The translations under genes were made by a program, and so were the position numbers. Below, one piece after another: positions 1-34,625 of a stretch of DNA of 34,625 nucleotides. Each line of letters starts with the position of its first letter. The stretch's first letter is position 1. The notes under the pieces are model-generated. The model worked only from the letters and a program-made list of their open reading frames with translations, had not been told where the DNA came from and did no database searches. The DNA is from Hallerella porci (GTDB lineage: Bacteria; Fibrobacterota; Fibrobacteria; Fibrobacterales; Fibrobacteraceae), in the NCBI RefSeq assembly GCF_003148885.1, contig NZ_QGHD01000029.1, positions 1 to 34,625 on the forward strand, in the 5' to 3' direction.

Positions 1-91
1 ATGCTCCGTCTTTGCCAAAAATTGGCTTTCCTGTTTTGAACTGAGATGCTGCTTTTTTGATCATCTCTTTATATTCTTCGTGTGTCATCAT
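1..91 (-). CDS. Partial transposase, probable IS256-like (N-terminus only)
   Basis: Reading leftward from ATG at 91 (or 88), the frame is open to the window edge and gives about 30 residues beginning MMTHEEYKEMIKKAA, followed by the phrase GKPIFGKDGA. A short acidic/basic helix followed by a G-K-x-x-x-G-K-D-G motif is typical of the N-terminus of IS256-family (mutator) transposases, which use a DDE catalytic core lying outside this window. A good ribosome site (GAGGA) precedes the ATG pair. The stop of an upstream fragment ORF lies only 6-9 bases away. The family call rests on a short stretch and needs the rest of the gene. Confidence 0.45.
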   Translation of the reverse strand, partial: MMTHEEYKEMIKKAASQFKTGKPIFGKDGA

Positions 92-97
92 AGTTCC

Positions 98-482
98 TCA
101 ATTTACATCATTTTTCAAATGATGCTTGGTGGTGAATGACACAGTTTTATGGATAGAGTCTGTTTTATAGCCTAAGTGCCAAGGAGAATAAATGAGATGA
201 GGTAAAGAAGTTTTAAATGGGAGAATTTCTCCATTTGAAAGTTTAGCTAACTTATAATCTGGACTAGGAAAAAATTTTGCAAAAACAGTTACTTTTGAAT
301 CATCAAATGACAGATTGTATTTAGATAATTTTTCAAAGAATAAATTTTTTGCTTTATCGATGTCAATTTCTAACCAATTTTCGACTGCGTGATGAACGCA
401 ATTTTCATCATAAAAAATTTTTTTTCAAAGAAATTTTATCCTCATAAATGAAAACTAAAAAGTGAAAATTAAATCGCATCAT
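98..482 (-). pseudogene. Fragment ORF of unknown function without an intact start
   Basis: The minus strand is open from 424 to a TGA at 98-100 and reads as ordinary protein (phrases such as VHHAVENWLEIDIDKAK and LPHLIYSPWHLGYKTD), but has no start codon. Upstream, a second frame opens with ATGATG at 482-477 (MMRFNFHFLVFIYEDKIS) and would join it if one base changed in a run of eight A (418-425). Alternatively, a short in-frame ATG (MRIKFL) is separated from it by a single TGA at 425-427. I do not recognise a family. It ends just before the probable transposase, so it may be a gene damaged by insertion. An assembly error in the homopolymer is also possible. Confidence 0.4.
106..124. repeat. 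8-bp inverted repeat just upstream of the transposase start
   Basis: CATCATTT (106-113) and AAATGATG (117-124) form a perfect 8-bp stem with a 3-base loop. On the minus strand it lies in the last codons of the fragment ORF, about 15 bases before the transposase ATG. Many insertion sequences carry a hairpin near the transposase start that limits expression from outside transcripts; that role is inference here. Confidence 0.4.
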
Positions 483-597
483 TGATAATGTGATGTGTAA
501 TTTTTTGAATAATAAAAATAGGGAGTTTAAAAATCGAAATTATGGATCATACTTTTTTAAAAGAAAATTTTTTTTAGAATTTAATGGCAAAGGATGA

Positions 598-918
598 TTA
601 TTTCCAACTTTGCTTTTCCAAAGGCAATTCATCGGCAAAGGAGTTCTTGTATAAAGCGATCTCACAATGCTTTTGCGTGTTCTTTTAAAATGTTAAAGTA
701 AACAGCGATGGTTTGATAAACTTTTTCATCTTGAAAACAGGAATCGTATTTTCACTATCTTGAAGACAAGCTTCAATCAGCATATACGGAAGACTATAAA
801 GTTCAATTATTTTCAAAAAGCCTAAAGCTTCATAGATGAAAACAGAAGAATGATACAAGCAAAATCGAATGGATGTTTTTATTTTAGTCCGTACCCATGA
901 AAATTCGGCGAGTAATTT
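598..918 (-). pseudogene. Multiply frameshifted gene remnant, family unknown
   Basis: Three consecutive minus-strand pieces in different frames read as one protein. The first, 918 down to about 760, includes HSSVFIYEALGFLKIIELYS and LPYMLIEACLQDSE. The second, about 770-665, includes KYDSCFQDEKVYQTIAVYF and NILKEHAKAL. The third, down to a TAA at 598-600, includes EIALYKNSFADELPLEKQ. The switch points are near the bases around 765 and 665. No start codon is present at the upstream end, where a TAA lies at 919-921. This looks like a decayed gene of at least 105 codons. YEALGF resembles the YEKLGF box of GNAT acetyltransferases, but the rest does not follow that fold clearly, so I leave it unnamed. 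Confidence 0.45.
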
Positions 919-1139
919 TTAGAAAGCAGATAAAAATTTTAAAAGGAAATTATTTGACAAGGGGAGAAGTCTCTCCCTCGCTGCAAATTCGCTTAAAATT
1001 TACCAATGCAGAAAAGCGAATTTTCCGCTACCCTCTCTAGCGGGGACACCCCGCAACGCCCCGAAATTAAACGAATGAATTTTACATTATAAAAAAAGAT
1101 GAAACCGAAAAAGTTTCATCTTCATTCAAAAAGAAAAGC
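919..1139. other. Non-coding stretch with clustered inverted repeats
   Basis: No credible gene. Between 962 and 1054 four inverted repeats follow one another: GGGAGA/TCTCCC (962-967/972-977), a perfect 10-bp pair AAATTCGCTT/AAGCGAATTT (985-994/1014-1023), CCGCTA/TAGCGG (1025-1030/1038-1043) and GCGGGG/CCCCGC (1040-1045/1049-1054). The last two share bases 1040-1043 and cannot form together. The tract is GC-richer than its surroundings. It could be a structured RNA, a mobile repeat remnant or transcription-stop structures; the sequence alone does not decide. Confidence 0.5.
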
Positions 1140-1622
1140 TTAAAGTTTATGGAAAAATAAAATCAAATTTTCGTAGGTACCATCGTTTTTTCTAAAACAT
1201 TTCGGAATTTCACCGAGGCGTTCAAAGCCCAATTTTTCGTAAAGATGAATTGCACCGGCATTTGATTTGACAACTGCATTAAATTGCAGAACATGAAATC
1301 CATGCGCTGTTCCTTGAGCTAGGCAATCGAGAATGAGTTGTTTTCCAATTCCTTTGCCTCGTGTTTCACGTGAAACAGCATAACTTGCGTTGGCAATGCT
1401 AGAACAACGTCCAATGTTATTCGGATGCAAAATATAAAGTTCTAAAACTTTGCCATTTTCTTCGGCTACGCCTGTATAAGTTTGACCTTCAAAAAATTTC
1501 AAAGCTTCATCATCACTTTGCAAACCTGTTTCTTGGGGAAAAGAATTTCCTTCTTCAACGACATCATTCCAAATTTTGCGCATCGCAGTGATATCTTGAG
1601 ATTGAAATGGACGAATAATAAT
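1140..1622 (-). CDS. GNAT family N-acetyltransferase with apparent ATT start
   Basis: GNAT enzymes move an acetyl group from acetyl-CoA to an amine; the substrate is unknown here. The motif-A loop RGKGIG (acetyl-CoA pyrophosphate binding), the downstream NAGAIHLYEKLGF box and overall size fit the family. The first ATG (1583) would remove the conserved first beta-strand. Upstream in frame the sequence continues IIIRPFQSQDITAM, which is the usual GNAT opening, back to three ATT codons at 1614-1622. AAGGA lies 7 bases before the first of them. Between that point and the upstream in-frame TAG there is no ATG, GTG or TTG. I therefore place the start at ATT 1622 (160 residues), although a lost ATG or use of 1583 cannot be excluded. 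A perfect parS site is embedded just before the motif-A codons. Confidence 0.85.
   Translation of the reverse strand: MIIRPFQSQDITAMRKIWNDVVEEGNSFPQETGLQSDDEALKFFEGQTYTGVAEENGKVLELYILHPNNIGRCSSIANASYAVSRETRGKGIGKQLILDCLAQGTAHGFHVLQFNAVVKSNAGAIHLYEKLGFERLGEIPKCFRKNDGTYENLILFFHKL
1362..1377. promoter_or_regulatory. parS: parS site (perfect ParB-binding palindrome)
   Basis: TGTTTCACGTGAAACA is an exact match to the 16-bp parS consensus bound by chromosomal ParB/Spo0J proteins. It lies inside the GNAT coding sequence, covering codons for VSRET just before RGKGIG. ParB-parS complexes seed chromosome segregation and usually cluster near the replication origin. No parA or parB gene is in the window. 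Confidence 0.85.
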
Positions 1623-1695
1623 GATATTTTCCTTGTTAAGAGATAACTTAAAAATAGAAAATTTTGAATGATCGGATGAAAAATTTCGACTCTAT

Positions 1696-1711
1696 TGTTT
1701 CATGTGAAACA
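1696..1711. promoter_or_regulatory. parS: Second parS-like site (one mismatch)
   Basis: TGTTTCATGTGAAACA differs from the parS consensus only at one central base (T for C). It lies in the intergenic region upstream of the GNAT gene, 334 bp from the perfect site. Two sites this close together support a genuine segregation locus rather than a chance palindrome. Confidence 0.75.
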
Positions 1712-1818
1712 TTTTCGCTGTGGATTATTTTTGAGTAAAAAAGAGTGAAAAGAAAAATGTTGAGGCGTAAAATGTTCAAAATCAATTACTTAGAAAAGAA
1801 AATTTTACAGATTTAAAT

Positions 1819-2622
1819 TTAATTAGAGGGTGAATTCATCGTGGATAAATAGCGACGATGCACCCAACCATACCATTTTTCGGGAGATTTTTCAATTTGA
1901 AGTTCTAACCATTGATGGAAAAATTGAAATAACTCTTCCCCATTTTTGGGATAAATTTCTTTTGCAAATAAAATTTTGTGGTTATTTTGTGAATTCAGCC
2001 AGCAGAGATAGACCGGAGTTTGGGATAAATGCGATAGAATAAATTGAGGAATTGGATTACAATGAACAGTTTTTTTGAGAAAATTTCCGCAAATAAAATG
2101 AGATTTTCGATAATCTTGATCGGCAAGGAGACAGAAAAGTTTTCCTGCTTTTAAATTTTGAAGAATATCTTTCGAATTGTTGATAAAAAGTGAATAACTT
2201 TGACTATCTATGGTTCTGAAATGTTTATAAACGAGTTTGTCTAAAAATTTAGGATGTAAACGGGCATAACTTGCCACAAGTGGAATGTTTAATCGTACGA
2301 GCCAAGGTCCAATCGCTTCATAATTTTCGAAATGAGCGGTGAGCATAAGTCCGCCTTTTTTCATTTTTTCAAGGACAGGAAGACTTTTGGAATCAATTAT
2401 AAATTTTGAATTCTTTGCGGAATAGATACAACTTTTTGTGATAAAATCCGCAGCATCTTGCGTGAGATTTTTCAAAAGCTTTTTGTAAAAAATTTTCTTT
2501 TGGGAAAGATTTATCTGAGGATAAATGTATTCCAAATTGGTAAAGAGCACTTGCTTTTTCCAACGGATGAGATTCAAAAAGAAGAATAAAATTTTTTGCA
2601 GAAAACAAGCGCGAAAAGTCAT
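1819..2622 (-). CDS. LpxL/HtrB-type lipid A (Kdo2-lipid IVA) acyltransferase
   Basis: Lysophospholipid/lipid A acyltransferases add a secondary acyl chain to lipid A at the inner membrane. The 267-residue protein has a hydrophobic N-terminus (about 8-20), the catalytic HX4E motif (H97, E102 in HFENYE), the LADQD segment near 167-170 with a following basic R/K, and the aromatic WYGWVHRRY near the C-terminus, all characteristic of the family. It is slightly shorter than E. coli LpxL (about 306 residues), mainly at the N-terminus. It is transcribed divergently from the TSCPD gene, only 31 bases away. It may act with the lpt genes further along, though it is not linked to them. Which acyl position it modifies cannot be read from sequence. 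Confidence 0.87.
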   Translation of the reverse strand: MTFRACFLQKILFFFLNLIRWKKQVLFTNLEYIYPQINLSQKKIFYKKLLKNLTQDAADFITKSCIYSAKNSKFIIDSKSLPVLEKMKKGGLMLTAHFENYEAIGPWLVRLNIPLVASYARLHPKFLDKLVYKHFRTIDSQSYSLFINNSKDILQNLKAGKLFCLLADQDYRKSHFICGNFLKKTVHCNPIPQFILSHLSQTPVYLCWLNSQNNHKILFAKEIYPKNGEELFQFFHQWLELQIEKSPEKWYGWVHRRYLSTMNSPSN

Positions 2623-2653
2623 GCGCTTAAAGTAGAATTTTTAAATTGAGAAT

Positions 2654-2899
2654 ATGCAGAAAAAAGAATTTATTCCTCATGGCGTTTGCGCGCAGAAAAT
2701 TTCATTTGATTATGAAAATGGAAAAATTTACAATTTGAAATTTGTCGGTGGATGTAACGGCAATTTAAAAGCCATCGGAAAACTTTGCGAAGGACATGAG
2801 ATGAAAGAAATTGCAGAAATTTTGAAAGGAAATACCTGCAATGGAAAATCGACTTCGTGCGCAGATCAATTATCTAAAGCGATTTTTGAAGTTTTGTAA
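2654..2899 (+). CDS. TSCPD domain-containing protein (TIGR03905-like)
   Basis: This small cysteine-rich protein (81 residues) covers a TSCPD domain: an early GVC, then FVGGCNGN, a central LCEGH, and the C-terminal TSCADQL that corresponds to the name-giving TSCPD box. The domain occurs alone or at the C-terminus of some class II ribonucleotide reductases. The free-standing form has no established function; metal binding by the conserved cysteines is a reasonable guess. It is the first gene of a plus-strand run, and the next gene starts on the base after its TAA, suggesting cotranscription. Confidence 0.85.
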   Translation: MQKKEFIPHGVCAQKISFDYENGKIYNLKFVGGCNGNLKAIGKLCEGHEMKEIAEILKGNTCNGKSTSCADQLSKAIFEVL

Positions 2900-3205
2900 A
2901 TGGAAAAGGAAATTAGCATTATTTGCCGTGTTCTTTTGAGCGATGCTTCGCTTCCGCTTTCCGTTGAAAATGCAAGCGATGAAATTTTAGTGGAAAAATG
3001 CAAAAAAATCTCTGAAGAATATCAGGCGAAAGCGATGATTTGCCGTGACGAAGAAAATTACGGCGTTGCTAATGTTTACAATGGCGGCTCGGATTTTGAA
3101 GTCATTTCCGAAAATTGTTTTTTGGTGATTTGTGAAAATGGAAAATTGATTACCGCAGAACATTCTGATTGTTGGAATGAAAAAGTTTCTGCATTTTTAA
3201 AGTGA
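2900..3205 (+). CDS. Conserved-looking hypothetical protein, 101 residues
   Basis: The ATG follows directly on the TAA of the TSCPD gene and the frame ends in a TGA overlapped by the next start (GTGA). I do not recognise the family. It is acidic, soluble, lacks signal peptide and membrane segments, and has five cysteines (in ICR, KC, ICR, NCF/ICE and DCW contexts). The tight spacing on both sides indicates a real cotranslated gene. Cysteine content similar to its TSCPD neighbour may hint at a shared redox or metal role; this is inference. Confidence 0.75.
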   Translation: MEKEISIICRVLLSDASLPLSVENASDEILVEKCKKISEEYQAKAMICRDEENYGVANVYNGGSDFEVISENCFLVICENGKLITAEHSDCWNEKVSAFLK

Positions 3206-4200
3206 ATTTTATGTTGAAAAAAGTCTTCCTAATTTTTCTTTGCGTGATGGGATTTTTTTTCTACGGACAAAAAATTCGTAAACATTTTTTAGAAGATGAA
3301 AAAGTAGAATTACATAATCAACTCGTTTTAGAAACGCAAGAATGTTTAGATGCGAAGCAATGGAAATGTGCAGAGAAAAATGTCCGCGAATTGCTTCAAG
3401 AAAATCCGCAAGATGAAAATTTACAGTTGCATTTAGCGGGAATTTTATTTGAGCAAGAACGTTATCGGGAATGCCAAAAGTACATTCAAACTTTGCATTT
3501 TAAACATTCCGATTTGGATTTTTTAATGGAAAAATCGGCGCAACTGATGCGAGAAATGGAAAATTTGGAAATTGAAAATTCGGGACATTTTCGATTGGAA
3601 TTTGAAGGAAATCCTTCGCGCGAAGATGTGATGGAAGCGCTTTCGGTTTTAGAAGTGGCTTATGATTCTCTTGGCGGACTTTTTCATTTTTATCCTGAAG
3701 ATAAATTGACGATTGTGCTTTATAAAAGTACGGAATATCAAGGAATTGATCCGCGCCCGAATTGGGTCGGTGCCGTATTTGATGGAAAATTGAGAATTCC
3801 CGTTGGAATGATGCAAGTGCGAACTGTTTATCGTCCTGTTTTATTTCATGAATTGACTCACGCATTTGTTCGAGCGATGACGCGGGCTGCAGTTCCGCTA
3901 TGGATGAATGAAGGAATTGCGCAAATCATTGATGGTTCGCAGACAGATAAAAATCGTCCCGCAGGAAATCCTCCGACTCTTTCAGAACTTACAGAATCTT
4001 TTTTGAAACAAGAAAATCGACAAAAAGCAGAAATACTTTATTGGTATTCGGAAAAAATGGTGCAAGAAATGTTGAAAAATTCAGCAAATCCGTTTCTTGA
4101 TTTTCGCGATTGTTTAAAAGATTTAAAAAATTTCGGATTGGATCAATCTTTGAAAAAATATTTTAAAACTTCAGCGGAAGAACTTTTTGAGACAATTTAA
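3202..4200 (+). CDS. Membrane-anchored gluzincin-type metalloprotease (peptidase MA-like) with N-terminal TPR-like region
   Basis: An N-terminal hydrophobic segment (about 5-20) can anchor or export the protein. Residues about 40-120 are helical and TPR-like. The catalytic part carries the zinc motif HELTH (216-220) and a downstream WMNEGIAQ, in which E237 is the expected third zinc ligand, as in gluzincins of the peptidase MA-like group. The target is unknown. Two starts are possible: GTG at 3202, which overlaps the preceding TGA as GTGA, or ATG at 3211. I list the former because this overlap pattern recurs in the window. It sits in a run with TSCPD, the unknown protein and the phosphoesterase. 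Confidence 0.8.
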   Translation: MNFMLKKVFLIFLCVMGFFFYGQKIRKHFLEDEKVELHNQLVLETQECLDAKQWKCAEKNVRELLQENPQDENLQLHLAGILFEQERYRECQKYIQTLHFKHSDLDFLMEKSAQLMREMENLEIENSGHFRLEFEGNPSREDVMEALSVLEVAYDSLGGLFHFYPEDKLTIVLYKSTEYQGIDPRPNWVGAVFDGKLRIPVGMMQVRTVYRPVLFHELTHAFVRAMTRAAVPLWMNEGIAQIIDGSQTDKNRPAGNPPTLSELTESFLKQENRQKAEILYWYSEKMVQEMLKNSANPFLDFRDCLKDLKNFGLDQSLKKYFKTSAEELFETI

Positions 4201-4236
4201 TGGAAGAAAAATTTTAAATTTTATAATTTATCGCTC

Positions 4237-5337
4237 ATGATTTTTTTTGGAATAATTCTCGTTGTTTTTGCGCTTCTTTTTTGGAATATTCGCCAGATAA
4301 TTCCTGGAAAGTGTGGAAGTTTAATTGCAGGCGTTTTGCTTGCGATGACTTTTCTTTGTTTTCTTTTTCGAGAAAATTTTTTTGCTTGTGTAGGTCAAAC
4401 TTTTCTTTTCGTTTGGCTTTGTCAAGCGCTTTTGCTTTATCTTTTATTTGATTTCTTTTTACTCGGAAAATTTTTGCTTTTTCGAATTCAAAAAAAGAAA
4501 ACGGAAAATGCGAAAATTAAAATTTGGGGAAGTCGCATTCTTTTCGGGCTCAGTTTGCTCATCGCAGCGATTTTCTTGGGAATTGGAATTCCGCATAATT
4601 CGGATTATAAAATAAGAGAATTGACGATTCCTACAAACGGAGAAAATTTTTCTGCGATTTATTTTAGCGATTTGCATTTGAATCCTCTTTTTCAGCGGAG
4701 TAAATTTGAAAAATTGATTGCTCAAGCGGATTCTATTCAGCCGGATTTTATTCTCTTTGGTGGTGATCTTGCTGATATTTCTGATTCTTCGATGACAAAT
4801 GCGGGTTATGATTCGCTTTTCCGAAAATTGGTTTCAAAATCAAAAATTTTAACATTGGCAGTTACGGGAAATCATGAAGCTTATATGGAAAGATCGGGCG
4901 CAGATCCAGAAGGTTGGTTGCGGAAAGTGGGCGCTGTTGTTTTGAATGATGAAACAATTTGTACGCCGGTTGCATGTTTTACGGGACGAGTTGATTTTCA
5001 AGTAGCCAAGATACGAGAAATTCCGCGTAAAAATTTGAAGGAATTACTTCCGAGTGATTTGAGTTTACCGTGGATTTTGATGGATCATCAGCCGAAAGGA
5101 ATTGAAAAAGATTATATGGGAAGGCTTCCCAATTTAGCGCTTTCGGGTCATACTCATCGCGGGCAATTTTTCCCAGGAACAGTAATTATCAACTTGGTTT
5201 GGCGACATGCTTATGGATTTAGTTTATTAGACGGAGTTCCGTGGCTTGTGACTTCGGGTTTAGATTCTTGGGGACTGCCAGTGCGAATTTTTAGCGATAC
5301 GGAATTTTGGGTAATTCATTTTATTTCTAAAAATTGA
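4237..5337 (+). CDS. Membrane-bound calcineurin-like metallophosphoesterase (YkuE-like)
   Basis: Three to four N-terminal membrane segments (about 2-18, 28-44, 52-84, 100-118) lead into a metallophosphoesterase domain with all expected motifs: SDLHLN (D145, H147), GGDLAD (D177), GNHE (N212, H213), DHQP (H284) and GHTHRGQ (H305, H307). Such enzymes use a two-metal centre to hydrolyse phosphoesters; YkuE-type members act at the membrane, possibly on lipid phosphates. The substrate here is not known. The start lies 37 bases after the metalloprotease stop, so it is probably the last gene of this run. It is followed by a strong hairpin shared with the convergent nuclease gene. Confidence 0.87.
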   Translation: MIFFGIILVVFALLFWNIRQIIPGKCGSLIAGVLLAMTFLCFLFRENFFACVGQTFLFVWLCQALLLYLLFDFFLLGKFLLFRIQKKKTENAKIKIWGSRILFGLSLLIAAIFLGIGIPHNSDYKIRELTIPTNGENFSAIYFSDLHLNPLFQRSKFEKLIAQADSIQPDFILFGGDLADISDSSMTNAGYDSLFRKLVSKSKILTLAVTGNHEAYMERSGADPEGWLRKVGAVVLNDETICTPVACFTGRVDFQVAKIREIPRKNLKELLPSDLSLPWILMDHQPKGIEKDYMGRLPNLALSGHTHRGQFFPGTVIINLVWRHAYGFSLLDGVPWLVTSGLDSWGLPVRIFSDTEFWVIHFISKN

Positions 5338-5338
5338 A

Positions 5339-5364
5339 AAGTTGCATTCGCTAGAATGCAACTT
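5339..5364. terminator. Bidirectional hairpin terminator
   Basis: AAGTTGCATTC and GAATGCAACTT form an 11-bp perfect stem with loop GCTA between convergent genes. On the minus strand it is followed by TTTTCAATTTTT, fitting an intrinsic terminator for the Rpn gene. The plus-strand side has no T run. Confidence 0.8.
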
Positions 5365-5371
5365 GGATGAA

Positions 5372-6385
5372 TTACTGCAATTTTTTGATTTCGTCTACAG
5401 AAAGTTTTGAGTATTTAGAAATTGTTTCTAATGGAATATGATCGGCAAGCATTTCTTTTGCCAGTTGAAGAAGACTGTCAGAAATACCTTTCTTGTGTCC
5501 TTCTCGCAAACCTTCTTCTTTTCCTTCCTGTAAGCCTTCTTTTCTTCCTTCTTGCAATCCTTGTTTTCTGCCTTCGAATACACCTTCTTTTTTGCCTTCT
5601 AAAAATCCGCATTCATGCTCGTATTTCAAATCGGTCATATTTTTTACCTCGGCGTTGAACAGTTCACTTCCAAAATTAGTCAAAATCAATTCGTCGAGCA
5701 AGTTTTTAAAAATAGGGTTTTTCAAAATATGCTCGGGCAAAGGTTCTTCGTTAATGATTCCTTTGAATGCGCGCAGCCAGTCGGCAGCATTGGATTTGTC
5801 ATCATTCAAAAGTCCGCGACGATCTAAATCAAAAAATTTGCTGACTTCGACAAAAACTTTTTGAATTTTTGGAAAAAATTTGCGCCCATGGCACATTTCA
5901 TGAACATGGTGCAAATATTCTGTTGGTTCTTTTGGGAACATTTCAAAATCTAAAATGCCGAGAAAATAAATTTTTGGCAATTCATAGCGTTCACTTTTGT
6001 GAACTTGATTTTCAATGACGCGAGAAATGTAGTATTCGACGCGGTCGCGGAACAAATCTTCACCTTTTTGCTGAATTTCAACTAAAACTTTTTCGCCGGC
6101 AGAAGTTGTTCCTACGATATCCAAGATGCAGGTTTTTTTATCAAAAATTCCTGGATATTCTTGCATTTCAAGGGTAAGGGATTTAATCATGTCGGGTCCA
6201 TCTAATTGAAGCATCGCATTTAAAAGAGAAATCAAACGTTCCCTATCTTTTTCTTTTGCAAAAATGATTTTAAAAACGCTATCGCTCAAAATATATGCGT
6301 ATTTATATAGCTTTTGATAGGTTACGAGAGAATTTTTGTCTTTTTTAAATGCTTCAAGCATCGCCAGATATTGATAACGGTTCAT
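5372..6385 (-). CDS. Rpn family recombination-promoting nuclease / PD-(D/E)XK transposase-like protein
   Basis: The N-terminal two thirds match the Rpn/PDDEXK nuclease family: SDSVFKIIF, then the nuclease core CILDIVGTT with D89 and VEIQQK with E103 and Q105, then FRDRVEYYISRV and IYFLGILDFEMF. These proteins are DNA endonucleases reported to promote RecA-independent recombination, and are often multicopy. The C-terminal part (about 258-302) is a tandem array of EGxxxGL/EGRKEGL-type units, a common and length-variable tail in the family, followed by a short helical end. It is a single gene with its own terminator. The catalytic residues look intact. Confidence 0.88.
   Translation of the reverse strand: MNRYQYLAMLEAFKKDKNSLVTYQKLYKYAYILSDSVFKIIFAKEKDRERLISLLNAMLQLDGPDMIKSLTLEMQEYPGIFDKKTCILDIVGTTSAGEKVLVEIQQKGEDLFRDRVEYYISRVIENQVHKSERYELPKIYFLGILDFEMFPKEPTEYLHHVHEMCHGRKFFPKIQKVFVEVSKFFDLDRRGLLNDDKSNAADWLRAFKGIINEEPLPEHILKNPIFKNLLDELILTNFGSELFNAEVKNMTDLKYEHECGFLEGKKEGVFEGRKQGLQEGRKEGLQEGKEEGLREGHKKGISDSLLQLAKEMLADHIPLETISKYSKLSVDEIKKLQ
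5480..5614 (-). repeat. Tandem in-gene repeat encoding EG-rich heptad-like units
   Basis: Within the Rpn gene the codons for GFLEGKKEG, FEGRKQGLQEG, RKEGLQEG and similar units repeat with a period of about 24 bases (plus strand: recurring CCTTCTT...CTT blocks). It is coding repeat, not a CRISPR array. Such runs can change unit number by slippage. Confidence 0.75.
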
Positions 6386-6746
6386 AAAAATTCCTTTTAG
6401 GAAAAAAGTTTTTTATCCGAAAAATCGGATTGTGGAAAAATGAAAATGGGAAAATTTGAGCTTTGGCTCGGTGCCCTACGTTAATCTGACCGTGGTCCTT
6501 GCCACTGGGGCGCTGCCGTTACGAATTTCGCTCGGCGGCCAGTCAAGCAGAGAGTGAAACGACCCGCACGTATGCGGGATGATAAATTCAAAGATAAAAC
6601 TAGATTATTTCAGAAGAAAAATCAATTATTTCGTTTGAGCCCTAAAAATTTTGGTTATTCAAAATGGGTGAAATTGATTCAAGCGACGGAATATTTTAAA
6701 GAGAAAAATGTAAATGGAATCATTTACTTTGAAAATAAAAAATGAA
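6386..6746. other. Intergenic region with a GC-rich island
   Basis: The stretch between the Rpn gene start and the transporter terminator holds a GC-rich island (about 6460-6585) in otherwise AT-rich DNA, with a perfect hairpin CCCGCA/TGCGGG (6563-6568/6573-6578). A 63-codon frame (6554-6745, plus) starts inside this island and has no ribosome site. Its second half (AT-rich, KNFGYSKWVKLIQATEYF) could be a gene scrap. No gene is called with confidence. Confidence 0.4.
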
Positions 6747-6776
6747 AACAGCGCCTTTTCACAAAAAGGCGCTGTT
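6747..6776 (-). terminator. Intrinsic terminator of the amino-acid ABC operon
   Basis: AACAGCGCCTTTT (6747-6759) pairs with AAAAGGCGCTGTT (6764-6776), a 13-bp stem with a 4-base loop. On the minus strand it is followed by TTTTCATTTTTTATTTT, directly downstream of the ATP-binding gene. Confidence 0.85.
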
Positions 6777-6784
6777 GAAAATCA

Positions 6785-7534
6785 CTACTTTTTAATCGCT
6801 GCTAAAAAGTCTTTGAGTCTTTGATCTTTAGGATTATCAAAAATTTCTTCGGGAGTTCCGTCTTCTTTGATGATTCCATCGGCAAAGAAAAGAACACGAT
6901 TTGCAACTTCACGCGCAAAATTTAATTCGTGAGTCACAACAATCATCGTCATACCCGATTTTGCTAAATCCTTCATAATTTTTAAGACTTCATTTACCAT
7001 TTCGGGATCGAGCGCCGAAGTGGGTTCGTCAAATAAAATCACTTCTGGATTCATCGCCATAGAACGTGCGATCGCAACGCGTTGCTGTTGTCCGCCCGAA
7101 AGTTGCGCAGGATAATGATCGGCTCGATCTAAAAGCCCGATGCGTTCAAGTAAATCCTTTGCATTTTTTTCGGCTTCTTGCTTAGAAATTTTGCGGACTT
7201 TCATCGGCGCAAACATGATGTTTTTGAGAGCGGTCATGTTTTTGAACAAATTGAATTGTTGAAAAACCATTCCTACTCTTTCACGAATTTCGGGCTTTGA
7301 AAATTCTTTTCCTAAAATGTTTTTTCCGTCTAGGAAAATATTTCCGCTCGTTGGCATTTCAAGCAAATTCAACTGGCGCAAAAATGTGGATTTTCCGCAG
7401 CCCGAAGGACCGATGATTGCAATTACATCGCCTTTGTAAATGTCTAAAGAAATTCCTTTTAAAATTTCTTTTTCGCCATAAGACTTTGAGAGGTTTTCAA
7501 CGCGAATTAAAACTTCTTTTTTATTATCGTTCAT
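6785..7534 (-). CDS. Polar amino-acid ABC transporter ATP-binding protein (GlnQ-type)
   Basis: This is the ATPase subunit that powers amino-acid import. At 249 residues it has all ABC motifs in order: Walker [10 protein letters not shown] (42-50), Q-loop FQQFNLF (91-97), signature LSGGQQQR (145-152), Walker B VILFDEP (165-171) and the switch histidine in VVTHEL (199-204). The close match to GlnQ/HisP/ArtP size and sequence fits the PAAT family. Its start overlaps the end of the upstream permease/binding-protein gene by 11 bases, so both are cotranslated. A strong terminator follows. The transported amino acid cannot be assigned; glutamine, glutamate or a basic amino acid are all possible. Confidence 0.92.
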
Positions 7535-9011
7535 TTTTCTTTAACCTCTTTTCAAGTTTGGAAACGCAAGTAGAAAGACCTGCAACAATTACAAAGTAAA
7601 TGGCTGCAACGACTAAAAGCGGAAGCATTGCTTCGTAAGTCATGCTGCGGATAATGTCGCCGCCGCGCGTTAAATCGGTTAATCCAATGTATCCGCAAAT
7701 CGAAGTTTCCTTGATGAGCGAAATAAATTCATTCGTTAAAGCGGGCAGAGAATTTTTGAACGCTTGCGGATAAACAACGTTTAATAAAATCGTTTTGAAT
7801 TTTAAGCCAAGGCTTCGGCCTGCTTCAATTTGTCCGGGGTCAACTCCTTTGATGCCACTTCGAATAATTTCAGAAACATATGCGCCCGAATTTAATCCGA
7901 AGGCAACGACGGCGACTAAAATTTTATCGATATTTACCGAAGCAAAAACGATGTAATAAATGATCAACAATTGCACCATCATCGGCGTTCCGCGAACAAC
8001 GGCAATGTAAGCGGTTGCAATTTTATTTAAGATTTTGCAGCTGCCATTAAATTCGTGAGTTGTTCGAATTTGTGCGATAATAAAACCGATGAAAATGCCA
8101 ACGAGAGCCGCGAAGAACGAAATGATTAAAGTGTTGACGAGACCGTTTGCGATAAATTTCCAGCGGGAATCTTTTACAAAATTTTTGTGCAAATGTTCGG
8201 TAAAGCTTTCGCTATTTTTTAAGGATTTATCGCCGCGCACGATGACGACAATTTTTGATTCGGTATAAGGTTCTGTGAAGTTAATTGATTTTTTGCGATC
8301 TTCGGTGACAGTAAATCCCGAAAATCCGACGTCTGCTTTTCCCGACATCACAGCGTTAATGACGGCGTCAAATTCAATGTCTTGAATTTCATACGGACGA
8401 TTGAGATAGTCCGTAATGTATTTAATCATTTCAATTTCAAGGCCTACGATTTCTTGACCTTCGTAATATTCATAGGGAGGAAATTGAGCATTTGTCGCCA
8501 TCACCAGAGGCTTTCCGGTGGTGACCTTTTTTTGATAATGATAATTGCTTGTTTGATTGATGAATGTATTATAAACAGAATCGTAAATGCCTTCGTCGCG
8601 CATTTTTTGCATGGCGACGTTGATAGAATCGAGAAGCGCTAAATTTTCTTTTGCGACAACGCCCGCATAAGTTTCGGAGACGAAGACTTCGTCTAAAATG
8701 CGAAGCGAAGGATTCAAGCGGACAAATGCTTTTGCCGGTTGGTCATCGCTTAAAACGGCATCGATTTTTCCTTGAAGTAACGCTTGGACGGCATCGGCTA
8801 ATTTCGTGTAGCGTTCTACATCGATTTTTGCGGTATCGCCACCGTATTCCGTCGCATAAATATCAGCCGTGTTTCCGATTTGCACGCCGACTTTTTTATG
8901 GCTTAAATCGTTGATGCAAAAAACGCGGTTCGGGATAACATCGCTTTTACTTTCGCAAGCCGAGAAAAGGAATGCGAAAATAGCAACAGTAAAAATGAAA
9001 AACTTGTGCAT
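7524..9011 (-). CDS. Amino-acid ABC transporter: lipoprotein-type binding domain fused to permease, apparently circularly permuted
   Basis: A signal sequence with lipobox FSAC (C19) is followed by residues 36-152 resembling the second half of a class-3 solute-binding protein ([43 protein letters not shown], normally the C-terminal helix). A linker (153-166) leads to residues 167-260, which resemble the first half ([48 protein letters not shown]). The permease then starts directly (about 285-485), with the usual NTLIIS opening, [10 protein letters not shown] and an EAA loop [12 protein letters not shown] (397-408). Each half occurs once and in swapped order, so one complete binding domain could form by circular permutation. 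It should place substrate at a permease homodimer, energised by the adjacent ATPase. Confidence 0.88.
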
Positions 9012-9035
9012 TCTATTTTACCGAATGGGTGAAAC

Positions 9036-9056
9036 TTTAATTCAATAATAATTAAA
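9036..9056. promoter_or_regulatory. Inverted repeat in a divergent intergenic region, possible operator
   Basis: TTTAATT (9036-9042) and AATTAAA (9050-9056) form a 7-7-7 inverted repeat 25 bases upstream of the transporter start and about 50 bases upstream of the NAT-like gene. Its position between divergent genes fits a regulator site, but AT-rich palindromes arise easily by chance and the binding protein is unknown. Confidence 0.3.
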
Positions 9057-9104
9057 TTCGGAGCGGTTAATTTTTCTTTTCCGGATATTTTTAAATTTTC
9101 TTTG

Positions 9105-9863
9105 ATGATGCAGCAAGAAGTGTTAAATCTCTGCGAAAGTATTTCGCATGTGACTTATGAAAATTTAACGAAGATAATTCGTTATTCTCAAGCGAAAAGC
9201 GCTGACGGGGCGCGGCGATTAGACGATTGTTATGAGAACGATTTAGATGCGTGGATGGGCGGCGGAACTTGTTTTAGTTTGACGTGGCATTTGTACCGAA
9301 AACTTTTGGAAATGGGATATTCACCGAAGCTTTTGATGGGCGATAAACGCATTGAAAAAAATATTCATTGTGCGTTGCTTCTCCCCGTTGACGGCGAAGA
9401 TTTTTTGCTGGATCCAGGCTATTTAATTTTTGATCCGCTGAAAATTCCTGCAGCGATTCCATTTCAAATTGCGCAAGTGTTTTATCCGTTAAAACCGAAT
9501 GTTGTGCGCTTGGATTTGGAAAATGGAGTGCTTGGACTTTTCACGGGTTCGTTAAAAGGGCCTTTGAAATTGCGTTTTACATTTGATATTCGCGGTGTTT
9601 CTCCGCAAGAATTTCAAAGGCATTGGAGCGAATCTTTTGATCGAGAAATGATGACGTATCCTGTTCTCAATAAACTTGATCGCGAGAAAGGAATTCAATA
9701 TTATTATCAAAAAGGAAATTTGCTTATCCGCGATGAAAACGGTTCGCGAATGAAAAAAATTGCACCCGAAAATCAAGTGGAAAAAATTCACGAAATTTTT
9801 GGGATGGATAAGGAAACGGTGGAACGAGCACTCGGCAGTTTGCGTTCGCAGGGAAATCTTTAA
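9105..9863 (+). CDS. Arylamine N-acetyltransferase-like / transglutaminase-fold protein
   Basis: The order Cys-His-Asp matches the NAT catalytic triad: C57 in MGGGTCFSLTWHLYRKLL (residue numbers from the upstream TTG at 9102), H89 in NIHCALLL and D104 in FLLDPGYLIFDP. NAT enzymes acetylate arylamines or hydrazines from acetyl-CoA through the cysteine. The C-terminal half is divergent, so a different acyl transfer or a related transglutaminase-like activity is possible. Length is close to the family norm (250-280). The start is TTG-ATG-ATG; I chose the first ATG (9105), and no clear ribosome site separates the options. It is transcribed divergently from the transporter and ends at a strong terminator. 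Confidence 0.7.
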   Translation: MMQQEVLNLCESISHVTYENLTKIIRYSQAKSADGARRLDDCYENDLDAWMGGGTCFSLTWHLYRKLLEMGYSPKLLMGDKRIEKNIHCALLLPVDGEDFLLDPGYLIFDPLKIPAAIPFQIAQVFYPLKPNVVRLDLENGVLGLFTGSLKGPLKLRFTFDIRGVSPQEFQRHWSESFDREMMTYPVLNKLDREKGIQYYYQKGNLLIRDENGSRMKKIAPENQVEKIHEIFGMDKETVERALGSLRSQGNL

Positions 9864-9869
9864 AACGAA

Positions 9870-9892
9870 AAAGCCGCGCGAAGCGCGGCTTT
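9870..9892. terminator. Bidirectional hairpin terminator
   Basis: AAAGCCGCGC / GCGCGGCTTT form a perfect 10-bp stem with loop GAA between the convergent NAT-like and glucokinase genes. On the plus strand it is followed by CATTTT; the stem ends in a run of T on either strand. Confidence 0.85.
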
Positions 9893-9896
9893 CATT

Positions 9897-10964
9897 TTAC
9901 TTTTGCAAATTGATGCTAGCGTTTGCGGCGCCGTAAAGACTGATGCTGTAATCTTTGATGACGTAAATCGGCATCTTCTTTAAGAGAGGGAGAATATTCG
10001 GGTTATAATTCTGTTCGAAGAATTTCATGAAGAGATTATCGTTGATGAGCCAACGCAAATCTTTTTGCATAGCTCCGCCCGCGAGATAGAATCCGCCAAA
10101 AGGCAAGAACATGGCGCAGACATCGCTTGCGTAACGGGCGAGCATTTTTACCCAAAGGCGCATCATTTCAGCGGCGACAGGATCGGTATCGCTTGCGCGG
10201 CTAATGTATTTCGGGCGGTCGCTCCAAACGGTAGATTCAATTTTTTTGAACGCTTCGTTATCGGGGACTCCGCGCGTGTCGCGCCACCATTCATAAAGAT
10301 GAGCTAAGCCTTGACCTGCGCAGAGAGGTTCTACGCCGGGAACTTGGCCGAGACGCTTTTGCATATAATCGCGGAAAGCTTGAGAATCGGCGTCAAACGG
10401 CGCAAAAGAAATGTGCCCGCCTTCGGAACTTGCTGGAATGTATTTGTTTCCGTCGAAAACGAGGAACGAAATTCCCATGCCTGTGCCCGGTCCGATGACT
10501 ACTTTCGTCGCCGGCTTGGATTCGGGAGTTGAACCGTCTAAGTGCGGCATTTTGTAAATCTGTTCTGCATCGTTGACGTTTAACGTCGGAATGCCGTAGC
10601 TGATTGCGACGAAATCGTTGACGACCATCACGGGGAAACCGAGTTTTGCGGTGAGTTCATCGCCGTCTACGCGCCAAGTCAGATTTGTCATCACGCAGCG
10701 GTTTTCGGCAACAGGACCTGCAGCGCTAATGCAGCAATGGCTTGGTTTTAAATCGGGACGCTTTTCGGCTGCGATATGTAAAACTTCAACAATCGGAGCT
10801 TCCAAACCCGAAATTTGACCGGAAGCGTAATCGGCTTTCATCACCAAGGTAAATTTGCCTTCTTTACAGGCGACAAGTCCAATGTTTGTATTGGTTCCGC
10901 CGACATCAATTGCAAGAACTAAACGTTCAAATTCAGCTTCGGGATTGCACCATTTTAATTCCAT
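9897..10964 (-). CDS. glk: Glucokinase (PF02685 type)
   Basis: Glucokinase phosphorylates glucose to glucose-6-phosphate with ATP, the entry step for glucose released from cellulose. The 355-residue protein has the phosphate loop LAIDVGGTNTNIG (18-29), the substrate region VVNDFVAISYG (N116, catalytic D117), the ATP-site segment IGPGTGMGISFL (157-168), EGGHISFAPFD (181-191) and a C-terminal LAGGA loop. It lacks the ROK cysteine-rich zinc motif, which supports the bacterial Glk rather than the ROK group. It is slightly longer than E. coli Glk (321). It is a single minus-strand gene with a terminator between it and its upstream neighbour. Confidence 0.92.
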   Translation of the reverse strand: MELKWCNPEAEFERLVLAIDVGGTNTNIGLVACKEGKFTLVMKADYASGQISGLEAPIVEVLHIAAEKRPDLKPSHCCISAAGPVAENRCVMTNLTWRVDGDELTAKLGFPVMVVNDFVAISYGIPTLNVNDAEQIYKMPHLDGSTPESKPATKVVIGPGTGMGISFLVFDGNKYIPASSEGGHISFAPFDADSQAFRDYMQKRLGQVPGVEPLCAGQGLAHLYEWWRDTRGVPDNEAFKKIESTVWSDRPKYISRASDTDPVAAEMMRLWVKMLARYASDVCAMFLPFGGFYLAGGAMQKDLRWLINDNLFMKFFEQNYNPNILPLLKKMPIYVIKDYSISLYGAANASINLQK

Positions 10965-11047
10965 AAAGACTCCGTAAAAAGATTCGGATGAAGTTTCCGT
11001 AAAATGTTGCTCTTAATATATCCAAAAATTAAAGTTTGCGGAAAAAG

Positions 11048-11073
11048 AAAATGGGAAAAGAATTTCCCATTTT
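11048..11073 (-). terminator. Intrinsic terminator of the glycosyltransferase-PCMD pair
   Basis: AAAATGGGAAA (11048-11058) pairs with TTTCCCATTTT (11063-11073), loop of 4 bases. On the minus strand it is followed by CTTTTTCC, downstream of the PCMD gene. Confidence 0.75.
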
Positions 11074-11099
11074 AATCTTTTTTGCGAAATATCACCGTT

Positions 11100-12167
11100 T
11101 TAATAGACAAATTCAAAGTCTTTGACGATGAGAGTTGCGTTTTCTTGCCCTTTGAAATAATCTCCTTTGCGGCTGCTCGCAAAGACGACATTTACATGCG
11201 TAATCGGTTCGTCGGCATTTCCTTGAACCGCATTTTCGGGAAGCGAATCCGCATTGGTGTGAGCGCGTCCGTAGATGAATTTTGTTTCAAGAGTACGAAG
11301 GCCATTTTTATCCGGCTTTGAAATCGAGATGACTCCTTCTTTACTCGTATCGTGATCGTTTGTTGCGCTGTACCAAGCGACGCCGACAAATCGCCGTACT
11401 TTATCTTTGCGATTTTCGAGAGTTGCCATGACGGTGCAAGAATCGCCGAGACCATCGTATTTGAATTTGACGCGAATCGCTTTCGGGCGCGCTTCGAAGG
11501 GAACTCCCCAACGGATGAGCGCTTTTCCATCTTTATCGGTAAAACCTAAAAGTTGCGATAAACTCATATTGCGAACAATTCTTCCGGTGAAAAGATTCCC
11601 GCTGGCAATGACGCCGACGACTTTGCGTGTGGTGAGCTCGGCTGCGTAACTGCTATCGGCGAGAAGAATTTTTTTTGTGGGCCATTTCTTGCTTCCCGAA
11701 GCGGAGAACGCAGGATTTCCATTATCCCAAATATGATGCTCGGGCGACTTCCCCACCATTTCATCGCATTTGACTTTTCCGAGAGTGATGAATCCGGGAA
11801 CTTTTTCGCTGTGCCAAGCTCCGAAAGAACTTCCGGGAAGTTGATAACCGCCTTTGATTTTCCATTCGGATTCGCCGATGTTGAATTTTGTCCAATTGCG
11901 CAAATCGATTGTATCGCGGAGATTTTCTGTTAACGAATCTTTGACGGAAAAAGTTTCGACGAAAGCGTGTGACAGCGGATAAATTCCATTTTTCCCGTAA
12001 TAATTGACGGTTACGAAAATCGTTTTTTGTAACGTATCGATTTTTGCTTTGCCGACTTGTCCGCGAATGTGAATTTTTCGAATCGGATTTTCGGCAAAAG
12101 TTTGCGCCGAAAGCGAAAGGAAAACGGCGAAAAAAAGAATTGTCAATTTGGAAAAATTGCGTTTCAC
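11100..12167 (-). CDS. Secreted PCMD-domain protein (putative carbohydrate metabolism domain)
   Basis: A signal peptide (about 1-25, cleaved after AQTFA) shows export. Residues about 125-350 fit the PCMD family (PF13201-like): WDNGNPAF, AAELTTRKVVGVIASGNLF, a GRIVRN segment and WGVPFEARPKAIRVKFKY, followed by beta-rich sequence ending in VKDFEFVY. PCMD proteins of Bacteroidetes and Fibrobacteres are surface or periplasmic beta-sandwich proteins thought to bind or process glycans; a reaction is not established. The start is GTG, overlapping the TGA of the upstream glycosyltransferase (GTGA), so the two are translationally coupled. No other start with a better ribosome site was seen. Confidence 0.75.
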   Translation of the reverse strand: MKRNFSKLTILFFAVFLSLSAQTFAENPIRKIHIRGQVGKAKIDTLQKTIFVTVNYYGKNGIYPLSHAFVETFSVKDSLTENLRDTIDLRNWTKFNIGESEWKIKGGYQLPGSSFGAWHSEKVPGFITLGKVKCDEMVGKSPEHHIWDNGNPAFSASGSKKWPTKKILLADSSYAAELTTRKVVGVIASGNLFTGRIVRNMSLSQLLGFTDKDGKALIRWGVPFEARPKAIRVKFKYDGLGDSCTVMATLENRKDKVRRFVGVAWYSATNDHDTSKEGVISISKPDKNGLRTLETKFIYGRAHTNADSLPENAVQGNADEPITHVNVVFASSRKGDYFKGQENATLIVKDFEFVY

Positions 12168-13279
12168 TGCGGACGTCCCGGTTTTAAATTTTTGTAAACT
12201 TCTTCGATTTTTTTGACGGATTCTTTCACCCGATATTGATTTCCTTGATCGATGAAACGCTTGCTCATCAAAGCTTTTTCTTCGGGATGTTCAATCCAAT
12301 AATCAATTTTCTGGGCGAGATCGTCAGCGTCGCCCGGCTTAAAAAGCGAACGCTCATCGAGTGCAAAATGAACTGTCGCACTTTTCTTTGCGTTGGCGAT
12401 AATCGGAACGAGCCCGCAGGCGAATGCTTCCATGCAAGCGATGGCTTCGATTTCGGCATCGGATGCGTGCACATAAATATCGGTGCTGCGGATAATTTTT
12501 AAAAGTTCTTCTGTGGAGTAAAATCCAAAAATCGGTTCGCGCGGAAGATCACGAGAAAGCTTCTTGTATTTTTCGAGAAGCGGACCTTGTCCCGCAAAAA
12601 CGAGTTGAATTTTATCCGCATATTTTGATTTCTTTGCGGCGGCGATAATTAAATCTTGACGCTTTTCGGGAGAAAGTCTTCCGATCATTAGAACGCGAAT
12701 ATTTTCGTGTGGAATCATTTCGCCTGGAGTAAATGCTGCATCGACGCCGTTGCTAATCACATGTAAATTTGCTTTGTAACCGTTATCGCGTAATTCGCCG
12801 GCGATAAATTCTGTGGGGCAATGAATGTCGTTAAAGCGTTTATAAAAATAGTGATAAAGAAAACGGTAAAAGAATTTTGCAGCGAGAGAAACTTTTCCGA
12901 GTCCGATGTTGTACGTGATATTTTCGGCTTGGACATGAAATGCTGCAAGGCAAGGAATCTGCATTTCGCGAGCCATTTTTTCGACGGCGCGCGCAAGCGG
13001 AAATGGCAAATAAAAATGAACGACGTCCAATCCCGTTAAAAATTCGCGGATTACTTTTGCATCGATTTTAGCAAAGGTAATTCCCTGCGGATCGGCAAAA
13101 TGCGAAACGATGGGAATATTCCATTTGGGCAGAATAAATTTGTCTTTTCCCGGAGCGCCTGCGGTGAGAACGCGGACGGTGTGACCTTCTTTGCGAAGAT
13201 TTTCAACGAAACGGCGCGCGGATGCGGTGGTTCCGTTATTTAAAGCATCATAAGTGTCGATGACTAAGCCGATAATCAT
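12164..13279 (-). CDS. GT4-family glycosyltransferase, similar to diacylglycerol glucosyltransferases
   Basis: GT-B fold transferase of 371 residues. The N-terminal domain begins MIIGLVIDTYDALNNGTT and includes the acceptor-side region GLDVVHFYLPFPLA. The C-terminal nucleotide-sugar domain begins near VLMIGRLSPEKRQDLII and carries the retaining EX7E motif in EIEAIACMEAFACG. The opening resembles alpha-monoglucosyldiacylglycerol synthases, so a lipid acceptor is plausible, but acceptor and sugar are not determined. It has no signal peptide and should act at the cytoplasmic face of the inner membrane. It is coupled to the downstream PCMD gene and divergent from the GH9 gene, with a 121-bp shared intergenic region. 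Confidence 0.85.
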   Translation of the reverse strand: MIIGLVIDTYDALNNGTTASARRFVENLRKEGHTVRVLTAGAPGKDKFILPKWNIPIVSHFADPQGITFAKIDAKVIREFLTGLDVVHFYLPFPLARAVEKMAREMQIPCLAAFHVQAENITYNIGLGKVSLAAKFFYRFLYHYFYKRFNDIHCPTEFIAGELRDNGYKANLHVISNGVDAAFTPGEMIPHENIRVLMIGRLSPEKRQDLIIAAAKKSKYADKIQLVFAGQGPLLEKYKKLSRDLPREPIFGFYSTEELLKIIRSTDIYVHASDAEIEAIACMEAFACGLVPIIANAKKSATVHFALDERSLFKPGDADDLAQKIDYWIEHPEEKALMSKRFIDQGNQYRVKESVKKIEEVYKNLKPGRPQ

Positions 13280-13400
13280 AAAGCGGAATTTAGAAAATTG
13301 CTACAGTGGATACACGAGAAAACAAAAAGTTTAAAATAGTGGGAACGATTTATGGGATAAAACTTAGTTTATTTGAAAACTTCAACGCAAGGAGTCGCTT

Positions 13401-15236
13401 ATGTTTTTCAAATTCGGCGTGAAACAGTATATTCCCGCAGTGGTTTCCGCATTTTTCTTTGCCTCTTCGGCGTATGCAGCGACTGCTTACATTAACCAAA
13501 TCGGTTATCGCACAAGCGACCAGAAAGAATTTACAATCGAAGGCGCTTCGGGCGCAGTGGAAATCGTCGATGCGGCAAATCAAACCGTTTTAACGGTAAC
13601 GCCTTCAATGGCGACGCAATGGAGTCCGTCGGGACAAAGCGTGCAACTGGCGGATTTTTCGGAATTGAAAACGCCCGGAATTTATTCGATTAAAGTCGGC
13701 GGCGAAATTTTACGGAGCGATTTGAAAATCGCGGATAAAATATTTGAAGAAGTGACGAAAGCTTCTTTGAAGTGGTATTATTATCAGCGGGCTTCGATGA
13801 CTCTTGATGAAGCGTATGCGGGAAAGTGGAAACGCGCTGCGGGACATACAAATCCGACGGCAACATTGCACAATTCTACGGGCTCTTCGGGAAGTCTTGC
13901 GACATCGAAAGGTTGGTACGACGCGGGCGATTATGGGCGTTACATTGTCAACTCGGGCATTACCACTTACACGCTCATTTCTTTGTATGAACATTTCCCC
14001 GAATACTTTAACACGTTGAAATGGAATATTCCCGCAGAAGGCGCGCTCCCCGATTTGCTCGCAGAAATTAAATACAATTTGGATTGGATGCTAACGATGC
14101 AAGCGCCGGATGGCGGCGTTTATCACAAATTGACAACTCTTGGATTCCCGGGCGATGTGATGCCTGCGAAAGATAAAGACCTGCTTTATGTCATCGGAAA
14201 AGGAACAGCGGCGACATTTGATTTTGCGGGAGTCATGGCGGCAGCTTACCGCATTTACAAAAATTTCGACGCGACTTTTGCAAATCAATGTTTAGAAGCG
14301 GCGAAAAAAGCTTACACTTGGGGAATTGCAAATCCGAATGTGGCATTTTCAAATCCGAGTGATGTGTCTACGGGCGAATATGGCGATAGCGGATTAGAAG
14401 ATGAAAAATTATTTGCAGGAACAGAATTGTTTATTTCAACTGGCGAAGCTTCGTATAAGCAGACAGTAAACGAAGGAAGTGTTCCAGGCTGGGGAAATGT
14501 AACGGGACTTGCTGTTTACGGAATTGCAACGCATGCCAAAGAAATGGGAAGCGATGCAGCAAATGCGCTTACCATTCTCAAGAAAACGGCGGACGAATTT
14601 GCAGAGCGCGCCAATACAGGCTTTGGCGTAGTGATGTCGGATTATGATTTTGTTTGGGGTTCCAATTCTGTCGCGGCGAATCAAGGTGTGTGGCTTTTAT
14701 ACACGTATTATTTGACGGGCGAAAAGAAATATTACAATGCGGCGTGTAAAGTTCTCGATTATTTGCTCGGAAAAAATCCGCTGAATATGTCGTTCTTAAC
14801 CGGATTCGGTTCGACGTCACCGATGATGCCGCATCATCGCCCGAGTACAGCAGACGGCGTGAAAGAACCGGTGCCCGGAATGCTCGTAGGCGGTCCGCAG
14901 CCAGGTGGCGAAGACATTGGTTCGCAAAGTTGGGAATGTCGCGATTATCGGACGGGTTATCCTGCTACATCTTATACTGATAACCGTTGCAGCTATGCGT
15001 CCAATGAAGTTGCGATTAACTGGAACGCTCCATTAGCATATTTAGCGGGCGCATTGGAAGCGATTAACAGCGGCTATAAACCGTCGTTTGCTTCTTCGGA
15101 AATGAGTACTGCCTTGAAACCGATTTTTGCAAAGAAAACGGAAAGAAATGCAATTCGTTTGCGCTTTGCAGAGCAAACAGTTTTTGTAGAAAAGAACGGC
15201 AAACGTTTTGATTTAAAAGGAATGCGTTTAAAGTAA
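13401..15236 (+). CDS. Secreted GH9 endoglucanase with N-terminal Ig-like (CelD_N) domain and C-terminal sorting-like tail
   Basis: GH9 enzymes cleave beta-1,4-glucan with inversion. A signal peptide (1-26) precedes a CelD_N-type Ig-like domain (about 27-110, INQIGYRTSDQKEF) and the (alpha/alpha)6 catalytic domain (about 115-560). The catalytic base region GWYDAGDYGRYI (D174, D177), the HHRPS substrate motif (478-482) and the acid E536 in SNEVAINWNAP are all present. The last 35 residues (KTERNAIRLRFAEQTVFVE, KNGKRFDLKGMRLK) resemble the short C-terminal tail of Fibrobacter secreted enzymes and of type IX cargo. AAGGAG (13389-13394) lies 6 bases before the ATG. No carbohydrate-binding module was seen. 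A terminator follows. Confidence 0.93.
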   Translation: MFFKFGVKQYIPAVVSAFFFASSAYAATAYINQIGYRTSDQKEFTIEGASGAVEIVDAANQTVLTVTPSMATQWSPSGQSVQLADFSELKTPGIYSIKVGGEILRSDLKIADKIFEEVTKASLKWYYYQRASMTLDEAYAGKWKRAAGHTNPTATLHNSTGSSGSLATSKGWYDAGDYGRYIVNSGITTYTLISLYEHFPEYFNTLKWNIPAEGALPDLLAEIKYNLDWMLTMQAPDGGVYHKLTTLGFPGDVMPAKDKDLLYVIGKGTAATFDFAGVMAAAYRIYKNFDATFANQCLEAAKKAYTWGIANPNVAFSNPSDVSTGEYGDSGLEDEKLFAGTELFISTGEASYKQTVNEGSVPGWGNVTGLAVYGIATHAKEMGSDAANALTILKKTADEFAERANTGFGVVMSDYDFVWGSNSVAANQGVWLLYTYYLTGEKKYYNAACKVLDYLLGKNPLNMSFLTGFGSTSPMMPHHRPSTADGVKEPVPGMLVGGPQPGGEDIGSQSWECRDYRTGYPATSYTDNRCSYASNEVAINWNAPLAYLAGALEAINSGYKPSFASSEMSTALKPIFAKKTERNAIRLRFAEQTVFVEKNGKRFDLKGMRLK

Positions 15237-15262
15237 TGAACTCCTCTCCTTGTATGAGGGAA

Positions 15263-15292
15263 GGGCGCTGCGAATGCGGCGCTCTTTTTTTT
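15263..15292 (+). terminator. Intrinsic terminator of the GH9 gene
   Basis: GGGCGCTGC / GCGGCGCTC (with two G-T pairs) form a 9-bp stem with loop GAAT, followed by eight T residues, 27 bases after the GH9 stop. Confidence 0.88.
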
Positions 15293-15339
15293 ACAAAAAA
15301 GTGCTTTTAAAAAGAGAAAAATCTATTTTTAGTTTTGAA

Positions 15340-15355
15340 TGGCACATTTTTTGCT
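15340..15355 (+). promoter_or_regulatory. Candidate sigma-54 (-24/-12) promoter upstream of the lpt-rpoN operon
   Basis: TGGCACATTTTTTGCT matches the sigma-54 consensus TGGCAC-N5-TTGCW at every defined position with correct spacing. It lies 16 bases before the preferred lptC ATG (15372), in a gene-free stretch after the GH9 terminator. The expected transcription start would leave a very short leader (about 6 bases), which is a weakness. No enhancer-binding site or activator gene was recognised nearby. Since the operon encodes sigma-54 itself, a functional site would mean self-regulation. Confidence 0.45.
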
Positions 15356-15371
15356 GGAACTGTTTGGACGG

Positions 15372-16019
15372 ATGAAAATCGGTAAAAGCTCTTGGATAAC
15401 GATGGCTTTCGCCGGCGTTTTTTTGAGTTTAGGATTAGCTGCTTGTGATGAATCCGAAGAGGAATCGCCATTTGACGAAGAAATTGTCGAACGCCCGATG
15501 ATGCTTTTTACAGATACGACTCTTCTCGATTTTTATGAAAAAGAACGCCTTTCTTGGAAAGTGAAAACCGCTTATTTGGAACGTTGGGGCGGTTCTGAAA
15601 AAATTTTTGCGCGCCCAATTCTCGTCGATATTTTTGATTCTTTGGGCGAACGCTCAGCATTTTTGCGGGCGGATTCGGGAACTCTTGATAGTCGAATGAA
15701 TTTCGTTTACGCTTATGGTCATGTTTACGCGCTTACGCCAAAGGGCGCTTCGGTTCGCGCAGATTCTCTTTTGTGGAATAAAAAAGATAACTTGGTCAAA
15801 ACAGAAAGTTATGTCCGCGTGGTGAGCGAAGACGGTGATGTTCTTCAAGGAAAAGGATTTGTGAGCGATGCTAAAATGGAAAATTGGCATATTCTTTCGG
15901 ATGTGACGGGAATTTTCCAAGACGCCGCAAAACGCCTCAAAGAAGAAGACGAAAAGCAAAACGAAGAACATTTAGAAGAAATCAATCCGCATCGTCCCCC
16001 AGTCGGAGGAAAACATTGA
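15372..16019 (+). CDS. lptC: LptC-like lipoprotein, LPS export periplasmic bridge component
   Basis: LptC links the LptBFG transporter to periplasmic LptA. The preferred start at 15372 gives a lipoprotein signal (MKIGKSSWITMAFAGVFLSL then GLAAC, C25) and a 215-residue protein; an upstream ATG at 15339 falls inside the sigma-54 motif and would bury the signal. The OstA-like beta-rich body has the typical run WKVKTAYLERW, RADSGTLDS, VYAYGHVYALTPKG, ADSLLWNKKDNLVKTE, VLQGKGFVSD. The acidic, glutamate-rich C-terminus is unusual. The stop TGA overlaps the TTG start of lptA. First gene of lptC-lptA-lptB-rpoN-hpf-hprK-mlaD. Confidence 0.85.
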   Translation: MKIGKSSWITMAFAGVFLSLGLAACDESEEESPFDEEIVERPMMLFTDTTLLDFYEKERLSWKVKTAYLERWGGSEKIFARPILVDIFDSLGERSAFLRADSGTLDSRMNFVYAYGHVYALTPKGASVRADSLLWNKKDNLVKTESYVRVVSEDGDVLQGKGFVSDAKMENWHILSDVTGIFQDAAKRLKEEDEKQNEEHLEEINPHRPPVGGKH

Positions 16020-17290
16020 TTTTTCGTTGGGTGATATTTGCAGTGCTTTTGTGCGGAATGTTTGAACAAGCATTTTCTCGGAATGCGCCGTTACTAATGC
16101 GTCATGCAGATAGTTTAGCAGCCATGCGAAAAGCGGGATTCTTGCTTTTGCACGGACGCGTTTATTTTACACATGATTCGATTGCGTTTCGCACAGGACG
16201 GGCGACGTGGAATAAAACTTTAGATCAAGTTGAATGCGAAGGCAATTTTTTGTTCACGCATCCCGATGGATTTATCAAAGCGAATCGCGGCAGTTATCAG
16301 CGGAAAACGGAAATCGCAATCGCATCGGGCACAGTCGAAGCCAAAGATTCCGCGGGCACTTACGCATTCTTCGGCGATCATCTCGTTTACAACAAAAAAA
16401 ATAAAATTTTAACTCTCACCCAAAAGCCAGTTTTGCAGCAATATCAAAAACAGAAAAATGGAAAAATCGATACGACGACAATTCGTGCAGAATTTATTTC
16501 ATTTGACCAAAACGCAGAATTTGCAAAAGCATTTCAGAATGTCGTGATTACGCAAGGCAGTATGATTGTTACTTGCGACTCGGGATTTTTAGATAAAAAA
16601 AATAATTGGGTCGCATTAAAAGGTTCGCCGAAATTTACGATGGACGGTTATGAATTGACAGGCGATTCCATTTATTTGACAATCGATTCGGATAAGCGAA
16701 CTTTGAAAAGCGCCCTCGTGATTCGAAACGCCAAAGGAAAGCAGCACGAAAAAGGAAAGAATGGAAAGCCCGATCAATTTACCGAAGCCACGGGCGATAC
16801 GCTTTATACGGAATTTGCAGACGATAAAATCAAACGGCTTTATGTGAATTTAAATGCGAACGGATTTTTTTACGAATCCGATTTTGCGGATTACAAAAAT
16901 AAAATGGAAGGCGGACGTTTGGATTTAGCTTTTAAAAATGGGAAATTGCGGGCCGCGCTAATTTCGGGCGATGCGCAAAGTTCGTATTTTCATGTGATGG
17001 AAAAGAAGCGTCAAATCGACGGAAAAAATGAAGCTGCAGGCGATACAATTCGCATTGCATTTAGCGATGGCAAAGTGAAACATTTAAAACTTTCGGGCAA
17101 AAAAACTTTGGCGAGCGGTCGTTATATCGATTTGACAAAAGAAAATATTTTCCCGAAAATGGAAATTGATACGACGATGAAAAATTTTACGAAAAAGAAT
17201 TTTCAAAAAATAAATGACGAAAAAATCAAAGAAAGAAATTTAAAGAAAAATCAAGAAAAAATTTCTGCAAAAAAAGAGGAGGTGAAATGA
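16016..17290 (+). CDS. lptA: LptA/OstA-like periplasmic LPS transport protein, extended form
   Basis: LptA forms the periplasmic beta-jellyroll bridge carrying LPS to the outer membrane. I place the start at TTG 16016, overlapping lptC's TGA (TTGA), with GGAGGA at 16005-16010 five bases before. This gives a signal peptide ([20 protein letters not shown]) and 424 residues. Repeated OstA strands appear as [53 protein letters not shown] and [17 protein letters not shown]. It is more than twice the size of E. coli LptA (185), with several OstA-like blocks, and ends in a lysine/glutamate-rich helical tail. lptB follows with an ATGA overlap. Confidence 0.82.
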
Positions 17291-18024
17291 AGAACCTCAT
17301 TCGAACAATTCGTACAGACAAAATTTGCAAAATTTACAATGGACGCAAAGTCGTAAACGATGTTTCCATCAGCGTTTCGCAAGGAGAAATCGTCGGACTT
17401 TTAGGACCGAATGGCGCAGGGAAAACGACATCGTTTTATATGATTGTCGGCATGGTGCGCCCGGATGCGGGACACATCTTTTTGGACGATGTAGAAATGA
17501 CCGAAAAGCCAATGTTTCGGCGGGCGCGTCTCGGCGTCGGCTATTTGCCGCAAGAAGCATCGATCTTTCGCAAATTGAGCGTGCAAGATAACATCATGGC
17601 GATTTTAGAAACGCAGAATTACAAGCGGGCCGAACGCAAAGAACGTTTGGAACAACTCCTTGAAGAATTTAAGATTACGCATATTCGCAAAACGAAATCG
17701 ATGAGTTGTTCGGGCGGAGAACGCAGACGATTAGAAATTGCGCGGGCACTTGCTGCGAATCCGGACTTTTTACTTTTGGACGAACCTTTTGCGGGAATTG
17801 ACCCAATCGCTGTCGGCGATATTCAATCGATTATTTCGAGTTTAAAAGAAAAAGGCATGGGAATTCTCATCACCGATCACAATGTGCGTGAAACTTTATC
17901 GATTACGGATCGCGCTTATATCATGTATAAAAGTCAAGTTTTAACGGAAGGTTCGTCGGACTTTTTAGCGAATAACGAAGAAGCAAAACGCATTTATTTG
18001 GGTGAATCTTTCCGCTTGGATTAA
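17287..18024 (+). CDS. lptB: LPS export ABC transporter ATP-binding protein LptB
   Basis: LptB energises extraction of LPS from the inner membrane with LptF and LptG, which are not in this window. The 245-residue ATPase has Walker [10 protein letters not shown] (40-48), the Q-loop region [14 protein letters not shown], signature [14 protein letters not shown], Walker [14 protein letters not shown] and switch histidine [11 protein letters not shown]. The [11 protein letters not shown] and FAGIDPIAV phrases are LptB hallmarks. The ATG overlaps lptA's stop (ATGA) with GAGGAGG just upstream. rpoN follows after 9 bases with an AGGAGCT ribosome site. Confidence 0.95.
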
Positions 18025-18033
18025 GGAGCTTTT

Positions 18034-19551
18034 ATGGATTTGGGTATTCAATTAAAGCAAGGAATGAAGCTAGATCAAACGCTGTCGCCGCAGATGCTGC
18101 AGTCGATTAAAATGCTTCAGATGAATTCGATGGAATTAGAAACCGCGATTTCGCAAGAGCTCGAAGTGAATCCGCTTTTGGAAATGGACGAAACTCCCGA
18201 CAGTCGCTTGGAATCTTTAGATGCTCCGGTGAAAGAAAGCGACGCGCGCGATGGCGACGATAACAGTCACGATTTAATGGAACCGGGTTCGGAAAATTCC
18301 ATCGATTGGGAACAATATATGGAAGACGGATTCCGCAATGCCGAAGCGCCGTATAAAGATTTGGGCGGTCGCGATCCCGATGACGATTTGCGTCCAGAAC
18401 CAACGCGCGGACTTAGCATGCAAGAAATTTTGCGAAATCAATTGCGCGAATGGAAACGTCCGAAACGCATCGTGAAAATCGTGGAATATTTAATCGATTG
18501 TGTCGGCGACGATGGATTTCTTTCGCCCGCAGACAAAAATCTTTTGGACAAAGAAAATTTACAAGAACAAGAAAATCCCGACATCGCAGAAGTCGAAGAA
18601 GTTTTACAAGAAAAGAAAAAATTAGAAGACGCATCGTATCCGGTTCAAGAAGCGTTTCATGTTTTGCAATCGTTTACGCCGCCGGGAATTGGGGCGAGAA
18701 ATTTACGCGAATGTTTTTTAATTCAGGCGTATCGCATCCCCGATTTTTCGCCGCTCGCTATCCGAATTCTCGAAGAAGAATTTGACGATTTAAAAGATTT
18801 GCGTTATGCGTCCATTGCCAAAGCGTTGAATGTTTCGACTGAAGATGTTCAAAGAGCGGTGCGCGAACTTGCGCAACTTTCTCCGCATCCGGGAATGCAA
18901 ATCAACAACACGCCGACGCAGACGATTACTCCGGATTTACAAGTCGTCGAAACGGAACCGGGCGAATTTAAAGTCGTGATGCGCCGCGATCATTTTCCGC
19001 ATTTGCACATCAATGAAACCTATCGCAAACTTTTGCAAAATCCAAATGCGAGTAAAAAAGATAAGGAATATGTCCGCGAAAAATTGAATGCGGCAAATTC
19101 ATTCATCAAAAGCGTTGACAATCGGCACAGCACAATTGAACTCGTGATGAACGCCATCTTAAAAAAGCAACACGACTTTTTTGCAAAAGGTCCGGAGAAT
19201 TTAAAACCGATGATTTTACAAGACATCGCCGACGAAATTCATCGCGACCCGAGTACGGTCAATCGTGCGACGAATGGAAAGTATGTCGACACGCCGTTTG
19301 GCGTTTATGAACTCAAACAATTCTTCAGTTCGGGAATTGCTCAAGAAGATGGCAGCGCTCTCGGTTCTGCAAAAATTTTGGATGCGATTAAAGAACTTGT
19401 TGCAAACGAAGACAGAACTGCCCCGCTTTCGGACCAAGCGATTACCGATGCGCTCGAAAAATCAGGGATGAAAGTCGCGCGTCGAACCGTTGCCAAATAC
19501 CGCGAAGAATTGAAAATTTTGCCGGCACGACTCCGAAAAACGGTAAAATGA
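18034..19551 (+). CDS. rpoN: RNA polymerase sigma-54 factor RpoN
   Basis: Sigma-54 directs RNA polymerase to -24/-12 promoters and needs ATP-driven activators. Region I is present at the N-terminus (glutamine/leucine-rich, LKQGMKLDQTLSPQMLQSIK, MLQMNSMELETAISQEL), followed by an acidic region II (about 55-130), the core-binding region III, a helix-turn-helix (DEIHRDPSTVNRATNGKY) and the RpoN box ARRTVAKYREELKI near the C-terminus, which reads the -24 element. At 505 residues it is full length. The place after lptB matches the lptB-rpoN-hpf order of many proteobacteria. Confidence 0.96.
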   Translation: MDLGIQLKQGMKLDQTLSPQMLQSIKMLQMNSMELETAISQELEVNPLLEMDETPDSRLESLDAPVKESDARDGDDNSHDLMEPGSENSIDWEQYMEDGFRNAEAPYKDLGGRDPDDDLRPEPTRGLSMQEILRNQLREWKRPKRIVKIVEYLIDCVGDDGFLSPADKNLLDKENLQEQENPDIAEVEEVLQEKKKLEDASYPVQEAFHVLQSFTPPGIGARNLRECFLIQAYRIPDFSPLAIRILEEEFDDLKDLRYASIAKALNVSTEDVQRAVRELAQLSPHPGMQINNTPTQTITPDLQVVETEPGEFKVVMRRDHFPHLHINETYRKLLQNPNASKKDKEYVREKLNAANSFIKSVDNRHSTIELVMNAILKKQHDFFAKGPENLKPMILQDIADEIHRDPSTVNRATNGKYVDTPFGVYELKQFFSSGIAQEDGSALGSAKILDAIKELVANEDRTAPLSDQAITDALEKSGMKVARRTVAKYREELKILPARLRKTVK

Positions 19552-19706
19552 GGCTTTTTTGCGTCTTTATTCCAAATTAGATGAGAAAAAAGCAAAATTT
19601 TTCTCAAAAAAACATTCTTTTTTGCCAAATAAAGATGTATATCCTTTGAAGGGGAGGACGTTAATCGTTCTCCAAAAATGTTTCACCCTTAACCGGAAGG
19701 TTTGAT

Positions 19707-20030
19707 ATGGAAGTCCAAATTTCTGCTCGTCATTGCACTATCTCTGACACTCTTCAAAATACGCTTAAAGACGACGTGGACGCTCTTGGAAAATTCTATC
19801 CGAATATTATCGCAGCTTCCATTGTTTTGGATAAAATCAACGATTTAAGCCGCCATTGCGAAATTTCTTTGACTGTCAAGGGCGCGGTTGTCGTCGCTTC
19901 TGCAGACGAAGAAAATATGGGCAAGGCAATTGACGTTGCATTTGAACGTGCGAAAGTCCAGCTCAAAAAAGCAAACGAAAAGCAGAACGCTCATCAAGCT
20001 GAGCCAATTTCAAATGTCACTTCTGCTTAA
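19707..20030 (+). CDS. hpf: Ribosome hibernation promoting factor, short HPF/RaiA family
   Basis: This family binds the 30S decoding region and helps inactivate or dimerise ribosomes in slow growth. At 107 residues it is a short-form protein (single domain: VQISARHCTISDTLQNTLKD, LSRHCEISLTVKG, KAIDVAFERAKVQLKKANEK) without the long-form dimerisation domain. The ribosome site GGAAGG precedes the ATG. A 155-base gap to rpoN contains an AT-rich hairpin (about 19583-19605) and T tracts, so hpf may also have its own promoter. hprK follows after 5 bases. Confidence 0.9.
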   Translation: MEVQISARHCTISDTLQNTLKDDVDALGKFYPNIIAASIVLDKINDLSRHCEISLTVKGAVVVASADEENMGKAIDVAFERAKVQLKKANEKQNAHQAEPISNVTSA

Positions 20031-20035
20031 TTCCA

Positions 20036-21067
20036 GTGGCTTATCACACATTCGATAATCTAGATATCAAGCGCCGAGTCTCGTACCCGGTTCTTGATTT
20101 TTTTAAACGCTTTCGAGAATCTTTTCAATTAACTCTCTACACCTCGGAAGCGTCTTTGCGGACTGAGCTTACGCATATCGGAGTTCATCGTCCGGGACTT
20201 GCGATGTCGGGATTTCTTTTGGCCTACAAAGAAAATTCTACGCAAATCCAACTCATCGGTTCTACGGAATGGAATTTTTTAGAGAGCGTTGGGCAAGAAG
20301 CCCGCGATTATATTTTTGCAAAACTTTCGGAATATGATGCTCCGATGTGGGTGCTCACGCATGGATTAAAACCGCACGCAGAACTTTTGGCGATGTGCCA
20401 GCAGAAAAATATTCCGCTTCTTTCGACGGAACTTTCGACATTTGAATTTGCCAAAAAAACGCAGCAATTTTTGGAAATTTATTTTGCAGAATATACGACG
20501 GTGCACGCAAGCCTCGTCGATGTTTACGGCGTCGGCATGCTTTATGTCGGCGATAGTAACGTCGGAAAATCCGAATGCGTTCTCGATTTGGTGGAACGCG
20601 GACATCGTTTGGTTTCGGACGATTCGGTGCGCATTATGCGACTTGGCGATGTGCTGCTCGGTTCTTCGGAATCGCTGATTAAAAATTACATGGAAATTCG
20701 CGGAGTCGGCATTATCAACATCAAAGATATGTTCGGCATTTCTTCGGTGCGACGCAAAAAGAAAATTGAAGTCGTGATCGAACTGCAGCCGTGGCGACAA
20801 GGGCTTTCGTATGAGCGCACCGGACTTTTGCAATCTTACGAAGAAATTTTAGGCATTAAAGTTTTGAAAGTCGCAATTCCTGTGGCGCCGGGAAAAAGTT
20901 TAACAGTCATCTCGGAAGTGATTGCGAAAAATACGCTTTTGAAATTGAGCGGCGTGGATTCGGCGAAGGCGTTTAACGATGCGCTTCTCAAAGCGATTCA
21001 AGAAAAGTCGCAGGGAATTTATCACGACGGTTTAGACGATATGTTGTTTGGGTCGATTTATGAATAG
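20036..21067 (+). CDS. hprK: HPr kinase/phosphorylase
   Basis: HprK phosphorylates and dephosphorylates HPr at its regulatory serine, linking carbon state to PTS-type signalling. The 343-residue protein starts with GTG 5 bases after hpf. The catalytic domain has VHASLVDVYGVGMLYVG with H157, the P-loop GDSNVGKSE (172-180), LVSDDSVRI (192-200) and the signature MEIRGVGIINIKDMFG (219-234). Its position after rpoN-hpf is where ptsN often sits in proteobacteria. No PTS sugar permease is in the window, so a regulatory rather than uptake role is likely. Confidence 0.93.
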   Translation: MAYHTFDNLDIKRRVSYPVLDFFKRFRESFQLTLYTSEASLRTELTHIGVHRPGLAMSGFLLAYKENSTQIQLIGSTEWNFLESVGQEARDYIFAKLSEYDAPMWVLTHGLKPHAELLAMCQQKNIPLLSTELSTFEFAKKTQQFLEIYFAEYTTVHASLVDVYGVGMLYVGDSNVGKSECVLDLVERGHRLVSDDSVRIMRLGDVLLGSSESLIKNYMEIRGVGIINIKDMFGISSVRRKKKIEVVIELQPWRQGLSYERTGLLQSYEEILGIKVLKVAIPVAPGKSLTVISEVIAKNTLLKLSGVDSAKAFNDALLKAIQEKSQGIYHDGLDDMLFGSIYE

Positions 21068-21977
21068 TAAGCTTTCGAAATACGGCAACAAGCGAATGCT
21101 TTTTTGCATGATGATTTTGTGTTGCGGTATTTTTGGACTTTGGTATTTTTTTCACCCGCTGAGTCCGCATAATGTGCGGTTGCATTACGTGGCAATTTTT
21201 GATGAAGTCGGACCGCTTGCGAGCGGAAATAATGTGAAAATCAGCGGGCTTTCGAAAGGGCGCATTCTCAAAATGCACAAAACAGATAGCTGCATTTATG
21301 TGACTTTTGAAGTCGTCAAAAATGTGCGCCTTCCCATCGATTCCAAATTTCTTTTTGCGAACGCAGGATTTTTAGGCAATCGAGAAATTCAAATTACGTT
21401 AGGAACTTCTTCGAAGGTTTACCAAGCGGGCGATACGATTCGTCAAACGGTTTTTGATAAAGGTTTAAATTCGGCAAGCGACGATTTGAAACAAGCGATG
21501 ACAGAATTGCACGATGTGATGACGAAAATCGATTCGGTTTTAGCGGAATTGAAAGATGGAAAAGACCGCAAACAGTTTGATCGCATCGTGCGCAAAGGAA
21601 AAAATCTTTCGGCGGAAATTTCAAATGATGCAGAAAATTGGAAATCGAATTTACTTCAAATTTTCGATGCATTTTCTGAGTCGGCGGATAAATTAAAATC
21701 AACAGCAGATCAAATTGCAAACGGAATGGACGCGGTCGAAAATGACGGAGAAAAGATGATTGCGCAACTTAAAAATTTGCAGCAATCGGCGGAAAATGAA
21801 AAACAACAAATTCAAGAAATTTTAGCGAAGTTAGATCGCAATGATAATTCGGCGGCGTTAATTTTACAAAAAGGCAGCAAAGTTTTGAAACAACTTGAAC
21901 AAGTGAGCGAAAGCGTTTCCGCGTTGTTAAAAGGAATTAAGAAAAACGGATTGCGTTTGAATGTAGATTTCTTTTAA
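21060..21977 (+). CDS. MlaD/MCE-domain protein
   Basis: MlaD proteins are anchored in the inner membrane and bind lipids in the periplasm as part of MCE transporters. From ATG 21060 (overlapping the hprK end by 8 bases) there is one membrane segment (about 15-32), then an MCE domain (about 38-120: RLHYVAIFDEVGPLASGNNV, KISGLSKGRI, FLGNREIQITLG). A long coiled-coil tail (about 140-290, DVMTKIDSVLAELKDG, KLKSTADQIANGM) follows. No MlaE permease or MlaF ATPase is adjacent. Cotranscription with the lpt genes suggests a shared outer-membrane lipid theme. Confidence 0.85.
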   Translation: MNSKLSKYGNKRMLFCMMILCCGIFGLWYFFHPLSPHNVRLHYVAIFDEVGPLASGNNVKISGLSKGRILKMHKTDSCIYVTFEVVKNVRLPIDSKFLFANAGFLGNREIQITLGTSSKVYQAGDTIRQTVFDKGLNSASDDLKQAMTELHDVMTKIDSVLAELKDGKDRKQFDRIVRKGKNLSAEISNDAENWKSNLLQIFDAFSESADKLKSTADQIANGMDAVENDGEKMIAQLKNLQQSAENEKQQIQEILAKLDRNDNSAALILQKGSKVLKQLEQVSESVSALLKGIKKNGLRLNVDFF

Positions 21978-22059
21978 TGAGAAATTACGCATTCTGCAAA
22001 AACGAAAATGAAAAACTTTCAAATTTTCGGTAGCGGACATTTGGATTTATTTTAATGGC

Positions 22060-24786
22060 ATGAGATGGTCTGGAATATTTGCATTATTCTTGGTTTTTGC
22101 CGTTGCGTGTAGCGATAGCGATTCTGCGAGCGCCGTGGAAGAACCAATTGACGAACCGACACTTCCATTTGTGCGTTCGGCTCCGGTGCTATTTACAGAA
22201 GTGAATCCGAAAAATAATAGCTTCGAAGATGAAGATGGTGATAAATCAGATTGGATTGAACTTTTTAATCCGGCGGATTCGGCGGTAAGTCTTGCGGGCT
22301 ATTCGTTGACAAATGATTTGAATGAACCGCACAAATGGACTTTTGGCGATGTTAAAATTCCTGCGCAAGGATTTTTAATTGTCTTCTTTTCGAAAAAAAA
22401 TCGTCCGGATTATGCGATTCCTTCGGATTCCATCAATATGCTTGGCGGCGGTGCTTGGGGTTGGTCGGATGCGCAAAGTTCTCCGGTGGCGGGGACGAGT
22501 TTTGCAAAGCCTTGGCTTTCTTCGCGTTATCTTTCTAAAGAAAATGGCGCAAATGTTCTTTCGGGGCAAATGCAGCTCGGTGAAAATGAAGAACTCGGTT
22601 GGAGTAGCGCTTGCATTTTTGTGGGAGTCGGAACGGGCTCGAGTCACGATGGACATGATTTGAGCAAAACGAATCAATTATTGCTCACGGGATTTGTGAC
22701 GAAAAATGAAGAATTGGAATTGCGTTTAACGCAGACGGATTTGGACGATTGGAAAGGCTGGCCGACGAAAATTACGGGAACGGGAGATTCTTCGACGACG
22801 TATTTGATTACACTTCCGACAGAAGGAAATTTTCCGGATTTAAAAAACATTTACGGCTCACGATTCTCGGCGGTGAACAGTTATAAAAATCCGGTGCAAT
22901 TTAAATTCACATCTTTTGTCGCACGCAATCAAGGACATTTTCCGCATACGAATTTTAAGCTTCCGCAAGAAGGTGGAAACATTTTCTTGTTGGATAGTAC
23001 AGGAACTCTTCGCGATTCCATTGCATATCCGAAAGTGCCGAGCGGAAAGTCGTATTCTTTTGCAGGAAGTGGCTGGGGATTTGCAACGCCGAACCCGATG
23101 GAATTTTCGCTTGAATCGTATGCGGGACAAGCTGTTGATTCGTATCAGTTGCCGGCTTCGGGATTTTATTCGGTGCCGTTTACGATTTCATTTGGCAGCG
23201 ATCCGTTAAGCGGAATTCATTGCGAAGCGGGCGGTAAACTGCCGACGGAATTGAGCCCGACAATGCTCGGCGATTTGACGATTTCAACGACGACAGTGCT
23301 TCGCTGCGCGACATTCCACGAAGGAATGATTCCGAGTGAAATTTTGACGCGGACATATATTTTTGAACCGCAGCCGAGTATTGCTGTCGCATTCATTACC
23401 GCAGATCCTAATCAACTTTTTAGTCCGGATTCTGGACTTTATGAAGAAGGCCCGAACGCAAGTTCCGAAGAACCACATTACGGTGCCAATTATTGGTTGG
23501 ATAAAACGATTCCTGCGGATTTAACTTTCTTTGAACCGGGAAGTACTTCGCCGGCATTTGAAATTTCTGCGGGCTACGAAATTTTTGGCAATTACAGTCG
23601 TGCAAATCCCAAAAAATCGTTTGCGTTAAAATTCCGCAAAAAGTATGGAAGCGCAGCTTTGGAATATCGAATTTTCCCAGAACATCCAGATTTAAAACGC
23701 TTTAAAGATTTGGTCTTCCGCAATAATGGCGGGAACTGGTCGCAGGATTATCTCCGCGATAGATTGGGTTCAAGCATTACGCGCGGACTTGGCTTGGATT
23801 ATCAAAAGGCGCGTCCATCGGTCGTGTATTATAACGGCGAATATTACGGCATTCACAATATCCGTGAGCGTTTAAATGAAAATTATTTTACGACGAATTA
23901 CGGAATTAGTGAAACGGCAATTGATTTATTAAAATGCGATCAGTCGGCGACGGCGGGAAGCCCTGCAAATTATGTGGAGCTCGAAGAATATGTCAAAAGT
24001 CATGATCTCGCTGACAGCGCTGCGTTTGCGTATGTCGCGACTCAAATGGATGTGGACAATTACACGAATTATATTCAAACCGAAATTTACATCGCCAATC
24101 AAGATTGGCCGGCGAATAATATGAAAATGTGGCGCTCGCGTGCGCCGCAGACAAAGTGGAAATGGATTTTATACGATTTGGATTTTGGATTTAACAATGG
24201 ACATTCGCAATATTCGGATATTGATATGTTTCATTTCATTTTGGATTCTACCGCAACGGGTTATCCGAATGGAAAAGAATATACCGTTCTTATTCGCAAT
24301 TTGTTAAAGAATGAAAATTATCGCAATCGTTTTGTGAATCGTTTCAGCGCACTTCTTGCAGGAAAATTTAGCGCAGATTCTGTCATTGCCCGCGAACGCC
24401 TTTTGATGCAAGAAATCAGTTCCGAAATTTCGCACGATCAAGAACGTTGGAATCATAGTTCTTCGTATATGGAAAGTCACGTGGAAACTATTGAAGAATT
24501 TGCGACGTCGCGCCCCGCAGAAGTTCTTTCCGAAATGCAAAGCGTTTTTGAACTTGGAAAAATGCAAACGATTGCGGTTGAACCCAACGGCTGCGGGACG
24601 ATTTTGGTAGATGGAATTCCGTTAAGGCAAACGACAGAATTAAAATTATTTGCCGATGTTCCGGTGACGCTTTCGGTAGAAAATGGCGCGGGCTGTACAT
24701 TTAGCGGTTGGACAGATGGTGAAACTTCTTTGTCGCGGACGATTCTTCCGATGGACGGAAATATCTATGTAGCAAATTTCCGCTGA
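22060..24786 (+). CDS. CotH-kinase-family lipoprotein with lamin-tail domain
   Basis: A lipobox VFAVAC (C17) marks a lipoprotein. Next come a lamin-tail domain (about 40-135: EVNPKNNSFEDEDGDKSDWI, ELFNPADSAVSLAGYSLTN), an unassigned region, a chitobiase C-terminal-like beta segment (about 355-440) and a CotH domain (about 490-800: NPKKSFALKFRKKYG, LVFRNNGGNWSQDYLRDRLG, GEYYGIHNIRERLNENYF, WKWILYDLDFGFNNG). The C-terminus has one small repeat (FSGWTDGETSLSRTILPMDG) of the kind seen in bacterial surface proteins. CotH proteins are atypical protein kinases in spore formers. The target in this non-sporulating lineage is unknown; the combination suggests a surface protein perhaps tied to substrate adhesion. 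Confidence 0.88.
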   Translation: MRWSGIFALFLVFAVACSDSDSASAVEEPIDEPTLPFVRSAPVLFTEVNPKNNSFEDEDGDKSDWIELFNPADSAVSLAGYSLTNDLNEPHKWTFGDVKIPAQGFLIVFFSKKNRPDYAIPSDSINMLGGGAWGWSDAQSSPVAGTSFAKPWLSSRYLSKENGANVLSGQMQLGENEELGWSSACIFVGVGTGSSHDGHDLSKTNQLLLTGFVTKNEELELRLTQTDLDDWKGWPTKITGTGDSSTTYLITLPTEGNFPDLKNIYGSRFSAVNSYKNPVQFKFTSFVARNQGHFPHTNFKLPQEGGNIFLLDSTGTLRDSIAYPKVPSGKSYSFAGSGWGFATPNPMEFSLESYAGQAVDSYQLPASGFYSVPFTISFGSDPLSGIHCEAGGKLPTELSPTMLGDLTISTTTVLRCATFHEGMIPSEILTRTYIFEPQPSIAVAFITADPNQLFSPDSGLYEEGPNASSEEPHYGANYWLDKTIPADLTFFEPGSTSPAFEISAGYEIFGNYSRANPKKSFALKFRKKYGSAALEYRIFPEHPDLKRFKDLVFRNNGGNWSQDYLRDRLGSSITRGLGLDYQKARPSVVYYNGEYYGIHNIRERLNENYFTTNYGISETAIDLLKCDQSATAGSPANYVELEEYVKSHDLADSAAFAYVATQMDVDNYTNYIQTEIYIANQDWPANNMKMWRSRAPQTKWKWILYDLDFGFNNGHSQYSDIDMFHFILDSTATGYPNGKEYTVLIRNLLKNENYRNRFVNRFSALLAGKFSADSVIARERLLMQEISSEISHDQERWNHSSSYMESHVETIEEFATSRPAEVLSEMQSVFELGKMQTIAVEPNGCGTILVDGIPLRQTTELKLFADVPVTLSVENGAGCTFSGWTDGETSLSRTILPMDGNIYVANFR

Positions 24787-24825
24787 GAGAAAATCATCGT
24801 ATGGATTTTCTAAAATTGCGGACAA

Positions 24826-26388
24826 ATGAATAAAGCGACTCTTATTATTGCGGTAAGCATGCTCGCTAGCCGCGTTCTCGGCATTCTTCGAGAAATGTTG
24901 CTAGCGCGTGCCGCTGGTGTTACCGCCGAAAAAAATGCTCTCGATTTAGCGTTTTTAATTCCGGATATTTTAAATCACGTTGTAAGCACCGGATTTCTTT
25001 CCATCGTTTTCATTCCGATTTTCTTTGGCTACAAAGCGAAAGAAGATGAAGAGGGCGCTTGGAAATTTTTTAGCAATGTTCTGAATACTCTCGGCATTTT
25101 ATTTTTAGCGCTGATTGTTCCGTCGTTTATTTGGATGAAGGAATTGATTACATTTTTTACTTCGGCGGCGGATCTTCCGACAGAAATTTTGGATCGCGCA
25201 ACTTACTTTGGCCGCATTATTCTTCCGGGGCAGCTTTTTATTTTTGCGGGTAGTTTTTTGGTTGCTTTGCAACATACGCGGAAACAATTTGCGATTCCTT
25301 CTTTAACCGGAGTCATTTACAATTTGGCAATTATCGTGGGCGGCGTCCTCGGACAAAGTCACGGGCTCGAAGGCTTTGCGTGGGGTGTTCCGGTTGGAGC
25401 GTTTGTCGGATTTTTCGTCTTCCAAATTTTTGGCGTGATGCGCGGCGGTTTTCATTATCGGCCGTATTTTAATCCGAGACATCCCGACATTTTGCGTTAT
25501 ATCAAAATGATGATTCCGATGTCATTTGGCGTCGGCAGCATGTTTGCTTTTGAATTTGTGATTCGTAGTTTCGGCGGAGTTTTTGGCAGCAGCGGAATTT
25601 CGAGTTTGAATTATGCGTATCGGGTGATGTATACTCTCGTCGCAGTATTTGGATTTTCTGTCGGCGTTTCAAGTTATCCCGATATGGCGCGCCTTGTCAA
25701 AGAAGAAAAATATAGCGAGCTCAATCATAAAATTTGGTCAAGTCTTTCGCGGATGTTTACGATTTTAATTCCCGCAGCATTAACGGTTTGGGCGCTTTCC
25801 TTCCCCGCTGTTCGCATTCTTTTTGAACGCGGAGCGTTTACGCGTGAGACGACGGAATATGTAGCGAAGCTTTTGCATTGGTATTTGCCTGCGAGTTTAG
25901 GACTTTGTTTGCAAGCGGTTTTGGTGCGCTCTTTTTACGCAAAAGAAAAAATGTGGACGCCGACTTTAATCAATACGGGAATTTTCTTGCTCACGATTCC
26001 TGCGTATCTTTTCTTTGCTGATGATTTCGGCATTTATGTGGTGCCGATTGTGGGCGCGTTAGGAGCGATTGTGCAAGTGACTGCGATGGTTCTTCTTTGG
26101 GCGAAGCAAACGGGAACCGAAGGCATGGAAACGGCGCTTTGGAATATGGGACGCGCTCTTGCGAGCTTTGCTGCGATGGTTGTCGTGGCGATTGCAATTG
26201 AAAATATTTCGTATGACTTTGTCCGCGAAGCTTCGATTTTCTGGTTAATTCTTTATTCCGGAGTCATCGCAGTTATTCTTTTCCCCGCGTGTCTTTTGGT
26301 GCAAAAAGTCATTGGCTCCAAAGATGCTGACGATATTTTTAACGAACTCGTTTCAAAAGTTCTGCGAAAATTGCATCTCAAAAAATAA
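24826..26388 (+). CDS. murJ: Lipid II flippase MurJ
   Basis: MurJ moves lipid II across the inner membrane for peptidoglycan synthesis. The 520-residue protein is hydrophobic throughout with about 14 membrane segments. It has the MurJ N-terminus (SMLASRVLGILREMLLARAA), LDLAFLIPDILNHV, and the FERGAFT phrase in the second half (RILFERGAFTRETTEYVA), plus an LLHWYLPASLGLCLQAVLVR segment. Charged residues expected in the central cavity (arginines in SRVLGILRE) are present. It stands 39 bases after the CotH gene and ends at a double terminator. Confidence 0.93.
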   Translation: MNKATLIIAVSMLASRVLGILREMLLARAAGVTAEKNALDLAFLIPDILNHVVSTGFLSIVFIPIFFGYKAKEDEEGAWKFFSNVLNTLGILFLALIVPSFIWMKELITFFTSAADLPTEILDRATYFGRIILPGQLFIFAGSFLVALQHTRKQFAIPSLTGVIYNLAIIVGGVLGQSHGLEGFAWGVPVGAFVGFFVFQIFGVMRGGFHYRPYFNPRHPDILRYIKMMIPMSFGVGSMFAFEFVIRSFGGVFGSSGISSLNYAYRVMYTLVAVFGFSVGVSSYPDMARLVKEEKYSELNHKIWSSLSRMFTILIPAALTVWALSFPAVRILFERGAFTRETTEYVAKLLHWYLPASLGLCLQAVLVRSFYAKEKMWTPTLINTGIFLLTIPAYLFFADDFGIYVVPIVGALGAIVQVTAMVLLWAKQTGTEGMETALWNMGRALASFAAMVVVAIAIENISYDFVREASIFWLILYSGVIAVILFPACLLVQKVIGSKDADDIFNELVSKVLRKLHLKK

Positions 26389-26389
26389 A

Positions 26390-26406
26390 GGCAGAGTCGC
26401 TCTGCC
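26390..26406 (+). terminator. Intrinsic hairpin after murJ
   Basis: GGCAGAG / CTCTGCC form a 7-bp stem with loop TCG immediately after the murJ stop. It is followed by CAAAAAA rather than T, so the adjoining second hairpin probably does most of the termination. Confidence 0.6.
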
Positions 26407-26410
26407 TCAA

Positions 26411-26441
26411 AAAAAATTCCTCGCTTGGCGAGGAATTTTTT
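26411..26441. terminator. Bidirectional terminator between murJ and mscL
   Basis: AAAAAATTCCTCGC (26411-26424) pairs with GCGAGGAATTTTTT (26428-26441), a 14-bp stem with loop TTG and T tracts on both strands. It serves the convergent murJ and mscL genes. Confidence 0.9.
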
Positions 26442-26444
26442 CTT

Positions 26445-26891
26445 TTACTTGTTCTTTAACAAATCGCGAATTTCGGTAAGAAGAACTTCTTCTTTGCTCG
26501 GAGCCGGTGGCGCTGGCGGCGTTGCCGGTTTTGCTTCTTCTTGCTTCCGCATATTTTGCATAAAGCCGAGGAATTTTTTCATCACGAGGAAGACGACGAT
26601 TGCGACGATGATAAAGTCGACAATACCGCCGATGAAGTTTCCGTAAGGAATGACAACTCCTGCTTCCGTTGTATAAGAAAGCGATTTAATACCTTCGCCA
26701 GCGTCCTTTGCGCCGCCCATCGCGATGAGTGCGGTGACGCCCGGCATCACAATGTCGTTTACAAAAGAGGTGACGATTTTTCCGAATGCACCACCGATGA
26801 TCACACCGATAGCCATATCGACGATGTTGCCTTTAAATGCAAAAGCCTTGAATTCGTTGAGAAGGCCTGTTGCTTTACCTTTAATGCCCAT
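26445..26891 (-). CDS. mscL: Large-conductance mechanosensitive channel MscL
   Basis: MscL opens a wide pore under membrane tension and protects against osmotic downshock. The 148-residue protein has the N-terminal amphipathic helix (NEFKAFAFKGNIVDMAIG), TM1 with the glycine-rich GVIIGGAFGKIVTSFVND, the loop, TM2 (GNFIGGIVDFIIVAIVVFLV) and a C-terminal helix bundle after a proline/alanine linker (PATPPAPPAPSKEE). Size and order match the family. AAGGAG lies about 6 bases before the ATG. Confidence 0.96.
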   Translation of the reverse strand: MGIKGKATGLLNEFKAFAFKGNIVDMAIGVIIGGAFGKIVTSFVNDIVMPGVTALIAMGGAKDAGEGIKSLSYTTEAGVVIPYGNFIGGIVDFIIVAIVVFLVMKKFLGFMQNMRKQEEAKPATPPAPPAPSKEEVLLTEIRDLLKNK

Positions 26892-26968
26892 GGAGGACTC
26901 CTTTTGAATAATTTCTTCCTAAGAATAAATTTTTTTCGGAGCTTTGTCACGATTGCTATTATTGCGCT

Positions 26969-27841
26969 ATGTTTTGGGTCACACTTGCTCTCGGTTCTGC
27001 ATTATTCTTAGGCTTATACGATATTGCCAAAAAGAAAGCGCTTACAAAAAATGCGGTTTTACCCGTTCTCTTTTTTGTGAGTTTAACTTGTATCGTTTCG
27101 CTTTTGCCGGCGTATTTTTTAGGAAAAATTCCTTCGCTTTCGTTCCGTGAATACGGAATGCTGTTTATCAAAGCAGCGATTGTAACAACGAGTTGGAATT
27201 TTACATTCCATGCGGTTTCGCGTTTACCGCTGAGCGTTACTGCGCCCGTGCGGGCGAGCGCTCCGATTTTTACGATTGCGATGGCGGTGACGTTCATGGG
27301 CGAACGCCCTTCGGGAATGGAATGGTTGGGAATTGCGATTTCTGTCTGCGGCTTTTTAATCATGGGATTTGCATCGCGCAAAGAAACGGGACATTTCTTT
27401 ACAAACATTTGGATTCTTTCCATGTTTTTTGGAACATTTCTCGGCTCGGTAAGCGGCGTTTACGATAAATATCTTCTGCATCAGTTGGATTTGAATCCGC
27501 TAGCGACTCAATTTTATTACAACATTTATATGGCGCTTTTGCAAGGCGCGGGCATTTTACTCGTGAAATTTTTTCGGCGACATTCTGAAAACGGCAAACG
27601 ATTTGAATTTCGAAAAGTCATTTTCGCCGTGGGCATTTTTCTCGTCATCGCGGACCGCTTTTATTTCTTAGCGGTGCATGAACCGGATGCGCTCATTTCG
27701 GTCGTGTCAATTATTCGTCGGTCAAATGTGCTCATTAGTTTTGCTGGTGGACTAATTTTCTTTCACGAAAAACATCCGCCGCTTAAATTCGTTGCAATGG
27801 CGTGTATTTCCGCGGGCCTTATCTGCTTTGCGTTAAAGTAA
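26969..27841 (+). CDS. DMT superfamily (EamA-like) transporter
   Basis: The 290-residue protein has about ten membrane segments in two EamA-like halves, e.g. AIVTTSWNFTFHAVSRLPLS with a conserved VTAPVRASAPIFTIAMAV helix and GERPSGMEWLG in the first half, and SVVSIIRRSNVLISFAGG with FHEKHPPLKFVAMACISAG in the second. Such proteins export or import small metabolites; the substrate is unknown. Its 3' end overlaps the convergent SIR2-like gene by 23 bases, so no terminator separates them. Confidence 0.87.
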   Translation: MFWVTLALGSALFLGLYDIAKKKALTKNAVLPVLFFVSLTCIVSLLPAYFLGKIPSLSFREYGMLFIKAAIVTTSWNFTFHAVSRLPLSVTAPVRASAPIFTIAMAVTFMGERPSGMEWLGIAISVCGFLIMGFASRKETGHFFTNIWILSMFFGTFLGSVSGVYDKYLLHQLDLNPLATQFYYNIYMALLQGAGILLVKFFRRHSENGKRFEFRKVIFAVGIFLVIADRFYFLAVHEPDALISVVSIIRRSNVLISFAGGLIFFHEKHPPLKFVAMACISAGLICFALK

Positions 27842-28820
27842 GATTCGTCTGCAAAAATTCTTTGGCATCTTGACAAATGACAACGCCTTTGTCAAATAAA
27901 CGTTCCAAGCGTAACACCGTGGGATCGCCCGGATTTTCGTAAACGACGACATGACGAATGCGATCGCGATGCTTTAATAAAAATGGGAAACAATTTCCGT
28001 CTGTTTGCGGAAAACCGTAGCCGATGACAAAAATTTCGTCGGCGGTAGAAAGGAAATAATCGGCTTTTGCCCACAGCACATTGAAAAGACTTCCGCGTAA
28101 AAAAGAATCTTTTGCGTGTGCCATCGGAATAAAAATCGGATTGTCTTTTTGATAAAGCGGAAAACTGCGATCGCCCGGTTCAACGCGGCAAACATTTTTT
28201 AAATCCAAATCTTCACCAGCGCCTTTAATCGAATACCAATTTAAAGAACCGTGAAGTTTCAACAAGTCCACGCTCTTTGGGCGATTTTCTTGATTTGCAG
28301 AACGGTCCGCGCGTTCAATGCTTACGCCGTAATCGATTGCTGTCGTCTGAAATAAATGCGGATCTTGCTGAATTTGATCTTCCAAAAGAGTATCGTAATT
28401 AAAGGAAAGAATCAAATTTTCGCGGCAAGCCTTTTTGCGATCGTTCGAAACGGCGGTTAAAAATTGGGAAAGAATCTGCGAAGCTTCCGCAGAAAGCGGG
28501 AGAGTTCGGTGCATCGATTGCGTAATAAATCGCAGCAGTTCAAAGCGCAAAATCGCATTTTGTAAACGCGCTTCTTCGCTCGAAAAAATTTGTGCGGTTA
28601 AAATATTGGTGGCGACGGATTCGATTTTTAAGTATTCCGCTTCACCGCGGCAAAGTTCCCGAAGCCAATAACAGTAATTGCGTAAATTTAAGCATTCCGT
28701 TCCAATGCGGTCGGGAATGCGTCCGTTCAAATCTTTGAGAGTCGGCATCTCGGGGCAAAAGGATTTACTAAATCCCGAGCCCAAGAGAAATACGCGACGA
28801 TAATGATCTGCGGAAATCAG
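27819..28820 (-). CDS. SIR2-like (SIR2_2-type) NAD-binding protein, coupled to dksA
   Basis: The SIR2-like fold is shown by LLGSGFSKSF (GxGxS nucleotide loop), LSFNYDTLLED (the N-Y-D motif), LLKLHGSLNWYS (catalytic-type histidine) and IFVIGYGFPQTDGNCFPFLL (second NAD-side motif). Relatives include NADases of prophage defence systems and stand-alone proteins of unknown role. The zinc-binding cysteines of deacetylase sirtuins are not evident. The longest frame starts at 28928 and would overlap dksA by 112 bases. I prefer CTG at 28820, overlapping the dksA TGA (CTGA), with AAGGA 7 bases before, which puts the NAD loop near the N-terminus (333 residues). No effector partner gene is adjacent. Confidence 0.78.
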   Translation of the reverse strand: MISADHYRRVFLLGSGFSKSFCPEMPTLKDLNGRIPDRIGTECLNLRNYCYWLRELCRGEAEYLKIESVATNILTAQIFSSEEARLQNAILRFELLRFITQSMHRTLPLSAEASQILSQFLTAVSNDRKKACRENLILSFNYDTLLEDQIQQDPHLFQTTAIDYGVSIERADRSANQENRPKSVDLLKLHGSLNWYSIKGAGEDLDLKNVCRVEPGDRSFPLYQKDNPIFIPMAHAKDSFLRGSLFNVLWAKADYFLSTADEIFVIGYGFPQTDGNCFPFLLKHRDRIRHVVVYENPGDPTVLRLERLFDKGVVICQDAKEFLQTNLTLTQSR

Positions 28821-29284
28821 GAATCGTTCCTTTGCGAATTGCGTTGTTGCTGCGCATAAATGCGAGCCATTTCCAAACGGTTTTCTTCGCGTTCGCGCTT
28901 CTTCGTTTCGGATTTGCAGCTCACGCATTTTGTCGCGGTAGGAACAGCTTCCAAACGAGCCTTCGGAATGAGCTTATGGCACACTTTGCAAATGCCGTAA
29001 GTACCGTCTTCGATGCGTTGCAGCGCTTCTTCCAAGTACACGAGATACTTGCCATCGCGAGCCGCTAAATCGAAATTGGTTTCGAGGGAATTGTAATCGG
29101 AAGCGACATCGGCGAGGTGAGTCGCATAGCCGGCGGTTTCACCGCCTTGATCGCGCTGCCCGTGGAATGTATCGCTTGCCGCGACATCCCCTTGAGCCGC
29201 AACAATTTGACGACGACGTTCTTGTAAAAGAGCCTTGAAGTAGTCCAAGTCTTTTTGACTCATTTTTTCTTTCTTTTCGGCCAT
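28817..29284 (-). CDS. dksA: DksA/TraR-family zinc-finger protein
   Basis: DksA-type proteins insert a coiled coil into the RNA polymerase secondary channel and, with ppGpp, adjust transcription in the stringent response. The 155-residue protein has the C4 zinc finger (C99, C102 in GICKVCHKLIPKARLEA; C120, C123 in TKCVSCKSE), and a helical N-terminal part (KDLDYFKALLQERRRQIV). Size is near that of E. coli DksA (151). Many relatives in this lineage are simply annotated as TraR/DksA zinc finger proteins. Its final codons and stop overlap the start of the SIR2-like gene. Confidence 0.88.
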   Translation of the reverse strand: MAEKKEKMSQKDLDYFKALLQERRRQIVAAQGDVAASDTFHGQRDQGGETAGYATHLADVASDYNSLETNFDLAARDGKYLVYLEEALQRIEDGTYGICKVCHKLIPKARLEAVPTATKCVSCKSETKKREREENRLEMARIYAQQQRNSQRNDS

Positions 29285-29362
29285 TCCTAACCATCCTCTC
29301 TTGGCGCATCCCGAATTGGAGGCGTCTTTGCCCGCATAAACTATTTTATTTTACAGAAAAAG

Positions 29363-29390
29363 GGCAACACTTTGTAAAAAAAATGTTGCC
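29363..29390 (-). terminator. Hairpin terminator of the aldose epimerase gene
   Basis: GGCAACA (29363-29369) and TGTTGCC (29384-29390) form a 7-bp stem with a 14-base A/T-rich loop. On the minus strand it is followed by CCTTTTTC, between the epimerase and dksA. Confidence 0.6.
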
Positions 29391-29436
29391 TAAAATTAAA
29401 GGAATTGAAAATTTGCCCAATTTTTGGACGAAATTG

Positions 29437-30405
29437 TCATTCTAGAGCGGAAAATTCGGCGCCCCAAAGAAGAGTTGTCGAATGTCCCGGCAAAATTTCG
29501 ATGAGTTCTCGATGATGATTTAACACATCGGGAGCAGAAGTCATCGGTTCGAGGGCGATGCTTGCACGACCTGGCGGCGTGTAAATTTGAATGCCGCGGA
29601 AAAGTCCGTTCCCCGTTTTTTGCCAAACGTCAATTTTCTTTTTCTCGGCGGAGTCGATGAGGCTCACCGTTTCTTTGTCGGCGGCGTCGCTATCAAAAGC
29701 AAAATAATCGTTGATGAAAGTTTCACCGAGTTTGGAATTTCCGTCAAAGCGCTTTTCCATTTCGTATTCGCCGGTCGGAATATCTGCGGAATCGAGAAGT
29801 GCTTTTTTCGAAGTCGGGAGAAGAAGCGTCAATTCATCAATGCTTTTTCCGAGTTGAAAATACGGATGAAATCCTTCGGCATACGGAATCGTTTCGTGAA
29901 ATGTATTCGTAATTGTGGATTTGACATCAAACGAATTTCCGCGGAAAATATATTTGTTAGTTACTTTATATGTAAACGGATAACCCACTGCGTCGCCGTA
30001 GAAATCACAAGAGAGAGTCAAAGTAGCAACGCTTTCATCGGAAGAAAAAGAAACGAGTTGCCACGGCAAAACATTTAAGAATCCGTGAAGCGCATGAGGC
30101 GCCCAACTGACATTATTTACCAACTGATAAGTTTTATTTTTCCAAGTCCACTTGGCATTATTTGTGCGCCCCGGAAATGGTGAAAGTACTGCGCCCGCGT
30201 TGGTGTCGGCTTGAATTTTTCGAAAAGTTTCGGCGTCTTCGTAGCCGTAAAGAAGCGAAAGCATTTTTCCGTTTGCGGGAACGCGCCAAGCGTTTAAGCC
30301 TGCGCCGTGGCCTGCGAGAATTTCAAGTTCGCAATCGTCAGCGTGAATAATGTAACGCGCAACAGTTCCAAGCGGTTTTGATTCTAACGAAAAATGCATT
30401 TTCAT
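29437..30405 (-). CDS. Aldose 1-epimerase (galactose mutarotase-like)
   Basis: These enzymes interconvert alpha and beta anomers of aldoses. The 322-residue beta-sandwich protein carries APHALHGF (conserved histidine), EGFHPYFQLGK (second catalytic-type histidine) and IALEPMTSAPD (catalytic glutamate), the usual triad. ILAGHGAGLNAWRVP and TNNAKWTWKNKTYQL match the N-terminal part. It has no signal peptide, so acts in the cytoplasm. The exact sugar is unknown; glucose from cellulose fits the context. It is transcribed divergently from the flavin reductase-like gene. Confidence 0.86.
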   Translation of the reverse strand: MKMHFSLESKPLGTVARYIIHADDCELEILAGHGAGLNAWRVPANGKMLSLLYGYEDAETFRKIQADTNAGAVLSPFPGRTNNAKWTWKNKTYQLVNNVSWAPHALHGFLNVLPWQLVSFSSDESVATLTLSCDFYGDAVGYPFTYKVTNKYIFRGNSFDVKSTITNTFHETIPYAEGFHPYFQLGKSIDELTLLLPTSKKALLDSADIPTGEYEMEKRFDGNSKLGETFINDYFAFDSDAADKETVSLIDSAEKKKIDVWQKTGNGLFRGIQIYTPPGRASIALEPMTSAPDVLNHHRELIEILPGHSTTLLWGAEFSALE

Positions 30406-30503
30406 CTCCAGAAAAAGAATAATTCAAAATTAACAAATTCTAAAAAAGGAAATTTTCTCGGCGAATGCTTTTATATTTTATGGAAAATTTCAAAGGAGAT
30501 TTT

Positions 30504-31076
30504 ATGCGGAAAGATTTTGGATCCAAGGCAATTATTACACCGCTTCCGGTTTTGGTCATCGCGACTTATAACGAAGATGGAACGCCGAATGCGATGAACG
30601 CTGCGTGGGGCGGCCAGCGCGAAGAAGATCAGATTGCGATTTGCCTCGGCACAAGTCACAAAACGACCGAAAATATCAAAGCTCGCAAAGCGTTTACCGT
30701 GAGTTTCGGAACGCGTAAAACCGAAATAATCGCAGACTTTTTCGGCGTTGTCAGTGGAAAAAAATTGCCGAATAAAGTGGAAAAATCCGGCGTTCACGTT
30801 GTGAAAAGCGCTCACGTGGATGCGCCGATGTTCGAAGAATTTCCTCTAACTTTGGAATGCAAATTATTAGAATGCAGCAAAGATTTTGACGGCAGCACTT
30901 ATATCGTGGGCCAAGTCGTGAATACAAGCGCCGATGAAAGCGTTCTCGGCGAAGACGGCAAAGTGGATTTAGGAAAAGTCGAACCGATTTCGTATGATTC
31001 TGCGGCGCATGCTTACCGCGTCCTCGGCGAAAAAGTCGGGAAAGCATTCAGCGACGGAAAAAAATTAAATCAGTAA
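30504..31076 (+). CDS. Flavin reductase-like domain protein (flavoredoxin family)
   Basis: The 190-residue protein belongs to the FMN-binding split-barrel family: ITPLPVLVIATYNEDGTPNA, AICLGTSHKTTENIKARKAF, and FEEFPLTLECKLLE followed by YIVGQVV. Such proteins bind FMN and reduce flavin or act in electron transfer. A frame opens earlier (30465), but AAGGAG (30493-30498) five bases before ATG 30504 decides the start. It is a single gene with a modest terminator (31085-31107). Confidence 0.87.
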   Translation: MRKDFGSKAIITPLPVLVIATYNEDGTPNAMNAAWGGQREEDQIAICLGTSHKTTENIKARKAFTVSFGTRKTEIIADFFGVVSGKKLPNKVEKSGVHVVKSAHVDAPMFEEFPLTLECKLLECSKDFDGSTYIVGQVVNTSADESVLGEDGKVDLGKVEPISYDSAAHAYRVLGEKVGKAFSDGKKLNQ

Positions 31077-31084
31077 ATGAAAAG

Positions 31085-31107
31085 GAAGGCGTCTGCACGG
31101 CGTCTTC
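31085..31107 (+). terminator. Hairpin terminator after the flavin reductase-like gene
   Basis: GAAGGCGTC (31085-31093) pairs with GGCGTCTTC (31099-31107) with two G-T pairs and a 5-base loop, followed by TTTCGTTT. A modest intrinsic terminator. Confidence 0.6.
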
Positions 31108-31155
31108 TTTCGTTTAAAAATTTTTTCAGCGGAAAACTTTAAGTATTTTTTGATT

Positions 31156-32613
31156 ATGAAAATTTCTGTAAATGAGATGATGAATTCGAGCGGCGTTGGT
31201 TTTGGAACAAGCGGTGCTCGCGGCTTGGTTTCGAAAATGACGGATTTAGTGTGCTACAGTTATACGCACGCTTTTCTCGCTTATTGTGAAAAGAATTATC
31301 CTTCGGAAAAAACGGTGGCGATTGCGGGCGATTTGCGTCCGAGTACAGGTCGCATTCTTGCGGCTTTAGCGACTGCAGCGAAGGATATGAATTGGAATGT
31401 CATTTACAGCGGACGCATTCCGAGTCCGGCGATTGCTCTCTTTGGAATTGACAAAGCGCTTCCGACGATTATGGTCACCGGCAGTCATATTCCCGCAGAC
31501 CGAAACGGCATCAAGTTCAATCATCCCCAAGGTGAAATTTCAAAAAAAGATGAAACGGGAATTCGCGCAGAAATTTTTGATGTCAACGACGAAAAATTTG
31601 ATGCCGATGGGATGCTCAAATCCGCGGTAGAACTCCCCGCAGAAGATTCAACCGCCCGCGTCAATTATGTGAAGCGTTACATCGACTTTTTCGGAAGCAA
31701 AGCACTTTTGGGATTTACCGTCGGACTTTATCAGCATTCGGCAGTGGGTCGCGATATCATTTACGAAGTGCTTCAAAGTCTCGGCGCATTTGTGATTCCT
31801 CTTGGACGCTCGGAAACGTTCATCCCTGTAGATACCGAAGCGGTTCGCCCCGAAGATATTCAACTCGGTGCGAAATGGGCAAAGCAAGGATTGGATGCGA
31901 TTGTGAGCACCGATGGCGATAGCGATCGCCCGCTTTTTGCCGATGCGACCGGACGCTGGATTCGTGGCGATGTCCTTGGCATTTTGGCGGCGTCGGCTTT
32001 GGGAATAAATCGCGTGGCGACACCTGTCAGCTGCAACACCGCTCTCGAAAAATGCGGAAAATTTGAAAAGACTTTGCGCACGCGAATCGGCAGTCCATAC
32101 GTCATCGCAGGCATGCAAGAATTAGACGAAACGGGAAAAACCGTCGCCGGCTACGAAGCAAATGGTGGATTCTTGCTCGAAACCGATGTTGAAATGAATG
32201 GAAAAATTTTGAAAGCGCTCCCGACCCGCGATGCGCTTCTTCCGCAGCTCGCTGTAATGCATCTCGCTCGTCAAAAAATGGTCGCTGTCGAAGATTTGTT
32301 CCGCGAATTGCCGAAGCGTTTTACAGCAAGTGACCGCATCAAAGAATTCCCGACAGAAAAGAGCAAAGCAAAAGTTGCAGAAATCGCAAACGGAAAACTC
32401 GGCTCTCAAATTTTCGGAAGTCTCGCAGGAAAAGTTGTTTCGGAAGATACGACCGATGGCTACCGCATGACTTTTGAAACGGGCGATATTATTCATTTGC
32501 GTCCGAGCGGAAACGCTCCGGAATTACGCTGCTACATCGAAAGTGAAACGCCAGCCCGTGCCGAAGAACTCAAAACGAAAGTGTTGAGCATTATGCAAGG
32601 CTGGAAAAATTAG
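31156..32613 (+). CDS. Phosphoglucomutase/phosphomannomutase (alpha-D-phosphohexomutase)
   Basis: These enzymes swap phosphate between C1 and C6 of hexoses through a phosphoserine. From ATG 31156 (485 residues) the motifs are in order: N-terminal GFGTSGARGLVS, the active-site serine S110 in TGSHIPADRNGIKF, metal-binding DGDSDRP (D253, D255, D257), the sugar-specificity loop GYEANGGFLLETD, and the phosphate-binding RPSGNAPELRCYIES near the C-terminus. GEANGG is commonly associated with phosphomannomutase-type substrate choice, but glucose-1-phosphate use is equally possible. A TTG at 31150 is an alternative start. Confidence 0.92.
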   Translation: MKISVNEMMNSSGVGFGTSGARGLVSKMTDLVCYSYTHAFLAYCEKNYPSEKTVAIAGDLRPSTGRILAALATAAKDMNWNVIYSGRIPSPAIALFGIDKALPTIMVTGSHIPADRNGIKFNHPQGEISKKDETGIRAEIFDVNDEKFDADGMLKSAVELPAEDSTARVNYVKRYIDFFGSKALLGFTVGLYQHSAVGRDIIYEVLQSLGAFVIPLGRSETFIPVDTEAVRPEDIQLGAKWAKQGLDAIVSTDGDSDRPLFADATGRWIRGDVLGILAASALGINRVATPVSCNTALEKCGKFEKTLRTRIGSPYVIAGMQELDETGKTVAGYEANGGFLLETDVEMNGKILKALPTRDALLPQLAVMHLARQKMVAVEDLFRELPKRFTASDRIKEFPTEKSKAKVAEIANGKLGSQIFGSLAGKVVSEDTTDGYRMTFETGDIIHLRPSGNAPELRCYIESETPARAEELKTKVLSIMQGWKN

Positions 32614-32647
32614 CAGCTTCATTTCGAATTTTTGTATTATTGCTCCT

Positions 32648-33562
32648 ATGAATTTGACTCGTGTTCTGTCTCTAACTCTTCTTGCTTCTGCAGTTTCTTT
32701 TGCAGGGGGCAAGTATTGGAATGTGGACAAAGGCGGAACCACGATGAAATTTCTTTCGATGGCGACTTCACCGCGTTCTGCTGCACTTGCGGGCGCAGGA
32801 GTCGCCACACCGCAGAGCTTTGCCGAAGTTTCACGAAATCCGTTAGCGACGACTTCTCTCGATTATTCGCAGATGGGAATTCAACACATCGTCTTTTCGG
32901 ACAATGTGGATGCGCAGTTGACTTCGGTTTACTTTGGAACTTCATTTCGGTATGTAAATGTCAGCGCTGCGATGGAATATTTGGGCTATGACGATATCGA
33001 AGGCCGCGATGACGAAGGATTTAAAACCGAAGATTACGGAGCGATGGCTTGGGCTGTTCAACTCGGTATCGGAAGTGCGCCTTCTACATTTAATTGGGCG
33101 CTTTCTGCGCGTTTTGCATCGCAGTCAATTGACAATTCCACCGCAATCGCTGTCCTCGCAGACGGTGGTGCAAGTTTTGTGCTGAATCGTTACTTTACAT
33201 TCGGAGCGACGGTGACGAACTTCGGCTGGGTTTCGGATTACGAAAGCGAAGAGGAATCCGCGCCGATGGCGCTTCAGGCGGGAATTTCGGGAACGCACCC
33301 GATTCTGGATATTTTTGATTTGGTTCTTCATGCGGATGCTTACCGCCGGGCGGACTACGATGCGGAATGGCGTTTCGGCTCCGAGTTAATTTATAAGAAG
33401 TCGCTCTTTTTCCGGGTGGGCTACGCTTACAAACCGAATGACGACAACGGCGTTTCTGCGGGACTCGGAATCGTCTTTGGGCGTTTCCAGTTCGACTATG
33501 CTTACCAATCGAATCCCGTGCTGGACGGAAACCACCTTTTCCACTTGGGAATCGGATTCTGA
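32648..33562 (+). CDS. PorV/PorQ-family outer-membrane protein
   Basis: A signal peptide (1-19, SAVSFA) precedes a beta-barrel-like protein of 304 residues. The motif FLSMATSPRSAALAGAGVAT followed by EVSRNPLATTSL is the characteristic N-terminal part of PorV/PorQ (UPF0164-related) proteins, and the C-terminus alternates hydrophobic and polar strands ending in FHLGIGF, typical of barrel proteins. PorV and PorQ are outer-membrane partners in type IX secretion. Here no other type IX component is adjacent, so it may be a paralogue. The start lies 34 bases after the mutase stop. Confidence 0.82.
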   Translation: MNLTRVLSLTLLASAVSFAGGKYWNVDKGGTTMKFLSMATSPRSAALAGAGVATPQSFAEVSRNPLATTSLDYSQMGIQHIVFSDNVDAQLTSVYFGTSFRYVNVSAAMEYLGYDDIEGRDDEGFKTEDYGAMAWAVQLGIGSAPSTFNWALSARFASQSIDNSTAIAVLADGGASFVLNRYFTFGATVTNFGWVSDYESEEESAPMALQAGISGTHPILDIFDLVLHADAYRRADYDAEWRFGSELIYKKSLFFRVGYAYKPNDDNGVSAGLGIVFGRFQFDYAYQSNPVLDGNHLFHLGIGF

Positions 33563-33594
33563 CTACAGCTCGCCGCTAGGCGATTTCGGTCAAG

Positions 33595-34625
33595 TCATCT
33601 GTAATCGCTTTCATCCGCGATAGCGGAGTCCAACTTGTCGAGAGGGAACTTGAAAAAATTTTTCCAGTTTGCCACATAGAGCGTGTCGCCGATGACATCC
33701 AGCGAATACGTTCCGCCTCCGCTAGGAAAGCATTGAAAATTTTTACACCAGGAGCCAATAGCGCGCCATCCCTTGGGAATATTACCGTAAGGTTCGCCGT
33801 AATCCCCCATATAAACCATCGGCACTTCCGGGCTTTCCCCGGCGACAAATAAATGTTTTCCATCGGAAACCAGCGAATGGACTTTCAACGTAGGAGAATT
33901 ATGATAAATAGAATACCCCAATAAGGGAATTCGCCGTATCACCTGTAAAAAAAAGACTATTGATTTGCCTCCAAGTTTGCGAAAATTCATCTAACGCGAA
34001 TATAGTTTCATCATCTGTAGCAACATAAAGTTTGCCATGATGAACAGTGACATCATTGACCGGCATATTCGCATAATCCCTAGTACAGGGAATCGATCTC
34101 GGGATTTCCGGCAATTTTGTCCATACTCGGTCTCCCGCATCGAGGCTCCACACATTTTCCGAAGTTGCCGCATAAAATTTCCCGTTCCATTCCACGCCCT
34201 TACGAAAAAAGAATCTAGCCGAATCTGGAGATTGCGTCGTTCCCATTCTAAAATAAGGGGAGGCATCGACGCTGTCCCAACCTTGGCCATTTTCCCACAT
34301 CACTAGTGACGCAAAATCCAGATTCTCCACAGAAATACTGTCTCGAAAGCCTGCCATCGAAACTATCAGTCGCCCTTGGAATCGTCCAATCCCATAAACA
34401 TGATGCCACTCTCCGTCTGCCAAATCTTTTATTTTTTTTTATTGCTGTCCGGTAAAAGTTCCAACATAAACACAATATGCTGAATACGCGCCGATTTCGA
34501 CAGAAAGCGGTGCCTTTGCGTTTTGCGGGCCCCCTAGACAAGATTTAGCTGGAGCTGGCCGGGTGGTGAACGGCCCCCGACAAAAGAGCTTGCAGCAACC
34601 CGTTCTGGATTTTCGAGGAACGGAA
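33595..34625 (-). pseudogene. Broken beta-propeller-like (Kelch/WD-type) protein gene
   Basis: Two overlapping minus-strand frames read as one repeat protein. One ends at 33899 and includes FYAATSENVWSLDAGDRVW and KLYVATDDETIFALDEFS. The other runs to 33595 and includes HLFVAGESPEVPMVYMGD and SLDVIGDTLYVANWKNFFKF. Dropping one G from the GGGG run at 33916-33919 (minus strand) joins them in phase (SLIG to YSIYHNSPTLKV). At the upstream end an in-frame TAA (34439-34441) separates the phrase SAYCVYVGTFTGQQ from KKIKDLADGEWHHVYG. The repeated LYVA/FYAA/LFVA units indicate a propeller. The family and target are unknown. It could be a decayed gene, or an assembly error at two homopolymers; it extends past the window. 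Confidence 0.6.
34530..34625. other. GC-rich tract at the right edge
   Basis: Base composition shifts sharply to GC-rich (GGGCCCCC and GGCCCCCGAC runs) in the final 100 bases. The minus strand stays open in the propeller frame but reads as arginine/cysteine-rich sequence (CRGPFTTRPAPAKSCLGG) unlike the propeller; the plus strand also has an open frame. It may be a repeat element, a contig-end artefact, or non-coding DNA. No gene is claimed. Confidence 0.4.

Follow-up and report, generated by a model that had tools for sequence, protein, structure and literature searches.

Can a chromosomal centromere site lie within the codons of an enzyme gene and, if so, which of the two shapes the other? 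This question is raised by the left end of a 34,625-nucleotide stretch of Hallerella porci DNA (hereafter the window), which is contig C29 of a 2.85-Mb Fibrobacterota assembly in 78 contigs (G000). The initial annotation reported there an exact 16-bp ParB site within a GNAT acetyltransferase gene, together with a one-base variant of the same site.

Pattern scanning of the window recovered both sites where they had been reported, TGTTTCACGTGAAACA with 0 mismatches to parS and TGTTTCATGTGAAACA with 1 (Table 1). The consensus is identical to that of the chromosomal ParABS systems of the Bacillus subtilis Spo0J and Caulobacter ParB type, and the match is well beyond chance: base composition predicts 1e-5 exact sites per window and 0.001 per 2.85-Mb genome, in keeping with the improbability that had been attached to a perfect 16-mer. 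The substituted variant is the sole form at three sites of a relative (G007). One more match in the window, at position 27759, has 3 mismatches and is unremarkable; with up to 3 allowed, shuffles of the window give an expectation of 0.20 matches.

When the whole assembly was scanned at up to one mismatch, exactly three sites were found, C29:1362, C29:1696 and C11:182-197, the last being the only other exact parS in the genome. Relaxing the scan to 2 mismatches added one further site, which is the level of the reversed-pattern control. Rather than being spread evenly, all three sites sit at the ends of C11 and C29.

Table 1. Features at the left end of the window, with positions counted from its first nucleotide
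Feature	Position	Strand	Remarks
Insertion-sequence-like element end (ORF start at 1-91)	1..160	-	Repeated, 13 copies
Low-coding DNA from insertion element to GNAT gene	161..1139	.	Unlike the F. intestinalis interval at the DNA level
GNAT acetyltransferase GNAT1	1140..1583	-	Pfam GNAT domain; true start uncertain
Perfect 16-bp parS, TGTTTCACGTGAAACA	1362..1377	.	Minus-strand reading VSRET within the GNAT ORF
parS with one substitution, TGTTTCATGTGAAACA	1696..1711	.	Intergenic, between the GNAT and acyltransferase genes
Lipid A acyltransferase-family gene	1819..2622	-	Flanks the parS cluster on its outer side, a position conserved in relatives

An origin-side parA-parB locus

The site on C11 covers the first codons of rsmG (TTG TTT CAC GTG AAA CAT, read as MFHVKH) and is followed by rsmG, parA, parB, an M23 peptidase gene and a bactofilin gene. 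This parB, 1.5 kb from the site and past rsmG and parA, accounts for the single ParB_N match in the genome. The proposed genome scan led to a second exact site, directly before parA-parB. Sites at the start of rsmG, encoding the same MFHVKH, also occur in several genera of the family (L038:181-197, L066:13652, L067:12971, L069:10942 and L043:10750) and constitute a second conserved in-frame embedding of parS.

The H. porci ParB has a GERR motif and the residues R173, S179, K184 and S201. R173 is the parS-type residue, the one that in Caulobacter ParB contacts parS, and the protein thus carries the mark of parS-type specificity. The GERR motif and R173, the adjacent parA-parB genes and the origin-proximal cluster are all shared with the B. 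subtilis and Caulobacter systems; unlike in those systems, the cluster here is separate from dnaA, and positions 179/184/201 read S/K/S rather than the T/A/G of B. subtilis/Caulobacter-type ParB. Noc shares the ParB-family fold, and K184 is Noc-like. However, the residue at 173 is R and not Q, the window sites are parS and not NBS, and the NCBIfam Noc model scores this protein at 226 bits, below its 315-bit cut-off. A Noc-type (Q173) partner for the window sites was ruled out because of R173. Some relatives have asymmetric sites, TGTTTCACGGGAAACA, that are half parS and half NBS-like and are consistent within one genome (L071:7951 and 8865; L249:10102, 10448 and 11556; L247:9659 and 9706); the ParB of one of these relatives (G012) retains R173 and has S at 201.

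In Fibrobacter intestinalis (G005) a single row holds parB, parA, rsmG with a parS, a second parS, a GNAT gene, a third parS and the acyltransferase gene, and a closed congener genome (G002) has the same type of row with the GNAT gene absent. Placing C11, reversed, before C29 reproduces the F. intestinalis row. This gene order suggests that the left end of the window abuts the end of C11 that bears rsmG-parA-parB, and the adjacency of parA-parB to the window is drawn from this synteny. Such parS sites are found in 58 of 61 genomes of the phylum, clustered in most cases among the matches listed, and ParB lies within a few kb of parS, or rsmG-parA-parB does, in nearly all loci with both mapped.

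The assembly is split between the window and C11 by repeated insertion-sequence ends: the first 160 bp of the window and C11:1-94 are the two ends of one repeated element, with 13 copies each, nearly all at contig ends. At the presumed C11/C29 junction no target duplication is seen, the 8 bp flanking one element end being different from those flanking the other, and this element may therefore have undergone recombination with a different copy. An 8-bp duplication is shared by three other contig-end pairs, and the small number of such pairs suggests recombination between element copies. The 30 residues encoded by the ORF start at 1-91 have no match in Pfam or NCBIfam, and no DNA similarity was found between the low-coding interval that follows (161-1139) and the corresponding interval of F. 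intestinalis. At gathering thresholds, Rfam matched nothing but tRNAs in the loci searched, and none of these lie in the window.

GC skew was computed on sampled regions of the closed congener and on contigs C11 and C29. In the closed genome negative values extend to ~1.41 Mb and give way to positive ones at 1.42-1.44 Mb, which is the position of the parS cluster (1416113-1421456); the sign flips back near 2.96 Mb, about half a chromosome from the cluster. In H. porci, both contigs have positive skew when read away from their presumed junction. The sites thus cluster near the GC-skew minimum, their position in the H. porci genome itself being given by synteny only. Because the skew flips at the parS cluster of the closed congener, we take the window sites to be origin-proximal, as the initial annotation had thought possible. 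Of the landmarks it had proposed, parAB and the skew minimum do lie near the sites; dnaA does not, its position in the closed congener (C1:791001, 0.79 Mb) being ~630 kb from both the cluster and the skew flip, and it was rejected as an origin marker.

The same evidence bears on whether the sites could belong to a plasmid or an integrated element. The window does open with an insertion-sequence end, as such an origin might lead one to expect. However, the same rsmG-parA-parB locus is chromosomal in the closed congener, at its skew origin, and H. porci has a single parB, which makes an extrachromosomal source most improbable. Judged from sequence, the locus is a canonical ParABS cluster with ordinary parS sites. 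The ancestral order beside the replication origin would then be acyltransferase - [GNAT] - parS sites - rsmG - parA - parB, with ParB expected to load at each site, to spread and to be moved by ParA, and, by analogy with its family, probably to load SMC.

A parS site within GNAT codons

A parS site inside a gene is in itself ordinary, since nine of the ten parS sites of Pseudomonas aeruginosa are predicted to lie within coding sequences (PMC4368675), there as here read in frame. In contrast to the present case, where two GNAT families carry the site at the same codons, no recurrent host family is known to have been noted for those sites.

The host gene in the window, GNAT1, has an intact RGxGxG motif A besides its Pfam GNAT domain. 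The perfect parS forms the codons GTT TCA CGT GAA ACA (VSRET), directly before the acetyl-CoA loop RGKGIG, as the initial annotation had it. The frame is open upstream of its first ATG, with family-like residues to about position 1625 (..IIIIRPFQSQDITAM..), and contains no ATG, GTG or TTG at the family N-terminus (1584-1692). It is possible that the gene starts at an ATT or ATC codon after AAGGA, or that its start has been lost.

It had been suggested that the site explains the retention of the gene beside decayed DNA. We reject this idea, because the F. intestinalis ortholog, in the same place and 71% identical, is intact with VSQKH and no in-gene parS; most orthologs of a second GNAT family, described below, also persist without the site.

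Is VSRET, then, a choice of the protein or of the DNA? A tblastn survey of 89 relatives found VSRET in two of them, namely the window's gene and a GNAT gene of a neighbouring genus (G021), which carries GGTTTCACGTGAAACC; both genes have parS codons. A pattern search for an in-frame parS core followed by RGxG in 168 genomes of the phylum gave exact matches in the window and in seven genomes of that other genus, one further genome at one mismatch, and 0 matches for the reversed control. The seven genes are orthologous and form a family, GNAT2, that is ~35% identical to GNAT1. All are in the parS cluster and, where the contig is long enough to show both sides, are flanked by rsmG-parA-parB on one side and the acyltransferase gene on the other. 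The 14-bp parS core occupies the same codons in these genes as in GNAT1. In a tree the two families are separate clades (support 100/100). On this two-clade tree, parS would have entered corresponding codons of two origin-side GNAT genes in no fewer than two independent events; gene conversion over a few codons could be an alternative to independent embedding.

An unbiased view of GNAT2 is provided by 19 orthologs from the neighbouring genus that were collected by protein and not by site. The 14-base core is exact in 7 of the 19, and no near-misses were seen among them: ten measured non-carriers have 6 to 9 core mismatches, with loops reading VSSAA, VGSAA, VSSKV, VSSKA or VAKNF, and one further non-carrier, the eleventh, reads VASQS. 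Carriers and non-carriers are intermixed on the GNAT2 tree, so that the site must have been gained or lost several times. A test of synonymous conservation in this family was set aside, because its genomes had been selected by pattern.

These counts weigh heavily against the view that VSRET is favoured by protein-level selection, that the embedded palindrome results from chance in codon choice, and that functional parS is limited to the other sites. It is true that V-S-x-E-x-R-G is a common shape at this position in GNAT proteins. However, VSRET is rare among the 89 relatives and never seen apart from parS codons, all seven VSRET genes of GNAT2 share the 14 bases even though the DNA of two of them (G120 and G126) has no more than 75-80% identity to that of most others, and an exact site is hardly expected in a genome by composition. 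We consider codon coincidence very improbable. Since VSRET was seen only where the DNA is parS, both among the 89 relatives and in the GNAT2 set, the influence seems to be reversed, with the centromere site dictating the protein sequence.

The reading frames of parS offer a reason why this position might accept it. One of the three frames contains a stop codon, and the others give VSRET or FHVKH/Q on either strand, so that stop-free readings are only xVSRETx or xFHVKHx. VSRET would suit the variable loop before the RGxGxG of GNAT proteins and would presumably be tolerated by the enzyme, so that a new parS could be written there at tolerable cost. The site at 1362 would thus have arisen in codons of a GNAT gene that is part of the cluster by chance, and such writing would have taken place separately in two GNAT families. 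From the sequence, position, gene neighbourhood and phylogenetic spread of the sites, and from the co-occurrence of VSRET with parS, we put at about 0.9 the probability that the window sites are ParB nucleation sites of a chromosomal ParABS centromere and that the one in GNAT codons formed in situ.

A parS-led repeat and a possible route to new sites

In the neighbouring genus, many parS sites lead a structured repeat of ~106 nt. Across an alignment of 23 copies, parS is followed by a stem enclosing an A/T hairpin, and the two helices beyond parS show compensatory changes in 14 of 14 pairs, with a covariation score of 0.419; shuffles give 0.169, and sliding the alignment gives no more than 0.18. 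At a threshold of 40 bits, a covariance model gave 47 matches in the cluster loci (392 kb), a number that includes overlapping both-strand pairs on one parS, and a single match in 791 kb taken from other parts of two of these genomes. This control match and two weaker ones lack parS, and the control DNA (791 kb) has no parS-like site at up to 2 mismatches. About 15 bits of the score come from parS itself, and copies without parS are under-counted. Examples of the repeat are L297:10099-10204, L241:8437-8542 and L262:9972-10077, and loci of the neighbouring genus contain about 44 further matches; the repeat is concentrated in the origin-side parS cluster, copies without parS being rare elsewhere (L339:13468-13572).

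In one GNAT2 gene of this genus (G129; L285:1102-1809), the motif-A loop is extended by an in-frame insert of ~200 bp that contains a perfect parS and leaves the frame open throughout. Sequence matching the insert also lies beside parS elsewhere in the genus, in different genomes and at different positions, and comparison of the insert with the uninserted orthologs is the best hint that the repeat can insert.

The GNAT parS might accordingly be seen as the relic of a parS-carrying structured repeat that inserted into the motif-A loop and was then lost except for the site. The G129 insert, its match to the repeat led by parS elsewhere in the genus and the all-or-none pattern among GNAT2 orthologs, which have either 0 or 6-9 mismatches in the core, speak for such a relic. 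Against it, the seven site-bearing genes have the same number of codons at the loop as the siteless ones, and neither H. porci nor its genus has a credible copy of the repeat, the matches there reaching 20-29 bits, of which ~15 are from parS; the covariance search of the window itself gave 22 bits, mostly from parS, and was judged negative. We regard a relic as unlikely. More broadly, one may speculate that the parS sites of the family are born as whole units and not by drift. According to this speculation, the structured repeat, headed by parS on its left, would copy the site around the origin, the GNAT loop would be a preferred landing place because VSRET is tolerated there, and the window site would be a trimmed product. 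We consider this idea rather unlikely, formation in situ being the preferred reading.

These findings would fix the origin-proximal centromere region for a lineage on which the literature searched held no ParABS study. How a centromere region gains new parS sites is an open question in the Caulobacter literature (PMC5815017), and both the recurrence of parS in GNAT codons and the parS-led repeat bear on it. Less ordinary than the parS cluster itself are the return of parS to one set of GNAT codons and the repeat of the neighbouring genus.
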